64,000 nt of DNA from Bradyrhizobium liaoningense (GTDB lineage: Bacteria > Pseudomonadota > Alphaproteobacteria > Rhizobiales > Xanthobacteraceae): the NCBI RefSeq assembly GCF_018130785.1, contig NZ_JAFCJT010000001.1:868001-932000 (forward strand), given 5' to 3'. Below the pieces are notes generated by a model. It did not search any database. It worked only from the letters and a program-made list of their open reading frames with translations, and had not been told where the DNA came from. This document shows positions 1 to 64,000 of the stretch, in pieces (position 1 is the stretch's first letter; every line of letters starts with the position of its first letter). Position numbers and translations under genes: made by a program.

Positions 1-1
1 G

Positions 2-85
2 AACGGTCCATCCGACTGGCAGAAGAGCTACGACGAGCAGGCGCGGCACTCCCGCCGCATCGCGCCGGCCGAGGCCGCGGAGTAA
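2..85 (+). CDS. fdsA: C-terminal end of formate dehydrogenase alpha subunit (partial)
   Basis: An open frame enters from the left edge and stops with TAA at 83-85, giving 27 residues ending in RRIAPAEAAE. It is followed 4 bases later by fdhD and then fdsD. In NAD-dependent molybdenum formate dehydrogenases the order fdsA-fdhD-fdsD is usual, so I infer that this is the tail of the catalytic alpha subunit. The tail itself carries no diagnostic motif, so the call rests on context. Confidence 0.5.
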   Translation, partial: NGPSDWQKSYDEQARHSRRIAPAEAAE

Positions 86-89
86 CGGC

Positions 90-920
90 ATGCACGTGCC
101 GGTCCAGGCCATCGACCGCGAGATCTGGCGCGACGGTGTCGCGTCCGAAGGGGCGCGGCTGATCCCCGAGGAGACGCCGCTGGCGCTAACCTATAATGGC
201 GGCACCTACGCCGTCATGATGGGAACCCCGCAGAACCTCGAGGATTTTGCCGTCGGCTTCAGCCTGGACGAAGGCATCATCAGGTCGGTCGACGACATCA
301 AGTCGCTCGAAGTGGTCCGCCTCGACGACGGCATCGAGCTCAGGATGTGGCTTGCGTCGGAAGATGCCGGACGCATCAGCGAGCGGCGTCGCCACATCGC
401 CGGCCCGACCGGCTGCGGCATTTGCGGCATCGATTCAATTGCCGAAGCCGTGCGGCCTGCGGCCGTCGTGCAGCAGGGACAGACGTTCACGCCTGAGCAG
501 ATCATGACGGCGATGCAGGCCATCGCGCCCCTGCAATCGATCAACATACAGACCCGCGCGGTCCACGCGGCCGCGTTCTGGTCGTTGTCAAATGGCATCG
601 TCGCCCTGCGCGAGGATGTCGGCCGCCACAACGCGCTCGACAAGCTCGCCGGTTCGCTGGCGCGCAGCCGGACGAACGCAAGCGGCGGCATGGTCTTGCT
701 GACGAGTCGTGTCTCGGTCGAGATGGTGCAGAAGACGGCCGCCATCGGCGCGCCTGTGCTGGTCGCGGTTTCCGTACCCACCGCGCTCGCGGTGCACACC
801 GCGGAGGCCGCCGGCATCACGCTGATCGCGATTGCCCGCAGCGACGGGTTTGAAGTGTTCACGCACCAGGGCCGCGTCACGGCTCATCGTGCTCAGGAGA
901 TTATCGATGTCGTCGCCTGA
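90..920 (+). CDS. fdhD: Formate dehydrogenase accessory sulfurtransferase FdhD
   Basis: FdhD passes sulfur from a cysteine desulfurase to the molybdenum cofactor of formate dehydrogenase, which is needed for enzyme activity. The protein is 276 residues, normal for the family. The catalytic CxxC loop is visible as GPTGCGICG near residues 108-116, and the C-terminal half has the conserved region with FxxREDVGRHNALDK-like residues (LREDVGRHNALDKL). It lies between the fdsA tail and fdsD and overlaps fdsD by 14 bases, consistent with one formate dehydrogenase operon. Confidence 0.95.
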   Translation: MHVPVQAIDREIWRDGVASEGARLIPEETPLALTYNGGTYAVMMGTPQNLEDFAVGFSLDEGIIRSVDDIKSLEVVRLDDGIELRMWLASEDAGRISERRRHIAGPTGCGICGIDSIAEAVRPAAVVQQGQTFTPEQIMTAMQAIAPLQSINIQTRAVHAAAFWSLSNGIVALREDVGRHNALDKLAGSLARSRTNASGGMVLLTSRVSVEMVQKTAAIGAPVLVAVSVPTALAVHTAEAAGITLIAIARSDGFEVFTHQGRVTAHRAQEIIDVVA

Positions 921-1143
921 CCGCCTCGTCTACATGGCCAACCAGATCGGCATGTTCTTCAAGAGCCAGGGCCACGACAAGGCCGTGCCTGGAATCGCCG
1001 ACCATATCAAGAAATTCTGGGATCCCCGGATGAAGCGCGCGATCTTCGCTCATCTCGACGCCGGCGGCGCCGGGCTGGAGCCGAACGTGCTCGAAGCGCT
1101 GACGTCACTGAAGCAGACTATTTCCCTTCCAGCTGCGCCGTGA
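907..1143 (+). CDS. fdsD: NAD-dependent formate dehydrogenase delta subunit
   Basis: A 78-residue protein beginning MSSPDRLVYMANQIGMFF. The pattern of an N-terminal LVYMANQI segment followed by a helix with HIKKFWDPRMK matches the small delta subunit of soluble NAD-linked formate dehydrogenases, which is needed for stable activity of FdsABG. The ATG at 907 lies inside the end of fdhD, so translation is probably coupled. An in-frame start at 832 exists but would lie wholly inside fdhD. The last 26 bases overlap the convergent glnE. Confidence 0.88.
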   Translation: MSSPDRLVYMANQIGMFFKSQGHDKAVPGIADHIKKFWDPRMKRAIFAHLDAGGAGLEPNVLEALTSLKQTISLPAAP

Positions 1144-4087
1144 ACACGCGCCGCACCTCGCTCTGCGTTTCCTTCACGCGGGCCTCGAGCGAGGAGAAAT
1201 CCGGCGCATCGCCGGCGCGCGCCATGACGCGCTGAAGGTCGGTGCCGGCAGTGTCGGGCTTGAAGCCATCACTGACGCAGAGCCGCAGGATCTGCGTCAA
1301 ATCGTGATAGAGCCGCGCCGCGGCGCGCAGGATTTCCGCCTCCGACTGCGGCAACACGCCGAGCTTGGCGGCGTTGTCCAGCACCTGGAGGGTGCTGACA
1401 TCCAATATCTCCGGCTGGTCGTGGGCGTGCACGAGCTGGAGATATTGCGCAATGAAGTCGATATCGACCATGCCGCCGGCGGCGTATTTGAGATCCCAAT
1501 GGTCGCTCTCGCCCTTCTCCTGCGCGATGGCGCGCCGCATATCGGCGACGTCGTTGGCAATGATCGCCCGGTCGCGGCGGCGGGTCAGGACATCGCGGAT
1601 GATGCGCTCGATCCGCTCACGGAATTCATCCGAGGCCGATACCACGCGGGCGCGGGTCAGGGCCATGTGCTCCCAGGTCCAGGCCTCGTTGGCCTGGTAG
1701 TCCGCGAATGAGACGAGACTCGACGCGACCGGACCGGCGCGTCCCGACGGGCGCAGCCGCATATCGATCTCGTACAGCACACCGTAATTGGTGCGCGTGG
1801 TGAAGGCGCTGATCAGGCGCTGGGTGAAGCGCGCGAAGTAGTGTGCACCCTGAAGCGATTTTGGCCCGTCGGAGTCCGGATTGTCGCTGTCGAAATCGTA
1901 CAGCAGGATCAGGTCGAGATCGGACGATGCCGTCATCTCGCGGCTGCCGAGCCGGCCCATCGCGATGATCGCGGTCTCCTGATCCTTGATACGGCCGTGT
2001 TGGGCGGCGAAGCGCTCGGCGACAAGATCGTGCACGGTATGGACGGTGCCTTCGGCGACATCAGCGAAAGCCGTGCTCGCCTGCTGCGCCGAGACCGTGC
2101 CGGAGAGAATGCGCGTGCCGATCAGGAACAGGCTCTCCTGCCCGAACAGGCGGAGACGGTCGAGAAATTCCTCATAGGAGTCGGCGTCGCGCACCGTGGC
2201 GGCCAATCGCGCCGACAATTCCTGCTTGTCCGGCATCGCGCCGAAGAATCTCGGATCGATCAGGCCGTCCATGAGCTGCGGCTTCCGCGCCAGCATCTCG
2301 CCGAGCCGCGGAGCCGCGCCCAGCACCAGCGCCACGAGCGCGACGAGATCGCGGTTCTGGCCGAGCAGCGTGATCAGCCGGCCGCCAAGCTGGAGTGCCT
2401 GGAGGAACTGATCGAACGCCACGACGGCGCGATCCGGCTCCTCGGCACGCGCGAGGCCGTCGATCAGGGCCGGCACGAACTCGACGAAAGCGCTTCGTGT
2501 CTGGTCGTTGCGGAACACACGGTAGTCGCCGGTGATCCAGTCGCGCATGGTCTGCGCGAGGGCGGCCGGCTTCTTGAACCCGAGCGTCGTCAAATATTGC
2601 AGCAGTCGCGGATCGTCAGGACCTGCGCGATAGTCGAGCGCTGGCAATTTTGCCGTGCCGGTCGGGTCATCGCCCTCGAACAGTTTTTCGTAGTGCCCCT
2701 GCACGATCTGGAGCTGCCGCAACAGGTCATGCGCAAAGGCTTCGCGATCCGGATAGCCGAAGAAGTGCGCAAAGCGCTCGACCGCCTCCTTGTCCTCGGG
2801 CAGCGCATGGGTCTGCTCGTCGGCGATCATCTGGAGGCGGTGCTCGACGCGGCGCAGGAATTCATACGCCGTGGTCAGTTCGTCACGCGCCGCAGAAGTG
2901 ATCCAGTTGCTGGAGGCGAGAATATTGAGCGCGGCCAGCGTCGGCCGCACCCGCAGCTCCGGATGACGGCCGCCGGCGATCAGTTGCTGCGTCTGCGCAA
3001 AAAACTCGATCTCGCGGATGCCGCCGCGGCCGACCTTGACGTTGTGCCCCTCGACCGCGATCTCGCTCTGGCCGCGATAGGTCTGCATCTGACGCTTCAT
3101 GTCGTGGACGTCGGCAAGTGCGGCGAAGTCGAGATGCTTGCGCCAGACGAACGGCGCGATCTCCGCGAGCAGCGCCTCGCCCGCCCGCGCATCGCCGGCG
3201 CAGGCACGCGCCTTGATCATCGCGGCGCGCTCCCAGGTGCGCCCTTCCCGCTCGTAATAGTTTAGCGCAGCATCTCGCGAGATCGCCACTTGCGTCGAGG
3301 ACGGATCGGGACGCAGGCGCAGGTCGACGCGGAAGACGTAGCCGTCATAGGTACGCTGCTGGAGAATGCGCGCCATGCCCTGCGTCACCCGGACGAAGAA
3401 CGGCTGCGGCTCGATGTCGGGCGCGAGCGTCGTGGCATCGGGATCGAAGAACACGATGAGGTCGATGTCGCTGGAATAGTTCAGCTCGCCCGCCCCCATC
3501 TTGCCCATCGCGAGCACGATCAGGCCGCAGCCTTCTTCCGGAGCTTCGGGATTGGGCGGCAGGATCTTTCCACGTGCGGCTTCCTGCCGCAGCTGGTACT
3601 GGAGCGCCGCCTGCACCGAGGATACCGCGACATCGGTCAGCGCCGCCGTCACCTGCATCACCGGCCAGACGCCGCCGATATCGCACAGCGCGGTGAGAAG
3701 CGCGGCTTCCGCCTTCATGCGGCGAAGCACTCGCATCACCTCGGCCTCATCGGCGGCTGCCAGCACCGCGTCCCCCGCCTCCGCGATCAGCGCGGGGAGA
3801 TGCACATCCGGATCGCATTCGAGCAGCCGGATCAGCCGCGGCGTATCCGCGCGCACCAGATCGAACAGATAGGGCGAGAACTCCGCGATGCCGGCCAGAA
3901 TATCCCGCGCGAAGGGATGAGCCAGCAGCGCCTCCACACGGGCCAATTGCGCCGGCTCGAGTTCAGCCCGCCAATTTTCAAAACGGCGTTCATCGGTTGT
4001 GGAAGCGGCAATATGGGGAGCCTCCGCGAAGCGCGCGGCCAGGCCCTCACCATGCTTGTCCGCGTTTCCCGGCGCGGAGTGGTTCAT
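1118..4087 (-). CDS. glnE: Bifunctional glutamine synthetase adenylyltransferase/adenylyl-removing enzyme
   Basis: GlnE adds AMP to, and removes AMP from, glutamine synthetase in response to PII and glutamine. At 989 residues it is full length. Both nucleotidyltransferase domains are intact: GKMGAGELNYSSDID near residue 196 (adenylyl removal) and GRLGSREMTASSDLDL near 712 (adenylylation). Each carries the GxxG...SSDxDL metal-binding signature. The ATG overlaps the stop of the upstream histidine kinase (ATGA type), so glnE is probably translated from the same transcript. The 3' end runs 26 bases into fdsD on the other strand. Confidence 0.97.
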   Translation of the reverse strand: MNHSAPGNADKHGEGLAARFAEAPHIAASTTDERRFENWRAELEPAQLARVEALLAHPFARDILAGIAEFSPYLFDLVRADTPRLIRLLECDPDVHLPALIAEAGDAVLAAADEAEVMRVLRRMKAEAALLTALCDIGGVWPVMQVTAALTDVAVSSVQAALQYQLRQEAARGKILPPNPEAPEEGCGLIVLAMGKMGAGELNYSSDIDLIVFFDPDATTLAPDIEPQPFFVRVTQGMARILQQRTYDGYVFRVDLRLRPDPSSTQVAISRDAALNYYEREGRTWERAAMIKARACAGDARAGEALLAEIAPFVWRKHLDFAALADVHDMKRQMQTYRGQSEIAVEGHNVKVGRGGIREIEFFAQTQQLIAGGRHPELRVRPTLAALNILASSNWITSAARDELTTAYEFLRRVEHRLQMIADEQTHALPEDKEAVERFAHFFGYPDREAFAHDLLRQLQIVQGHYEKLFEGDDPTGTAKLPALDYRAGPDDPRLLQYLTTLGFKKPAALAQTMRDWITGDYRVFRNDQTRSAFVEFVPALIDGLARAEEPDRAVVAFDQFLQALQLGGRLITLLGQNRDLVALVALVLGAAPRLGEMLARKPQLMDGLIDPRFFGAMPDKQELSARLAATVRDADSYEEFLDRLRLFGQESLFLIGTRILSGTVSAQQASTAFADVAEGTVHTVHDLVAERFAAQHGRIKDQETAIIAMGRLGSREMTASSDLDLILLYDFDSDNPDSDGPKSLQGAHYFARFTQRLISAFTTRTNYGVLYEIDMRLRPSGRAGPVASSLVSFADYQANEAWTWEHMALTRARVVSASDEFRERIERIIRDVLTRRRDRAIIANDVADMRRAIAQEKGESDHWDLKYAAGGMVDIDFIAQYLQLVHAHDQPEILDVSTLQVLDNAAKLGVLPQSEAEILRAAARLYHDLTQILRLCVSDGFKPDTAGTDLQRVMARAGDAPDFSSLEARVKETQSEVRRVFTAQLEGK

Positions 4088-5538
4088 GCCACCTTCTGTG
4101 GCACATCCTGCATTGGCGGAGCAACCCTGTCGCCGGCACGCGCCGGGAGCACCAGCGTGGCGACGAGGCCGGGCTGGGCATCACCCAGCCGCAATTCTCC
4201 GCCATGCAATGTCGCGACCGCGGCGGCAAGGCTGAGACCGAGGCCGGAACCCGGCAGCGTGCGGCTGGCCTCAAGCCGCACGAATCGCTCGATGACATGC
4301 TTGCGGTCGGCTTCGGGGATACCAGGGCCGCGATCGGTGACGCTGAGCAAAACCTGGTCGCCCTCGCGCTTCGCCTCGATGATGATCTGCCTCGAGTCCA
4401 TGCTGACCACGGTTCCACCGGTCTGCGCGACCGGCTTGCCGTATTTGATCGCGTTCTCGACCAGGTTGGCGAGCGCCTGGCTGATCAATTCGCGGTTGGC
4501 GTGAACCGGCGTCGGTTCGGCCTTGACCTTCAACGTCATGCCGTCGTCCTCGGCCAGCGGCTCGTAGAGCTCGTGAATGCCATTGGCGACATCGGCGGCG
4601 TCAAAATCGTCCATGTTGCCGCGCGCCTGCCCGGACTCGGCACGCGCGATCATCAGAAGTGCGTTGAAGGTGCGGATCAGCCCGTCGGATTCTTCGATGG
4701 TCCGCTCCAACGCGGCACGGTAATCGGCCTCGCAGCCCGACTTCGCCAGCGCCTCCTCGGCGCGGTTCCGCAGCCGTGTCAGCGGCGTCTTGAGATCGTG
4801 GGCGATGTTGTCGGAGACTTCCTTGAGCCCCGCCATCAGGGCCTCGATCCGCTCCAGCATGGCGTTGAGGTTCTCGGCGAGGCGGTCGAGCTCGTCGCCG
4901 CTGCGCCCCACCGGCAGGCGTCCGCTGAGGTCACCGGTCATGATGCGCTGCGCGGTGCCCGTCATGGCGTCGATGCGCCTCAATACCCTGCGCGCGACGA
5001 AGATGCCGCCGCCGAGGCCGAGCACCACGACAATCAGGACCGACCATTGCGCCGCCTTGGCGACGATGCTGAACAGCCGTCGCCGCTCGGCGAGATCGCG
5101 GCCGATCAGCAGCCGGAAGCCGTTTTCCAGCTCGGTGACGCGCACCAGCGCGCGGTGGTCACGGTCATCGGCATCCTCGATGCGGCGGTAGGCGGTCTCG
5201 GACCAGCCGCGCGTCGCCATCACGCCCGGCGCCAGCGAGCCGACATTGCCGGCGATCGCCTGCCCGGTCGGCGTGGTCACGAGATAGAGGTTGGCGCCCG
5301 GCCGCAGCGCCCGGTACTCGATCGCGAGCACGAGGGCGCGCAAGCCGCGGCGGCCGTAGATCTCGTTGATCTCCGAGGTCTCGGCATTGACCGTCTGCGT
5401 GATCTCCTCGGTGATCAGCCGCCGCGTATTCCAGGCGAAATAGCCGAGCAGCGAGGCCGCGAACATCGCGAACAGCAGCAAATAGACCAGCGTCAGCCGG
5501 AATGCCGTCGTGCGGACGAGTTTACCGAATGCCGTCAC
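4084..5538 (-). CDS. HAMP-domain sensor histidine kinase
   Basis: A 484-residue membrane kinase. One membrane segment lies at about residues 12-34 and a second near 165-188, framing a periplasmic sensor of about 130 residues. A HAMP linker follows, then a HisKA H-box IAHDLKTPLTRL near 248 and a HATPase domain with N-box (NLVENAIKYG), DRGPGIP and GSGLGLSL motifs. It overlaps the response regulator by 17 bases and glnE by 4. The pair lies downstream of degP, which suggests an envelope-stress role, but the signal cannot be read from sequence. Confidence 0.9.
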   Translation of the reverse strand: MTAFGKLVRTTAFRLTLVYLLLFAMFAASLLGYFAWNTRRLITEEITQTVNAETSEINEIYGRRGLRALVLAIEYRALRPGANLYLVTTPTGQAIAGNVGSLAPGVMATRGWSETAYRRIEDADDRDHRALVRVTELENGFRLLIGRDLAERRRLFSIVAKAAQWSVLIVVVLGLGGGIFVARRVLRRIDAMTGTAQRIMTGDLSGRLPVGRSGDELDRLAENLNAMLERIEALMAGLKEVSDNIAHDLKTPLTRLRNRAEEALAKSGCEADYRAALERTIEESDGLIRTFNALLMIARAESGQARGNMDDFDAADVANGIHELYEPLAEDDGMTLKVKAEPTPVHANRELISQALANLVENAIKYGKPVAQTGGTVVSMDSRQIIIEAKREGDQVLLSVTDRGPGIPEADRKHVIERFVRLEASRTLPGSGLGLSLAAAVATLHGGELRLGDAQPGLVATLVLPARAGDRVAPPMQDVPQKVA

Positions 5539-6202
5539 GGATCATGTACCCGGCGCCGCGGATCGTGTGGAGCAGCGGCCGCTCAAAACCCTTGTCGATC
5601 TTGGAGCGCAGCCGCGATATGTGAACGTCGATCACGTTGGTCTGCGGATCGAAGTGATAATCCCAGACGTTCTCCAGCAGCATGGTGCGCGTCACCACCT
5701 GGCCGGCATGCTTCATGAGGTATTCGAGCAGGCGGAATTCGCGCGGCTGGAGCGTCAGCTCGTCCTTGCCACGGGCGACGCGATGGGACAGCCGGTCGAG
5801 CTCGAGATCGCCGACCCGGTAGAGTGTGTCCTCGGCCGGACCGCCGCGGCGCCGCGACAGCACCTCGACCCGGGCCAGCAGCTCGGCAAATGAATAAGGC
5901 TTCGGCAGATAGTCGTCGCCACCGGCGCGCAGGCCCTTGATGCGGTCGTCGACCTGCCCGAGCGCGGAGAGAATCAGCACCGGCGTCGAGTCGTCCTTAT
6001 CGCGCAGCGCGCCGATCAGGGACAGGCCGTCGCGCTTGGGCAGCATGCGGTCGACCACCAGCACGTCGTAGTCGCCGTTCTCGGCCATGGCGAGGCCTTC
6101 CTCGCCGTCGGCGGCGTGGTCGGCAATATGTCCGACTTCGCGAAACGCCTTCACGAGATAGTCGGCGGATTCGCGGTCGTCTTCGATGATGAGGAGGCGC
6201 AT
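5522..6202 (-). CDS. OmpR-family response regulator
   Basis: A 226-residue two-domain regulator. The receiver has the acidic pocket IIEDD at the start, phospho-acceptor D51 in VVDRMLPKRDG and conserved KPYSF. The C-terminal winged helix shows LQPREFRLLEYLMKHAG and NVIDVHISRLRSKID. I prefer the ATG at 6202 because receiver domains start at this point; an in-frame TTG at 6232 has a purine-rich stretch before it and would add ten residues. It is encoded with the following kinase and glnE. Confidence 0.9.
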   Translation of the reverse strand: MRLLIIEDDRESADYLVKAFREVGHIADHAADGEEGLAMAENGDYDVLVVDRMLPKRDGLSLIGALRDKDDSTPVLILSALGQVDDRIKGLRAGGDDYLPKPYSFAELLARVEVLSRRRGGPAEDTLYRVGDLELDRLSHRVARGKDELTLQPREFRLLEYLMKHAGQVVTRTMLLENVWDYHFDPQTNVIDVHISRLRSKIDKGFERPLLHTIRGAGYMIRDGIR

Positions 6203-6489
6203 CGTGCGTTCGGCGGCGGTCAAGGAGGTCAACCTTCTCTAAACATGGCGCGAGCGGCAATCGCATGCAAGCCAGGCGAACGAGACTTGGGTCGAGAACT
6301 TGGGTCGAGAGAAAGGCGGGCGGTGAAGCTGGGGGGACTTCACCGCCCTAGGCCTTCCGACGGAGGGGGGCGTAATTCCACCGGAAGGTAGACTGGGGGA
6401 GCGTGCCTTGCGCTGCTCCCCCGAAGGGCGTCGGCGGCGGGGGCGACTGATGCCGGCGACACCCCTCATCTCGTAGGCCTCCTGAAGGC
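6203..6489. other. degP to regulator intergenic region with three stem-loops and a tandem repeat
   Basis: This 287-base stretch holds no convincing gene. It has a 13-base tandem duplication (ACTTGGGTCGAGA at 6285-6297 and 6298-6310). It also has an 11-bp hairpin (6318-6328 with 6338-6348), a weaker one with arms near 6352 and 6381, and an 8-bp GGGGGAGC/GCTCCCCC hairpin (6395-6402 with 6415-6422). Reading on the minus strand these follow degP and could attenuate read-through into the two-component genes. None has a clear U tract. Confidence 0.5.
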
Positions 6490-8070
6490 TTAGCCCTTGG
6501 CGATGGGCACGGCGACGAAGCGCGACTGGCCGCCGCTCTTCACGCGCATCAGGACGCTATTCTTGTTGTCGGTCCGCGCCGTGTTGATGGCGTCGCGGAC
6601 TTCGCCGGCGGTGCTCACGCTCTTGCCGCCGACCTCGAGAATCACGTCGCCTTCCTTGAAGCCGCGTTCGGCCGCGGCGCTCTTCGGATCGACTTCGGTG
6701 ACCACGACGCCTTCCTTGCCGGCGCCGGCCACAGAGTCGGCGGGCGCGACGGTCATGCCGAGCTTGGGCACGTCGGTGCCACGGCTCGCACCCTTGCCGC
6801 TATCCTTGCCGGTGTCGGCCTTGGCCTCGACCGTGTTCGGCAGCTGGCCGAGGGTGAGGTTCACGACCTTGTCCTGGCCCTTGTGCAACACGTTGAGCTT
6901 CACGGTCGCGCCGGGCGCCAGGCCGCCGATGGTGCGGGCGAGTTCGCGGGCATCCTTGACGGATTCGCCGTTGACCGACGTGATCACGTCGCCCGACTCA
7001 ATGCCGGCCTTGGCCGCTGGACCGTTCGCCTGCGGCTCTGCCACCAGCGCGCCTTCGGCCTTCTTCATGCCGAGGCTGTCGGCGATGTCGGACGTCACCG
7101 GCTGGATTTGCACGCCGATCCAGCCGCGGCTGACCGAGCCCTTATCCTTCAGTTGCGCCACCACGCTCTTCACGGTGTTGGCGGGAATCGAGAACGCGAT
7201 GCCGACACTACCGCCGGAGGGCGAGTAGATCGCAGTATTGACGCCCATCACCTCGCCGTTGGTGTCGAAAGCCGGACCGCCGGAATTGCCCTTGTTCACG
7301 GGCGCGTCGATCTGGATGAAATCGTCATAGGGGCCGTTGCCGATATCGCGGCCGCTGGCCGAGACGATGCCGGCAGTCACGGTGCCGCCGAGGCCGAAGG
7401 GATTGCCGACCGCGAGCACCCAGTCGCCGATCCGCGGCTTGCCGTCGGCAAGCTTGGCGAACGGGAAGTTCGTGCTGCCCTCGACCTTGATCAAGGCCAG
7501 GTCGGTGCGCTGGTCGGTGCCGATCACCTTGGCGGTGTAGGTCTTGCCGTCATCGGTGGTGACCTCGACCTTGTCGGCGCCGTCGACCACGTGGTTGTTG
7601 GTCACGGCAAAGCCGTCAGCCGAGATGAAGAAGCCGGAGCCCTGGCCCTGCACGACGCGGCCACGGCCGCCACCCTTCAGGCCCGGAACGCCATCCGGAC
7701 CGCCGAAGCGGCGGAAGAAGCGCTCCATCGGCGAGCCCGGCTGGAACGGCGACTGCGCGTCGTCGCCGTCATCGTTGCTCGCGGTCTTTTCCTTGATGTT
7801 GACCTTCACCGAAATCACCGAGGGCTTCACGCGCTCGACGATGTCGGCGAAGCCGATCGGACGCTCGACTTTGCGGACCTCATTGTTGACCTGCGCATGA
7901 GCCGGGCTGGAGAACAGGTCGCTCGGCGAGATCGACGGGCCGAAGCCGTGCACGGCAATCCCGAGGCCGGCAACGACCGAGGCCATCAGCGCGATCCTGC
8001 GCGCGGAGAAAACCGACCGGCGGGGCTGCCGGTAGGACGGAAGGTTCGTGAGGTCGGGACGGTCGGTCAT
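6490..8070 (-). CDS. degP: DegP/HtrA-family periplasmic serine protease with two PDZ domains
   Basis: A 526-residue Do-type protease/chaperone for misfolded envelope proteins. An N-terminal membrane anchor or signal lies at about residues 24-45. The catalytic triad is visible: His in TNNHVVDG (about 160), Asp in RTDLALIKV (about 190) and Ser in GNSGGPAFD (about 262). Two PDZ domains follow, the first after GWIGVQIQPV and the second in the last 100 residues (KSAAAERGFKEGDVILEV). It sits directly upstream of a two-component pair in the same orientation. Confidence 0.94.
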   Translation of the reverse strand: MTDRPDLTNLPSYRQPRRSVFSARRIALMASVVAGLGIAVHGFGPSISPSDLFSSPAHAQVNNEVRKVERPIGFADIVERVKPSVISVKVNIKEKTASNDDGDDAQSPFQPGSPMERFFRRFGGPDGVPGLKGGGRGRVVQGQGSGFFISADGFAVTNNHVVDGADKVEVTTDDGKTYTAKVIGTDQRTDLALIKVEGSTNFPFAKLADGKPRIGDWVLAVGNPFGLGGTVTAGIVSASGRDIGNGPYDDFIQIDAPVNKGNSGGPAFDTNGEVMGVNTAIYSPSGGSVGIAFSIPANTVKSVVAQLKDKGSVSRGWIGVQIQPVTSDIADSLGMKKAEGALVAEPQANGPAAKAGIESGDVITSVNGESVKDARELARTIGGLAPGATVKLNVLHKGQDKVVNLTLGQLPNTVEAKADTGKDSGKGASRGTDVPKLGMTVAPADSVAGAGKEGVVVTEVDPKSAAAERGFKEGDVILEVGGKSVSTAGEVRDAINTARTDNKNSVLMRVKSGGQSRFVAVPIAKG

Positions 8071-8210
8071 GCAGGAATCTCCAAGGGCCTAGAATTCTTT
8101 TGGTGCCGGATGGCAGCACGTTACGAACCTGAAGATGGGGGCTCCCGCCTTACCGTGCGCTGGCGGCGGGGTTAAACTTTTGTAATGAAGGCCCGCGCCG
8201 ATGCGGCAGT

Positions 8211-9632
8211 TTATCGCACGCCGAAAGTGGTGGTCTTACAGGAACTTAATCGAGTTCCCCTGACGAGCACGGAACACACTTTTGGCGAGATCAGCTCGCT
8301 CTGACGCTGACGATGAATTCGTCGACTTCCCGCTTCAGGGTTTCGGCCTGCTGCGACAAGTCTACGGCGGAATCCCGCGCTTCGGCCGCCATGCGGCCGG
8401 TCTCCGCCGACGTCGAGGATCTGGACGATGTGGTTGGAGACGTCCAGGGTTCCGTGCGCGGCATCCTGCGCGCTGCGGGTGATGTCCTGCGTGGCGTTGC
8501 GCTGCTGGGCGGTGTCGACCTCGATGCCCGACATGATCGACGAGATCTCCGACAACGTCCTGGAGATGCCGTCGATCGCGCCGCGCGTTTCCGCCGTGAT
8601 GCCCTGGATGCTGGCGACGTGCGAGGTGATCTCTTCGGTCGCCTTGCTGGTCTGATGGGCGAGGCTCTTCACCTCGGAGGCGACCACGGCAAACCCCTTG
8701 CCGGCCTCCCCAGCGCGCGCCGCCTCGATGGTGGCGTTGAGCGCCAGCAGGTTGGTCTGCGAGGCGATCGCCTGCACGAGCTGCACGACCTCCCCGATCT
8801 TGTCGGCGGCGTCCGACAGCGAGTGGATGGTATCGCGGCTCTTCTCGGCCTGCGTCGCCGCGCCCTCGGCGCGCTGGGTCGCATCCGTGACGCGGCGGCC
8901 GATCGTGCCGATCGAACTCGTCATCTCCTCGGCCGAGCCCGCGACTGTCTGCACGCTGGTGCTGGCCTGGTTCGCCGCGCTCGCGACCGCATTGGCCTTG
9001 GTGCTGGTGTCGTTGGCCGTCCGCGACAGCGTCTCGGCATTGCTCTTCAGGTGCAAGGCCGATGACGCCACGCTGTCGACCACACTGGCGACGAGCTCGT
9101 TGAAACTTTTGATCCGGGCGTCCAGGAATTTCGATCGCTCGGCCTGGTGCTGGGCTTCGAGCAGCTGCTGCTCGGTGAGGCGCCGTCGCTCCAGGCCATT
9201 CGTCTTGAAGACTTCCAGCGCGCCGGCAAGCAGGCCGATCTCGTTGGTGCCGCCAAGGCCCGGAACAGATGTCTCGAATTTCTGGTCGGCGACCTCGCGC
9301 ATGGCGTGCACGATCGCCGCCAGGGGACTGAGGATTCCGTTGCGTACCGCGAACCAGGTGGTGAGGCAGATCGCGACGGCGACCACCGCAATCACGCCGC
9401 AGGCCATCAGGAAATAAGAGAACGCCGTCTGTGCCTGCAGATAGATCTGCATCGCATGATCACGCGCAGGGCCGCTGAGCGCAGCGAAGTCCGACGACAG
9501 GCCGGTGATCTCGTTGTTGAGATAGAGCACCGCGACGAAGCCGGTGCCGCCGCCGATGCCCAGCAGGAACAATAATACAGCGACGACGGCGCCAACCAGG
9601 AAGCGGATCGTCAGATTGCTGTTCGTGAACAT
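8211..9632 (-). CDS. Methyl-accepting chemotaxis protein with frameshifted C-terminus
   Basis: A chemoreceptor with two N-terminal membrane segments (about residues 11-34 and 70-92), a HAMP domain and the signalling hairpin tip ([20 protein letters not shown]). After LDVG near residue 408 the frame changes and a non-family tail of about 65 residues follows to the TAG or TGA at 8211. The expected ending ([19 protein letters not shown] then EFIVSVRAS) is present in another frame and stops at 8291-8293. This fits a 2-base loss or 1-base gain near 8404-8408. The ATG at 9632 is preferred over a TTG at 9647. The receptor core is intact. Confidence 0.85.
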
Positions 9633-9719
9633 CGCTGAGGCACTCAAAGTCTGGAATCGAATTTCGCGACAAGCTTCCAGACAAAGGTCAACAGAGCATG
9701 AAACAGGCTGCGGCAGACG

Positions 9720-9741
9720 GCCTACGTATCATTACGTAGGC
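9720..9741 (-). terminator. Hairpin immediately after ccmH
   Basis: A perfect 9-bp stem (GCCTACGTA with TACGTAGGC) and 4-base loop starts one base after the ccmH stop codon. There is no clear U run on the minus strand, so it may stabilise the 3' end rather than act as an intrinsic terminator. Confidence 0.5.
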
Positions 9742-9742
9742 G

Positions 9743-10225
9743 CTAGGACGACTTCGCATCATCCGACATCAGGGCTGCGAGACGCGCCTCTTCCTCAGGC
9801 GTGAGCGGCGGAGCTGGTACGTCTGCACCGCTTCGCGCGCGCCGACGGATTTGCAGCCACAGCGCCAGGCCGCCGCCAATCAGCAGCAGCGGCGCGAGCA
9901 ACCACAACAACATGGTCTGCCGCTCGAAGCGCGGCTTGAGCAGCACGAACTCGCCATAGCGCGCGACCAGGAAGTCGAGCACTTGCGAGTTGCTGTCGCC
10001 GGCCGCGATCCGTTCGCGCACCAGCAGCCGCAAATCGCGCGCCAGCGGCGCGTCGGAATCGTCGATCGACTGGTTCTGGCAAACCATGCAGCGCAGCTCG
10101 CGCGACAGGTCGCGCGCGCGCGATTCCTTCGCAGGGTCCGACATGATCTCATCGGGCTGCACGGCGTGCACTGCAGGCAAAGCCAGCAGCACGAGCGCAA
10201 CGATCGCCAGCATCATCCGACGCAT
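9743..10225 (-). CDS. ccmH: Cytochrome c maturation protein CcmH (CycL)
   Basis: CcmH is a membrane-anchored thiol oxidoreductase that keeps the apocytochrome c CxxCH motif reduced for haem attachment. The 160-residue product has a signal peptide (residues 1-20, ending VHAVQP), the active site LRCMVCQNQS, and a C-terminal membrane helix (TMLLWLLAPLLLIGGGLAL). The ATG at 10225 follows the ccmF stop by four bases; the frame extends upstream inside ccmF but not as a plausible protein. It is last in the ccmIEFH operon. Confidence 0.95.
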   Translation of the reverse strand: MRRMMLAIVALVLLALPAVHAVQPDEIMSDPAKESRARDLSRELRCMVCQNQSIDDSDAPLARDLRLLVRERIAAGDSNSQVLDFLVARYGEFVLLKPRFERQTMLLWLLAPLLLIGGGLALWLQIRRRARSGADVPAPPLTPEEEARLAALMSDDAKSS

Positions 10226-10229
10226 CAGG

Positions 10230-12212
10230 TCACTCCGCCGGCTGGAGGCGTTGCTTGGCCCGCGCCGGTTTCGGTGCACCGACCCGCAGGCGCCGGTCGG
10301 ACAGCGACAGCATGCCGCCGAAAGCCATCAGCACCGGTCCCCACCAGATCAGCAGCACCAGCGGCTTGTGATAGATGCGCACAGCAATGGCGCCCTCGGC
10401 AGTCGCATCCCCGAGCGAGACATAGAGCTGGCTCGCGCCGCGGGTCAGCAGCGCGGCCTCGGTCGTCGAGGAGCCGCGCGTCGTAAAGCTGCGCTTGGAC
10501 GGCGTCATGACGCTGATCTTCTCGCCGTCGCTGCTGACGTTGAACTCGGCGATCATCTCTCGGAAGTTCGGCCCCTGGCGCTGCAACAGGCCGTCGAGCT
10601 TGAGATCATAGCCGGCGACGTGCGCAACGTCGTTCTGCTTCATGGTCGCGATGTATTCGCTGTTCCAGGTGGTCTCGCAGACGATCCCGATCAGCGCGAC
10701 GCCGAGCCCTGCATGGGCGAACGCCGTGCCCCAGGCCGAACGCGGCAGGCCGCGGGCCCGGTGCAGCGTCGTTGCGAACGGCAGGCGGAACAAGCCGGTC
10801 CGTTCGGACAGATCCGTCACGGCACCGGCGATGACGAAGACTCCAAGCCCAATGGCCAATGGCGCCAGCGCACTGCCGCCGCGCGTCCAGGCCCAGACAA
10901 TGGCGATCACAACGAGTGCGGCAACGCCCGCCGCGAGCAGCCGCTGGGTGACCCCGAGCAGATCGCCGCGCTTCCACGCCAGCATCGGCCCGAACGGCAC
11001 CGCGAGCAGCAGCAGCGTGAACAGTGGCACGAAGGTGAGATTGTAGAAGGGCGCACCGACGGACATCTTGAAATCGGCCAGCACTTCCATCGCCAGCGGA
11101 TAGAGCGTGCCGAACAGCACGACCGCGCACGCCACGGTAAGCAGCAGGTTGTTCAAGACCAGTGCACCCTCGCGCGAGATCGGCGCAAACAGGCCGCCCT
11201 GCTTCAACGAGGTCGCGCGCCCCGCGAACAGCGACAGGCTGCCGCCGATGAACAGGCAAAGGATCAGCAGGATGAACACGCCGCGCGTCGGATCGGTGGC
11301 GAAGGCGTGCACGGAGGTGATGACGCCGGAACGCACCAGGAATGTGCCGAGCAGCGACAACGAGAAGGTCAGGATCGACAACAGGATGGTCCAGACCTTC
11401 AGCGCGTTGCGCTTCTCCATCACCAGCGCCGAATGCAGCAGCGCAGTGCCGGCAAGCCACGGCATCAGCGAGGCGTTCTCGACCGGGTCCCAGAACCACC
11501 AGCCGCCCCAGCCGAGCTCGTAATAGGCCCAGTAGGAACCCATGGAGATGCCAAGCGTCAGGAATATCCAGGCGACCAGCGTCCACGGCCTAACCCAGCG
11601 CGCCCATGCCGCGTCGATCCGGCCCTCCATCAGCGCCGCGATGGCGAAGGAGAACGAGATCGAGAAGCCTACATAGCCGAGATAGAGCATCGGCGGATGC
11701 ACGGCGAGGCCGATGTCCTGAAGCACCGGGTTGAGATCGCGTCCCTCGATCGGCGGATTGACGATGCGCAGGAACGGATTCGAGGTCATCAGGATGAAGA
11801 GATAGAAGGCGCTGGCGATCCAGGCCTGCACGGCCAGCACATGCGCGCGCAGCGACAGCGGCAGATTGTTGCCGAAGGCCGCGACCAATCCGCCGAACAG
11901 CGCCAGGATCGACACCCACAACAGCATCGAGCCTTCATGGTTTCCCCAGACGCCGGTGATCTTGTAGAGCAGCGGCTTCATCGAATGGGAATTCTCGTAG
12001 ACGTTGGCGACCGAGAAATCCGAGTCCACGTGAAGCATCACGAGCGCGATGAACGACGCGCCGACGAACAGGAGTTGCGCCAGCGCGGTGGAGCGCGCCA
12101 CGTTCATCAACGCGGCATCGCGCAAGCGCGCACCGATCAGCGGCACGATGGACTGGATCAACGCCAGGGCGAGCGCCAGCACCAGCGCGTAATGTCCGGA
12201 TTCCGCGATCAC
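10230..12212 (-). CDS. ccmF: Haem lyase subunit CcmF (CycK)
   Basis: CcmF is the large membrane subunit of the cytochrome c haem ligation complex and takes haem from holo-CcmE. The 660-residue product is polytopic with the tryptophan-rich [12 protein letters not shown] haem-handling motif near residue 237, as expected for the family, and a normal length. It overlaps ccmE by 4 bases (ATGA) and precedes ccmH, so the order I-E-F-H matches rhizobial cycHJKL. Confidence 0.97.
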
Positions 12213-12751
12213 CGCACGGCTCCCTGCGGGTTGCCCTGCGCGGTCGCCGCAGGCTTTGTGTCACCATAAGGCTTCGTGTCACCAGAAGGCTTGGCGCCAC
12301 CGGAAGCTTGCGCGCCGTAATCGTCCTTCCAGTGCCCCTGCTTCTTCAGGGCGTCGGCGACATCCTTGGGCATGTAGGTCTCGTCGTGCTTGGCCAGCAC
12401 GGTGTCGGCCTTGAACACGCCATTGGCGTCGAGCGCGCCTTCGGCGACGACGCCCTGCCCTTCCCGGAACAGGTCGGGCAGGATGCCCTTGTAAGCGACC
12501 GGCAGCTTGGCGCCGCCGTCGGCAACCTCGAAGGTCACGGCGAGATTATCGCCGCGCTGGAGCGAGCCGGGCTGCACCAGACCGCCGAGACGAAACCGCT
12601 TGCCCGGCTCGACGTGCTTCTCGGCGACCATCGTTGGCGTCGAGAAGAACACGATGGAGTCGCGCAGCGCGTTGAGCACGAGCGCGGCCGCAAGCGCGAG
12701 CACTGCGAGGGAGCCGCCGATGATGGTCATACGTCGCTGCTTGCGCGTCAT
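12209..12751 (-). CDS. ccmE: Periplasmic haem chaperone CcmE (CycJ)
   Basis: CcmE binds haem covalently through a histidine and delivers it to CcmF. The 180-residue product starts [13 protein letters not shown], followed by a single membrane anchor (about residues 9-28) and a beta-barrel domain. The haem-binding His is in [12 protein letters not shown]. The C-terminus is a low-complexity tail with a [11 protein letters not shown] repeat. I chose the ATG at 12751 because it begins the conserved anchor; the 40 residues upstream are shadow of ccmI DNA. Confidence 0.95.
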
Positions 12752-12788
12752 GGCGTATCCGTTCTCCGCCCGTCTCGTCCTGAAATCG

Positions 12789-13904
12789 TCATCCGTCGAC
12801 CCCGAGCGTCTTGAGGCCTTCGTTGAGCTGTCGCAGCCGCGCGGCATCGTTGGCGACCGCCTGGCGGGCATCGCTCGATGCGCCCACCGCCTTGTCGCGA
12901 TCGCCCATCACGAGATAGGCGCGCACCAGGCGCAGCCACCCCTCGACGTCGTCGCCATTCTGCTTGAGGCGCGTAGCGAGCCGTTCGACCATGCCGCGAA
13001 CCATCGCGTTGCGATCGCCCTCGTTCATGTCCTTGGAAGCTGCGACCGTCTCGTCCGACAGCGCCGGCATCGTAGCGCCTCCGCCGCCGACCCGCGCGAG
13101 CGAGGTCTGCACGAGAGGACGCCACGGCGCATCCGCCGGCGCTTTCGCCAGCAGCGCGCGCCAGATGTTGGCGGCATCGTCCTTGCGGCCATCCTGCTCG
13201 GCGGCAAGACCCAGGAAATAGTTCGCCTTGGGATCGTCGCCGTTGAGCGCATGCGCACGCTCGAATTCGGCCTTCGCCTCGGCGGTCACCACGCCGCTTG
13301 CAGCAGCCGCGATCGCTTCGCCGAGATCGGACCTGCGCTCCGCACTCTCGCCATTGTAGGTGAGCGAGTTGCGATAGGCGCGCACCGCATCGTCGAAGCG
13401 ACCGAGCCGCTCCAGCACCGGCGCAAGCACGTTCCAGCCGCGTCCGTCGGTCGGATTCTTTTCCAGATGTTGCTCGACCTGCACGACGAGGTTCTCGAGC
13501 GATTGCGCCATACCGGACCCGGAGCCCCGCTCCCGCTGCGCCAGCGGAAAGTCGCGCAGCATGGGCGAGCCGAGCGGCATGTAGACGCCGACCGCAACCA
13601 GCGGCAGGGCGACGAGCGCCAGCACTGCGGCTGCGCGGCGCCATTTAAGGCTCGATTTCGGTTCCGATGCGGGCTCGCTCCCGGCCGCGGCAAGCAGCCT
13701 GCGGCTGATCTCGACACGTGCGGCCTCGGCTTCGGGCGCGGCGATCAGCCCTGCGGCGAGATCACGCTCGATCTCGGCGAGCTGGTCCTTGTAGACCGCG
13801 ACCTCGCTACCCTGATTTTGCGCGCGTCCGCTGCGGCCGAGCGGCAGAAGCACGGCGAAAATCGCCGCGACCGTCATCAGCGCGAACACGAACCATAGCG
13901 TCAT
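12789..13904 (-). CDS. ccmI: Cytochrome c biogenesis protein CcmI (CycH)
   Basis: CcmI presents apocytochrome c to the haem ligase. The 371-residue protein begins [16 protein letters not shown] with an N-terminal membrane segment, an Arg/Lys-rich loop, a second segment (about 95-115) and a C-terminal periplasmic part with TPR-like helices. The ATG at 13904 starts the first membrane helix; the longer frame to 13982 adds an unlikely leader. It opens the ccmIEFH operon and has a perfect palindrome 70 bases upstream. Confidence 0.92.
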
Positions 13905-13973
13905 CTGGCAAGCTTCCGGCAGCGCGCGAACCGCGCCCACAGGTGGCTTTACACCACGGCCGGACGATGCGGC

Positions 13974-13991
13974 AATTGACAATTGTCAATT
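13974..13991. promoter_or_regulatory. 18-bp perfect palindrome upstream of ccmI
   Basis: AATTGACAATTGTCAATT reads the same on both strands. It lies 70-87 bases upstream of the ccmI ATG, in the 131-base gap to the next gene, and contains TTGACA on both strands. It is a candidate operator or promoter element for the cytochrome c maturation operon. The binding protein is unknown to me. Confidence 0.5.
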
Positions 13992-14035
13992 CGGCGCGAC
14001 CGCACACAGTCCCGAAACGGTGCGAATCCAACGGC

Positions 14036-14305
14036 TTAGCCGATCTCGAAGTCCGCGCTTTGAGCGGCGTCCTCGCCGTGCCCGTTGAAGGCCCTCAGGA
14101 AGTATGTTCCCGGCTCGATTGCGTCAGGCAATCTGATGCGCAACACCCCGACGGGAACAGGCGAAGCAACCCTGGTAACGGTCTCCGGCAGCTGCCGGCC
14201 GCTTGCCTTCTCGATCAGCACCACCTTCGCACCAACCATCAGCCTTTGATATTTGGCAACAATGACGCGGTTTTCAATTTCGATGGAGCTGATAAGGGGT
14301 TTCAT
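14036..14305 (-). CDS. Conserved small protein of unknown function
   Basis: An 89-residue product beginning MKPLISSIEIENRVIV. It has alternating beta-type patterns (VGVLRIRLPDAIEPGTYFLRAFN) that suggest one immunoglobulin-like beta-sandwich, but no family is recognised. The frame can start earlier at 14377; I prefer 14305 because the extra 24 residues look unlike the rest. No signal peptide is seen. It sits between ccmI and a larger unknown gene on the same strand. Confidence 0.55.
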   Translation of the reverse strand: MKPLISSIEIENRVIVAKYQRLMVGAKVVLIEKASGRQLPETVTRVASPVPVGVLRIRLPDAIEPGTYFLRAFNGHGEDAAQSADFEIG

Positions 14306-14405
14306 GCGCCCACAGATAGAAATTTCAAAAACTTGCACGGCGACCGTAGGGCCCGCCACCGGCATCGTCAACCACAAATTGTGATCACAAAAACATGCGC
14401 CTGGA

Positions 14406-15809
14406 TCAGCTCGCGCGCGACGATTTGCGCTCGCCCGTGGCCGCGTTCTCCGCGGCGCGACTCATCAGCGACGCATAATCATCGCCGAACAGCACCTGGC
14501 AGAAGCGGATCGCGGCCTGCACCTGCTGCTGCCGATAAGTGCGGACCTTGTGATCGGCGGCACGCAGCGACTGCACCAACTGCTCGGTCGACCGTTCGAC
14601 ATATTGCTGGAGATCGGAATAGGTGCGCAGCGTCACTTCATTGATCGCAAGCTCGCTCGCGTAGTTGCGGCAGGTCGCGACGAAATCGATCAGCGCCACG
14701 GTTTCCTCGACCTCGGTGCTGTCGATCCGCGCCCCCGGCGGAATGTCCTTCTCGGGACGCTGGCGCAGGATGCGGCGAACGCGGCCGGGAACGCTGTCGA
14801 TCTCCGATTGCAGCGCATTGGAGATGTCGGCCCGGATCGAGGTCAGCTGCTTGCCCCAGGCGGAATCGTTGCGCAGATCGAGTTCCGTGCGCAGGCCGCG
14901 GACGCCGTCATGCAGCGCCTTGAGATTGTCGGCGACATTGTCGAAATGGCCGCGCTTGATGTCCATGCGCAACGCTGCGGCGACGCAGGACAGGTCATGC
15001 AGCGCGATCGTGACGGCGACGCCATAGGGCGTTGCCGCGACGCGGATCTCGTCGTCGGAGGCGGCAATCTTGATGGCGAGGCGGATGATCTGCCAGCGCG
15101 CCGTCATCCGCTGCGCGATGATCGACAGCGCGAAGGGCAGCATCTGCGGAGTCTGGAGGGCCGGAATGTTCATTGCTGCCGTTACCGAGGCGATCTGTGG
15201 CTCGCCGAAGACGCGCAGGAAGCGCGGCAGCTTCTCGTTCAGCGTCGCGATGGCTTCCCGGACCTGGAGCACCGCTCCGATCGAATAGAGGTCCTCGATC
15301 ACGTTGGGCGAGCCGACGCGGGCGAGCGCGCGCGTCTTGTCGCCGCCGCCGGGACCCGTCAGTTCGAAGATGGCATCCGCGGCCACCGCCTGGAGCTTCG
15401 AGGCGAGGGCTTCGACCTGCCCTGCGCTGTCTGAAGCCGGCATGCGCGCCAGCGCCGCCTCGAATTCGTTCACCTTGTCCGGGGCGCCATCGCGGCCGAG
15501 CCATTGCCAGATCGGATGCAGCGAAGAGCGGCGGATCTGGCCGACCCGGACCGGGGCGCCGGCCTCGACCAGGAACGGTTCCAACACCTGGAACAAAAGC
15601 CGCGACAGGTCGTCCGTGCGCGGCGGCGGAGCCTCGTCGGCTTCGGTCTTGCGGACGACCTTGCGCAGCTGCTCGAGCACGAGGGTCGCCACGGCCGTGT
15701 CCTGGCCGCGCTCGAGCGCGCGCTCGAACTCCCGCATCAGCAGTGCCTGCGACTGCGGCGGGAGCTGCGCGAGATATTCCCTCAGCCGCTCGATCGATGT
15801 CTGGCTCAT
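14406..15809 (-). CDS. Conserved protein of unknown function
   Basis: A 467-residue, largely helical and soluble protein starting MSQTSIERLREYLAQLPPQS. It has no signal peptide, membrane segment or catalytic motif that I recognise. Several stretches look like long amphipathic helices (TYRQQQVQAAIRFCQVLFG near the end). The longer frame to 15878 is rejected because the added residues are non-conserved in character. It lies between feuQ and the small unknown gene. Function cannot be assigned. Confidence 0.75.
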   Translation of the reverse strand: MSQTSIERLREYLAQLPPQSQALLMREFERALERGQDTAVATLVLEQLRKVVRKTEADEAPPPRTDDLSRLLFQVLEPFLVEAGAPVRVGQIRRSSLHPIWQWLGRDGAPDKVNEFEAALARMPASDSAGQVEALASKLQAVAADAIFELTGPGGGDKTRALARVGSPNVIEDLYSIGAVLQVREAIATLNEKLPRFLRVFGEPQIASVTAAMNIPALQTPQMLPFALSIIAQRMTARWQIIRLAIKIAASDDEIRVAATPYGVAVTIALHDLSCVAAALRMDIKRGHFDNVADNLKALHDGVRGLRTELDLRNDSAWGKQLTSIRADISNALQSEIDSVPGRVRRILRQRPEKDIPPGARIDSTEVEETVALIDFVATCRNYASELAINEVTLRTYSDLQQYVERSTEQLVQSLRAADHKVRTYRQQQVQAAIRFCQVLFGDDYASLMSRAAENAATGERKSSRAS

Positions 15810-15970
15810 GCGCCCGGGTAATGCACGGTAAAATGGCGGACGTGGGATGCGTCCTGCGCGATCATAGATGGGCCCCACTTAAGAAGCCGTTTAGGAAGTC
15901 CCTCCGAAATAGCTCCGGTTTCGTCCGGATCGGTGCCGGCCACATCAAATAGTCATGCGGGAACAAAGGA

Positions 15971-17347
15971 TTATATTCCCGGGAGGACCAGCTCCGCCCG
16001 CAGGCCACCGGTCGGGGCGCCGCCGAGCGAGAGGCTGCCGCCATAGAGCGCGGCGAGGTCGGTCACGATGGACAGGCCGAGCCCCGAGCCGGGCTTGGAC
16101 TCGTCGAGCCGCTGGCCGCGCCGCGAGACCTGGGCGCGCTCGGCCTCCGACAGGCCGCGGCCGTCGTCATCAACGATCATCCGCAGGCGCGGGCCGGCGC
16201 CCGCCTGCTGCGGCGCTTCCACCAGAACCTCGATGAAGACCTGCGAGGCCGCCCATTTGCAGGCATTGTCGACGAGATTGCCGACCATCTCCTCCAGATC
16301 CTGCCGCTCGCCGCGAAATTTCGCGGACGGATCGGCCTTGGCCTCGACCACGATGCCGCGATCGCGATGGATCTTCTCCATGGTCCGCCGCAGGGCCTCG
16401 ATGACGGGCGCGACCTCCGTCACGGTCGCGACCACCGAGACGCGTGCCGCGATGCGCGCGCGCTCCAGATGATGGGCGAGCTGGTCTCGCATCACGTCCG
16501 CCTGCTCCATCACCTTGGCCGCGAACGGATCGGCGACATGGGTGCCGGCCTCGTTCACGATGACAGAGAGCGGCGTCTTGATCGCATGGGCGAGGTTGCC
16601 GACATGGGTGCGCGCGCGCTCGACGATCTCGCGATTGGCATCGATCAGAGCGTTGGTCTCGCGCGCCAATGGCGCGATCTCGACCGGGAATTCACCTTCG
16701 AGCCGCTCCGCCCGCCCCGAGCGGATGTCGGCGATGGACTCAGAGATGCGCTTGAGCGGCGCAAGACCGAAGCGGACCTGGAACACCGTGGTCAGCAGCA
16801 GCACGATGCCGAGCGCGGTGAAGGTGCCGCCAAGATAGTAGTCGAAGCTGCGCGTCTCGTCGAAAATCTCGGTGTCGTCGCCGGCGACGCTGACCAGATA
16901 TTTGCCGTCCGCGCCGAGATCGACGGGACGCTCCACCATGCGCAGGTTCTGTCCCTCGGGCCCGTCGACATAGGCCAGGCGAATGCCGGCGGCGGTGAGC
17001 TCGGTGCCCTGCTCCTCCAGCTTCGGCAGCTTCTTGTCCCAAAGCGAGCGCGAGGAGCGCACCTCCGGCTTTTCGGTATCGGTCCGCGTGATCTGCCAGT
17101 ACCAGCCCGACAGCGGCAGCTCGAACAGGGGCTCGCCGAGCGACTGGAACTGACGGTCCGGCGGCTCGTCGGGGGTCGCGACCTCGGCGATGAGGGTGCG
17201 CAGATAGAGATTGAGCCGGCGGTCGAAGGCGCGCTCGGTGGCGCTCTTGTAGACCGACGACAGCACCACGCCGGTGATGGCCAGGATCACCACGAGCCAC
17301 GCCGTCGCCGACAGGAACAGGCGGTTGGCAAGCGAGCTAGCGGGCAT
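15971..17347 (-). CDS. feuQ: Sensor histidine kinase, FeuQ/PhoQ-like
   Basis: A 458-residue inner-membrane kinase with membrane segments at about residues 10-32 and 170-192 flanking a periplasmic sensor. The atypical H-box VGNLAHAIKTPLSVI and the DDDGRGLS and GSGLGLSIV motifs match the PhoQ/FeuQ subfamily of alphaproteobacteria. The partner regulator feuP lies 92 bases upstream on the same strand. In Rhizobium and Sinorhizobium FeuPQ controls envelope and cyclic glucan export functions; that role is inferred here from similarity only. Confidence 0.82.
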   Translation of the reverse strand: MPASSLANRLFLSATAWLVVILAITGVVLSSVYKSATERAFDRRLNLYLRTLIAEVATPDEPPDRQFQSLGEPLFELPLSGWYWQITRTDTEKPEVRSSRSLWDKKLPKLEEQGTELTAAGIRLAYVDGPEGQNLRMVERPVDLGADGKYLVSVAGDDTEIFDETRSFDYYLGGTFTALGIVLLLTTVFQVRFGLAPLKRISESIADIRSGRAERLEGEFPVEIAPLARETNALIDANREIVERARTHVGNLAHAIKTPLSVIVNEAGTHVADPFAAKVMEQADVMRDQLAHHLERARIAARVSVVATVTEVAPVIEALRRTMEKIHRDRGIVVEAKADPSAKFRGERQDLEEMVGNLVDNACKWAASQVFIEVLVEAPQQAGAGPRLRMIVDDDGRGLSEAERAQVSRRGQRLDESKPGSGLGLSIVTDLAALYGGSLSLGGAPTGGLRAELVLPGI

Positions 17348-17439
17348 CGGAAGGATCCCGGCAGGCGCAGGATGGCGGGGCGTCGGACGTCATGACCGGA
17401 CCAAGGCCCCTGTTCGGCCTGCCGTCAAGTCCTGACGCC

Positions 17440-18108
17440 TCAAGCGCCGGGCGGCGGGGTCAGGAGATAGCCGAGGCCGCGGACGGTCTGGATGATGTCG
17501 ACGTCGAGCTTCTTGCGGATGCGGCCGACGAAGACCTCGATGGTGTTGGAGTCGCGGTCGAAGTCCTGGTCGTAGAGGTGTTCGACCAGCTCGGTGCGGG
17601 ACACGACGCGCCCCGAATGGTGCATCAGGTAGGCCAGAAGCCGATATTCGTGCGAGGTCATCTTGACCGGATTGCCGGAGACGCTGACCCGTCCGGTCCT
17701 GGTGTCGAGCGTGACGGGGCCGCAACTCAATTCGCTCTGGGCATGACCAGTGGAGCGGCGCAGCAGCGCGCGGATGCGCGCCAGCACCTCCTCCAGATGG
17801 AACGGCTTTGGAACGTAATCGTCGGCGCCGGCATCGAACCCCTGGACCTTGTCGCTCCAGCGGTCGCGCGCGGTGAGGATCAGGACCGGCATGGTGCGGC
17901 CGTTGCGGCGCCAGGCTTCTAGGACCGAGATGCCGTCCTTCTTCGGCAGGCCGATGTCGAGCACAACGGCATCGTAGGGCTCATTATCGCCGAGATAATG
18001 CCCCTCCTCGCCGTCGAAGGCGCGATCGACGACGTAGCCGGCGTCCGTCAGCGCCTTGGTGAGCTGGCGATTGAGATCGGGGTCGTCCTCAACAACAAGC
18101 AGGCGCAC
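17440..18108 (-). CDS. feuP: OmpR-family response regulator FeuP
   Basis: A 222-residue regulator whose sequence closely fits FeuP (for example YVVDRAFDGEEGHYLGD, DDYVPKPFHLEEVLARIRA and LYDQDFDRDSNTIEVFVGR). The receiver acceptor is D51 in VLDIGLPKKDG and the acidic pair is at E7-D9. The C-terminal winged helix ends IIQTVRGLGYLL. It is followed by feuQ. The start at 18108 (MRLLVVEDD) is unambiguous. Confidence 0.9.
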   Translation of the reverse strand: MRLLVVEDDPDLNRQLTKALTDAGYVVDRAFDGEEGHYLGDNEPYDAVVLDIGLPKKDGISVLEAWRRNGRTMPVLILTARDRWSDKVQGFDAGADDYVPKPFHLEEVLARIRALLRRSTGHAQSELSCGPVTLDTRTGRVSVSGNPVKMTSHEYRLLAYLMHHSGRVVSRTELVEHLYDQDFDRDSNTIEVFVGRIRKKLDVDIIQTVRGLGYLLTPPPGA

Positions 18109-18337
18109 GCTTCTCTCCAGAAATAGGCCGCATGAACACCGCTACAGATGAGCAATTCCGGCGTGAACTGAATATGAACACGGGGAACCGGCCGCGTTAC
18201 TTTTTGGTCATATAGAGCTTCTCATGCGCCGACGCGACTGCGCCCGCCGGGCCACCGGACGAGCCGGCGGCGTGGCGGGCGCTATGTGCCGCTACGCGGC
18301 GTAGTCGGAAGGTCCGAACCCTCCCGTCGACTGGCCG
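18109..18337. other. Intergenic region upstream of feuP
   Basis: A 229-base gap between the small membrane protein and feuP on the minus strand. It must hold the feuP promoter. I see no strong palindrome. An open frame continuing from the preceding stop codon ends at 18197 with residues AHEKLYMTKK but has no start codon, so it is not called. Confidence 0.4.
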
Positions 18338-18493
18338 TCAGGTCCGGAAGAACACGAACCAGATGACGGCGAGGATCAGGATCGCGAGCCCGGTCGAGAT
18401 GGCAAGCAGGGCGGCCACTGACGGCCCAGGCTCGCCCTGACGCGCCTCGGTTGCGGTTTCGATGATCTGATCGTGCTCTCGCGTAGCTGCCAT
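18338..18493 (-). CDS. Small single-pass membrane protein
   Basis: A 51-residue product starting MAATREHDQIIETATEARQ, with one C-terminal membrane helix (VAALLAISTGLAILILAVIWF) and a short FFRT tail. The hydrophilic N-terminus and C-terminal helix suggest a tail-anchored topology. The ATG at 18493 is chosen because the upstream frame extension is unlike a leader. Function is unknown. It is divergent from ku. Confidence 0.65.
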   Translation of the reverse strand: MAATREHDQIIETATEARQGEPGPSVAALLAISTGLAILILAVIWFVFFRT

Positions 18494-18728
18494 AATGCCC
18501 TCGATCTCTGGATGTCGGCTGCAGTGGTCGCGACCTCCTCGCAGCCTGATGTCCCGGGCCAACGCGTGATTGGATGTGATGTTCCGGTTTTTGCCGCTGC
18601 ATCGGGCTGCAACCAGGCGCCGAGCGGACGGTTAACGCAGTTGCAAGATTCCGCTATCCGCCTTGCTATGATTCGTTGTTCCCCGATGGTATCCTCGTCC
18701 TCTGTCCCCGTTGCGTTTGGAGTAGCCC

Positions 18729-19715
18729 ATGGCCCCCCGCGCCAATTGGAAGGGTTTTCTGCGTCTGTCGCTCGTGACCTGCCCGGTCGCGCTGTATCCG
18801 GCCACTTCGGATACGGAGAAGGTCTCGTTCAACCAGATCAACCGCAAGACCGGCCACCGGATCAAGTACCTCAAGGTCGACGCCGAGACCGGTGACGAGG
18901 TCATCTCCGAGGACATCGTCAAGGGCTACAAGGTCGACACCGACACCTATATCGAGGTCACCAAGGACGAGCTCGACGACATCGCGCTGGACTCCACGCA
19001 TACGATCGAGATCGACGAGTTCGTGCCGAAGGCCGATATCGACAACCGCTACCTGATCCGCCCCTATTATCTCGTGCCTGACGGCAAGGTCGGCCACGAC
19101 GCCTACGCGGTGATCCGCGAGACCATCCGCAGCATGGACAAGGTCGCGATCGGCCGCGTCGTGCTGACCAACCGCGAGCACATCATCGCGCTGGAGCCGC
19201 TCGAGAGCGGCCTGATGGGCACGCTGCTGCGCTATCCCTACGAGGTCCGCAGCGAGAAGGAATATTTCGACGACATCCAGGACGTGAAGCTGACCAGGGA
19301 CATGCTCGACCTTGCCAGGCACATCGTCGAGAAGAAGTCCGGCGCGTTCGAGCCCGAGCTGTTCGAGGACCATTACGAGACGGCGCTGATCGATCTCATC
19401 AACAAGAAGCGCAGCGGCGCGCCGATCACCGCGAAGGCCGCGCCGAAAACCGGCGGCAACGTCATCAATCTGATGGACGCGCTGAAGAAGAGCATCGCGA
19501 ACGAGAAGGACACGGCGCCCGCGGCGAAGGTCGCCAAGGAGACCGTCAAGGAGACCGTCAAGGGCAAGAAGCCGAAGAAGCGTGTCGAGGGCCAGCGCGA
19601 GATGCTATTGCCGATCGCCGGCAAGGGCGGCAAGACAGCAGCAGCCAAGGAAGCGCCCCCCAAGAGGGCCGACAAGCCGGTGCGCGCGCCTGCGCGGGCG
19701 AAGAAGGCCGGGTAG
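18729..19715 (+). CDS. ku: Non-homologous end-joining protein Ku
   Basis: Bacterial Ku is a homodimeric ring that binds DNA ends and recruits LigD for end joining. The 328-residue product starts MAPRANWKGFLRLSLV and shows the Ku core (INRKTGHRIKYLKVDAETG; LIRPYYLVPDG; MLDLARHIVEKK). The last 75 residues form a Lys/Ala-rich tail typical of the longer bacterial Ku proteins, which helps DNA binding. No ligD is present in this window; rhizobia often carry several ku copies at separate loci. Confidence 0.96.
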   Translation: MAPRANWKGFLRLSLVTCPVALYPATSDTEKVSFNQINRKTGHRIKYLKVDAETGDEVISEDIVKGYKVDTDTYIEVTKDELDDIALDSTHTIEIDEFVPKADIDNRYLIRPYYLVPDGKVGHDAYAVIRETIRSMDKVAIGRVVLTNREHIIALEPLESGLMGTLLRYPYEVRSEKEYFDDIQDVKLTRDMLDLARHIVEKKSGAFEPELFEDHYETALIDLINKKRSGAPITAKAAPKTGGNVINLMDALKKSIANEKDTAPAAKVAKETVKETVKGKKPKKRVEGQREMLLPIAGKGGKTAAAKEAPPKRADKPVRAPARAKKAG

Positions 19716-19775
19716 ACGCAATCCGCAGCTGCAACCGCGCCGTGATGTCGCTCCTCCTCGATCGGCCGGCCTGAC

Positions 19776-20012
19776 ATGCCCTGGTCGACGGCGTTCGACG
19801 ATCCCGTTCGCGTGGGCAGCAAACGCAAGCTGCTCACGCTTCAAGAGGCGGCCGACTACATCATGCGGCTGCCCGAGGACGCGCAGCACGAAACGCACTG
19901 GCAGACCGCGATCGAGACCCTGATCAAGGCAGCCGAGACCGGCGGCGGCTGGGTGATGTTCGCCCGCATCGCGATGTTGCGGGCGCTGAATGCGGACGGA
20001 CGGCGCGAATGA
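19776..20012 (+). CDS. Conserved small protein of unknown function
   Basis: A 78-residue soluble protein starting MPWSTAFDDPVRVGSKRKLL. Residues LTLQEAADYIMRLPE and HWQTAIETLIKAAETGG look like two amphipathic helices. It follows ku by 60 bases on the same strand and could share its transcript. I do not recognise a named domain. Confidence 0.7.
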   Translation: MPWSTAFDDPVRVGSKRKLLTLQEAADYIMRLPEDAQHETHWQTAIETLIKAAETGGGWVMFARIAMLRALNADGRRE

Positions 20013-20579
20013 GCGCCATGGTTGGCATCCCCGGTTAACATCCTTCCCGACCTCGACGAACAGGCTCAACAAACCGTTAAGCGGCGCGCTCATTCCGGCA
20101 CGGCAGGGTATTCCTACGGGAGACAAAATTAACCGTTGGTTCCCCCTGCGCACAGCATGGTCCCGGTCCCGATCGAGCCAAGGGTTCGCGTGCCCCGTGC
20201 AGCAGGACGTCAGAAAGAACTACATCAGCATCGTGAACGACGGGCCCGGGACCGAACAGGCCGCCGGCACGGCGACGCGGTCTCGGCCGGGCACCGTGCA
20301 GGATCTGGTCAATCGCCTCACCGCCGTGCTGAAACGCCGTCTCCCCGGCGCGCAGAGCCCCACGATCGCGCCATGAAAGCACGGCCCGCGCGAAGGGCTC
20401 GATTTTGAATCCATTTGGATGGATCGATGGAACCTTAATTTAATGAATGCCATCGTATGTGACGGAGGCGCGCTCGCCCCGGGGCTAATTCTTTTGGCGC
20501 GCAGAAAAATCTATTCGATCTATTTACGAGTCCGAAAACGACGCGGCCATACATTGGATCGGATGAACAGGAGCTGGCA
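20013..20579. other. Long region between the ku cluster and the pilin gene
   Basis: This 567-base stretch has one weak small frame (20233-20376) and otherwise no gene. It contains several TTAA elements (20034, 20078, 20128 and 20435 regions) but none in the full TTAA-N7-TTAA arrangement. The AT-rich last 150 bases before the pilin start probably hold the pilin promoter; GGAGC lies at 20571-20575, ahead of the ATG at 20580. Confidence 0.4.
20233..20376 (+). CDS. Possible small protein of 47 residues
   Basis: A GTG-started frame with strongly GC-rich third positions and an amphipathic helix (VQDLVNRLTAVLKRRLPG). There is no clear ribosome binding site, and two overlapping frames are also open. 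I list it because third-position composition favours this frame, but it may be chance. Confidence 0.22.
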   Translation: MNDGPGTEQAAGTATRSRPGTVQDLVNRLTAVLKRRLPGAQSPTIAP

Positions 20580-20744
20580 ATGAGTTTGCTTAGGTCTTTC
20601 CTTGCCGACGAGACTGGCGCCACCGCCATCGAATACGGCCTGATCGCCGCCGGCATCGCGCTGGCCATCGTGACCGTCGTGAACAACACCGGCAGCCAGC
20701 TCCTCAACAACAAGTTCAACTCGATCAGCTCGTCGCTGAAGTAA
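20580..20744 (+). CDS. Flp/Fap-type IVb pilin
   Basis: A 54-residue prepilin too short for most gene finders. MSLLRSFLADETG is followed by ATAIEYGLIAAGIALAIV: the leader ends in Gly, the glutamate at +5 and the following tyrosine are in place, and the hydrophobic helix that packs the pilus core is clear. The ribosome binding site is AGGAGC at 20570-20575. No Tad/Cpa assembly genes are in the window, so this is an orphan copy that would depend on a cpa/tad locus elsewhere. Confidence 0.85.
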   Translation: MSLLRSFLADETGATAIEYGLIAAGIALAIVTVVNNTGSQLLNNKFNSISSSLK

Positions 20745-21190
20745 CGGCCGCCTCGTAACGGCAGCCCTGGCCTGACGCGAAGTCCTTGCACGCGCTGACT
20801 CCGGCACGGCAGTCCGCGCACGCTCCCTCGCCGATCTCGTCATTGCAAGCGCAGCGAAGCAATCCAGAGTTTCTCCGCGGAGGGATTCTGGATTGCTTCG
20901 CTGCGCTTGCAATGACGGAGGATGGGTGACGGAACAGCCCATCCATTCGCGTTTCGAACAGCGGACACATCTCCGCACTCTCGCGGCAGCTTTCGTCCCT
21001 TCGAGAAAGCGCGCAGGGAAAGCCAGGCGCCGGCTGGCACCTGAGATCCCATGTACGGATGAAAATGCGCACGGGTGGACCACAGGTAACGCTGGAACCG
21101 TGCTTTGACGGCCATGCGAGTCCTGATAGTCTTCGGCATGGCTCGAGCCGTGCCGCCAATCGATCAACCAGAGCTGTTTGAAGGATGCGG
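20745..21190. other. Pilin downstream region with long hairpin
   Basis: A 446-base region with no convincing gene. Its main feature is the perfect hairpin at 20838-20917, listed separately. The rest shows open frames in several directions but none with a start site or family character. Confidence 0.5.
20838..20917. repeat. Long perfect inverted repeat (dispersed palindromic element)
   Basis: The arms 20838-20868 and 20887-20917 are exact reverse complements over 31 bases, joined by an 18-base loop. The arm contains CATTGCAAGCGCAGCGAAGC. From memory, palindromes with this CATTGC...GCGAAGCAATCC core are scattered between genes in Bradyrhizobium and many other proteobacteria. The RNA would form a very stable hairpin on either strand, so it may end pilin transcription. 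Confidence 0.9.
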
Positions 21191-21628
21191 ATGAGAAGCG
21201 TGACGCTTTTGGCTCTCAGCCTCATGTTTGTCGGCACCTGGTCCCACGACGGCGCGAGAGGACAGACTTCGGTCGCGCCGCCGGTTTCGCTTGCTCCGCC
21301 CCAGGCATCGCCGCCACGCGCGAGCGCCAAAAATTCCAGAATTCCGCCGGCGGCGTCCGGGAGGCAGGCTCCACCCATGATCGGCGGCCCTCCGCCGGTG
21401 CCGAATCCCGCCGCCGACTACGATGGCTTCAGCGTCGGCACCGTCGACGACAACGACACTTCAAGTCAGGTGGCGCCGCCTGTGAGGTCTCGCGCGGCAA
21501 AGGGCTCCAAGTCCGATTTGGATACAAAGACCAATCTGGATACGAAAGGCCCCGCGGCTCAGCAATTGATCGATCAGGAAGACGAAGCGTTGAAACGAAA
21601 GCTGACGATCTGCAAAAACTGCAAATAG
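21191..21628 (+). CDS. Secreted proline-rich protein of unknown function
   Basis: A 145-residue product starting MRSVTLLALSLMFVGTW, a signal peptide probably cut after ARGQ-like residues. The mature part is low-complexity and Pro/Ala/Ser-rich, with a duplicated DLDTKT/NLDTKG motif and two cysteines at the very end (CKNCK). The ATG at 21191 has AAGG six bases before it; an ATG six bases earlier is in the same frame. No domain is recognised. Confidence 0.6.
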   Translation: MRSVTLLALSLMFVGTWSHDGARGQTSVAPPVSLAPPQASPPRASAKNSRIPPAASGRQAPPMIGGPPPVPNPAADYDGFSVGTVDDNDTSSQVAPPVRSRAAKGSKSDLDTKTNLDTKGPAAQQLIDQEDEALKRKLTICKNCK

Positions 21629-21832
21629 GGAGTTTGTCACCCGTTGGCCGGACCGATCGGCGACGGCGGGCAAGCTCGTTACCCGGACGGAGCGCAGCGA
21701 AATCCGGGCCAGGCAGCTCGCTGCATGGCTGACCTACCGCGACTGTCACCCGCCCGCGCTTTACCGCCCGGACATTTCCTGATCCTCTCTTCTCAACCAG
21801 CCGGATCAACCGGCCTGCCCCAGGGAGACGCC

Positions 21833-23467
21833 ATGAAGCTCGGGACCGCGATTGCGGAAATCATGAAGCGCGAGGGGATCGAGATCCTCTGCGGCTATCC
21901 GGTCAATCATCTGATCGAGCATGCGGCCAAGGCCGAGATCCGTCCCGTGATGGTGCGGCAGGAGCGCGTCGGCGTGCACATGGCGGATGCGATCTCACGC
22001 GTGACGTCGGGGCGTACGATCGGCGCGTTCTGCATGCAGCACGGGCCCGGCGCGGAGAACGCGATGGGCGGCGTCGCGCAATGCTACGGCGAGTCCGTTC
22101 CGGTGCTGGTGCTGCCGATGGGCTATCAGCGCCGGCTTGCGCATATCGAGCCGAACTTCAATTCCAGTGAGGCGATGAAGCCGTTCGCGAAATCGTCCGA
22201 GCCGATCATCCTCGCCGCGGAAGTCGCCAACATTTTTCGTCGTGCCTTCACCAAGCTCAAGAACGGCCGCGGCGGTCCCGTCATCGTCGAGATCCCCGCC
22301 GACATGTGGAACGAGGAGGTGCCGGAGCCGCTCAACTACACGCCGGTGCTGCGCACGCGCTACGGCGCCGATCCTGTTCATGTGAAGGAGGCAGCGGGCC
22401 TGCTCGTCAACGCGAAGCGCCCCGTGCTCTATGCCGGCCAGGGCGTGCACTACGCGCAGGCGTGGCCGCAACTGAAGCGGCTCGCCGAGCGGCTCGCCAT
22501 TCCCGTCACCACCAGTCTCGGCGGCAAGTCGTCGTTCCCGGAGACGCATCCGCTGTCGCTCGGCTCGGGCGGCCTCGCGGTGCCGCGCGCTGTGCCAAAA
22601 TTCCTGGCTGAGGCCGACGTCATCTTCGGCATCGGCTGCTCCTTCACGGAGACCAATTTCGGCATCGCGATGCCGAAGGGAAAGACCATCATCCACTCAA
22701 CGCTCGATCCGAACCATCTCAACAAGGATGTTGAGGCCAAGATGGGCCTCGTCGGCGACGCCGGCCTCGTGCTCGACGCACTGCTGGAGGAGATCGGCAA
22801 GACCGTCACGGCGGATCGCGACGCATCAGCGGTCGCGGCCGAGATCGCCACTTCGCACAAGGAGTGGCTGGCGAAATGGATGCCGAAACTCACCAGCAAC
22901 GACGCGCCGCTCAACCCCTATCGCGTGCTCTGGGACCTCCAGCACACCGTCGACGTCAGCAACACCATCATCACGCATGATGCCGGCAGCCCGCGTGACC
23001 AGCTCTCACCGTTCTGGAAATCGGTCGAGCCCCTCACCTATCTCGGCTGGGGCAAGACGACGCAGCTCGGCTACGGCCTTGGGCTCGCGATGGGCGCAAA
23101 ACTCGCAAGGCCCGACAAGCTCTGCATCAATGTCTGGGGCGACGCCGCGATCGGCTTCACGGGCATGGATTTCGAGACCGCGGTGCGCGAGCGCATCCCG
23201 ATCATGTCGATCCTGCTCAACAATTTCTCGATGGCGATCGAACTGAAGGTGATGCCGGTTTCGACCGAGAAATATCGCTCGACCGACATTTCCGGCGACT
23301 ACGCCGCGATGGCGCGCGCCTTCGGCGGCTATGGCGAGCGGGTGACCAAGCCTGAGGACATCATCCCCGCGATCAAGCGCGGCATCCAGAAGACGCAGGA
23401 AGGCGTGCCGGTGCTGCTGGAGTTCATCACCAGCAAGGAGACCGAGGTGTCGCGGCCGGGCACGTGA
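21833..23467 (+). CDS. Thiamine pyrophosphate-requiring enzyme, acetolactate synthase-like
   Basis: A 544-residue ThDP enzyme. The N-terminal domain has the catalytic glutamate region (MVRQERVGVHMADAISR), the central domain follows from about residue 190, and the C-terminal ThDP/metal motif runs GDAAIGFTG to LLNNFSMAIE. The start MKLGTAIAEIMKREG follows GGGAGACGCC. It resembles acetolactate synthase, oxalyl-CoA decarboxylase and benzoylformate decarboxylase relatives, but neighbours (a kinase and a hydrolase) do not indicate the substrate. True substrate unknown. Confidence 0.85.
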   Translation: MKLGTAIAEIMKREGIEILCGYPVNHLIEHAAKAEIRPVMVRQERVGVHMADAISRVTSGRTIGAFCMQHGPGAENAMGGVAQCYGESVPVLVLPMGYQRRLAHIEPNFNSSEAMKPFAKSSEPIILAAEVANIFRRAFTKLKNGRGGPVIVEIPADMWNEEVPEPLNYTPVLRTRYGADPVHVKEAAGLLVNAKRPVLYAGQGVHYAQAWPQLKRLAERLAIPVTTSLGGKSSFPETHPLSLGSGGLAVPRAVPKFLAEADVIFGIGCSFTETNFGIAMPKGKTIIHSTLDPNHLNKDVEAKMGLVGDAGLVLDALLEEIGKTVTADRDASAVAAEIATSHKEWLAKWMPKLTSNDAPLNPYRVLWDLQHTVDVSNTIITHDAGSPRDQLSPFWKSVEPLTYLGWGKTTQLGYGLGLAMGAKLARPDKLCINVWGDAAIGFTGMDFETAVRERIPIMSILLNNFSMAIELKVMPVSTEKYRSTDISGDYAAMARAFGGYGERVTKPEDIIPAIKRGIQKTQEGVPVLLEFITSKETEVSRPGT

Positions 23468-23562
23468 GGCGGTCACAAGGCCGCGGGCGCTGGCTCCTGC
23501 CGCAAGGAATGTGATAATCCGGCAGGATGTCGCGCATGTCGCGGCATCAAGCCGGATTGCGA

Positions 23563-26073
23563 ATGACCACCACTTCCAACGATGTCGCCGGGATCGACGA
23601 GTTCAGACGGCAATTGCAGTCGGCCGCGGCCGAGAACGCACGGCTGCGCAGCGAGCTTGCGATTGCAAGGGATCGCCAGGGCGCCAGCGCCGAGATTTTG
23701 CGCACCATCGCGGCCTCCCCGTCCGATGCGCGGCCGGTCTTCGCCGCGATCGCGTCCAGCTCGAAGCGCTTGCTCGGCGGCTTCTCGGCGACCGTGCTCC
23801 AGTTCATCGGCGACGAGCTGCATCTCGTGGCGTTCACGCCGACCAGCCCGGAAGCGGACGAAGGCCTGAAGGCCTCCTTCCCGAGGCGGATCGAGGACTT
23901 TCCGACCTTCGCGCTGGTGCGCGACGGCGAGACGATCCAGTTTCCAGACAGCGAAGCCGACGACGTGCCGGAGCTGAACCGCAATCTGGCGAGGCTGCGC
24001 GGCTTTCGCAGCGTGCTGTTCATGCCGCTGATGAACCGGGGCGCCCCGGTCGGCATGATCAGCGTCACGCGCGCCGAGCCCGGTGCGTTTGCGCCCGATC
24101 TCGTGCAATTGCTTCAGACGTTCGCCGACCAGGCCGTGATCGCGATCGAGAATGCGCGGCTGTTCAACGAGACGCGCGAGACGCTGGAGCGGCAGACCGC
24201 CACGGCCGACATCCTGAAGGTGATGGCCGGCTCGCCGTCGGACGTGCAGCCGGTGTTCGACGCGATCGCCGCCAACGCCAACCGGCTGATCGGCGGCTTC
24301 TCCACCGCGGTGCTGCGCTATGTCGACGGCGCCGCGCACCTCGCGGCGTTCACGCCCGGCGATCCGGCCGGCGACCGCGTGCTCCAGGCCTCGTTCCCGG
24401 TGCCGTTCGCGCAATTCCCGCCGTATCAGCTCGTGGCTAAAGGCGCCGCGGCGCAGCTCCCCGACACCGAGCTTGAGCCGGCCGCACGCGACATCGCGCG
24501 TTCCCGGGGCTTTCGCAGCATGCTGTTCACCCCCTTGATGAGCGAGGGCGAGGCCATCGGCGTCATCATCGCCACGCGCCGCGTGACCGGCGCGTTCGCC
24601 GAGCATCATGTGCGGCTGCTGCGGACCTTCGCCGACCAGGCGGTGATCGCGATCAAGAATGTCAGCCTGTTCAACGCGACGAAGGAAGCGCTGGAACGGC
24701 AGACCGCGACCGCTGACATCCTCAAGGTGATCGCGGCCTCGCCGGCTGATGTCACGCCGGTGTTTCAGGCGATCTCCGACAGTGCCAAGTCGCTGGTCGG
24801 AGGACATTCCTCCACCGTCACCCGCGTCGTCAACGGCATGCTGCATCTGGCCGCCTTCACCACCGACAACGAGGCCGGCAACGCGGAGCTGCTCAGCTCG
24901 TTCCCGGCGCCGCTTGCGGCATCGGGCATCCACAGCCGGGTGGCGACGAGCGGAGACTACGCCTTCCGCAGCGACATGCAGAACGAGCCCGATCTCACGG
25001 AGGCCATGCGCGAGCTGGCGCGAACGCGAGGCTATCGCAGCATCCTCGTGATTCCGATGCTGCGCGACGGCATCGCCATCGGAACCATCGGCGTGACGCG
25101 CCCCGAGGCGGGCCCATTCCCGGACAAGGCGATCAGCCTGCTCAAGACCTTTGCCGACCAGGCCGTGATCGCGGTCGAGAACACCCGCCTGTTCAACGAG
25201 GTGCAGGACCGCACGCGGGAGCTCGCCAAATCGCTCGACGATTTGCGCGCGGCGCAAGACCGGCTGATCCAGACCGAAAAGCTGGCCTCGCTCGGCCAGC
25301 TCACCGCCGGCATCGCGCACGAGATCAAGAACCCGCTCAACTTCGTCAACAATTTTGCCTCGCTCTCGGCCGAGCTGACCGACGAGCTGAACGAGGTGCT
25401 TGCGCCCGTCCCGCTCGCCGACGATCTGCGCGCGGAGGTCGACGAGCTGACGGGGCTGCTGAGAGACAATCTTGGAAAGGTCGTGCAGCACGGAAGGCGC
25501 GCCGATTCCATCGTCAAGAACATGCTTCTGCATTCGCGCGAGGGCGGCGGCGAGCATCGGCTGGCCGACATCAACGCGCTGGTCGAGGAGAGCCTCGACC
25601 TCGCCTATCACGGCGCGCGCGCCGAGAAGCCGCGGTTCGACGTGACGCTGAAGCGTGAGCTCGATCCCGCGGCAGGCTCCGCCGAAGTGTTTCCGCAGGA
25701 GATCACGCGGGTGTTGCTGAACCTGATCTCAAACGGTTTTTATGCGGTGACCAGGCGCAAGGCGGATGATGGCGCCGGCGGCTACGAGCCGGCGGTAACA
25801 GCGACGACGCGCGACCGCGGCGACAGCATCGAGATCCGCATTCGCGACAACGGCACCGGCATTCCGGAAGACGTGAAGGCGAAGATGTTCAATCCGTTCT
25901 TCACCACCAAGCCGGCTGGCGAAGGTACCGGTCTCGGACTGTCGATGAGCCACGACATCATCGTGAAGCAGCACGGCGGCACGATCGACGTCACGACGGA
26001 GCCCGGCGCGTTCACGGAGTTCACGATCCTGTTGCCGCGAAAGAGCAGCTTTGCGGATACGACCACAGGATAG
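23563..26073 (+). CDS. Cytoplasmic sensor histidine kinase with three GAF domains
   Basis: An 836-residue soluble kinase. A short coiled coil (residues 8-45) is followed by three similar GAF modules of about 170-180 residues. Each opens with a segment like TADILKVMAGSPSDVQPVF and closes with TFADQAVIAIENxRLFNE. Then come a coiled linker, an H-box LTAGIAHEIKNPLNFVNNFA and a HATPase domain (NLISNGFYAV, GTGIP, GEGTGLGLSMSHDI). There is no response regulator alongside, so the partner is unknown. Confidence 0.9.
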   Translation: MTTTSNDVAGIDEFRRQLQSAAAENARLRSELAIARDRQGASAEILRTIAASPSDARPVFAAIASSSKRLLGGFSATVLQFIGDELHLVAFTPTSPEADEGLKASFPRRIEDFPTFALVRDGETIQFPDSEADDVPELNRNLARLRGFRSVLFMPLMNRGAPVGMISVTRAEPGAFAPDLVQLLQTFADQAVIAIENARLFNETRETLERQTATADILKVMAGSPSDVQPVFDAIAANANRLIGGFSTAVLRYVDGAAHLAAFTPGDPAGDRVLQASFPVPFAQFPPYQLVAKGAAAQLPDTELEPAARDIARSRGFRSMLFTPLMSEGEAIGVIIATRRVTGAFAEHHVRLLRTFADQAVIAIKNVSLFNATKEALERQTATADILKVIAASPADVTPVFQAISDSAKSLVGGHSSTVTRVVNGMLHLAAFTTDNEAGNAELLSSFPAPLAASGIHSRVATSGDYAFRSDMQNEPDLTEAMRELARTRGYRSILVIPMLRDGIAIGTIGVTRPEAGPFPDKAISLLKTFADQAVIAVENTRLFNEVQDRTRELAKSLDDLRAAQDRLIQTEKLASLGQLTAGIAHEIKNPLNFVNNFASLSAELTDELNEVLAPVPLADDLRAEVDELTGLLRDNLGKVVQHGRRADSIVKNMLLHSREGGGEHRLADINALVEESLDLAYHGARAEKPRFDVTLKRELDPAAGSAEVFPQEITRVLLNLISNGFYAVTRRKADDGAGGYEPAVTATTRDRGDSIEIRIRDNGTGIPEDVKAKMFNPFFTTKPAGEGTGLGLSMSHDIIVKQHGGTIDVTTEPGAFTEFTILLPRKSSFADTTTG

Positions 26074-26094
26074 CGTCGCTCGGGAGGTGCCTTC

Positions 26095-27795
26095 ATGAAT
26101 CCAGCGCGGCTCATTCGGCGACAATTGCTGTCGCTGTCCGGCGTCGGCCTCATGCTGGGGGCGCTGTTCTTCGCGGCCGCGCTGACGCCGACGCTGATCC
26201 CGCGCAGCTATCTCACGCAAGGTGCCCTCGCCGGCGGCTGCTTTGCGATCGGCTATTTCGCCGGAATCCTGTGGCGCCGGCTGTGGCACTATCTCGAACT
26301 GCCCGAGCCTTCGGCGCGCACGAGATCAATTGCGAATGCGCTTGCCGCAGCCGTCTGCTTGCTCGTCGTCATTGTCTTCCTGTGGCGCACGGCCGAATGG
26401 CAGAACTCGATCCGCGCCGTGATGAAGATGGCGCCGGTCGAGACCGCCCATCCGTTCAAGGTCTGTATCATCGCCCTGATCACGTTCGTCGTGCTGCTGG
26501 CGCTGGGGCGGTTGTTCGCGCTCGTCGCCCGCTTGCTCGCCGCGCGCACACGACGCCTCGTGCCGCGGAAGGTCGCGAACGTGATCGGCGTGCTGGTCGC
26601 AGGCCTGCTGTTCTGGTCGATCGCCAGCAATGTCCTGATCCGCACGGCCTTCAACCTGCTCGACTCCTCCTTCCGCGAGCTCGACGCCTTGCAAGAGCCT
26701 GAGCGGCCGCAACCGACCGCCCCCGATCGAACAGGCAGTTCTGCGTCACTGGTGAAGTGGAAGGAGCTTGGCCGCATGGGGCGCCGATTCGTTGCCTCTG
26801 GCCCGACCGCGGCCGAGATCGGCCCCCTTACGGGAGGGCCTGCGCAGAATCCCGTGCGCGTCTATGTCGGCCTCGGCAGCCGCGACACGGCGCAGGCGCG
26901 CGCCAGGCTTGCGCTCGACGAGCTCAAGCGCCAGCACGGCTTCGACCGCAAAATCCTGATCGTCATCACGCCGACCGGCACCGGCTGGATCGATCCGGCC
27001 GCGATGGATACGGTCGAATATCTCCACCATGGCGATGTCGCGAGCGTCGCGATGCAGTATTCCTATCTCAACAGCCCGCTGTCGCTGCTATTTCAGCCGG
27101 AATACGGAGCGGAAGCGGCGCGCGCGCTGTTCGCGGAAATCTACGGCTACTGGACGACGCTGCCGAGGGACAAGCGGCCGAAGCTGTATCTGCACGGGCT
27201 CAGCCTCGGAGCCATGAACTCGGAGAAATCCGCGGAGCTGTTCGAGACGATCGGGGATCCCATTGCCGGCGCGCTGTGGAGTGGGCCGCCGTTCGAGAGC
27301 CACATCTGGCGCTCGGTCACCGCGAACCGCAATCCGGGATCGCCGGCCTGGCTGCCGGAATTCCGCGACAGCCGCTTCGTCCGCTTCATGAACCAGAACG
27401 GACCGACGGTGCCGCCGGATACGCCCTGGGGGCCGATGCGGGTCGTCTATCTGCAATATGCCAGCGACGCGATCACCTTCTTCGCCTACCGCGACGCCTA
27501 TCAGGCGCCGGACTGGATGAATGCGCCGCGCGGACCGGACGTGTCACCGGAGCTGCGATGGTATCCTATCGTGACGATGCTGCAGCTCGCCCTCGACATG
27601 GCGGTCGCGACCGCGACGCCGATGGGCTTTGGCCATGTCTACGCGCCCGAGCATTACGTCGATGCCTGGGTTGCGGTGACAGATGTCAGTGATTGGTCCG
27701 CCGAAGCACTCGCGCGTCTCAAGGAACAGCTTGCGGCGAAGGCGCGGAAGACGAGCGCAGGTGATGCCGACGACGATCCCGATCGCGGCGGCTAG
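26095..27795 (+). CDS. Membrane-anchored alpha/beta hydrolase (Abhydrolase_9 type)
   Basis: A 566-residue protein with about four N-terminal membrane segments (residues 12-35, 40-60, 82-100, 117-140 and possibly a fifth near 160-180) and a C-terminal hydrolase domain. The nucleophile elbow is GLSLG in YLHGLSLGAMNSEK. The architecture fits the PF15420/PF10081 family, whose substrates are largely unknown. It follows the kinase by 21 bases and may share its transcript. Confidence 0.85.
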   Translation: MNPARLIRRQLLSLSGVGLMLGALFFAAALTPTLIPRSYLTQGALAGGCFAIGYFAGILWRRLWHYLELPEPSARTRSIANALAAAVCLLVVIVFLWRTAEWQNSIRAVMKMAPVETAHPFKVCIIALITFVVLLALGRLFALVARLLAARTRRLVPRKVANVIGVLVAGLLFWSIASNVLIRTAFNLLDSSFRELDALQEPERPQPTAPDRTGSSASLVKWKELGRMGRRFVASGPTAAEIGPLTGGPAQNPVRVYVGLGSRDTAQARARLALDELKRQHGFDRKILIVITPTGTGWIDPAAMDTVEYLHHGDVASVAMQYSYLNSPLSLLFQPEYGAEAARALFAEIYGYWTTLPRDKRPKLYLHGLSLGAMNSEKSAELFETIGDPIAGALWSGPPFESHIWRSVTANRNPGSPAWLPEFRDSRFVRFMNQNGPTVPPDTPWGPMRVVYLQYASDAITFFAYRDAYQAPDWMNAPRGPDVSPELRWYPIVTMLQLALDMAVATATPMGFGHVYAPEHYVDAWVAVTDVSDWSAEALARLKEQLAAKARKTSAGDADDDPDRGG

Positions 27796-27798
27796 CCC

Positions 27799-29382
27799 CT
27801 ACTCCGCCATCTCCACCTGCTGCGTGACGGAGGGGCCGGCGAGCGGCCGCTCCTCCATCGCGATCAGGCAGAGCGCGGCGGTGGTCATCAGCGCGGTGGC
27901 GGCGCCGAAGACGTAGCGGAAAGCGTGCCGCATGTCGTCGGCGGGAATGGCGACCGCGCCGGCGGCATGATGCTCGCCGGCCAGCGGAACGTCGGCGCCG
28001 AGCGCGATCAGCAGGATCGCCGCGAACGCCGCGACCGTGAACGAGGACATCAGCGAGCGGAAGAAGTTCATCGCGCCCGTGATGGTGCCGACTTGTGGGC
28101 GCGCGACCGAATTCTGCAGCGAGACCACGCAGACCGGGAAGGTCGTGCCGAGGCCGAGCGCAAACGCCGCCATCAGCGTCAGCAGGCCCCACAGCGGCAA
28201 GGTGGTGACCGTGAGGCCGAGGCCGCACAGCGCGGCCCAGGACGTGCCGATGATGGCAACGCGCTTGTAGTGTTTTGCGCGCGCCATGGTGCGGCCGGCA
28301 ATCGCCGCGCCGCAGGTCGAGACCGCCGCGAGCGGAATCAATGCAAGCCCCGCCTCGCTGGCACTGAGGTGATAGACCTGCTCGTAATAGAGCGGAAGCT
28401 GCACGGTGAGGCCCGTGATCGCACCTAGGCCGCAGCCGCCGGCCGTCAACGCGAACGGCGCCACCGATCCCGTCAGCAGCTTCAAGGGCAGGAACGGCTC
28501 GTCGGCGCGGCGCGCGTGCCAGACGAAGGTGACTGCGAGGGCGACGGCGCCACCCACCATCGCAAGCACGGTCGGCGAAAGCCACGGATAACGCGTGCCG
28601 CCCCAGGTCACCACCAGCATGAAGACGACGGCTGAGGCCATCAGCAGGACGCCGCCGAGCCAGTCGACCTTGCGCTTGCGGTGGAACACCGGGATCTTCT
28701 TCATCTTCGGCAGCAGCAGCGCGATCGCCGCGGCGGCGAGCGGCAGATTGATCCAGAAGATCATCGACCAGTGCAGATGCTCTGCGAACACGCCGCCGAT
28801 GACCGGGCCAAGAATGCCGCCGACCATCCAGACGCTGGAGAAATAGGCCTGGTACTGTCCGCGCTCGCGCGGCGAGACGACGTCGGAGATCACGGTCTGG
28901 ACGACCGGCATGATGCCGCCGCCGCCGAGGCCCTGAAGGCCGCGCGCCAGAATCAGCATCGGCATGTTCGGCGCGATCGCGCACAGCACGGAGCCTGCGA
29001 CGAACAGGCTGAGCGAAATGATGATCATCGCGCGGCGGCCGTAGATATCGCTCAGCGTCCCGAACACCGGTGCGACCGCGGTCGAGGCGAGCAGATAGGC
29101 GGTGATGACCCAGGAGAGATTGGAGACGTCGTGAAACTGGCGCCCGATGGTCGGCAGCGCGGTGGCGACGATGGTCTGGTCGAGGGCTGCCAGGAACATC
29201 GTCAGCATCAGGCTGATCACGATGGTCCGGACCTCGTCCTGCGACAGCGGCGCCGGCGGCGCGAGCGAGGGCGCGTCATCGACGCTCAGGACCTCGCTCG
29301 GAAGGCGGGACAGCTCTTCGGCGATATCGTCGGGCAACGCCTGGATGTCGGCAGAACTGCTCTGCCGGTCGAACTTGTTCAT
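27799..29382 (-). CDS. DHA2-family (EmrB/QacA) multidrug MFS exporter
   Basis: A 527-residue transporter with about 14 membrane segments, the length of DHA2 drug:proton antiporters. MFS motif A is seen as GTLSDIYGRRAMI and motif C-type residues as GGGGIMPVVQ...GPVIGGVF. A hydrophilic N-terminus of about 50 residues precedes the first helix. The gene converges on the hydrolase gene with only three bases between stop codons. There is no periplasmic adaptor gene beside it. Confidence 0.9.
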   Translation of the reverse strand: MNKFDRQSSSADIQALPDDIAEELSRLPSEVLSVDDAPSLAPPAPLSQDEVRTIVISLMLTMFLAALDQTIVATALPTIGRQFHDVSNLSWVITAYLLASTAVAPVFGTLSDIYGRRAMIIISLSLFVAGSVLCAIAPNMPMLILARGLQGLGGGGIMPVVQTVISDVVSPRERGQYQAYFSSVWMVGGILGPVIGGVFAEHLHWSMIFWINLPLAAAAIALLLPKMKKIPVFHRKRKVDWLGGVLLMASAVVFMLVVTWGGTRYPWLSPTVLAMVGGAVALAVTFVWHARRADEPFLPLKLLTGSVAPFALTAGGCGLGAITGLTVQLPLYYEQVYHLSASEAGLALIPLAAVSTCGAAIAGRTMARAKHYKRVAIIGTSWAALCGLGLTVTTLPLWGLLTLMAAFALGLGTTFPVCVVSLQNSVARPQVGTITGAMNFFRSLMSSFTVAAFAAILLIALGADVPLAGEHHAAGAVAIPADDMRHAFRYVFGAATALMTTAALCLIAMEERPLAGPSVTQQVEMAE

Positions 29383-29537
29383 CTCGATCGGAAGCCGTGA
29401 GGCGGCGCAACGCCGCGAAGGATTCGTTCTATGCCGCCAATGTAGACAGCAAAGTTCTTCTCAGGCAGGCACCGCGGCGCATGGGTGCATCCCACCGCGG
29501 GGTCATCGCGATGACGTGATCCGACGTCGCAGGCGGA

Positions 29538-30053
29538 TCAGTCCTTCGGGCGTCGCTTCAGGCGTGCCCGTTTCGGCAGCTGCGCCGGCCATTGGACGAT
29601 GTGGTCCTCGAGCTCCTCGTCCGGGATCTCCTCCTCGCTGCCCTCGACCCGGCCGCGCACGGAGACGCCGGCTTCATGAACGGTGTTGGGATCGCCCGAG
29701 ACCAGCGGATGCCACCAATAGAGGTCGCGCCCTTCCGCGACCAGCTTGTAGCCGCAGCTCGGCGGCAGCCAGTTCAGGGTGCGGACATTGGCCGGGGTCA
29801 GGCGGACGCAGTCGGGAACCTTGGCGGAGCGATTCGGATAGTCCTTGCAACCGCAGGTCCCGGCATCGAGCAGCTTGCAGCCGACATGGGTGAAATAGAT
29901 GTCGCCGGTATCCTCGTCCTCGAGCTTGTTCAGGCAGCAGCGGCCGCAGCCGTCGCACAGGCTCTCCCATTCGGCCTCCGACAGCTCTTCCAACGTCTTG
30001 GTTTTCCAGAAGAATCCTTCCTGGCCTGAAGGTCGTTTGGGAGCTGCGGTCAT
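29538..30053 (-). CDS. YcgN-family cysteine cluster protein
   Basis: A 171-residue protein with a characteristic cysteine cluster: CDGCGRCC, then [18 protein letters not shown] and PDCVRLTP. The family (UPF0260/YcgN, related to the CxxCxxCC zinc/iron cluster domain) is widespread but not functionally defined. The start [16 protein letters not shown] at 30053 is chosen because the longer frame to 30125 lacks family character. The upstream gap to PBP1A is 294 bases and holds both promoters. Confidence 0.85.
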
Positions 30054-30347
30054 GCGTCTCAACAAGGGTTCGAAAGAGCTACGGCTCGTTCCATCTAGGG
30101 CGTGAGGCCCGGACGCTGCAAGCAACGCCCAATTGAGGCCCGTAATGAACCGGGGTCAATTAGGCCTGTTGTTCAAAATCGTGAGCCTGACCATTGGTTT
30201 ATAGGCCCTGCTCGGCTAGAAGGAACAGCAAGTCCCCTCGGATGCGAAACCGGCGCCTTGGGTTTGCCGCAACATTCCCTCAAGGCGTCTCGGTGCCGCC
30301 CCGGCCGGGTGCTAGAACGCTGTCGAACCGAGCCTCAAGGGTTCTAG

Positions 30348-32633
30348 GTGGTCCAGAACACACCATCCAACTGGAAGAGCCGCATCCGGAATTTCTTTCT
30401 GGACCTCGACGCGCGCATCGATTCCTCGCTGTTCTCCTCGGCCAAGGGCATCCGCGAGCTCTACGAGCGCTATTCGACCTTCATGGACCGCTTCTATGTC
30501 GGGCGGTGGAAGCGCTGGGTGTTCATCGAGCCGCTGTCGGAGGCCGCGACGCTGGGCCTCGGCGGCCTGGTCGTGATGCTCACGCTCGCCATCCCCGCCT
30601 TCCGCGAGACCGCGGACGAGGACTGGCTGAAGAAATCCGATCTCGCGGTGTCCTTCCTCGACCGCTATGGCAATCCGATCGGCAGCCGCGGCATCAAGCA
30701 CAATGACTCGATCCCGCTGGAAGATTTTCCGGACGTGCTGATCAAGGCGACGCTCGCGACCGAAGACCGCCGCTTCTACGAGCATTTCGGCATCGACATC
30801 GCCGGCACCGCGCGCGCGCTCGTCACCAACGCCCAGGCCGGCGGCGTCCGCCAGGGGGGCTCCTCGATCACCCAGCAGCTCGCCAAGAACCTGTTCCTGA
30901 GCAACGAGCGCACCATCGAGCGCAAGGTCAACGAAGCCTTCCTCGCGGTCTGGCTGGAATGGCGCCTGACCAAGAACGAGATCCTCAAGCTGTACCTCGA
31001 CCGCGCCTATATGGGCGGCGGCACTTTTGGCGTCGACGGCGCAGCCCACTTCTACTTCAACAAGTCGGCGCGCGACGTGACGCTGTCGGAAGCCGCGATG
31101 CTCGCCGGCCTGTTCAAGGCGCCGACCAAATACGCCCCGCACATCAACCTGCCCGCGGCGCGCGCCCGCGCCAACGTCGTGCTCGACAATCTCGTCGATG
31201 CCGGCTTCATGACCGAGGGCCAGGTGTTCGGCGCCCGCCGGAATCCTGCCTTCGCGGTCGATCGCCGCGACGAGGCCTCGCCGAACTACTATCTCGACTA
31301 CGCCTTCGACGAGATGCGCAAGCTGGTCGACACCTTCCCGAAGTCGTACACCGAGCGCGTCTTCGTGGTGCGCCTCGCGATCGACACCAACGTGCAGAAG
31401 GCGGCGGAAGACGCCATCGAGAACCAGCTGCGCCAGTTCGGCCGCGACTATCACGCGACCCAGGCCGCGACCGTCGTCTCCGATCTCGACGGCGGCATCC
31501 GCGCCATGGTCGGCGGCCGCGACTATGGTGCGAGCCAGTTCAACCGCGCGACCGACGCCTACCGCCAGCCCGGCTCGTCGTTCAAGCCTTACGTCTACAC
31601 CACCGCACTCCTGAACGGCTTCACGCCGAACTCGATCGTGGTCGACGGCCCGGTCTGCATCGGCAATTGGTGTCCGCAGAACTATGGCCATTCCTATTCC
31701 GGCTCGGTGACGCTGACGCAGGCGATCACGCGCTCGATCAACGTCGTGCCCGTCAAGCTGTCGATCGCGATCGGCCAGAAGGAACAGCCGAAGGCGCCGA
31801 ACCCGGCCAAGCTCGGCCGCGCCAAGATCGTCGAGGTCGCCCGCCGCTTCGGCCTCAAGGCGCCGCTGCCCGATACCCCGTCGCTGCCGATCGGCTCGGA
31901 CGAAGTCACCGTGCTCGAGCACGCCGTCGCCTACGCCACCTTCCCCAACCGCGGCAAGGCGGTGACACCGCATTCGGTACTGGAGGTGCGCACCGGTGCC
32001 GGTGATCCGGTCTGGCGCTGGGACCGCGACGGTCCGAAGCCGCGACAAGCGATCCCGGCCTCCGTTGCCGCCGACATGGCCGGCATGATGAGCCACGTCG
32101 TCAGCGAAGGCACCGCGCGCCGCGCCGCGCTCGACGGCATTCCGACCGCCGGCAAGACCGGCACGACCAATGCGTATCGTGACGCCTGGTTCGTCGGTTA
32201 CACCGGCAATTTCACCTGCGCGGTGTGGTACGGCAATGACGACTATTCGCCGACCAACCGCATGACCGGCGGCTCGTTGCCGGCGCAGACCTGGCACGAC
32301 ATCATGGTCGCCGCGCATCAGGGCGTCGAGGTCCGGGAAATCCCCGGCATCGGCATGGGCCAGAAGCTGCCGCCGCAGCCGACGGCAGCACAAGCCAATG
32401 CGGCACCGAAGGTGCTGGAGACCAAGCCCGGTCCGCCGCCGGTGCTGACCAAGCGCGGCGCCGACATCCTGGTGCGCGTCGAGAAGCTGCTCGATGACGC
32501 CGCCAAGACCGCGACCAAATCAACCAGCAACGACGCCAATGCGGCCAAGCCGGCCTCGTCGACGAGCGCGCTCGCCTTTCCACAGAACTATGCGGAAGAG
32601 AATGCGAACGCATCCGCCCCGCGCAAGAACTGA
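30348..32633 (+). CDS. Penicillin-binding protein 1A (bifunctional transglycosylase/transpeptidase)
   Basis: PBP1A polymerises and crosslinks peptidoglycan. The 761-residue product has a cytoplasmic N-terminus, one membrane helix at about 66-86, a GT51 domain with EDRRFYEHFGID (about 139) and GGSSITQQLAKN, and a transpeptidase domain with SSFK (about 410), SIN (about 463) and KTGT (about 602). The C-terminus is a proline/alanine-rich tail. Translation starts at a GTG. Two DUF genes follow in the same operon. Confidence 0.94.
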   Translation: MVQNTPSNWKSRIRNFFLDLDARIDSSLFSSAKGIRELYERYSTFMDRFYVGRWKRWVFIEPLSEAATLGLGGLVVMLTLAIPAFRETADEDWLKKSDLAVSFLDRYGNPIGSRGIKHNDSIPLEDFPDVLIKATLATEDRRFYEHFGIDIAGTARALVTNAQAGGVRQGGSSITQQLAKNLFLSNERTIERKVNEAFLAVWLEWRLTKNEILKLYLDRAYMGGGTFGVDGAAHFYFNKSARDVTLSEAAMLAGLFKAPTKYAPHINLPAARARANVVLDNLVDAGFMTEGQVFGARRNPAFAVDRRDEASPNYYLDYAFDEMRKLVDTFPKSYTERVFVVRLAIDTNVQKAAEDAIENQLRQFGRDYHATQAATVVSDLDGGIRAMVGGRDYGASQFNRATDAYRQPGSSFKPYVYTTALLNGFTPNSIVVDGPVCIGNWCPQNYGHSYSGSVTLTQAITRSINVVPVKLSIAIGQKEQPKAPNPAKLGRAKIVEVARRFGLKAPLPDTPSLPIGSDEVTVLEHAVAYATFPNRGKAVTPHSVLEVRTGAGDPVWRWDRDGPKPRQAIPASVAADMAGMMSHVVSEGTARRAALDGIPTAGKTGTTNAYRDAWFVGYTGNFTCAVWYGNDDYSPTNRMTGGSLPAQTWHDIMVAAHQGVEVREIPGIGMGQKLPPQPTAAQANAAPKVLETKPGPPPVLTKRGADILVRVEKLLDDAAKTATKSTSNDANAAKPASSTSALAFPQNYAEENANASAPRKN

Positions 32634-32642
32634 TCGAAACCC

Positions 32643-33221
32643 GTGCGGCTGATCCTGATCACATTGACGGCCCTTCTGCTCGCGAGCGTGGTCGGCGTCG
32701 GCGCGACCTGGATGACGACGACCCGCGGCACCGAGATCGGCGCGCTGACCATCGGTCCGTGGACCGCGCGGCCGCGCACCGGCACCGCCGACGTCGATCC
32801 CTATTCGCGCGCCACTATCGTGCGCAACGGCGAGCTGCCGATCGGCACCGGTGACGGCGTCGCCTTCACCGCGACCGCCGACGAGAAGAAGAAGGCGCTC
32901 GACGGCCGCTGCGACGTCGTCGTCTCCGGCGTGACGCCGCCGGCGCGGTTCTGGACACTGACGCTGTACGACCGCAAGGGCCACCTCGTCGCCAATTCGC
33001 TGCAGCGCTACGGCTTCACCAGCCAGGAGATCGTGCGGCAGTCCGACGGCTCGTTCGAGATCCGCATCGCCTCGCGCTCACGCGCCGGCAACTGGCTGCC
33101 GACCGGCGGCATCGAGCGCTACGCGCTGATGCTGCGCCTCTACGATACCCCTGTCGGGGTCGCGACGCGCACACAGCGCGATGCGCCGATGCCCACGATC
33201 AAGACGGTGGGCTGCTCATGA
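32643..33221 (+). CDS. DUF1214 domain protein with N-terminal membrane anchor
   Basis: A 192-residue product from a GTG start nine bases after the PBP1A stop. Residues 2-20 form a membrane anchor or signal (RLILITLTALLLASVVGVG). The rest matches the DUF1214 beta-rich fold (PYSRATIVRNGELPIG, PARFWTLTLYDRKGHLV, SFEIRIAS). It overlaps the following DUF1254 gene by four bases. These two domains are often adjacent or fused; their biochemical role is not established. Confidence 0.85.
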   Translation: MRLILITLTALLLASVVGVGATWMTTTRGTEIGALTIGPWTARPRTGTADVDPYSRATIVRNGELPIGTGDGVAFTATADEKKKALDGRCDVVVSGVTPPARFWTLTLYDRKGHLVANSLQRYGFTSQEIVRQSDGSFEIRIASRSRAGNWLPTGGIERYALMLRLYDTPVGVATRTQRDAPMPTIKTVGCS

Positions 33222-33802
33222 TCCGCCTGATGTTCACCATCGTCGCGGGCGTGGTGCTGGGCCTCGTGGTCCATCTCGTCAGCGTGCTGGCGCTGCCGCG
33301 GATCGCGACACAGGACGCCTATTCGCGGCTGACGCCGATGACGAAGCTCAACGCCGTGACCCAGCTTCCCCTCGCCGATCCCAACAATTCGCCGATGCCG
33401 TTCATGGACCCGGCCTTCGCGATCGCGATCTGCCGCTACGACCTCACGGGCGGGCCGCTCAAGCTGACGGTGCCGGTGAGCCAGGCCTACACCTCGGTGT
33501 CGTTCTACACCCGCAACGAGATCGCCTATTACGCCATCAACGACCGCTCCGCCGGCAAGAAGGTGATCGAGCTCGACCTGATGACCGAGCCGCAGCACAA
33601 CGAGCTGCCCGAGGACGAAGAGATCACCGCGGCCGACCGCCTGATCATCGATTCCCCTGCTACCACCGGCTTGATCGTGATGAAGGCGCTCGCCGCCGAG
33701 CCCGGCTTGATGCAGCAGGCCCAGGCAACGCTTCAGGCTGCGACCTGCGCGCCGCAGACAGAAGCGCCGGCCAAGGCCGAGGCGCCGCGTGGCCGGCGCT
33801 GA
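33218..33802 (+). CDS. DUF1254 domain protein with N-terminal membrane anchor
   Basis: A 194-residue product (MIRLMFTIVAGVVLGLVVHL is a signal or anchor). The DUF1254 region includes DAYSRLTPMTKLNAVTQLP and TVPVSQAYTSVSFYT. The C-terminus is an Ala/Glu/Pro-rich tail. The ATG overlaps the DUF1214 stop (ATGA), implying a stoichiometric pair, encoded with PBP1A, so an envelope role is likely. Confidence 0.85.
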   Translation: MIRLMFTIVAGVVLGLVVHLVSVLALPRIATQDAYSRLTPMTKLNAVTQLPLADPNNSPMPFMDPAFAIAICRYDLTGGPLKLTVPVSQAYTSVSFYTRNEIAYYAINDRSAGKKVIELDLMTEPQHNELPEDEEITAADRLIIDSPATTGLIVMKALAAEPGLMQQAQATLQAATCAPQTEAPAKAEAPRGRR

Positions 33803-34138
33803 GCGCGGTCGTTTCGACGCAATCAAAACAAAAACACGAAAAACAACCCCATGCACAGTAGCGGGGGTATTGAAATCATTGGACTAACGTTCGTCGGTCG
33901 GCGTCCTTTCCGGCATGATCGACATTTGGGACCATGGACCTGGAAGGTTTGACACGTCGGGCAAAACACTGGCACAACGGCAGCATCGAAAAGTTCGTAA
34001 CACCCGCGCGGAAGAATCCGCTGCGGGTTTTTTCATGTCGGAGAAAGAGCGCCATGATCAAAGAATCATTATGCTCCTCCGCGGCAACCAAAGCTGACTT
34101 ACCAGCGAACCCAAAATTGGATCCCTCCTCCTTCGGAA
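33803..34138. other. Convergent intergenic region with a distal terminator
   Basis: This 336-base gap lies between the ends of DUF1254 (+) and DUF1259 (-). It contains one strong intrinsic terminator (34002-34033, +) some 200 bases after the DUF1254 stop. The stretch between could be a long 3' UTR or a small RNA; short frames in it (from 33915 and 33934) have no ribosome binding site. Confidence 0.45.
34002..34033 (+). terminator. Intrinsic terminator
   Basis: ACCCGC (34002-34007) pairs with GCGGGT (34023-34028), and GCGG (34008-34011) pairs with CCGC (34018-34021), leaving a 6-base loop and one bulged T. Six T residues follow at 34028-34033. It would end transcription from the PBP1A operon or of a small RNA upstream. 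Confidence 0.8.
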
Positions 34139-35113
34139 TCAGCTTTTTGTGCTGGCCGTCTTGTCCAGCGCCGCGCGCAAGCCGTTGGCGAGCTTGATCG
34201 CGTCGTCGTTCGCCCAGAAGTGCATGAAGAAGAGGCGCGGCTGTTCATCCAGCATATGGCTATGGAGAGCCGTCACGCCGATGCCATGCGATCGCAACGC
34301 CTTGATCACGGGGTTCACCTCGCCGCTGGTCATTACGAAATCGCCGGTAATGACTGCCTTGCCGCCACCGGTCGGTTGAAAGTTGATGGCGGTTGCGACG
34401 CCCAGCGGACCGACGGGGCTCAACTGAATCCCTTCTTCGGTAATAGGATCGCGGCGGGGAACGTTGAACTGATAGACGCCGCCGTTGGCCTGCCCCTTGA
34501 CGCCAATGATCTGGTCGAGCTGCGCGGTGTCGAGATCGACAGCAGGCGGAGGAGCCGTCGGGGCCGCCGCCGACAGCGGCGTCTTGCTTTCGGCAAGCGC
34601 ATCTCGAATGGCGGTCGCGATCTTGACCGGATCGCCGTGCCCCGCCACGTGCATGTAGAACGTCGCCGGGCTCGCGCCGAGCAGATGATTGTGAACAGCA
34701 GTGATCTCCAACTCGCTCGCGATCATCTTCAGCATGACCGGGTTGATCTCGGATTCGAGCAGCACCAGATCGCCCATCGCCATGACCCCGCCATGCGCGG
34801 GCTTGAACGCGACCCAGCCGCCGAGCGCCAGCGCCGGCTTGATGGTCACGCCGTCGAGAGTCACCGTGAGGTCGGTGCGCGGAAAGCCGTAGCGATGTAC
34901 ATCGCCGGTGACGGCCGGCTTTCGGCCCAGCGCTTCATCGACCTTCTGCCAGTCGACATCCTGCGCGTGAGCGGCCGCGATGAAACAGGCGACGATGCCT
35001 ATCAGCGCCGAGCAGGCGCTCCACGCCGTACCGAGGAGACGAGACGATTTGTCGGATGAGATCGAAAAAAAAGACATGTTGCGCCCATGCGTCAGGACGC
35101 GATTCTTGGGCAT
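34139..35113 (-). CDS. Secreted DUF1259 (LppY/LpqO-like) protein with two repeats
   Basis: A 324-residue exported protein; the signal peptide ends AAAHA-QDVD near residue 50. Two homologous DUF1259 halves follow, each with a motif of the form GDxxxxxxEINPV / GDFVMTSGEVNPV, then HNHLLGASPATFYMH or HSHMLDEQPRLFFMH. The paired histidines HxH suggest metal binding (inference). The ATG at 35113 has GAGG four bases upstream; an ATG at 35077 gives a more ordinary signal peptide. It is a stand-alone gene. Confidence 0.88.
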   Translation of the reverse strand: MPKNRVLTHGRNMSFFSISSDKSSRLLGTAWSACSALIGIVACFIAAAHAQDVDWQKVDEALGRKPAVTGDVHRYGFPRTDLTVTLDGVTIKPALALGGWVAFKPAHGGVMAMGDLVLLESEINPVMLKMIASELEITAVHNHLLGASPATFYMHVAGHGDPVKIATAIRDALAESKTPLSAAAPTAPPPAVDLDTAQLDQIIGVKGQANGGVYQFNVPRRDPITEEGIQLSPVGPLGVATAINFQPTGGGKAVITGDFVMTSGEVNPVIKALRSHGIGVTALHSHMLDEQPRLFFMHFWANDDAIKLANGLRAALDKTASTKS

Positions 35114-35320
35114 GTCGCCTCACGGGGAGATCGCACATCCCCGGCAACCGAAATAGAAACCCGGACGGCCAAGCTGTCAACCCGAGCATCCCGCGAACCG
35201 CCGAGCAAGCGTCACGAAGAGTTCAACCTCGATATGGAACCAGACCGTCATCTTGAGACCCGAGGACGAATTCACACAAGGTCGTCCGCACGGCAGAGGC
35301 GCGCTCACACAAGAGCGGGC

Positions 35321-36535
35321 TCATGAGGAACGCTTCCCGAATTGAGCCCCCCGCGCCCACAGCAATGCGAGCGGACCTAGCGCGATGCCGGCCGCAAGAA
35401 CAACGAACGCCAGCAGCCAGCCGCTTGCGCTTTGCGGACCGCCGGCTGCGTCGAGCGCGGCGCCCGTGCCCCAGGCTCCGAGCGCTGACAGGCCGAAGCC
35501 GACCGTGGAGTGCAGAGCCAGAGTTGCACCACGATGCTCGGAGACGGCCGCAGCCGACATGCCGGCAGTCAACGCGCCAGAATCGGCGGGCACGGTCAGG
35601 CCATAGACGAGCAGCAGCAGCGCGAGCACCCATGCCGGCGCCGTAGCATTCAGCCCGACGACGATTGCAACACAAGCCGACGCGATCATCACGATAGTGA
35701 TCGCGCGATGCCGGCCGAATTTCAGCGCGGCCTCGTTGCCGAGGATGCTCGCGGGCATCGAGATCACCGCGAAACAGAAGCTCAGCACGACGGGGCTCAG
35801 CCATGACGGCGCGCCTTGATGGGCGACGACGAAGGTCCAGAACCCGACGAGCCAGGTGCGGATGCCGTAGAGCTCGAAGCAGTGGGCGCCGTAACCGAGG
35901 ATGTATCCGAGCGCCTCGCGGTTCGCGAAGACGGGCGCGAAGTTGAGAAGACGCTCCGCCTTCGGCGCGGGATGCTGCCCCTGCATCAGGAGGCACGCGG
36001 TGACCATGGCGACGGGGCCGAAGCCGGTGACGAGGAATGCGCTCCGCCATCCCCAACGGTCGGCGATAAGTTGCGCGACCAGGAACGAGAGGCCAACACC
36101 GACCGAGAAGCTCGACGTGTACAGCGTGACGGCCCGCGAGGTGTCGCCGGCGGGAAGACGGTCCGTCAGCGCCTTCGGGCCCGGCATATAGGCGCCGGCA
36201 AATCCAAGTCCTGCAAGGGACCAGATCGCGGTCGCCGACCAGAATCCTTGCGCGAAGATTCCGAACGCCGCGGTCGCGAGCCCGCTGACGATCGAGCCCC
36301 AGAGCAGCACGAGCCGCGCGTCGACCCGGTCGGTCAATGTCGTCAGCACGGGCACCGCGAGCATGTAGCCGAATGCATAACCGCTTGCCATCAAGCCGCC
36401 TTCGGCCGCCGACAGTCCCCACGCGGGCATCAGGTGCTGCGCCAGATTTGCGGACAGCGTCACGTGCGGCAACAGGTTGCCGACCTGCCCTATGCACATC
36501 ACCGCAATCAGAGACCGACCGCTTAAGTTACGAAT
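35321..36535 (-). CDS. MFS transporter of the arsenic-type cluster
   Basis: A 12-helix major facilitator of about 404 residues, distantly like the next gene. The first membrane helix begins SLIAVMCIGQVGNLLP and MFS motif A is TDRVDARLVL. The start is uncertain. The family-like N-terminus is preceded by AGGAG six bases before an ATT codon at 36535, overlapping the end of the upstream MFS gene; other options are ATG 36499, GTG 36502 or the long frame from 36640. It is the last gene of the flavoprotein-MFS-MFS unit. Confidence 0.82.
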   Translation of the reverse strand: MRNLSGRSLIAVMCIGQVGNLLPHVTLSANLAQHLMPAWGLSAAEGGLMASGYAFGYMLAVPVLTTLTDRVDARLVLLWGSIVSGLATAAFGIFAQGFWSATAIWSLAGLGFAGAYMPGPKALTDRLPAGDTSRAVTLYTSSFSVGVGLSFLVAQLIADRWGWRSAFLVTGFGPVAMVTACLLMQGQHPAPKAERLLNFAPVFANREALGYILGYGAHCFELYGIRTWLVGFWTFVVAHQGAPSWLSPVVLSFCFAVISMPASILGNEAALKFGRHRAITIVMIASACVAIVVGLNATAPAWVLALLLLVYGLTVPADSGALTAGMSAAAVSEHRGATLALHSTVGFGLSALGAWGTGAALDAAGGPQSASGWLLAFVVLAAGIALGPLALLWARGAQFGKRSS

Positions 36536-37748
36536 TTTGCTCTCCTGGCTGGAGGGGCGTTGATGTTGCCTGCTCCGTGCGAAGCAGCAGCAGCGCGAAG
36601 AAGGCCGAGACCGAGATGAGCGCGCTGATCCACAGCGCACTGCTGCCGATGTGCTCCACCATCAGCCCCAGTGCGAGCGGCGCGGCGGCCCCCGTCAGTC
36701 GCGACGGGAGCGAGATCATGCCGACGCGTCTGCCGAATCCCGCCGACCCGAACAGCGCCAAAGGGAGCGTCCCTCGGGCAATGGTGATGATGCCGTTGCC
36801 TGCTCCGTACAGCACCGTGAAGGTCGACGCGAGCAAGGGTCCGCCCGCGACGAGCGCAACGACACCGATCGGATTCATGAGCATGGCCAGCCTCGCCGAG
36901 AGCAGCGGATGAAACCGGGCGAGCCATCCTGCCTCCAGAAGGCGCGCGCCGACCTGCGCTGGTCCAACCAACGCGCCCGCGAGCAAGGCTTGCGCCGGTG
37001 TCGCGCCAAACGCAACCAGCATGGTCGGCAGAATGGCGGAGATTCCCGAGCTGACGAAGCTTGCTGCTACGAACATGTAAGCCAGCAGCACCATCGCGAA
37101 GGTCTCGCTCTGGCGTCCGGATTGCTGGCTCGCGCCCCCGCCCGGCCGAGACTCCTGGTCCAAGGGGGCGGCGCGCGGCAGCGAAAGATTGAGCGGCAGC
37201 GCAAGGCCGATATGGATCACCGCCCACACCTGACAGACGACGCGCCAGCCGTACTCCGAGGTGAGCCAGGTCGTGAGGGGCCAGCCGAGGGTGCTGGCGA
37301 ATCCGGCGATCAGGGTGATGCCGGTGATGGTTCGTCGCGCATGGGTACCGTAGATGCGAGCAAGCGTCGCGAAGGCCGCTTCATAGAGGCCCATGCCCAT
37401 GCCAATCCCGAGCAGCGCCCAGGCCGCAATCAGCACCGCCGCGCCATGGGCGACGGACAGCAGGAGCAAGCCCGCCACAAAAACGAGGTTCGAGATCGCA
37501 AGCAGGCTGCGCCCTCCGAACGTATCGATGGCATGGCCCACGCGCGGGCCGAGCAGACCGGAGATGACAAGCGCTCCAGACAGCGCGCCGAACACGTATG
37601 TCGGCGCAAGACCGAGATCGCGCGCAATCGGCGCAGCCAGGATGGCAGGGAGATAGTAGCTCGACGCCCACGCAACGGTCTGCGCGGAACCGAGCGCGAC
37701 GACGACAGCGAGCGGACCCGCAGCCTGGCCCGCAGGGACTTGCGTCAT
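36528..37748 (-). CDS. MFS transporter of the arsenic-type cluster
   Basis: A 406-residue, 12-helix transporter starting MTQVPAGQAAGPLAVV. The first helix (SAQTVAWASSYYLPAILAAPIARDLG) and the TFGGRSLLAI loop resemble YnfM/MCT-like MFS proteins. The ATG at 37748 overlaps the flavoprotein stop as ATGA, so the two are coupled; an ATG at 37760 is also in frame. Tandem MFS genes beside a flavoprotein and ArsR suggest export of an arsenic or antimony species or an oxidation product. The substrate is not known. Confidence 0.85.
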   Translation of the reverse strand: MTQVPAGQAAGPLAVVVALGSAQTVAWASSYYLPAILAAPIARDLGLAPTYVFGALSGALVISGLLGPRVGHAIDTFGGRSLLAISNLVFVAGLLLLSVAHGAAVLIAAWALLGIGMGMGLYEAAFATLARIYGTHARRTITGITLIAGFASTLGWPLTTWLTSEYGWRVVCQVWAVIHIGLALPLNLSLPRAAPLDQESRPGGGASQQSGRQSETFAMVLLAYMFVAASFVSSGISAILPTMLVAFGATPAQALLAGALVGPAQVGARLLEAGWLARFHPLLSARLAMLMNPIGVVALVAGGPLLASTFTVLYGAGNGIITIARGTLPLALFGSAGFGRRVGMISLPSRLTGAAAPLALGLMVEHIGSSALWISALISVSAFFALLLLRTEQATSTPLQPGEQNS

Positions 37749-39115
37749 GAGCAGCCGCACCCCGCAGCGCCAGCCTTCTTTGCCGATTCATCGGCAGCGC
37801 AGCAGGCTGACGGCTCCTCCTTCGCCGGCCCGCCGCAACATCCCGCTGCGGCTCCGGCGACCTCGATGCCACCACGCGTGCAGACGCCGGTCTCCGGCAG
37901 CACAAGCTCCACCCTCGCCGCAGCTTCCTTGTCGCCAGCGAGATCGGCCGCGATCGAGCGGACCTGTTCGTATCCGGTCATCATCAGGAAGGTCGGCGCA
38001 CGGCCGTACGACTTCATGCCCGCCATGTAGAAGCCCGGCTCATCATGCGCGAGCTCGCGCGCACCGTGCGGACGCACCGTCCCACAGCTATGCTCGTTGG
38101 GATCGATGAGAGGTGCGAGGGCGACTGGTGCCTCGATGGCGGGATCGAGCCGCAGACGCAGTTCGGACAGGAACGAGAAGTCGGGACGGAAACCCGTCGA
38201 CACGATCAATTCGTCCGCCACCACGCTTCGCCCGGCGCAACAGGGGCCGGCCGCGATCTTGAGGCGGCCTTCGGATTCCGAGAGATGCGTGACGCCGAAT
38301 TCGGCTTCAACCCTGATCCTCCCGGAGGCAACAAGCGCGGCGAAGGCACTCCCAAGCTCGCCGCGTGCAGCAAGCTTGTCATTCCGGCCGCCGCCGAAGG
38401 CCTTCGCGGGATCAGCGCCACGCAACAGCCAGACGGGTTGCGTACCCGGCACCTCATCGGCGAGATGCACGAGGTCGATCAGCGTGCCTACCGCGGAATG
38501 ACCGGCGCCCAGAACAGCAACGGACTTACCTGCATATCTGGAACGGCCAGCACCTCGGGCATCCGGCATGCCGTAGGCAATACGGTCGCTGCACTGGGGC
38601 TCGCCGATCGCCGGCAAGCCGTTGTGGCCGGCCGGATTGGGGGAGAACCATGTGCCTGATGTATCGATCACGGCGTCTGTACGCAGAGCTTCGGGACCCT
38701 TACCGTTCTGATACCGGATCTCGAACAGCGCCTGGTCGCGCCCCTTGGTCTTCGCCTTGTCGAAGCCGACGCGGCTGATGGCCGAGACGCGGCTGGCGGT
38801 CCGGATCACCTCGCGCAGCGGCGTGCGCGTCGCGAGCGGCATCAGGTATCGCTCAAGCAGTTCGCCGCCGGTCGGATAAGATTGCGGGTCCGGCGCATTC
38901 CATCCTGTCGGCGCCAGCATCCGCGCGGCGGCCTTGTCGACATTGTACTCACACGGCGAGAACAACTGGACATGCTGCCACTGGCGGACGGCGTGTCCGA
39001 CTTCGGGTCCGGCCTCGAGCACAATGGGGGACATGCCGCGCTCGAGCACGTGCGCGGCCGCGGCCAGGCCGACCGGCCCTGCCCCGATAATGGCAACTGT
39101 CCTTCCGTCGCTCAT
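37745..39115 (-). CDS. FAD/NAD(P)-dependent flavoprotein with Cys-rich tail, ArsO-like
   Basis: A 456-residue two-dinucleotide-binding oxidoreductase. The FAD site is IIGAGPVGLAAA at residues 9-20, and the NAD(P) site is VLGAGHSAVGT near 200. The protein resembles flavin monooxygenase-like proteins found in ars clusters. The last 40 residues are unusual: CTRGG, then CCGGP, CC and CGCS, giving eight cysteines that could bind soft metals (inference). It lies 48 bases after arsR and has its own ArsR-type palindrome at 39130-39149. Confidence 0.85.
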   Translation of the reverse strand: MSDGRTVAIIGAGPVGLAAAAHVLERGMSPIVLEAGPEVGHAVRQWQHVQLFSPCEYNVDKAAARMLAPTGWNAPDPQSYPTGGELLERYLMPLATRTPLREVIRTASRVSAISRVGFDKAKTKGRDQALFEIRYQNGKGPEALRTDAVIDTSGTWFSPNPAGHNGLPAIGEPQCSDRIAYGMPDARGAGRSRYAGKSVAVLGAGHSAVGTLIDLVHLADEVPGTQPVWLLRGADPAKAFGGGRNDKLAARGELGSAFAALVASGRIRVEAEFGVTHLSESEGRLKIAAGPCCAGRSVVADELIVSTGFRPDFSFLSELRLRLDPAIEAPVALAPLIDPNEHSCGTVRPHGARELAHDEPGFYMAGMKSYGRAPTFLMMTGYEQVRSIAADLAGDKEAAARVELVLPETGVCTRGGIEVAGAAAGCCGGPAKEEPSACCAADESAKKAGAAGCGCS

Positions 39116-39129
39116 TTCGCTACTCTCAT

Positions 39130-39149
39130 ATTTCTAGAATTATCGAATA
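39130..39149. promoter_or_regulatory. ArsR-type operator copy 1
   Basis: ATTTCTAGAATTATCGAATA lies 15-34 bases upstream of the flavoprotein ATG. It matches the other two copies (39521, 39821) at most positions, with the right half less perfect. It likely controls an internal promoter for the flavoprotein-MFS-MFS unit. Confidence 0.6.
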
Positions 39150-39163
39150 AATCGGCAAAAAAA

Positions 39164-39481
39164 TCAGGCCGCCGTCTTGGCATCCTTGCATTCGGCTTCG
39201 TCCACGCAGCATTCCGACACCAGGAAATCGACCAAGCCCTGCATCGAGTCGTAATTGGCATGGCAGACAAGCGTCGTGGATTCGCGGACCTGACTCACGA
39301 GCCCGACCGCGACCAGAGACTTGATGTGATGCGAAAGCGTCGATGCCGGTATCTTCAGCTTGTCCTGCAAGCGGCCGACGGGCGTGCCCGATCGTCCAGC
39401 CCGGACCAGCGCCCGGTAGATCTGAAGCCGTGTCCGGTTACCCAGGGCTTCCAAGCGTGCTGCGGCGTCGTCGATCTTCAT
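39164..39481 (-). CDS. arsR: ArsR/SmtB-family metalloregulator
   Basis: A 105-residue winged-helix repressor: LEALGNRTRLQIYRAL, then DNA-recognition helix PASTLSHHIKSLVAVGLV. The C-terminus has C91, C92 and C98 (SECCVDEAEC). This CC-x5-C spacing equals that of the arsenite site reported for Acidithiobacillus ferrooxidans ArsR, so trivalent arsenic or antimony sensing is likely. The promoter palindrome lies at 39521-39540. It leads the flavoprotein/MFS arm. Confidence 0.93.
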   Translation of the reverse strand: MKIDDAAARLEALGNRTRLQIYRALVRAGRSGTPVGRLQDKLKIPASTLSHHIKSLVAVGLVSQVRESTTLVCHANYDSMQGLVDFLVSECCVDEAECKDAKTAA

Positions 39482-39520
39482 GACCGCACCATATGTCGAT
39501 CGCCTCCCAACGTCAACGGT

Positions 39521-39540
39521 ATTTCTAGAATATTGGAAAT
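39521..39540. promoter_or_regulatory. ArsR-type operator copy 2
   Basis: ATTTCTAGAATATTGGAAAT is an imperfect palindrome with 5-bp outer arms (ATTTC/GAAAT). It lies 40-59 bases upstream of the arsR start at 39481, a position suited to autoregulation. Confidence 0.7.
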
Positions 39541-39568
39541 ATGGATCGACCCCGCGCGGTGGCTCGCC

Positions 39569-39781
39569 TCAACAGCACTTTCCGTTCTGCTGGATCGGCG
39601 GACAAGGAACAGACCCGTAGGAGCAATAGACGCAGCAATCGCCACTCTTGGGCTTGAGCCGGGTCCCGCACCCCCTGCAATCGTAGAAGAACTGACAGGC
39701 GTCAATCGGCATGGTTTCGGCTGACGCGTGATGACAGACCGGACACGTGATTATCGATTGCGTTTGCATGGCCGGCTTCAT
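39569..39781 (-). CDS. GDCCVxC-motif small cysteine protein
   Basis: A 66-70-residue protein with ITCPVCHHASAETMP, FYDCRGCGTRLKPK, then GDCCVYCSYGSVPCPP and a final CC. The GDCCVxC signature defines a small family of (seleno)proteins that sit beside mercury and arsenic resistance genes, with no proven function. The ATG at 39781 puts the start exactly as far from its palindrome as arsR is from its own; an ATG at 39769 is also possible. It is transcribed away from the second arsR. Confidence 0.82.
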   Translation of the reverse strand: MKPAMQTQSIITCPVCHHASAETMPIDACQFFYDCRGCGTRLKPKSGDCCVYCSYGSVPCPPIQQNGKCC

Positions 39782-39820
39782 GCCCTACGATGCGCCTCTT
39801 CACGATGCCAGCCAAACGAT

Positions 39821-39840
39821 ATTTCCAGAATGTCCGAAAT
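39821..39840. promoter_or_regulatory. ArsR-type operator copy 3
   Basis: ATTTCCAGAATGTCCGAAAT lies 40-59 bases upstream of the GDCCVxC gene start at 39781 and 64-83 bases upstream of the divergent arsR2. It shares ATTTCYAGAAT and GAAAT with copy 2, so one ArsR probably reads both. Confidence 0.7.
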
Positions 39841-39885
39841 AGCGAGCGGAAAGTTCGGGATTTCGGATTGACGCAATTTCAATAA

Positions 39886-39909
39886 TTCCATATATCTGGA
39901 TATATGGAA
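39886..39909. promoter_or_regulatory. 24-bp palindrome covering the arsR2 start codon
   Basis: Ten-base arms TTCCATATAT and ATATATGGAA are exact inverse copies around the centre CTGG. The ATG of arsR2 (39904) lies inside the right arm. The sequence differs from the ATTTCYAGAAT operators, so it is likely the site of the second ArsR itself. Confidence 0.7.
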
Positions 39910-40266
39910 ACTGAAGAAGCCGTTCTCGCGCTCGCCGCGCTCTCTCAATCGACCCGACTGGAGGCCTTCCGGACGCTGGTCAAGCACGAGCCCGACGGGC
40001 TCGCCGCTGGCGACCTCGCACGCCAGTTGGAAGTCCCGCCGAACACGCTTTCGGCCCATCTGTCGATCTTGACGCGTGCGCGGCTCGTCACCTCCGAGCG
40101 GCGCAGCCGTTCGATCGTCTACCGCGCCAACCTCGCCGAATTCCGCGACATTGCGGTTTTCCTGGTTCGGGATTGCTGCGGCGGGAGGCCAGAGGTTTGC
40201 GAGCCGGTCGTCGACAGCCTTCAAGCCTGCTGCTCGCCAAAGCGAAAGGAGCGAAGCCGTGCCTGA
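39904..40266 (+). CDS. arsR: Second ArsR-family metalloregulator
   Basis: A 120-residue winged-helix repressor (SQSTRLEAFRTLV; PPNTLSAHLSILTRARLV). The C-terminus carries C91, C92 and C99 (DCCGGRPEVC) plus a C109-C110 pair, consistent with binding trivalent arsenic. No ribosome binding site precedes the ATG, which lies in a palindrome, so the mRNA may be leaderless or start just upstream. Its end overlaps the arsC GTG. It heads the arsR-arsC-aqpS-arsC operon. Confidence 0.92.
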   Translation: METEEAVLALAALSQSTRLEAFRTLVKHEPDGLAAGDLARQLEVPPNTLSAHLSILTRARLVTSERRSRSIVYRANLAEFRDIAVFLVRDCCGGRPEVCEPVVDSLQACCSPKRKERSRA

Positions 40267-40786
40267 CCAGATGTCCAACGTGCTGTTCCTATGCACCGGC
40301 AATTCGGCGCGCTCGATCCTCGCCGAGTCGATCCTTCGCAAGGACGGAGCCGGCCGTTTTCAATCCTTCTCCGCCGGCAGCACCCCGAAAGGGGCGGTCC
40401 ACCCGCTGGCACTGCGCACGCTGGAAAGCTTGGACTATCCCGCCGACGGGATGCGTTCGAAGAGCTGGCTGGAGTTCGCCGCTCCCGATGCGCCGGTGAT
40501 GGATTTCGTCTTCACGGTTTGCGACAACGCCGCCGGTGAGGCCTGCCCGATCTGGCCGGGACAACCGATGACCGCGCACTGGGGTATCGAAGACCCCGCC
40601 GCTGCCGAAGGCACCGATCTGGAGAAACAGGCGCAATTCATCACCGCGTTCCCCTACCTCAAGAATCGGATCGACACCTTTGTGAGCCTTCCGCTCCGGA
40701 ATATCGACAAACTGTCCCTTGGTACCAGACTGCGCGAGATCGGCCGCTCCGCGGGTACAACACATTCAACGCCGAAGGCCGGCTGA
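40259..40786 (+). CDS. arsC: Arsenate reductase, thioredoxin-coupled (low-MW phosphatase type)
   Basis: A 175-residue enzyme reducing arsenate to arsenite. The P-loop is LFLCTGNSARSILAE and the region FTVCDNAAGEACPIWPGQP...AHWGIEDP is typical of the arsenate reductase branch of LMW phosphatases. The GTG at 40259, with AAAGGAG seven bases before it, is preferred; an ATG at 40271 is in frame. It overlaps arsR2 and abuts aqpS by one base. Confidence 0.93.
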   Translation: MPDQMSNVLFLCTGNSARSILAESILRKDGAGRFQSFSAGSTPKGAVHPLALRTLESLDYPADGMRSKSWLEFAAPDAPVMDFVFTVCDNAAGEACPIWPGQPMTAHWGIEDPAAAEGTDLEKQAQFITAFPYLKNRIDTFVSLPLRNIDKLSLGTRLREIGRSAGTTHSTPKAG

Positions 40787-41487
40787 TGGACAGTTTCGAT
40801 CTTCCGCGACGCCTCGCTGCCGAAGCGCTCGGCACGGGGATTCTCGTCGCCACGGTGGTCGGCTCCGGCATCATGGCCGAGACGCTGACCAAGGATATCG
40901 CCCTTGCGCTGCTGTGCAATACCTTGCCGACCGGGGCCATTCTGGTCGTCCTGATCACCGTGCTCGGCCCAATCTCCGGCGCGCATTTCAATCCCGCGGT
41001 CACGCTCGTCTTCACCGGCAAGCGCGAGCTGCCGGTGAATGAGGGTGCACTCTACATTCTCGCGCAGATCGCCGGTGGCGCCATCGGGACGATGGTGGCA
41101 CACCTGATGTTCGCGCACCCCTTGATCGACCTGTCGATGAAGGTCCGGACCGGCGAAGCGCAATGGTTCGCGGAAGCGGTGGCCGCTTTCGGACTGGTCG
41201 CCACCATCCTCGCCGGCATCCGCTTCCAGCGTGCGGCGGTCCCCTGGCTCGTCGGGCTCTACATCACGGCCGCATATTGGTTCACGGCATCGACATCGTT
41301 TGCGAATCCGGCAGTCGCCATTGCGCGCTCGCTGACGAACACTTTTTCCGGCATTCGCATGGCTGATCTTCCCGGCTTCATTCTCGCTGAGCTCTGTGGC
41401 GCGATCGCCGGCATGCTGTTGATGAACTGGTTGCTCGGGCGCGACGCTGTGCGCGGCCCGGTTGCCGTTGCGGAGACCCGATCATGA
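40786..41487 (+). CDS. aqpS: Aquaglyceroporin-family arsenite channel AqpS-like
   Basis: A 233-residue, six-helix MIP channel. The first NPA loop is intact (SGAHFNPAVTL) and the second is SFANPAVAIARSL. In Sinorhizobium meliloti the ars operon uses AqpS as an arsenite exit channel in place of an ArsB pump. Here it lies between two arsenate reductases with start/stop overlaps, which supports the same job: letting arsenite leave after reduction. Confidence 0.92.
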   Translation: MDSFDLPRRLAAEALGTGILVATVVGSGIMAETLTKDIALALLCNTLPTGAILVVLITVLGPISGAHFNPAVTLVFTGKRELPVNEGALYILAQIAGGAIGTMVAHLMFAHPLIDLSMKVRTGEAQWFAEAVAAFGLVATILAGIRFQRAAVPWLVGLYITAAYWFTASTSFANPAVAIARSLTNTFSGIRMADLPGFILAELCGAIAGMLLMNWLLGRDAVRGPVAVAETRS

Positions 41488-41885
41488 GCGTCACGATCTA
41501 TCACAATCCGGATTGCGGAACCTCGCGCAACACACTCGCCATGATCCGGCAGAGCGGCGCGGAGCCCGCTGTCATCGAATATCTCAAGACCCCGCCATCG
41601 CGCGAAACGCTCAAGCAGCTGATCGTATCGATGGGCATTCCGGTCCGCGCATTGCTGCGAGAGAAGGGCACGCCTTACAAGGAGCTCGGCCTCGCCGACC
41701 CCAAATGGACGGACGACGAGCTGCTCGACTTCATGATGGCGCATCCCATTCTCATCAACCGTCCGATCGTGGTAACGGCGAAAGGCACGCGCTTGTGCCG
41801 CCCCTCCGAAGCCGTGGTCGACCTCCTGAACAATCCCGTCGGGCGCTTCGTGAAGGAGGACGGCGAGGTGGTGGAAGCCAAATAG
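41484..41885 (+). CDS. arsC: Arsenate reductase, glutaredoxin-coupled
   Basis: A 133-residue thioredoxin-fold enzyme, unrelated to the other ArsC. It shows YHNPDCGTSRNTL with catalytic C11, and the oxyanion arginines in INRPIVVT and RLCRPSE. It overlaps aqpS by four bases and ends the operon. The presence of two reductase classes in one operon means both thioredoxin and glutathione pools can drive arsenate reduction. Confidence 0.95.
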   Translation: MSVTIYHNPDCGTSRNTLAMIRQSGAEPAVIEYLKTPPSRETLKQLIVSMGIPVRALLREKGTPYKELGLADPKWTDDELLDFMMAHPILINRPIVVTAKGTRLCRPSEAVVDLLNNPVGRFVKEDGEVVEAK

Positions 41886-41917
41886 GCTCCCCCTCATTTG
41901 CGCTCCGGACATCGTTC

Positions 41918-42688
41918 CTAGTGGAGGATCTGGCTGAGGAAGCCCCTCGCCCGCTCAGTCCTCGGCGCACGGAAGAAGGTTTCGGGATCGGCCTCCTCGA
42001 CGATCGACCCGCGATCCATGAAGACCATCCTGTCGGCAACTTCGCGGGCAAAGCCCATCTCGTGGGTGACGCAGACCATGGTCATCCCATCCCGCGCGAG
42101 CTCCACCATGATATCCAGCACCTCCTTGACCATCTCCGGGTCGAGCGCCGAGGTCGGCTCGTCGAACAGCATGATCTTCGGCTGCATGCACAGCGCACGC
42201 GCGATGGCTACGCGCTGCTGCTGGCCGCCGGAGAGCTGTCCGGGATATTTGCTCGCCTGATCGTGGATGCGCACCTTGCGCAAGAAACCGATCGCACGCT
42301 CCTGCGCCTCCGCGCGGGACAGGCCGCGCGCCTTCATCGGGGCCAGCATGCAGTTCTCGACGACCGAGAGATGCGGAAACAGGTTGAAGCTCTGGAACAC
42401 CATGCCGACCTCACGGCGGACGCTGTTGATGTCGCTCATCCGGTCCGTCAACTCGACGCCATCAACGAAGATACGGCCGCCGTCATGCTTCTCGATATGG
42501 TTGATGCAGCGGATCAGGGTCGACTTGCCCGAGCCCGAGGGTCCGCAAAGGACGATCTTCTCGCCTGCCCCAACGCTGAGATTGATGTCATTCAGCGCAG
42601 TGAACCGGCCGAAGCGCTTCACCACGTTCTCTACGGCGACGATGGCCTGACATCGGCTCGTCTCGGTCACGACTGTCTCCTGAACCAT
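41918..42688 (-). CDS. Polar amino acid ABC transporter ATP-binding protein
   Basis: A 256-residue ATPase of the GlnQ/GltL class: Walker [10 protein letters not shown], signature LSGGQQQR, Walker B IMLFDEP, and the H-loop in VCVTHEMG. The ATG at 42688 has GGGAG six bases upstream; an ATG at 42694 is also in frame. The frame runs open upstream but that part overlaps the permease. It is the last gene of the aminotransferase-ABC operon. Confidence 0.93.
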
Positions 42689-42717
42689 CTTCATCTCCCA
42701 AAACCGCGTACGATTTC

Positions 42718-43413
42718 CTATCGGCGCATTCCGGCGATCGCATAGCGCTTGCGCAACAACGCAACGCATTGGGATGCCGCCGAACTGATGGCGAGATAGA
42801 CCACGACGACCACGAGATACATCTCGACGAGACGGCCGTTGAGCTGCGCAAGCTTCGAGGCTGCGCCGAGCAGATCGGTGAGCGAGAGCACGTAGACCAG
42901 CGACGTATCCTGGAACAGGATGATGGTCTGGCTCAGGATGATCGGGCTCGCCACACGGAGCACCTGCGGCAGGATCACGCTTCGATACGTCTCGAAGGTG
43001 GACAAGGCGAGCGCCTGGCACGCCTCGAACTGCCCCCGGTTCACGGCGCGCAATCCGACGCGGATGATCTCGGAATAATAGGCCGCCTCGAACAGGCCGA
43101 AGGTGATGAAGGCCGTCCAGGTGGCACCGATCGGTACAGGACGGCCGTTGCCGGCGAGATGGCCGAGTACGATCGGCACCAGGAAGAAGAACCAAAACAG
43201 GACGAGGATCAGCGGGATCGAGCGGATCAAGGCGATGTAGCCGCGCACGACCTTCCCGATCACGGGTACTTCGAAGTGCTGCAACAGCGCGAAGCAGGTG
43301 CCGAGGATCATGCCGACCACGAACGCCACCGCGGTCAGCGCGAGCGAGAACAGCAATCCGGACCAGAGAAAGGGCCACGCCTGAAGAACGATCGAGAAAT
43401 CGAGGCTGTTCAT
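42718..43413 (-). CDS. Polar amino acid ABC transporter permease
   Basis: A 231-residue permease of the HisM/GltK type. It starts [19 protein letters not shown] and has about five helices. The EAA-like loop is seen as [21 protein letters not shown]. The ATG at 43413 overlaps the end of the upstream permease. It pairs with that permease to form the membrane channel. Confidence 0.92.
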
Positions 43414-44204
43414 TTCGCGATCTCCATCCCCTCCGGCAAGGCGCCGGCCCGCTGGACGTCGTCGGCCAGGCTCGGCTCGATCGCATCCTCTGCCCGCGCG
43501 GTGCCGGGGATGCGCACGGCCCTGTCGATCAGTGCCATCGCCTGATAGGCAATCAGTGCCAGCGCGAGATAGATCAGGGTCGCGGCGCCGAAAGCCGTAA
43601 AGGTCTGAAATGTCGCTTCGCTGATCTGGCGCGCCTGCGCCGTGAGCTCCATCAACCCGATCGTGAGTGCAACCGAGGTGTTCTTGTAGATGCCCATCAC
43701 CTCGCTGGTCAGGCTCGGCACGATCAAGCGCAGCGCCTGCGGCACGATGATGTGCCGATAGGTCAGATATCCGGTGAGCCCCAGCGCGTTGGCAGCCTCG
43801 ACCTGCCCTTTCGGCAGGGCCTCGATCCCGGCACGAACCTGCTCGGCGATCCGGGCCGCGGTGTAGAGGCCCAGGCACACCAGCGCCGGGAAGAACGATC
43901 CCCACGGCGGCGGAATCTGCTTGATGGCGTCTCCGAGTGCGGACGGAAGGATCTCCGGCAAGACGAAGTACCAGAGAAACATCTGCGCCAGGACGGGGAT
44001 GTTGCGGAATATCTCCACATACAGCCGCGCGAGCGCCGCGACGGCGCGGTTCTGCACGGTCCGGCCGATCCCGACGACGATCCCGACCGCGAAGGCGATC
44101 CACCAGCCGAAGAAAGCCAGGGCCAGGGTCCAGCCGAGCCCCGACAGCAGCCAGTCGATGTAGCGCTGGCCATCCGCCGTCTGTTCAAAAAGCACTGCGA
44201 ACAT
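43410..44204 (-). CDS. Polar amino acid ABC transporter permease
   Basis: A 264-residue permease (GltJ type). It starts [18 protein letters not shown], with helices from about 20-42 on. The EAA loop reads [24 protein letters not shown]. The C-terminal 35 residues form a hydrophilic tail ([16 protein letters not shown]). It follows the binding protein gene by 67 bases and overlaps the second permease by four. Confidence 0.93.
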
Positions 44205-44271
44205 GGCGAGCCTCGAAGCTCCGGATGCGAGAGAGGATCAGCTTATGGAAAATTCTCCACTGCCACGCCGG

Positions 44272-45174
44272 CTAGTCGACCGCGTCGCTGGGACGCGCGA
44301 TCCGTTCCATGAGTTCGTCCGTGAGCGGGAAGGCGAGATTCTCCCCTTTCGGCGGGATCGGCCGGGTAAACCATTTGGCGTAGGTCTTCTCGAACTGGCC
44401 CGACGCCATCTGCTTCGATAGAACGTCGTCGACCAGCGCCTTGAAGCCGGCATCGCCCTTCGTGAACATCAGGCCATAATAGATCCTGGCGTAGCCCTCG
44501 GGGAGAAAGATCAACGCGTCGGGTTTCGGAGCCGCGGCCTTGAGGCCGGCGAGAAGGATATCGTCCTCCATGAAGGCGGCCGCGCGGCCGGTATTCAGCA
44601 TCAGGAAGGATTCGGCATGGTCCTTCGCCTGGACGATGTTGAATCCGAGCTGCTCCTTCGCGTTCACGCCTTGCGCGAAGCCGACGGCATTGGAGCCCTG
44701 GGTCACGACGATCGTCTTGCCTTTCAGATCGGCGGCCGTCTTGAGACCGCCTTCGGCCTTGACCAGCCAGCGCGGCTGGCTGACGAAGGTGGCGACCGAG
44801 AACGAGACCTGCTCCTGCCGCTTCCTGTCGTTCGCCGTGCCGCCGCACTCGATGTCGACGGTGCCGCTTTGAATCAGCGGGATCCGGTTGGACGAATTCA
44901 CCGGAGCATAATTGACCGTGAGATTGGGCAGGCCGAGTTCCGTCTTGATGCGCTCGACGATCGCCGCGCAGAGGTCCAGCGAGAAGCCGATCGGCTTCTG
45001 ATCGGGACCGAGATACGAGAACGGAATGGAGGCCTCGCGGTGGCCGATGGTGATGGCCCCGCTCGATTTGATCTTGGCGAGCGTGGGACTGTCGGCCGCG
45101 ATCGACGGTCCGGCGATGGCGCCGGCGACCGCGAGGCCGGACAGAACGCCCAATACACGCGCAAAACTTGTCAT
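44272..45174 (-). CDS. Periplasmic amino acid-binding protein of the ABC transporter
   Basis: A 300-residue family 3 solute-binding protein. The signal peptide is MTSFARVLGVLSGLAVAGAI...SIAADS. Ligand-site regions are visible: IKSSGAITIGHREASIPFSYLG, IPLIQSGTVDIECGGTANDRKR, LKGKTIVVTQGSN. The GltI/DEBP-like features suggest glutamate/aspartate-type ligands, but the partner aminotransferase may point to a different amino compound. Start ATG 45174 or 45180; GGAGGGG lies just before. Confidence 0.9.
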   Translation of the reverse strand: MTSFARVLGVLSGLAVAGAIAGPSIAADSPTLAKIKSSGAITIGHREASIPFSYLGPDQKPIGFSLDLCAAIVERIKTELGLPNLTVNYAPVNSSNRIPLIQSGTVDIECGGTANDRKRQEQVSFSVATFVSQPRWLVKAEGGLKTAADLKGKTIVVTQGSNAVGFAQGVNAKEQLGFNIVQAKDHAESFLMLNTGRAAAFMEDDILLAGLKAAAPKPDALIFLPEGYARIYYGLMFTKGDAGFKALVDDVLSKQMASGQFEKTYAKWFTRPIPPKGENLAFPLTDELMERIARPSDAVD

Positions 45175-45200
45175 GTGCATTTCCCCTCCGAAGACAACGG

Positions 45201-46361
45201 CTAGGCGGCCCGCGATGACGGCTTCACGCCGCCCCGCTTGATGACATCGATCAGGCGATCGACGTCGGCGAAAGTGTTGAACATCCCGAACGACACGCGA
45301 ATGCCGTCGCGCTCCGGTGACACGCGAACGCCATTCTGCTCGAAATGACCGAGCCATTCGGCAGCGGGAAGCGCGATGACATAGATGTGCGGCGCGCGGT
45401 GCTGCCGCTCGCGAGGACCGACGAGGCGAACATCCAGCGCATCGAGCCCCGCGATGAGATGGTCGCCGAGATCGAAGCAATGGTTCTGGATGTTCTGCAC
45501 ACCCAGCGCTTCGATCATGTCGAGGGAGGCACCGAGCGCGTGGATCGCCGGAAGATTGAAATTGCCGAGCTCGAAGCGACGCGCGCCCGTGGCGAGCTTG
45601 AGCCTGTCAGGCCGGGCGATGAGATCGGCGGGGACTTCCGCAAGGCTGGCGGCAGCGAGATAGACGGGCTCGAGCCCGGTCCTGGATTTGTCCCAGTAGA
45701 GGAGCCCGAGCCCCTGCGGCACGAGCAATCCCTTGTGGCTGCCGGACCCGATGAAGGTCGCGCGCATGGCTTTGGCATCGATCGGCACGACGCCGATCGC
45801 CTGCATCACGTCGACGACGAAATAGAGCCCCTTTTCCTCGCAGAGGGCGCCGATGCTTTCGATATCGAAGCGATGGCCGGCGTGGAAGGTCACCTGCGAC
45901 ATCGAGATCGCGCGCGTGCTCGCGTCGATGTACGGCCGCAGGCTTTCTGCGTTCACGATCTCCGTCATCGGCACGAAGTCGACCGTCACGCCCTTGCGTC
46001 GCAGATTGATGAACGCATAGGCGTTGTTCGGATGATCGCCGTGGATCATCAGGACCTTGTCGCCCGCTCGCAGCGGCAGCGCGTTGGCGGCGATGTTCAT
46101 GCTTTCGGAGGTGTTCTTGGTGAATGCGATCTCGTCGGCCGCTGCGCCGAGAAACCGTGCCAGCTTTTCGCGGGTCTGCTCGACGCGCTCGAGCCACACG
46201 CTTTTCGGGCCCGCCGTCTCAAAGCCCTCGCGGAGAAAGAGATCAATCGCCGCCTTGACCGGGCGCGAGAGCGGCGTCTGGAAGCCGGAGTCGAGATAGG
46301 TGATCCGCTCGACAGCCGGAAATTCCTTCCGCACGGCATCGACGTCGTAATGGCGAGACAT
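45201..46361 (-). CDS. Class V PLP-dependent aminotransferase
   Basis: A 386-residue fold-type I enzyme related to NifS/CsdA and serine-pyruvate aminotransferases. It has ITYLDSGFQTPLSRPV at the N-terminus, the cofactor pocket TKNTSESMNIAANAL, VDVMQAIGVVPID, and the Schiff-base lysine in GSGSHKGLLVPQG. There is no Cys-persulfide loop, so it is probably not a desulfurase. It leads the operon with the ABC transporter and is divergent from the IclR gene; a role in using the transported amino compound is inferred. Confidence 0.88.
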   Translation of the reverse strand: MSRHYDVDAVRKEFPAVERITYLDSGFQTPLSRPVKAAIDLFLREGFETAGPKSVWLERVEQTREKLARFLGAAADEIAFTKNTSESMNIAANALPLRAGDKVLMIHGDHPNNAYAFINLRRKGVTVDFVPMTEIVNAESLRPYIDASTRAISMSQVTFHAGHRFDIESIGALCEEKGLYFVVDVMQAIGVVPIDAKAMRATFIGSGSHKGLLVPQGLGLLYWDKSRTGLEPVYLAAASLAEVPADLIARPDRLKLATGARRFELGNFNLPAIHALGASLDMIEALGVQNIQNHCFDLGDHLIAGLDALDVRLVGPRERQHRAPHIYVIALPAAEWLGHFEQNGVRVSPERDGIRVSFGMFNTFADVDRLIDVIKRGGVKPSSRAA

Positions 46362-46504
46362 CCCACTCTCCCGATGAGCACACCCGGCAGTCATGGATGC
46401 GCTGCACAAATCCTGATCACCTCTCGGCGACGCCAACGATATGAGCAATCTGCTGGAACGGCCAAGCATAATTTTCATATTTCAATAGTATTTATTCCGA
46501 AAAA

Positions 46505-46524
46505 TGATAATCATTTGATTATCA
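46505..46524. promoter_or_regulatory. Palindromic operator between aminotransferase operon and iclR-type gene
   Basis: TGATAATCA and TGATTATCA are perfect inverse copies around TT. The site lies 17-36 bases upstream of the IclR ATG and about 144 bases upstream of the aminotransferase start, where an autoregulating and divergent-operon-controlling IclR would bind. Confidence 0.7.
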
Positions 46525-46540
46525 GATCAAGGATAGGCGG

Positions 46541-47353
46541 ATGCCGCAACCCAATTCCGACGGACCACTCGACCGTGCATTCGCCATCGTTGGCTATGTC
46601 GCCGGGCAAATCAGAGCGGTCTCGGTCGCGGAAATCGCCAACGCGCTGGCTCTCCCGCTGCCGACCGCGCATCGCCTCATCGGGAATCTGGAGCAGCGCG
46701 GGCTTCTTCAGAAGGCCCTGGGAACGAAGCGCTACGTGGTCGGCAATCAACTGGTCACGCTGTCGGCCAAGGTCATCGGCGCAGCCTTCCGAACCGCGCG
46801 CCGGCACGCCGTGCTCCGCGCAGTCGCGGCTGAAATCGGCGAGCAATGCGAGATCGGTGTCGTGCGAGACAATGTCGTTGCTTACGTCGACAGCGTCCGC
46901 ATATCGCAACCGCAAGGCCTTCAATTCAATCCGGGCGAAGCGGCCCCGCTTCACTGCACGTCGACCGGCAAGATCTACATGAGCCGTTTGCCGGGACGAG
47001 CCCGCGAGAAGCTGTGCCACGCACTCGCGCTGACCAAATACACCGAGACGACGATCATCGATGTCGAAAGCCTGATGAAGATCCTCGATGAGACGCGCAA
47101 ACGCGGCTGGGCCAAGACCAATGAAGAGTATGTGCGCGGGGTCGTTGGCTGCGCCGTTCCGATCCTGTCTCCGGATCGCGAACTGATCGCATGCCTGGGC
47201 GTCTCCGTTCCCGTGGCCCGCGTGAGCTTCACTGAACTGGACCGGTTCATAGCGCCCCTCCAGAAAGCCGCAGCGCTGCTATCGGAGACGATCCTCGGAG
47301 ACGACGAGGACGGCGCAAGCGATGCGCCCGAGGACGAGAAGCTCACTCGCTAG
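46541..47353 (+). CDS. IclR-family transcriptional regulator
   Basis: A 270-residue regulator. The N-terminal winged helix shows VSVAEIANALALPLPTAHRLIGNLEQRGLL. The effector domain has HCTSTGKIYMSRLP and GWAKTNEEYVRGVVGCAVPI, typical of IclR. It is divergent from the aminotransferase/ABC operon and probably regulates it in response to the transported compound or a derivative. Confidence 0.93.
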   Translation: MPQPNSDGPLDRAFAIVGYVAGQIRAVSVAEIANALALPLPTAHRLIGNLEQRGLLQKALGTKRYVVGNQLVTLSAKVIGAAFRTARRHAVLRAVAAEIGEQCEIGVVRDNVVAYVDSVRISQPQGLQFNPGEAAPLHCTSTGKIYMSRLPGRAREKLCHALALTKYTETTIIDVESLMKILDETRKRGWAKTNEEYVRGVVGCAVPILSPDRELIACLGVSVPVARVSFTELDRFIAPLQKAAALLSETILGDDEDGASDAPEDEKLTR

Positions 47354-47629
47354 TCCACCGATACTCGCTTCTCCGGCTGAGCCATGTTCGGCGGTCGTCG
47401 CGGCCGACCAGCGCGCGGCGCCAGGTTGGGCTTCTATCTCTGGCTTGCCTGCCCGGTCCCGCTATTGCTTGCGGCACTCTTGAGGCCGGAAGGCCGGAAA
47501 GTTACTCCCGATAATGGCCTGAACGCAGGTCGGGCAAATTAGCAACACAACGTCACCATCGACCGACTGCCCCGTCGAACGGCCCGCGCGGATGTTGACG
47601 CGCTCATCCCCGGATGCCAGTTTCGTGAT
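47354..47629. other. Region between iclR-type gene and riboswitch
   Basis: A 276-base region. A 52-residue frame at 47384-47542 (+) has a hydrophobic core (FYLWLACPVPLLLAALL) but no good ribosome binding site. A minus-strand frame covers 47462-47860 but overlaps the riboswitch, so I do not call either. The start of the riboswitch leader transcript must lie here. Confidence 0.35.
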
Positions 47630-47815
47630 CGGTAGTGTCCGCAAGGACTCTTCAAGGGAATGCGGTGCGTCCACCTCAGTGGGCAATTCCGCGGCTGCCC
47701 CCGCAACTGTAGGCGGATAGCCGACGACCAAACGAACCACTGGAGCCCCGCTTGGGCCTCTGGGAAGGCGGTCGAAGGCGATGACCCGCGAGCCAGGAAA
47801 CCTGCTGCCAGCCAT
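47630..47815 (+). promoter_or_regulatory. Cobalamin (AdoCbl) riboswitch
   Basis: The core elements are in order: AAGGGAATGCGGTG at 47654-47667, GGCTGCCCCCGCAACTGT at 47693-47710, AACCACTGG-type segment at 47735-47743, GGGAAGGCG at 47762-47770, GATGACCCGCG at 47780-47790, and the B12 box AGCCAGGAAACCTGC at 47791-47805. Such elements reduce expression of the downstream gene when adenosylcobalamin is plentiful. It lies about 107 bases upstream of the TonB receptor start. The boundaries are approximate. Confidence 0.93.
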
Positions 47816-47921
47816 GGTCACGCGCGAACGCATTGGGCGGGGTGCCCTGATGTCGGACAAGTAGCCTGTGCATCTGCCGCCTGGGGCGAAGGCAGACTGC
47901 TAAGGCAACCGCGGTGACGGT

Positions 47922-50402
47922 TTGTTTGCGTCGCCGCAGAGCGTTGTCGTGCAACATCTTCATTTCGGTACCGGCATTGCGCCGGAGTCTTCGCGTGTCC
48001 GTATCGGCATCGCACAGGGGCGAACGGGCCATCTGGCTGCCCTGCTCGGCTTGCTGGTCTCGACGTCCCTGTCCTCGGTGGCGACGGCGCAGACCGCGAC
48101 CCGCGGCTCGTCGCAGGAAGTCGGTCCGGTGATCGTCTCTCCGCCCACTTCCAAGCCGGCCCGCGCTATCGGTCCCGACGGTCAGAGATCACGCACGGCA
48201 CGCCGCGCCACGGGGCGCAACCGCGCCGCTGCGGTCGTTCCTGCGCCTCGCCCTTCAAGCGCCCCGGTGCAAACGCCGCTGAACACGGCCGCCGTCACCG
48301 ATGTCGGCTCCCGGCTCGGCATCACGGCGCGGGAGATGCCGGCGACCGTCGAGGTCATAAGTCAGCGGACGATGCAGGATCTGGGCATCCGGACCACGAC
48401 CGACGTCGCCAAGGCTGCAGTCGGTGTCACCGGCGGCGATGCGCCCGGCGCGCCTGCCATCTTCTCGATGCGTGGCTTTTCCGGCGACCAGATCTCTACG
48501 CTCTACAACGGCATCCCGATCGGGCCGTCGACCATGACCGGCCGTCCCATGGACGTGGCTGGCCTCCAGCAGGTCGAGATCATCAAGGGACCGGACTCGC
48601 TCGTAGCGGGCCTCGGCGCGACCGGCGGCGCCATCAACTACGTGAACAAGGTGCCGCATACCGGGCCTGTTATCAACGACGCCTTCACGTCCTACGATTC
48701 CTTCAACGGCTATCGCGCCGGTTACGGATCGGGCGGCAGCACGCTGATCAACGGCCTCGACTACCGCTTTGACATCAGCCATTTCAACAACAAGGGCTTT
48801 ATCGACGACACCTATTCGAAGCTCAGCAACGTCTCGGGCCAGCTGAACTATCGCGTCAACGAGAACCTGAAGATCTGGGGCGCGGCCGAATACAGGCAGG
48901 ACAACGACCGCTTCTATTGGGGAACGCCGCTGGTGCCCGCGAACGCGCCGGGCGTCGTGCCGACGAACGGCATCGTGTCCGGTCGGTGGAGTAACTATTA
49001 CCTCGGCGGCGGCACGCCGGTCCCGGTCACCATCGACGCGCGCACGCTGACCACGAACTACAACGTGCTCGACAATCACAGTGGCGCCGGCGAGCTCTGG
49101 CTGCGCAGCGGCTTTCAATGGGACATCACCAACAACGTCTCGCTGAAAAGCCAGGTCTATGGCTATGACGCCCACCGGCACTGGTTCAACAACGAGATCT
49201 CGTCGTTCGACCAGACCGTTGGCAATTTCGCAGGCGCGCAGAGCATCTATCGCGAACGCCTGGCGCTGGATCACGCCCAGCGGCTCTACGGCAACATCAC
49301 CGACCTCACCGTCAATTCCAACGTCGGCGGAATGGACAATCGCTTCGTCGCCACCGTGGCGGCGAGCAGCAACCAGTTCAACGTCTCGCAAGACACGCTG
49401 TTCTTCAATGACTACGTCGACCTCCTCAACCCGGATCGCGGCCTCTACGGCCCGCGCAGCGACGAGAAGATCTACACGCATCTCGACACTGCCTCGCTGT
49501 CGTTCGAGGACCGGCTCAAGCTGACCTCGACCTTCGCGCTGATCGGCGGCATCCGTTTTGAGAATATCGAGCTATCGCGGACCCGCTTCGACGAGAATGG
49601 CCTCCTGAAAGCCAACTATCCTTTCTCGAAGACGTTCAATCCGGTCACCGGACGCATCGGCTACACCTGGGACATCGCGCCCGGCGTGATGCTTTACAGC
49701 CAGTACGCGACGGCAGCCGACCCGACGGTGGCGAACATCTTCATCCTCAGGCCCACCACGCCGCTGTTGCTGACGACGTCGCGAACCTACGAGACCGGCG
49801 TGAAGCTGCTGTCGGCCGACAAGCGCGCGGAGGCCACGTTCTCGGCCTTCGACATCGAGCGCAAGAACGTCTACGTCCCCGAAAGCGGCATCCTCTTCAA
49901 CGTCGCCGGCAAGATCGCCTCCAAGGGCGTCGAGATCGCCGCCGCGGTCAATCCGGTCGCAGGCCTGAAGCTATGGGGCAACGTCGCCTTCGTGCAGTCG
50001 CGCTTCATCGACTTCACCTATGTCGACGGCAATGGCGACTTCCAGTCCTACTCGGGCAAGACGCCGCCCAACGTTCCGAACTTCATCGCCAATGCCGGCG
50101 CGTCCTACCGATTCGACACGAAGCTGCCGGTGGAGATCGGCGGCCTCGTCCGTCATGTCGGCGACCGCTTCAACTTCCAGGATAATCTGGTCACGATGAA
50201 CGCCTACACGATCTTCGACGCATACGCGTTCGTCGATATCCCAAAAGCCTATTTCCCGGGCGTCGACCAGACCCGGATCAGCTTTCGCGTCAAGAACCTG
50301 ACCAACAAGCTTTACGCGGCGTGGGGCGATCCCGGCTATCCCGACCAGATCATCCTGGGCGCGCCGCGCAGCTACGAGGTCGCGGCTTCGTTCAAATGGT
50401 AG
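47922..50402 (+). CDS. TonB-dependent outer-membrane receptor under cobalamin riboswitch control
   Basis: An 826-residue receptor from a TTG start (GTG 47949 is another choice). A signal peptide follows (LAALLGLLVSTSLSSVATAQ). A low-complexity linker of about 60 residues precedes the plug domain (MPATVEVISQRTMQDLGI; SMRGFSGDQISTLYNGIP; QVEIIKGPDSLVAGLGATGG), and a 22-strand barrel ends in F-K-W. The plug and barrel resemble siderophore receptors such as FhuA/FpvA-type rather than BtuB, yet the riboswitch suggests corrinoid-linked uptake. No btuCDF genes lie beside it. Confidence 0.9.
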   Translation: MFASPQSVVVQHLHFGTGIAPESSRVRIGIAQGRTGHLAALLGLLVSTSLSSVATAQTATRGSSQEVGPVIVSPPTSKPARAIGPDGQRSRTARRATGRNRAAAVVPAPRPSSAPVQTPLNTAAVTDVGSRLGITAREMPATVEVISQRTMQDLGIRTTTDVAKAAVGVTGGDAPGAPAIFSMRGFSGDQISTLYNGIPIGPSTMTGRPMDVAGLQQVEIIKGPDSLVAGLGATGGAINYVNKVPHTGPVINDAFTSYDSFNGYRAGYGSGGSTLINGLDYRFDISHFNNKGFIDDTYSKLSNVSGQLNYRVNENLKIWGAAEYRQDNDRFYWGTPLVPANAPGVVPTNGIVSGRWSNYYLGGGTPVPVTIDARTLTTNYNVLDNHSGAGELWLRSGFQWDITNNVSLKSQVYGYDAHRHWFNNEISSFDQTVGNFAGAQSIYRERLALDHAQRLYGNITDLTVNSNVGGMDNRFVATVAASSNQFNVSQDTLFFNDYVDLLNPDRGLYGPRSDEKIYTHLDTASLSFEDRLKLTSTFALIGGIRFENIELSRTRFDENGLLKANYPFSKTFNPVTGRIGYTWDIAPGVMLYSQYATAADPTVANIFILRPTTPLLLTTSRTYETGVKLLSADKRAEATFSAFDIERKNVYVPESGILFNVAGKIASKGVEIAAAVNPVAGLKLWGNVAFVQSRFIDFTYVDGNGDFQSYSGKTPPNVPNFIANAGASYRFDTKLPVEIGGLVRHVGDRFNFQDNLVTMNAYTIFDAYAFVDIPKAYFPGVDQTRISFRVKNLTNKLYAAWGDPGYPDQIILGAPRSYEVAASFKW

Positions 50403-50540
50403 TCGCGGATCACCTTGCCCTGGCAGTGGCAGGAGTTGTCACGCGACAGTAGGACGCAATCGCAAATCGATTGCGCCGTTGAAGCCGCAGGTCTCGAGAG
50501 CTATCGATCAGCGAAACCTCACTTCCATCGGGAGGAACGC

Positions 50541-50948
50541 ATGAGCACCATCACCGGCGGTTGTCACTGCGGCGCGATCCGCTATCAGGTCGAGGGCGAA
50601 GCGATCGTGCATGCGCTGTGTCACTGCCGCGATTGCAGGCTTCACGCGGGCGCTCCTGTCGTCGGCTGGACGATGTACGCGGACGATGCCGTCAAGGTGA
50701 CCAAGGGCGAGCCCAAGGTGTATCACTCCTCGGAACATGCCCGGCGGCACTTTTGCGGCGACTGCGGAACCGGCCTGTTTTATGTCAATGCCGACATGTT
50801 GCCCGGGGTCATCGACGTCCAGAGCGCGACCTACGACGATCCCGATGCCGTACCGGCGACGATGCACATCCAGGTCGCAGAGCGCCTTGGATGGATGGAG
50901 CGCGCGCACGAACTGCCGACATTCGACCGCTATCCTCCGCCACCGTAG
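50541..50948 (+). CDS. GFA-family (glutathione-dependent formaldehyde-activating-like) protein
   Basis: A 135-residue zinc-binding protein. The two zinc sites are visible: GGCHCGAIRY and CHCRDCR, then FCGDCGTGLFY. The start MSTITGG has GGGAGG ahead. GFA proteins share the Gfa fold but most have no proven enzyme activity. It lies downstream of the TonB receptor and upstream of an ATP-grasp-like gene, with no clear link to either. Confidence 0.9.
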   Translation: MSTITGGCHCGAIRYQVEGEAIVHALCHCRDCRLHAGAPVVGWTMYADDAVKVTKGEPKVYHSSEHARRHFCGDCGTGLFYVNADMLPGVIDVQSATYDDPDAVPATMHIQVAERLGWMERAHELPTFDRYPPPP

Positions 50949-51108
50949 CGACGCGCGCGAAGCGTTCGCCGTCTGGATGGAACCGCACAAACACCATCTT
51001 GCAACGGCCGGACGATCTCACGTACATTGATCGGCGTGGGGACGAAGCAGACTCCCCGTGAGACCTCGGTCCAAGCTCTGCGCAGCACGCCATTCGTGGA
51101 GCTTGCGC

Positions 51109-52188
51109 ATGGATACCGAACGCCACTCTCCTCTCCGCCATACCGTTGCCATCCTCTCCCGCGGCGACGCTGCCGCGCGCCGGGACGCGACGGCGCAAAA
51201 CAGCCGCTTCGTCCGCGTTTTCGAAGCACTCGGCGCAGTCGGCATCGACGCCCGGCCGGTGATCTACGACGAGAGTTTCGCCGACGCCGTCCGCGATCAA
51301 CTGCTCGCCGTCGATGGCGTGCTCGTCTGGGTCGATCCGATCCATCAGGGCAAGACGCGCGAGGCTCTCGACCCGATGCTTCGCGAGGTTGCTGCGCAAG
51401 GGCCATGGGTGAGCGCCCATCCCGACGTGATCCTGAAGATGGGCGTCAAGGACGTGCTCTACCGAACGCGTCATCTCGGCTGGGGGGCCGACACGTATCG
51501 CTATGACACCGCCGCAAGCTTCCGCGCCGAATTTCCCTCGCGCCTTCAGGCGAACGGTCCGCGCGTGCTCAAGCAAAATCGCGGCAACGGAGGCCAAGGC
51601 GTGTGGAAGATCGAGGCGCTGGCAAACACGGATTCAGTGGTTCGGATACTCCATGCCCAACGCGGCAGCATGCCCGAGGACGTGCCGCTCGATGCCTTGC
51701 TCGCCCGCTGCGAACCGTATTTCGGCTGGGGCGGCTGCATCATCGATCAGCCATTCCAACCCCGCCTGCCCGACGGCATGATCCGCTGCTACATGAGCGG
51801 CGCCAAGGTCGCGGGCTTTGGGCAGCAGCGGATCAAGGCCCTGATCCCGCCGCCGCCGGAAGGCCCCGACGCACCCGAGGCGCAGCCGGGCCCACGGATC
51901 ATGCACGGACCCGATGCTTCGCAATTCCAGGCGCTCCGAAGATCGATGGAGGACGAATGGACGCCGCAGATGATGGATACGCTCGACCTCGACGAACCGT
52001 CGCTGCCGGTGATCTGGGACGCGGATTTCCTGTATGGACCACGGAATGCGGCCGGCGCGGATACGTACGTCCTGTGCGAAATCAACGCGAGCTCCTGCTT
52101 CGCGATTCCCGACGAGGCGCCGGCGGCGATCGCGCGAACAGTGGGGCAGCGCTTGCTCCGGACTCGCGAGGTGCGTTCGGGCGCATAG
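51109..52188 (+). CDS. ATP-grasp-like protein of the Cj0069 family
   Basis: A 359-residue protein starting MDTERHSPLRHTVAILSRG. It has ATP-grasp character: VLKQNRGNGGQGVWK fits the nucleotide-clamping strand-loop, and DADFLYGP...YVLCEINASSCF fits the Mg-binding Glu-x-Asn end. It matches the Cj0069 family, whose substrate is unknown; a ligase role is inferred only from fold. The ATG at 51109 is chosen because 51058-51108 is not protein-like. Confidence 0.75.
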   Translation: MDTERHSPLRHTVAILSRGDAAARRDATAQNSRFVRVFEALGAVGIDARPVIYDESFADAVRDQLLAVDGVLVWVDPIHQGKTREALDPMLREVAAQGPWVSAHPDVILKMGVKDVLYRTRHLGWGADTYRYDTAASFRAEFPSRLQANGPRVLKQNRGNGGQGVWKIEALANTDSVVRILHAQRGSMPEDVPLDALLARCEPYFGWGGCIIDQPFQPRLPDGMIRCYMSGAKVAGFGQQRIKALIPPPPEGPDAPEAQPGPRIMHGPDASQFQALRRSMEDEWTPQMMDTLDLDEPSLPVIWDADFLYGPRNAAGADTYVLCEINASSCFAIPDEAPAAIARTVGQRLLRTREVRSGA

Positions 52189-52221
52189 CGGGACAGCGGG
52201 ATACCGCGATAGCATCCGACA

Positions 52222-53049
52222 CTAATGCGTCCCGCAGCGACAGCTCTCGTAATCGGCGGGATCATGGCTGTTGACGATCCTCACGCGGTCACCGTGGTTC
52301 AGCTTCAGCGCGCGCAGCCGCGCCTGGTTGGCCATCCGCATGCCCCGGTCCATGTCGCCCTTGCGCTGGAAATAGCCGAGCATCAGCGGCACGCGCGGCG
52401 ATGCGTCGAGCTGGGCGTGGTGGAAATAGCTGTCGCCGGCATGCAGCAGCCATTTGTCACCTGATCGCACCGCGATACCGCAATGACCGAGCGTGTGGCC
52501 GGCGAGCGGGATCATCAGGATGTCCGCCTCCTTGTCGCCAAGCGCGCGCACGCCCTTGAAGCCGAACCAGTCCTCGCCGGCGTCGTCGTAGAACTTCCAG
52601 CCCGGTCCGTGGCTCCACTGCCCGGTGACGTAGCGCCCTTCGGGCGGCGCGGGCTTGCGCAGCACCGCCATGTCGTATTCGGCGCGATGGACGTGGATCG
52701 CGGCGCGGGGAAAGTCCGACACACCGCCGGCGTGGTCGCGGTCGAGATGCGTCAGCAGCACGTGACGCACGTCGCCGGGTGAATAGCCGAGCGCCTTCAC
52801 GTGCTCGAACGCCGTCTCCGCCGGATCGAGCCTTGGCACCGTCTGCCGTAGCCATCGCCGGCCGAGCCGGCCGGGCACCGCGATATCGCCGAGGCCGATG
52901 CCGGTGTCGACCAGAGCGAGTCCGTCCCGGGTCTCCACCAGCAGGCAGTGGCAGACCAGGCGCGCGCGCTGGAACAGGCCGCCGGTGCCGTTCACCAGGC
53001 GGCGGCCCATCGGGCACATCGTGCCGGTGTTGAGATGGTGGATCTTCAT
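52222..53049 (-). CDS. MBL-fold metallo-hydrolase
   Basis: A 275-residue metallo-beta-lactamase-fold enzyme. The zinc motif is LLTHLDRDHAGG, an HxDxDH variant in place of HxHxDH; later ligands are in PLAGHTLGHCG, LHAGDSYFH and NSHDPAD. It resembles the metal-dependent hydrolases related to AHL lactonases, but the substrate cannot be told. It is divergent from a LysR regulator with a shared palindromic region between them. Confidence 0.88.
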   Translation of the reverse strand: MKIHHLNTGTMCPMGRRLVNGTGGLFQRARLVCHCLLVETRDGLALVDTGIGLGDIAVPGRLGRRWLRQTVPRLDPAETAFEHVKALGYSPGDVRHVLLTHLDRDHAGGVSDFPRAAIHVHRAEYDMAVLRKPAPPEGRYVTGQWSHGPGWKFYDDAGEDWFGFKGVRALGDKEADILMIPLAGHTLGHCGIAVRSGDKWLLHAGDSYFHHAQLDASPRVPLMLGYFQRKGDMDRGMRMANQARLRALKLNHGDRVRIVNSHDPADYESCRCGTH

Positions 53050-53097
53050 CGCGCGTCCCTGCCTGTTGTGTGCAGGGCGTTCTTGCCACCGGCCAAT

Positions 53098-53147
53098 CCA
53101 TAGGTAAAATATCGAATATTGATAGTATCTCTAGGTTTATCCTATGG
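53098..53147. promoter_or_regulatory. Nested inverted repeats between MBL and LysR genes
   Basis: Outer arms CCATAGGTAAA (53098-53108) and TTTATCCTATGG (53136-53147) are inverse copies apart from one extra base. An inner TATC-GAATATT-GATA repeat lies at 53110-53124. The right outer arm contains the LysR ATG (53144). The layout suggests LysR binding for itself and the divergent hydrolase gene. Confidence 0.6.
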
Positions 53148-54046
53148 ACATCCGCGAGCTTCGTTATTTCGCCGCCGTCTACCGCGAACGCAATTTGACC
53201 GCCGCGGCGCGCGCGTGCTTCGTGTCGCAGCCGTCGATCTCGACCGCGATCACCAATCTGGAGGCCGAGCTCGGCACCACGCTGTTCATCCGGCACAAGA
53301 AGGGCGTCGCGCCGACCGCCTCGGCCGAGCAGTTTCATGCGCTGGCCCGCCGCATCATCGACGAGGCGGACGCCGCACGCAGCCTGTTCAGGAAGCCGAG
53401 TACGAGGACCAATGTGACGCTGGGCCTGATGCGCACGCTCGACGTGCCCCGGACGATCGCGCTCTTGAAGCCGCTGACGGCGCGCAGCGACATCGCGCTC
53501 CGCCTCGTCGGCAGCGACGAGCGCGCCGATGCGCGGATCATTGCGAAGACCATGCTGCGCGACGACGAACATTTCGTGCCGCTGTGGAGCGAGCGTTATG
53601 TCGCCGCGCTGCCGCCGTCACATCCGCTGACGCTGAAGGAGAAGCTCCGCGCCGCCGATCTCGCCGAGGTCCCGCTGATCGACCGCTGCCATTGCGAGCA
53701 GAGCGCATTCTTCGGCCGCAGCGCGCAGCGGCGCCAGACGGCCGCGATCGCGCAATCGGAGGACTGGGCGATGGCGCTGGTCGCCGCCGGCGTCGGCATC
53801 GCCATCGTCCCGGAAGGCGTGGCGAAGGGCAATCCGGACGTCGCGATCAGAGAGATCGAGGTCAAGGTCGGGCGCGAGGTTGGGCTGGCCTATCGTGCCT
53901 CAGTGCCGCTGGCCGATGCGCTGAAGGATTTTGTTGCGAAGCTTCAGAGGCAGCGAAAGGTCGATCGGACTCCAGGCCGGCGCGTTGCGCGCAAAGCGCC
54001 TAGCCCTTCGAGACGACCGCGCGGCCGTAAGGCGGCTGGCTCATGA
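53144..54046 (+). CDS. LysR-family transcriptional regulator
   Basis: A 300-residue regulator starting MDIRELRYFAAVYRERNLTAA. The winged helix includes ACFVSQPSISTAITNLEAELG, and the effector domain has the usual LysR substrate fold ending about residue 265, followed by a very basic tail (RRVARKAPSPSRRPRGRK). It is divergent from the MBL hydrolase. The last 47 bases overlap the convergent lipoprotein gene. Confidence 0.92.
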   Translation: MDIRELRYFAAVYRERNLTAAARACFVSQPSISTAITNLEAELGTTLFIRHKKGVAPTASAEQFHALARRIIDEADAARSLFRKPSTRTNVTLGLMRTLDVPRTIALLKPLTARSDIALRLVGSDERADARIIAKTMLRDDEHFVPLWSERYVAALPPSHPLTLKEKLRAADLAEVPLIDRCHCEQSAFFGRSAQRRQTAAIAQSEDWAMALVAAGVGIAIVPEGVAKGNPDVAIREIEVKVGREVGLAYRASVPLADALKDFVAKLQRQRKVDRTPGRRVARKAPSPSRRPRGRKAAGS

Positions 54047-54761
54047 CCGGCGGATGGGCGGTCTGGGCTGCGAGCTCGCCGATCAGGCGGTCGGCATCGG
54101 CCGCCAAACCGTCGGGCGCCTGGATCACCAGACGCTCGAGCGCCCAGCGATAGGACGAGATGCGCTGCTCCAGGCACTGCTGCACCCACTGCACGATCAG
54201 CGAGTTCTCCTGCATGCGCGCGACCGCATCGTCCCTCTCCCTCGGCGAGAGCTCGGAGACGCGCGCCATGCTGGCATCGCGCTTCCTGTCGAGATCGATG
54301 ACGCGGATCGCGGAGGCGAAGAACGGCTCGAAGCGGGTGATGTCGTTGCGGACGTCCTCGATCAGCTGCGCATAGCGCGAGGAATGCGAGCGGTGCGGCT
54401 CGTCGATCAGCGTACGGCCGTACATGGTGCGGTCGAACACGATCCTCTGCCGCCAGGGCGAGGGCAGCGGCTTGTAGTCGCCGAACACGCTCTTCCAGGC
54501 CGGGCGCGACAGCGGCGGCTCGATCATGGGATAGGCGAGGTCGCGTAGCTGGCGCTCCGCGTCGGTGAGCTGGAATTGCGAGGACTGCAGGCCGACGCTG
54601 GAGGTGACCTCCGCGCCCAGCCAGCGATGCATGTCGTCGCTGCGCATGTCAGCGCGGGTGCGGCCGAAATCGCCGCCGCTACACGCGCCGAGCGCCGCGC
54701 CAACGAGTGCGAGCAGGACGGCCGTTACGGCGGTGCGGATCTGGCGGCTGGCATCCGGCAT
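54000..54761 (-). CDS. Putative lipoprotein of unknown function
   Basis: A 253-residue product. The lipobox is LVGAALGAC at residues 18-27, after a basic n-region and hydrophobic core, so it is probably lipid-anchored. The mature part is helical and polar, with no recognised domain (WLGAEVTSSVGLQ; SELSPRERDDAVARMQ). It precedes nothing on the same strand within 15 bases except the small gene upstream, with which it may form an operon. Confidence 0.8.
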   Translation of the reverse strand: MPDASRQIRTAVTAVLLALVGAALGACSGGDFGRTRADMRSDDMHRWLGAEVTSSVGLQSSQFQLTDAERQLRDLAYPMIEPPLSRPAWKSVFGDYKPLPSPWRQRIVFDRTMYGRTLIDEPHRSHSSRYAQLIEDVRNDITRFEPFFASAIRVIDLDRKRDASMARVSELSPRERDDAVARMQENSLIVQWVQQCLEQRISSYRWALERLVIQAPDGLAADADRLIGELAAQTAHPPVMSQPPYGRAVVSKG

Positions 54762-54776
54762 TGCAAAAGCCGGATG

Positions 54777-54965
54777 CTAGCGGCGACGACGACGGCGCCC
54801 CGGCGCTGTGCCCTGCTCCGGCCCGCGATCGCCGCTGGTTTCGTCCGTCTCGCGCTCGATACGGATCACGGGGAGGATCAGAATCGTTCCCGTTTCCGTG
54901 CGCGGCGTGGCATCCCCCGACGAGCCTGCCCGGCGACCGGCCGGAAATTCGATAATGGTCCCCAT
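54777..54965 (-). CDS. Small basic-tailed protein
   Basis: A 62-residue product starting MGTIIEFPAGRRAGSS, ending in GRRRRRR. The N-terminal TIIEFP is a recurring start in small rhizobial proteins. No domain is known. It lies 15 bases upstream of the lipoprotein gene and is probably co-transcribed. The Arg tail suggests nucleic acid or membrane contact, without proof. Confidence 0.55.
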   Translation of the reverse strand: MGTIIEFPAGRRAGSSGDATPRTETGTILILPVIRIERETDETSGDRGPEQGTAPGRRRRRR

Positions 54966-55219
54966 ATCAGCTCTCTATCAATTGCCGCGCGACCCGGCGC
55001 ACTCGTGCAACATGCATTCATTAAGATCAGTTCATGGTTAACGGGATGTAAACGCCCCTTCCGGACCGTAGCCGCACGGGCCCGGCCGGACGTCCCGTTG
55101 CGGCACGAAATCGCCCTGAATTACGGGAGGAACTTCACGGCTCGTTTTCCTTAACGAGCCTTTAAAGGAACCTGCAGTAGGCTGGCGGTGAGTATCTTTT
55201 CCAGGTCGCGTATCTCTCC
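54966..55219. other. Divergent promoter region with CtrA-type sites
   Basis: A 254-base region between the small gene (-) and DUF2336 (+). It contains a full CtrA-type site at 55151-55165 and a half match (TTAA-N7-TAAA) at 55038-55052. No further gene is seen. Confidence 0.6.
55151..55165 (+). promoter_or_regulatory. CtrA-type box
   Basis: TTAA-CGAGCCT-TTAA matches the alphaproteobacterial CtrA consensus TTAA-N7-TTAA exactly. It lies 55-69 bases upstream of the DUF2336 ATG, a typical activation or repression position for cell-cycle control. Confidence 0.6.
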
Positions 55220-56194
55220 ATGACCAAGTCGCTGTTTCCCGGATTCGACGGGCTGATGAGCCTCTCCCGTCGCGAGGGCGTCGATGTTCGCCCGACGCTG
55301 CTGCGCGTGCTGACGGACCTTTATGTCCAGGCACCCACCCACAGCGACGACGAGCAGCGGCAATTCGTCGAGCTCGCCACACGATTGATCGACCAGGTCG
55401 ACGATGCGACGCGCGCGGCCGTCAAGGCGAAGCTCGCGATCTACGCACAGACGCCCGTCCCGGTCCTGCAGAAACTCGGGCTGGTCGCCGCCCAGGAAGG
55501 CCGCAGGGTTCCGCTCGCACGCGAAATTCGGAGCTCCCCGCAGGCGGCTTCACCTGCCCGCACGCCGACCGACGCCGAGTTGCGCATGGCCGCCAACATG
55601 GCGATGCAGCCGAAGGAAGCGGCCGAGATCCACGACATGTTCTTCCGCGCCGATGCGAGCCAGCGCGCGCTGATCCTGCACAATCTGGCGCAGACCCCGC
55701 TAAAGGCCGCGCCGCGGATTCCGACCGTGCGCGCCAGGCGCGCGATCCAGATCCTGGAGATGGCGGCGATCGCCAATGATTTCGAGAATTTCACCTACGA
55801 GCTCGGCGACAGCCTGATCCTGCCGTCGCGCGTCGCAGCGCAGATCGTCGACGATGCCGGCGGCGAAGCACTCGCGGTCGCCGCACGCGCGCTCGACATG
55901 CCGAGCCCGAACTTCCAGCGCATCCTGCTGTTCTTCAAGCCGGAGATCGGGTCGTCGGTCGATGCGGTGTACCGGTTGTCGCGGCTCTACGACCGGCTCA
56001 GCGACCGCTCCGCGCTGGTGATGCTGGCGGCCTGGCGCGGCTCGACGCTCGCCGTCACGCGCGCAAAATACCAGTCCTCGCTGCATGACGGCGAACGCCA
56101 GCGCGCGCGTGCGGGCGCCCACCAGACGCGGCCGGGCGCGCAGCCGGGCTCCGCGCCTGCGGTGCGGACGGGCACCGACGGATCGGACAGCTAG
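55220..56194 (+). CDS. DUF2336 domain protein
   Basis: A 324-residue, helix-rich soluble protein starting MTKSLFPGFDGLMSLSRR. HEAT-like helices fill residues 15-280 (RIPTVRARRAIQILEMAA; DRSALVMLAAWRGSTLAVT), as in DUF2336. The tail is Pro/Gly/Ala-rich. The family is confined mainly to alphaproteobacteria, with no firm function; a CtrA-type site upstream suggests cell-cycle regulation. It overlaps the convergent DUF1491 gene by four bases. Confidence 0.85.
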   Translation: MTKSLFPGFDGLMSLSRREGVDVRPTLLRVLTDLYVQAPTHSDDEQRQFVELATRLIDQVDDATRAAVKAKLAIYAQTPVPVLQKLGLVAAQEGRRVPLAREIRSSPQAASPARTPTDAELRMAANMAMQPKEAAEIHDMFFRADASQRALILHNLAQTPLKAAPRIPTVRARRAIQILEMAAIANDFENFTYELGDSLILPSRVAAQIVDDAGGEALAVAARALDMPSPNFQRILLFFKPEIGSSVDAVYRLSRLYDRLSDRSALVMLAAWRGSTLAVTRAKYQSSLHDGERQRARAGAHQTRPGAQPGSAPAVRTGTDGSDS

Positions 56195-56535
56195 GTCTTC
56201 GCCAGTTCGAGGAAATGCCGCCCCGTGCGGTCCTCGGTCTCGACGATCCAGGCATCCGGATCGAAGCGGATTTCCTTGCTCAGCCGTTCCTCGATGGTGT
56301 GCTCCGGCAGGGGCTGCTGCGCGACCGGCACGAAGAAGCGATCGACCGGGCGGCCGTCGTCATAGACGGTCTGCGGCGCCGGCGCGTACAGCATCGCATT
56401 GCCGTCGAGCAGCGACACCTTCACGAATACCGCCCCCGCCTCCTCGGCACCGCGACGACGCACGGCACCGAACACGCCTTCGGTCTGACACCGGCGCAGG
56501 TAGGCGGAGACCCAGATGTTTGATTTCAAACGCAT
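56191..56535 (-). CDS. DUF1491 family protein
   Basis: A 114-residue protein starting MRLKSNIWVSAYLRRCQ. Typical family segments: GAEEAGAVFVKVSLLDG and RPVDRFFVPV, ending DRTGRHFLELAK. No function has been established for DUF1491. The ATG at 56535 is chosen because it begins the conserved part. It is downstream of the peptidoglycan-binding gene by 57 bases on the same strand. Confidence 0.88.
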   Translation of the reverse strand: MRLKSNIWVSAYLRRCQTEGVFGAVRRRGAEEAGAVFVKVSLLDGNAMLYAPAPQTVYDDGRPVDRFFVPVAQQPLPEHTIEERLSKEIRFDPDAWIVETEDRTGRHFLELAKT

Positions 56536-56592
56536 GAAGGGCACGATAGGCCAGCGCTGCATTCAGCACCAGCCTTCGCACGACAATGACGC

Positions 56593-57298
56593 TTATTCGA
56601 CCGGATGGCCGATCGCGGCTCCGAGCTCGCGCAGCAGGCGGTCGGACACCTGACCCGTCACCTGCATCTTGTGTTCGCGCTCGAATTTCTGGATCGCGGA
56701 CTGGGTCTCGGCACCCATCGTGCCCGTGATCTTCAAATTGCCGTAGCCGTATTCGGACAGCGCGCGCTGCACGCCGGCGATACGTCGTGCGGCCGGGCTC
56801 TGCTGCACGGGAATCGGCGCCGGCGGACGCGCGATGGCGACGGAAGGCGGCGCCGACGCCGTCTGCTTGACCAGATTGGTCATCGGATCGCCCGAGCGCT
56901 GCGTCGATGCCGTCGCCTCGACCGGCTTCTCCGGGGCCTTCTCGGCGGCACGCTCGGCGGGTTTGGGCTCGGCGCGGAACTCCGTCGCTCTCGGCTCCAG
57001 CGGCGACGTATCTGCGCCGACGGGGCGCGGACGCGGCAGGGGGTTCGACAGCGGCACGGACGATGGCGCGGGAAGATTGATCACCGTGCCGAACATCGGC
57101 GCCGGATGACGTCCGGTCTGAAGGAACAGCGCGTTCGCAACGATCGCGCTGACTGCGGCGACGGCGACGAGACCGGCCAGCGTATCCTTGGGACTGTGCA
57201 GCAGGATGCGCATCGCAAGATTGCGCTCGGTCTCGACATCGATGACCGCGGCCTTGGCGCCACGGCGGCGCGGAGCGGCTTCGTCCTTGGCAGACTTC

Positions 57299-57306
<8 letters not shown>
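56593..57306 (-). CDS. Peptidoglycan-binding domain protein with membrane anchor
   Basis: A 237-residue product. A basic N-terminus (MPKKSAKDEAAPRRRGAK) precedes one membrane helix near 45-65 (TLAGLVAVAAVSAIVANALF), a Pro-rich linker and a C-terminal PG_binding_1 domain (RIAGVQRALSEYGYG; AIQKFEREHKMQ). It probably ties the inner membrane to the wall. It overlaps the upstream kinase gene by eight bases. Confidence 0.88.
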
Positions 57307-59161
<1,855 letters not shown>

Positions 59162-59551
59162 TCGTCTGAGAAGACGCGCCGGAACGCCTCCTTATCGTTG
59201 AGCTACCGTGTCAGAGCGACCTTAAACGAGTGCTAAGGCAATGCGGCCCGCCGCCGGACACCGCGTCATCGCGGAGATTTTTAGGCGATTTGACCATGTC
59301 ATCATCGGGGATGGTGAACACAGGGTTTCACCGCCCCCCACATGGTTTCGAAATGGTGGATATGCGACCCCCGGGCGGACTCACGGACCTGCGCGTCAAT
59401 CGAAAATTTACGAGACGGCGATTTGCGAAGTTTCTAGCGTAAATTTTCCGCGAATTAAGCGGAAGGCAATCACTTGCGATTTATCGAGAGTTGCTAGGTC
59501 CGACGCCTCGCGGAGATCGCCGCGGCGGGATCTAACATACAGGTCGATAAG
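59162..59551. other. Divergent intergenic region with an inverted repeat
   Basis: This 390-base gap separates the kinase (-) from DUF5330 (+). It contains a near-CtrA element TTAA-ACGAGTG-CTAA at 59223-59237 and an AT-rich 11-bp inverted repeat (59402-59448). Short frames from 59230 and 59241 lack support. Confidence 0.5.
59402..59448. repeat. AT-rich 11-bp inverted repeat with 25-base spacer
   Basis: GAAAATTTACG (59402-59412) and CGTAAATTTTC (59438-59448) are perfect inverse copies, 104-150 bases upstream of DUF5330. The long spacer suggests two contacts of one DNA-binding protein rather than a hairpin. Confidence 0.6.
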
Positions 59552-59977
59552 ATGCGCTTTCTGCTCCGCATCACATTCTGGCTCGGGCTGGTGCTGGTGC
59601 TCCTGCCGCGGGACAAGACGCCCGGATCGGAGAAGCTGCCGCAGATCGGCGCCGCCGACGCGGTGCAGGCTGCGACCGCGGCCGTCTCCGACGTGAGCCA
59701 GTTCTGCAAGCGCCAGCCGGCGGCCTGCGAGGTCGGCGGACAGGCTGCGACCATCATCGGCCAGCGCGCACAGGACGGCGCGCGCAAGATCTACCAGATC
59801 ATCAACGACAAGAAAGAGCAGCTCGAGAAGCCCGACAAGAAGGCGCCCGATCATACCGGCTCGATCGCGCTGGCCAGCGAAGGCGACACTGCTGCGAGCG
59901 AGGCGCCGCGCGACACCCTGAGCCAGGACGACCTCGCGCTGGAATGGCGCGGCCCTGCGGCGGCGCCGGCGAATTAG
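59552..59977 (+). CDS. DUF5330 domain protein
   Basis: A 141-residue protein starting MRFLLRITFWLGLVLVLLP, one N-terminal membrane segment. The conserved part is DVSQFCKRQPAACEVGGQAAT with two cysteines probably disulfide bonded in the periplasm. The C-terminus is variable. The family is restricted to rhizobia and relatives and is of unknown function. It is upstream of sufE on the same strand. Confidence 0.85.
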   Translation: MRFLLRITFWLGLVLVLLPRDKTPGSEKLPQIGAADAVQAATAAVSDVSQFCKRQPAACEVGGQAATIIGQRAQDGARKIYQIINDKKEQLEKPDKKAPDHTGSIALASEGDTAASEAPRDTLSQDDLALEWRGPAAAPAN

Positions 59978-60045
59978 CGCCCAAACCCTATCGATTTCGC
60001 GTCCTCGCATCCTTATATTGGCCTGAACGGGAACATTGGGCCAGC

Positions 60046-60474
60046 ATGACGACGATCGACGAAATCAGGGACAATTTCGAGCTTCTGGACGAGTGGGACG
60101 ACCGCTACCGGTACGTCATCGAGCTCGGCCGAACCCTGGAACCGATGCCCGAGGCCGAGCATTCGGCCGAGAACAAGGTGAATGGCTGCGTCAGCCAGGT
60201 CTGGCTCCAGAAGCTGGTCGATCGCGATGGCGGCGCCCCGATCCTGAAATATCGCGGCGACAGTGACGCCCACATCGTGCGCGGGCTGGTCGCGATCGTG
60301 CTCTCGCTTTACTCCGGCCGCACGCCGCAGCAGATCCTCGCGACCGACGCGATCGCGGTGTTCAACGAATTCGGCTTTCGCGATCACCTGACGCCGCAGC
60401 GCTCCAACGGCCTGCGCTCGATGGTCGAACGTATCAAGACCGACGCGAGAGAAGCGCTCGCGGAGGCGTCGTAG
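60046..60474 (+). CDS. sufE: SufE-family cysteine desulfuration protein
   Basis: A 142-residue SufE. The acceptor cysteine lies in NKVNGCVSQVWL, the loop that takes persulfide sulfur from SufS for Fe-S assembly. Other family features are FELLDEWDDRYRYVIELGR and the C-terminal NGLRSMVERI. The ATG at 60046 begins the conserved helix. It is apart from the suf cluster here, so it is a stand-alone copy. Confidence 0.95.
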   Translation: MTTIDEIRDNFELLDEWDDRYRYVIELGRTLEPMPEAEHSAENKVNGCVSQVWLQKLVDRDGGAPILKYRGDSDAHIVRGLVAIVLSLYSGRTPQQILATDAIAVFNEFGFRDHLTPQRSNGLRSMVERIKTDAREALAEAS

Positions 60475-60481
60475 GAAGCTT

Positions 60482-60573
60482 CGTAGGGTGGGCGAAGCGG
60501 AGCGTGCCCACCTCCTGAGTGTGATCGGAGAAAGCACGTGGGCACGGCGCTTTGCGCCTTTGCCCACCCTACG
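60482..60573. repeat. Imperfect palindromic repeat after sufE
   Basis: CGTAGGGTGGGCGAAGCGGA-type left arm (60482-60511) pairs with the right arm (60537-60573), which reads GTGGGCACGGCGCTTTGCGC then CTTTGCCCACCCTACG. The right arm is longer by about seven bases. From memory this GGGTGGGC...GTGCCCAC element recurs between genes in Bradyrhizobium. It may also end sufE transcription and that of the convergent mucR-like gene. Confidence 0.75.
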
Positions 60574-60590
60574 GGATCCAGCGCTTGGCT

Positions 60591-61007
60591 CTACTTCCGC
60601 CGCCGCTGCTGCTGTCCCAGTCCCATCTGCTTGGCCAGTTGCGAGCGCGCCACCGCGTAGTTCGGCGCGACCATGGGATAGTCGGCCGGCAGGCCCCATT
60701 TCTCGCGATATTGCTCCGGCGTCATGTTGTACTGGGTACGCAGATGGCGCTTCAGCGACTTGAAGCGCTTGCCGTCTTCCAGACAGACCAGATAGTCCGG
60801 CGCGATCGACTTCTTCAGCGACACCGCAGGCTTTGCCGGCTCGAGCGGCGCCGTCTCGTTGCGGCCTGACGAGACGCGCACCAGGGCGCCATGCACCTGG
60901 CTGATCAGGTTCGAGATCTCGGCCGCCGGCGTCGGATTGTTGCTGACATAGGCGGACACGATGCTCGCCGTCAGCTCGATGAAATTCTTAGCCCCGGCAT
61001 CCGACAT
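60591..61007 (-). CDS. MucR-family transcriptional regulator
   Basis: A 138-residue Ros/MucR protein. The N-terminal half is FIELTASIVSAYVSNN, used for oligomer formation. The zinc-finger-like half is LVCLEDGKRFKSLKRHL then RTQYNMTPEQYREKWGLP. The canonical second Cys is Asp, and the last His (usual RTHYN) is Gln, so two ligands differ from classical Ros. MucR proteins silence AT-rich promoters, including those of surface and motility genes. Confidence 0.92.
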   Translation of the reverse strand: MSDAGAKNFIELTASIVSAYVSNNPTPAAEISNLISQVHGALVRVSSGRNETAPLEPAKPAVSLKKSIAPDYLVCLEDGKRFKSLKRHLRTQYNMTPEQYREKWGLPADYPMVAPNYAVARSQLAKQMGLGQQQRRRK

Positions 61008-61165
61008 CGGCCCGACCTTTCCCTGACCTTGCGTCTCGCCGGATTGGTGACGCTAAAGTATTCCGTGTCAACAATACCTTCGACCGAAAAAAGACAACTG
61101 ACGAATATGAGCTGATTACTGGCGAAGCAACAAGAACGATAGTGCTCTACTTCGATGATTCAGTC

Positions 61166-62035
61166 TCAGGACCGCTGGTCGAGATGGGCGCGCAGCTCGT
61201 CGATCGAGGCGAAGCGCATCATGCCTTCCGGCATCTGCGCTTCGATCGAGCCGTCGGAATAGAGCGAATAGGCCATGCCGTCGACGATACCCGATTTGAG
61301 CACGGTCACGGGCGCGTGCTCGGCCGCCGGCTCCGGTTCGGCTGCAGGCGGCGGCGGGCCGGGCTCAGCAAAGCTCGACGGCGAGCGCGGCGGCGGGCGA
61401 CGCACGGCGGCCGGCGGTTCCGGCGGCCGCATACGGTCCGGCTTTGGCCAGGCATCGTCGAAGCTCGCAGGCGGACTATCCGGGGCGGCAGGCTCCGCAG
61501 GCTCTTCATGAGGCTGCGGCGGCAAGCCCTCGGTCGCCTTCGCCTCCGCGCGCTCGCGCTCCTTGCGGGAGGTCGACGCGAACAACAGGTTGCGACGGCG
61601 CGGCGCTTCCGGAGCCGCAGGCGACGTTGGGGCGTCCGGTTCCGGCGGCGGCTCGACGCGCGGACGTTCGCGCGCGGCGGCCTCGCTCTGCCATGGCGGC
61701 GGACCCGCGGCCGGTGGCGGCGGTGGCTCGGTTTTCGTCGCCGGTGCCGGGAACGGCTCGGATACAGGCGCGCCAGGCACCGCGAGCCCCGGAAGCACGG
61801 GCCTGACCCGGACCTCGCCCTGCGCAGCCGATCCGGCCAGCCGGCGGGCGATGCCCTTCAGTTCCACGACCACGACGTGGAGGCCGGCCAGTAACATTCC
61901 GGAGCAGACGCCAATGGTGCCGGCGATTATGAGGGTGCTGCCGAGGCTGAACTCCCTGACGGTGAAGCCGAACAGGATCGTAAGGAGGCCCGCCAGGACG
62001 GCGAAAATCCCCACAATCAACAATGCCAAGCTCAT
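61166..62035 (-). CDS. Membrane protein with proline-rich cytoplasmic region
   Basis: A 289-residue product starting MSLALLIVGIFAVLAGLL. Two membrane helices occupy residues 2-22 and 32-55. A 180-residue Pro/Ala/Glu-rich disordered stretch follows. The C-terminal 40 residues are ordered (VTVLKSGIVDGMAYSLYSDGSIEAQMPEG), recognisable in several rhizobial proteins but without a name I know. The ATG at 62035 starts the first helix. Function unknown. Confidence 0.75.
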   Translation of the reverse strand: MSLALLIVGIFAVLAGLLTILFGFTVREFSLGSTLIIAGTIGVCSGMLLAGLHVVVVELKGIARRLAGSAAQGEVRVRPVLPGLAVPGAPVSEPFPAPATKTEPPPPPAAGPPPWQSEAAARERPRVEPPPEPDAPTSPAAPEAPRRRNLLFASTSRKERERAEAKATEGLPPQPHEEPAEPAAPDSPPASFDDAWPKPDRMRPPEPPAAVRRPPPRSPSSFAEPGPPPPAAEPEPAAEHAPVTVLKSGIVDGMAYSLYSDGSIEAQMPEGMMRFASIDELRAHLDQRS

Positions 62036-62347
62036 CGAACTCACCCCTGGTCGCGCAGCCATGCGCGACACCCGTTACGGCACGATACCGTCATACGGTG
62101 TTCCACGCCAACGGCGAATTAGAGCCTGCGTTCCTAAAGGGAAGGATATCAGGGACTTATTCACATTCCCTTCAGCTACCGCCCGCTACTTCTAAGCTGC
62201 TCTCAAGGTTCCGGATTTGCTGCGTCGCATCAGGATTTTAGCCATAATGCCCAATTACTTGGTAATGGAACTGCGCTATAGGGATTCCGGGGAAGTGGCC
62301 CGCGGGCACCAGCAGGGCCAAGAGGGGATTCCGGGTCACCAATAGCC
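62036..62347. other. Intergenic region upstream of the glycosyltransferase
   Basis: A 312-base divergent gap. It holds a short palindrome ACCGT-CAT-ACGGT at 62087-62099 and two copies of GGGATTCCGGG near 62281 and 62325. No gene is seen. The promoter of the glycosyltransferase should lie here. Confidence 0.45.
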
Positions 62348-63997
62348 ATGACATCCATCACGACTTCGGCGATCGACACGCCTCTGCGGCGCTCGGTTGA
62401 ACGGACTTGCGACGATCTCGCCATGCTGGTGCTGGCTGCGGTCGCCGTCACTGCAGGCTTGACCTTCCGCGATTACGGGCTCGGCTGGGACGATTACACG
62501 CACGCTGAATATGCCGACCTGCTGCTGCGCATGTTCGGTTCCGGCTTCAGGGACACCGCGGCGCTCTCCTTCGCGAATCTCTACATGTATGGCGGCGGCT
62601 TCGACATGGTCGCGGCTCTCCTGCACAAGGTCATTCCGCTCGAGCTGTTCGAGACGCGACGTCTGCTCGGCGCCGTCGTCGGCGTGATCGGGCTTGCGGT
62701 GACGTGGCGGCTCGGCCGCCGCATCGGCGGGCCCCTTGCCGGTCTTGCCGCACTCCTGCTGCTCGCGCTCTGCCCGATCTTCTACGGCCACATGTTCATG
62801 AACCCGAAGGATGCGCCCTTCGCGGTGGCCATGATCATCCTGATGCTCGGCCTCGTCCGCCTCGCCGAGGAATATCCGCAGCCGTCGCCGCGCACGATCC
62901 TGATCGTCGGCCTGGGTGCCGGCCTCTCGCTCGGCTGCCGCGTCCTCGGCGGCCTCGCGCTGGTCTACGCCATGATCGGCTTCATGCCGCTGTTCCTGGA
63001 GGAGCTGCGCACCGAAGGCGCCCGCGAAGCAGCCCGCCGCTTCGCCCATGTCGTCTACGTGCTGCTGCCCGGCCTCGTGTTCGGCTATCTCGTGATGGGC
63101 CTGATCTGGCCCTGGTCGATCATGGAGCCCGGCAATCCCTTCGAGGCCCTGACCTATTTCTCGCACTTCTTCGAGAAGCCCTGGAAGGAGATGTTCGACG
63201 GCGCGATCGTGTCCGTGCCCGACATGCCCTGGTCCTATCTGCCGACGCTGTTCGCGCTGCAGCTTCCCGAGGTGATGCTGGTGCTGATGGGCGGCGCCGT
63301 GGTCAGCACCTTCGCCATGCTGCCGCGCCGCGAGGTTCCGGCCCGCCGCAAGACCATCCTCTTGATGCTGACGCTGGCGGCGACCCTGCCGCTCGCGATC
63401 GCGATGGTGAAGCGGCCGGCGCTGTACAACGGCATCCGCCACTTCGTCTTCGTGATCCCGCCGATGGCGGTGCTCGGCGGTGTCGCCTTTGCCTGGGCCA
63501 TGGAGCGCCTGCGCACCAACCACCGCACCTGGCAGCCGGTCGTGCTCGCGACCTTCTGCTTCGGCCTCGCGCTCTCGCTGGCCGAGATGATCCGGCTGCA
63601 TCCCTATCAGTACACGCATTTCAACCACATCGCCGGCACCGTGCGCGGCGCCGACGACCGCTTCATGCTGGACTATTGGGGCCTTGCGCTGAAGCAGGCC
63701 TCGGACGAACTGCGCGAGCAGATCGTCGAGCGGCAGGAAGTGGCGCCGGGCAACCGCAAATGGAAGGTCGCGGTGTGCGGTCCGCAGCGCCCGGCCCAGG
63801 TGGCGCTCGGGCCCGACTTCACCATCGGCTGGGATTCCAACGCGGCCGATTTCGCGATGACGCTCGGCGAGTTCTACTGCAAGGGCCTCACCGCGCCCGT
63901 GTTGGTCGAGATCAAGCGCGACGACGTGGTGTTCGCCCGCGTCTACGACATCCGCGGCCGCAGCATTTCCAGCCTGCTGTCGATCCCGGCGCCGTAA
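62348..63997 (+). CDS. GT39/ArnT-like membrane glycosyltransferase
   Basis: A 549-residue protein with about ten membrane helices starting near residue 24. The first outer loop holds the acidic pair GLGWDDYTHAEYADLL typical of the GT-C (GT39/ArnT/PMT) superfamily. A second acidic/aromatic motif is MNPKDAPFAVAM, and the C-terminal soluble part (from about 450) contains YWGLALKQASDEL and PRN-like repeats. It probably moves a sugar from a polyprenyl-phosphate donor in the inner membrane; the acceptor is not known. It ends four bases before the window edge. Confidence 0.85.
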   Translation: MTSITTSAIDTPLRRSVERTCDDLAMLVLAAVAVTAGLTFRDYGLGWDDYTHAEYADLLLRMFGSGFRDTAALSFANLYMYGGGFDMVAALLHKVIPLELFETRRLLGAVVGVIGLAVTWRLGRRIGGPLAGLAALLLLALCPIFYGHMFMNPKDAPFAVAMIILMLGLVRLAEEYPQPSPRTILIVGLGAGLSLGCRVLGGLALVYAMIGFMPLFLEELRTEGAREAARRFAHVVYVLLPGLVFGYLVMGLIWPWSIMEPGNPFEALTYFSHFFEKPWKEMFDGAIVSVPDMPWSYLPTLFALQLPEVMLVLMGGAVVSTFAMLPRREVPARRKTILLMLTLAATLPLAIAMVKRPALYNGIRHFVFVIPPMAVLGGVAFAWAMERLRTNHRTWQPVVLATFCFGLALSLAEMIRLHPYQYTHFNHIAGTVRGADDRFMLDYWGLALKQASDELREQIVERQEVAPGNRKWKVAVCGPQRPAQVALGPDFTIGWDSNAADFAMTLGEFYCKGLTAPVLVEIKRDDVVFARVYDIRGRSISSLLSIPAP

Positions 63998-64000
63998 TAT

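Follow-up and report, generated by a model that had tools for sequence, protein, structure and literature searches.

Which chemistry belongs to each strand of a two-arm arsenic island in Bradyrhizobium liaoningense, and what is the arm on the minus strand for? The island spans positions 35321-41885 of the window (the whole 64,000-nucleotide stretch of DNA that was analyzed). An earlier sequence-only reading had described two ArsR regulators, a flavoprotein, two MFS transporters, a GDCCVxC mini-protein, two arsenate reductases, and an MIP channel. Family searches bear out this gene set: all the predicted genes lie at the coordinates given there, and the profile families agree. We conclude that the island is of a common soil-bacterium arsenic kind, with two arms that are probably under ArsR control.

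A probably ArsR-controlled island with two arms

The minus arm runs from arsR1 through a Cys-tailed flavoprotein and an ArsK-like MFS transporter to a second MFS transporter. The plus arm contains arsR2, two arsenate reductases (one of the LMWP type, one of the glutaredoxin type), and an AqpS-like MIP channel. The features are as follows.

35321..36640, minus: second MFS transporter (MFS2); PF07690, 93.6 bits
36528..37748, minus: ArsK-family MFS exporter (MFS1); NF033733, 232 bits, cut-off 400
37745..39115, minus: NAD(P)H/FAD flavoprotein with a seven-Cys tail; PF13738, 51.1 bits; 90-sequence alignment; nearest fold YpdA
39130..39149, plus: predicted ArsR1-type operator before the flavoprotein gene; exact match
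39164..39481, minus: arsR1, ArsR/SmtB repressor with CCx5C; NF033788, 57.2 bits, cut-off 55
39488..39516, minus: candidate sigma-70-like promoter of arsR1 (weak evidence); TTGACG-17-TATGGT, 9/12
39521..39540, plus: predicted ArsR1-type operator at the arsR1 promoter; exact match
39569..39781, minus: GDCCVxC mini-protein; NF041374, 104.5 bits, cut-off 40
39821..39840, plus: predicted ArsR1-type operator between the GDCCVxC gene and arsR2; exact match
39904..40266, plus: arsR2, ArsR/SmtB repressor with CCx6C; NF033788, 61.1 bits, cut-off 55
40259..40786, plus: LMWP-type arsenate reductase; PF01451, 51.5 bits, cut-off 23.2
40786..41487, plus: AqpS-like MIP channel; PF00230, 84.6 bits, cut-off 25; two NPA boxes
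41484..41885, plus: glutaredoxin-type arsenate reductase ArsC; TIGR00014, 148.5 bits, above the equivalog cut-off of 106.05

The cysteine motif of ArsR1 is kept in 73/80 homologues and that of ArsR2 in 63/63. Three exact copies of one predicted ArsR-type operator occur in the window, before arsR1, the flavoprotein gene, and the GDCCVxC gene. When up to two mismatches are allowed, the operator is found upstream of arsR1 in 80/81 loci (53 exact) and upstream of the flavoprotein gene in 57/81 homologues (8 exact). It was not found in its ArsR1-type form upstream of 10 other GDCCVxC genes.

The GDCCVxC gene had been thought to be separately promoted. It does have an exact operator copy ahead of it, but a simple promoter scan of 39000-40000 returned a single sigma-70-like site, which belongs to arsR1; shuffled sequence would give 0.4 such sites. 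The encoded protein belongs to its family with a domain score of 104.5 bits, where at least 40 are required, and a single copy of the gene was found in the genome. GDCCVxC proteins occur in mer as well as ars operons; a search on the protein within one literature collection found no paper. GC content dips to 0.577 at 39000-39999, the regulatory stretch, and the composition profile is otherwise unremarkable. A tRNA scan found no tRNA.

The plus arm offers a probable route out for arsenite

The LMWP-type reductase exceeds the LMWP superfamily cut-off but is not a pI258-type ArsC (TIGR02691, 62.6 bits against 174.3). Next to it, the channel has the hallmarks of the AqpS type: it is an MIP protein, it has two NPA boxes, and the ars operon around it lacks ArsB and Acr3. 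Family searches across the whole 8.3-Mb assembly found no Acr3, ArsB, or ArsH at the curated cut-off; the sub-cut-off matches elsewhere in the genome reach 27.9 of 292 bits for ArsH and 128.5 of 415 for ArsB. The absence of all three from the island, claimed earlier, thus stands for this strain but is not general among its relatives. ArsH is present in 3/80 related loci, and the plus-arm slot is occupied by AqpS in 34/80 and by Acr3 in 31/80, never by both. AqpS and Acr3 substitute for each other in the plus arm, and the exchange of MIP channels with Acr3 is a published pattern.

A similar arrangement is the S. meliloti-type ars operon, whose AqpS is described in a passage of PMC6205960 as removing ArsC-made arsenite. 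Both combine a channel with arsenate reduction and lack ArsB and Acr3, the AqpS proteins being likened by type. The present island differs in having two arsenate reductases, no genomic ArsH at cut-off, and a second arm. Family scores and gene content support the original proposal of an arsenic island in which arsenite leaves through AqpS with the help of ArsC. The reductases would convert arsenate to arsenite, which would exit down its gradient via the AqpS-like channel; in sister strains Acr3 fills this slot.

The minus arm encodes an ArsK relative and a Cys-tailed flavoprotein

Both transporters of the minus arm are indeed MFS proteins, but the first is not anonymous. The best family for MFS1 is ArsK (NF033733), matched over positions 1-385 of 388. 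At 232.2 bits it falls below the cut-off of 400 and was rejected as an ArsK equivalog; it is a relative over nearly the full model, 31-35% identical to two rhizobial ArsK proteins and the best among three ArsK-like matches in the genome (E 1e-20). If its ATG at 37748 is used, the start overlaps the flavoprotein stop by four bases. For MFS2, the best NCBIfam is an aromatic acid/H+ symporter, at 65.9 bits and under the cut-off of 418.55. Its open frame has a GTG start at 36640; the true start is unsettled and probably lies nearer 36530, and the search query comprised the residues from 36505. MFS2 was found in 52/80 related loci.

The flavoprotein tail, previously said to have eight cysteines, has seven within the last 45 residues. 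Its pattern CC...CC...CxC is conserved in 80/90 aligned sequences, while Cys344 and Cys412 are invariant (90/90). Loose patterns detect both the FAD and the NAD(P)H Rossmann glycine motifs in 90/90. Classical class B flavin monooxygenases carry the fingerprint FxGxxxHxxx[YFK]; because it is missing in 89 of the 90 sequences and present in one, we did not assign the flavoprotein to that class. It was also rejected as ArsO: its score for NF040505 is 51.5 bits, where 425 are required. ArsO is likewise an ars-cluster flavoprotein of weakly similar sequence, but on the Streptomyces FR-008 plasmid an annotated ArsO and a homologue of our flavoprotein are two separate genes, approximately 1.7 kb apart. 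Since residue 55 is Cys in the window copy and Trp in the other 89, this particular copy may be impaired, judging from the alignment.

A probable oxidation route for trivalent metalloids

ArsW, the partner of the flavin monooxygenase ArsV, is an MFS protein. The original ArsV/ArsW reports (said to be Chen 2021 and Zhang 2022) are known here through citing papers. According to titles as cited, ArsV reportedly also oxidizes antimonite, the ArsV/ArsW pair is said to be widely present in soil bacteria, and ArsK reportedly confers resistance to trivalent species. Passages of PMC10080717 describe ArsV as oxidizing methylarsenite and ArsW, ArsP, or ArsK as extruding methylarsenicals; methylarsenite oxidation of the ArsV type followed by extrusion also appears in passages of PMC11719878 and PMC9144182. 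A published ArsV is that of Paracoccus sp. SY, a strain that PMC10080717 names.

Our flavoprotein most likely corresponds to the ArsV-type enzymes, a correspondence drawn solely from gene pairing and the class of enzyme. In both systems a flavin enzyme is paired with an exporter in ars clusters: among 27 class-wide stretches with the module, an MFS gene adjoins the flavoprotein gene in 22 (counted by eye) and arsenic genes are present in 15. The ArsV substrate class also suits the island, although the two are set side by side by description, and the Cys tail, the GDCCVxC gene, and the second MFS go unmentioned in the ArsV/ArsW passages of those papers. A point against the correspondence is that PMC11719878, in one passage, applies the name arsO to a gene of an arsROC-mfs-arsH operon and lists arsV apart from it.

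With its flavin enzyme and exporter pumps, the minus arm probably detoxifies trivalent compounds of arsenic or antimony. A trivalent metalloid would release ArsR1, and the flavoprotein, using NAD(P)H and FAD, would oxidize the trivalent species to a less toxic pentavalent form. Its likeliest substrate would be methylarsenite, another trivalent organoarsenical, or antimonite, and the ArsK-like MFS would export the oxidation product or unoxidized substrate. The earlier reading had left the target of this arm wide. Action of the flavoprotein and MFS export on another trivalent metalloid species is probable; general inspection of the neighborhoods, as opposed to a dedicated search, revealed nothing pointing to selenium or tellurium.

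The mechanism proposed earlier, in which metalloid is held by cysteines while the flavoprotein acts on it, is broadly plausible. In MerA, a Cys pair hands mercury over. By analogy, the flavoprotein might carry its own metallochaperone: the tail would capture trivalent arsenic or antimony and pass it to a site near Cys344 and Cys412 for oxidation, with the GDCCVxC protein feeding the tail. We regard this as a tentative idea that is somewhat doubtful. The structure model (mean pLDDT 67.5, with residues 308-349 and 407-435 under 50) is too weak to place Cys344 relative to the flavin.

The same cysteines also suit a different reaction, in which the flavoprotein would be a reductase acting on thiol-disulfides or metalloids, resembling YpdA or working in the manner of MerA. 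NAD(P)H would then reduce a thiol-bound species or the enzyme's own Cys tail, and the MFS would export trivalent arsenic, in line with the resistance to trivalent species that the cited title of the ArsK paper mentions. YpdA, a disulfide reductase, is indeed the solved fold that comes closest (Z 24.7, rmsd 3.7, 312 aligned residues), above monooxygenases (Z ~20), and this reading would accommodate the missing monooxygenase fingerprint, the invariant Cys344 and Cys412, and the Cys pairs in the tail. However, the fold ranking comes from a middling model against which thioredoxin reductases score like monooxygenases at Z ~20, and in none of the 90 sequences do residues 1-400 contain a CxxC pair. 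Moreover, the flavin enzyme of such clusters is described as an oxidase in passages of PMC10080717. We therefore consider a reductase unlikely and favor oxidation of a trivalent species.

The minus arm is a widespread arsenic module

Far from being unusual or unassigned, as had been supposed, the arsR-flavoprotein-MFS order recurs widely. The proposed search for conserved gene order recovered 88 related loci, of which 80 were kept, and the module occurs in 27/289 genomes sampled across the class (own genome included) and in 123 plasmid records. Known arsenic genes accompany it in 15/27 class-wide stretches, compared to 0/20 controls; they are close by in 66/74 genome-contig loci over 12 kb and in 11/13 annotated records, which were hand-picked. 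Together with the flavin enzyme and ArsW, ArsP, or ArsK described in the passages cited above, this recurrence leads us to conclude that the minus arm is a widespread arsenic module and a known kind of system.

The partner is consistent as well. Among the 13 annotated records, the adjacent MFS is of the ArsK family in 8/8 tested by profile (152-513 bits, one above cut-off) and is annotated arsK in two more; one MFS was left out of the test, and in two records the flavoprotein gene is not immediately followed by an MFS gene. In an Ensifer relative, an ArsK over cut-off occupies the MFS1 position.

The same order without arsenic genes, named in the sequence-only reading as evidence against it, was encountered in part: in 12/27 stretches no arsenic gene was detected within ~8 kb, and three of these 12 lie on contigs <10 kb. 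These stretches, a Roseomonas plasmid with a PadR regulator and with chromate and nickel exporters nearby, and a Hydrogenophaga pair accompanied by arsR only could suggest that the pair has a wider function, covering antimony or other soft electrophiles, with arsenic genes as frequent company only, but the contrast with controls, the ArsR-type operator repeats, and the ArsK-family partner in all eight cases tested make this very improbable.

Overall, the genes present and their family scores, the repeated operator, the conserved gene order, and the association with arsenic genes argue for a two-arm model, which we consider fairly probable as a whole: arsenite exit by AqpS and ArsC, plus a flavoprotein that oxidizes a trivalent species with export by an ArsK-like MFS. 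We infer the substrate, the direction of electron flow, product export, repressor binding, and the holding or delivery of metalloid by the Cys tail.

Implications

In opened records, the flavoprotein gene is annotated merely as "FAD-dependent oxidoreductase," "NAD(P)-binding domain-containing protein," or similar, and this widespread gene now gains a specific, testable arsenic role. For a strain without Acr3 or ArsB at cut-off, the island points to an AqpS-like channel and ArsK-like pumps as the chief ways out for arsenite. If the metallochaperone reading is true, a thiol relay would lead from the cytosol to the flavoprotein and on to the MFS pump. The conserved Cys tail offers a simple test case for the passing of trivalent arsenic inside a single enzyme.

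Gene content of the island

Family searches found all nine genes that the sequence-only reading had placed in the two arms, at the coordinates it claimed, and confirmed their kinds. The cysteine-rich tail of the minus-arm flavoprotein, described there as having eight cysteines, has seven. The "twin MFS exporters" are both real genes, but the first, MFS1, belongs to the ArsK family (232 bits against a cut-off of 400) and scores highest among the genome's three ArsK-like matches. As for the proposed lack of ArsB, Acr3 and ArsH, none of the three reached its curated cut-off anywhere in the 8.3-Mb genome; an ArsP_1 permease match lies elsewhere, split in two pieces, one above its cut-off. Two arsenate reductases of different types are encoded in the plus arm. 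The LMWP-type enzyme scored under the cut-off for a pI258 equivalog.

Features discussed below are as follows.

34139-35113, minus strand: protein with two DUF1259 (PF07485) domain copies, just downstream of the second MFS gene, MFS2
38951-38953: codon 55 of the flavoprotein, TGT (Cys)
39130-39840: region holding every exact copy of ATTTCYAGAATNNNNGAAWW in the 64-kb window, three in all
39886-39909: near-perfect palindrome, read by eye, overlapping the start of arsR2

The flavoprotein and its relatives

Relatives of the flavoprotein, the closest of them in Bradyrhizobium, were confirmed at 88 places in the genome_contigs collection, and we analyzed the best 80 of these. A tblastn search matched 123 plasmid records at E 1e-60 or better, including Streptomyces, Rhodococcus, Arthrobacter, rhizobia and Paenibacillus, while a looser search returned 165 records, distant ArsO proteins among them. 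In a class-wide sample, the flavoprotein occurs in 27 of 289 genomes, the window's own counted.

We aligned 90 sequences, the window's protein and 89 of the 93 extracted, leaving out four that were partial or broken. Both nucleotide-binding motifs are present in all 90, Cys344 and Cys412 are invariant, and 80 carry the tail CC...CC...CxC. None has a CxxC pair within the first 400 residues. The FMO fingerprint appears in only one of the 90, which counts against a classical FMO. The structure model is of middling quality (pLDDT 67.5); its closest solved fold is YpdA (Z 24.7, rmsd 3.7, 312 aligned), followed by thioredoxin reductases and flavin monooxygenases at Z of about 20. Sequence searches of solved chains gave weak matches to the same kinds of protein (best E 9.1e-07). 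At position 55, the other 89 sequences have Trp; the window's Cys could be either an assembly error or a genuine substitution, which may impair enzyme function.

ArsW is an MFS protein. One article, in the part that bears on these proteins, lists ArsW with efflux transporters and ArsV with organoarsenical resistance proteins (PMC9144182), and a review passage puts arsV under Paracoccus sp., with ArsV oxidizing methylarsenite and ArsW, ArsP or ArsK extruding methylarsenicals (PMC10080717). PMC11719878 also names arsV, separately from an arsO gene that it places in an arsROC-mfs-arsH operon. From its gene pairing and enzyme class, we infer that ArsV is the best name for the flavoprotein.

Company of arsenic genes

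For 27 of the 30 places in the class sample, spread over 25 genomes, we retrieved the surrounding stretch; the window's own place was excluded, as were two fragments of a single genome. We scored as known arsenic genes Acr3, ArsH, either ArsC, AqpS, AioA, ArsJ, ArsA, ArsD and ArsN1, at 35% identity or more over half the query. By this measure, an arsenic gene lies near the flavoprotein in 15/27 stretches (one by AioA alone, one by ArsN1 alone), compared to 0/20 control stretches drawn from 19 of the same genomes. Three of the 12 stretches without one are on contigs shorter than 10 kb (4.3, 3.7 and 9.9 kb). Among genome_contigs loci longer than 12 kb, 66 of 74 contain arsenic genes.

An MFS gene, counted by eye, adjoins the flavoprotein in 22 of the 27 class-wide stretches. 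At two loci from other families of the class (L125 and L126), a second MFS gene of the MFS2 type (42% and 39% identity) adjoins the first, so the twin-MFS layout is not limited to Bradyrhizobium. The DUF1259 gene is the sole one found in the genome. A homologue occurs within the fetched 8-kb flanks, on either side of the flavoprotein, in 16/80 genome_contigs loci; the 27 class-wide stretches and the 20 controls have none.

The 80 loci encode AqpS (34), Acr3 (31) or neither (15, four of them shorter than 12 kb), and never both. This exclusion is not new, since the relevant part of a survey shows the same pattern, with 18 of 18 ars-operon MIPs encoded without ArsB or ACR3 (PMC4435449). In S. meliloti, arsenite produced by ArsC is described, in a passage of PMC6205960, as exiting via AqpS.

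We also examined 13 annotated plasmid records, picked by choice rather than drawn at random. In the stretch shown, 11 hold arsenic genes besides arsR.

Neighbors of the flavoprotein gene in the annotated records
Ensifer adhaerens (two records): aioAB and pst genes
Nitrobacter: aioAB and ArsH
Afipia, Rhizobium rhizogenes, Bosea: Acr3 and ArsH
Shinella: Acr3
Neotabrizicola: ArsJ
Pseudomonas nitroreducens: ArsN1 with arsDA
Mammaliicoccus: mer and ars genes
Streptomyces FR-008: ArsO-Acr3 cluster
Hydrogenophaga (exception): flavoprotein-MFS pair with arsR alone
Roseomonas (exception): PadR regulator, with exporters for chromate and nickel close by

Two records, Mammaliicoccus and P. nitroreducens, lack an MFS gene directly after the flavoprotein. 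The partner MFS was of the ArsK family in 8/8 tested, and two more were annotated arsK. On three plasmids (L082, L083 and L094), the flavoprotein-MFS pair sits beside the arsenite oxidase genes aioAB, two also having the pst phosphate uptake set, and the pair may therefore travel with arsenite-oxidation islands.

The GDCCVxC protein is found in 10/80 related loci and 350 plasmid records. In six plasmid regions that we opened, it lies in mer gene sets (Aeromonas, Hymenobacter), in an ars operon (Sulfuricella) or in other settings that include thioredoxin-like or metal-transport genes (S. meliloti, Nitrobacter, Thiothrix). The Agrobacterium copy overlaps an annotated merF. Our literature search found no paper naming GDCCVxC; the simplest guess is a thiol metallochaperone or scavenger.

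Putative operators

Allowing up to two mismatches to ATTTCYAGAATNNNNGAAWW added one match in the window, the opposite strand of a known site (0.01 expected). Because the motif was read off the window's sites before searching, this count is partly circular, and relatives offer a fairer test. Within 120 bases upstream and at up to two mismatches, the motif precedes arsR1 at 80/81 loci (53 exact), the flavoprotein at 57/81 (8 exact), arsR2 at 61/64, GDCCVxC at 6/11 and MFS1 at 0/35. The arsR2 count is not independent, since the two arsR genes have one short intergenic stretch in common wherever no GDCCVxC gene intervenes. Five of the six GDCCVxC sites are a two-mismatch form resembling the site at the arsR2 start; the window alone thus gives a clear case of putative ArsR1-type control of GDCCVxC. 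Four bases separate the operator at arsR1 from a weak sigma-70-like site. The palindrome at the arsR2 start is probably the ArsR2 operator.

The sequence-only reading had the flavoprotein act on a trivalent metalloid held by its Cys tail or by the GDCCVxC protein, with the MFS pair exporting the product. This mechanism is plausible and near to published systems, but the minus arm does not stand outside known ones as had been supposed. We conclude that this is an arsenic island of a widespread, ordinary kind.
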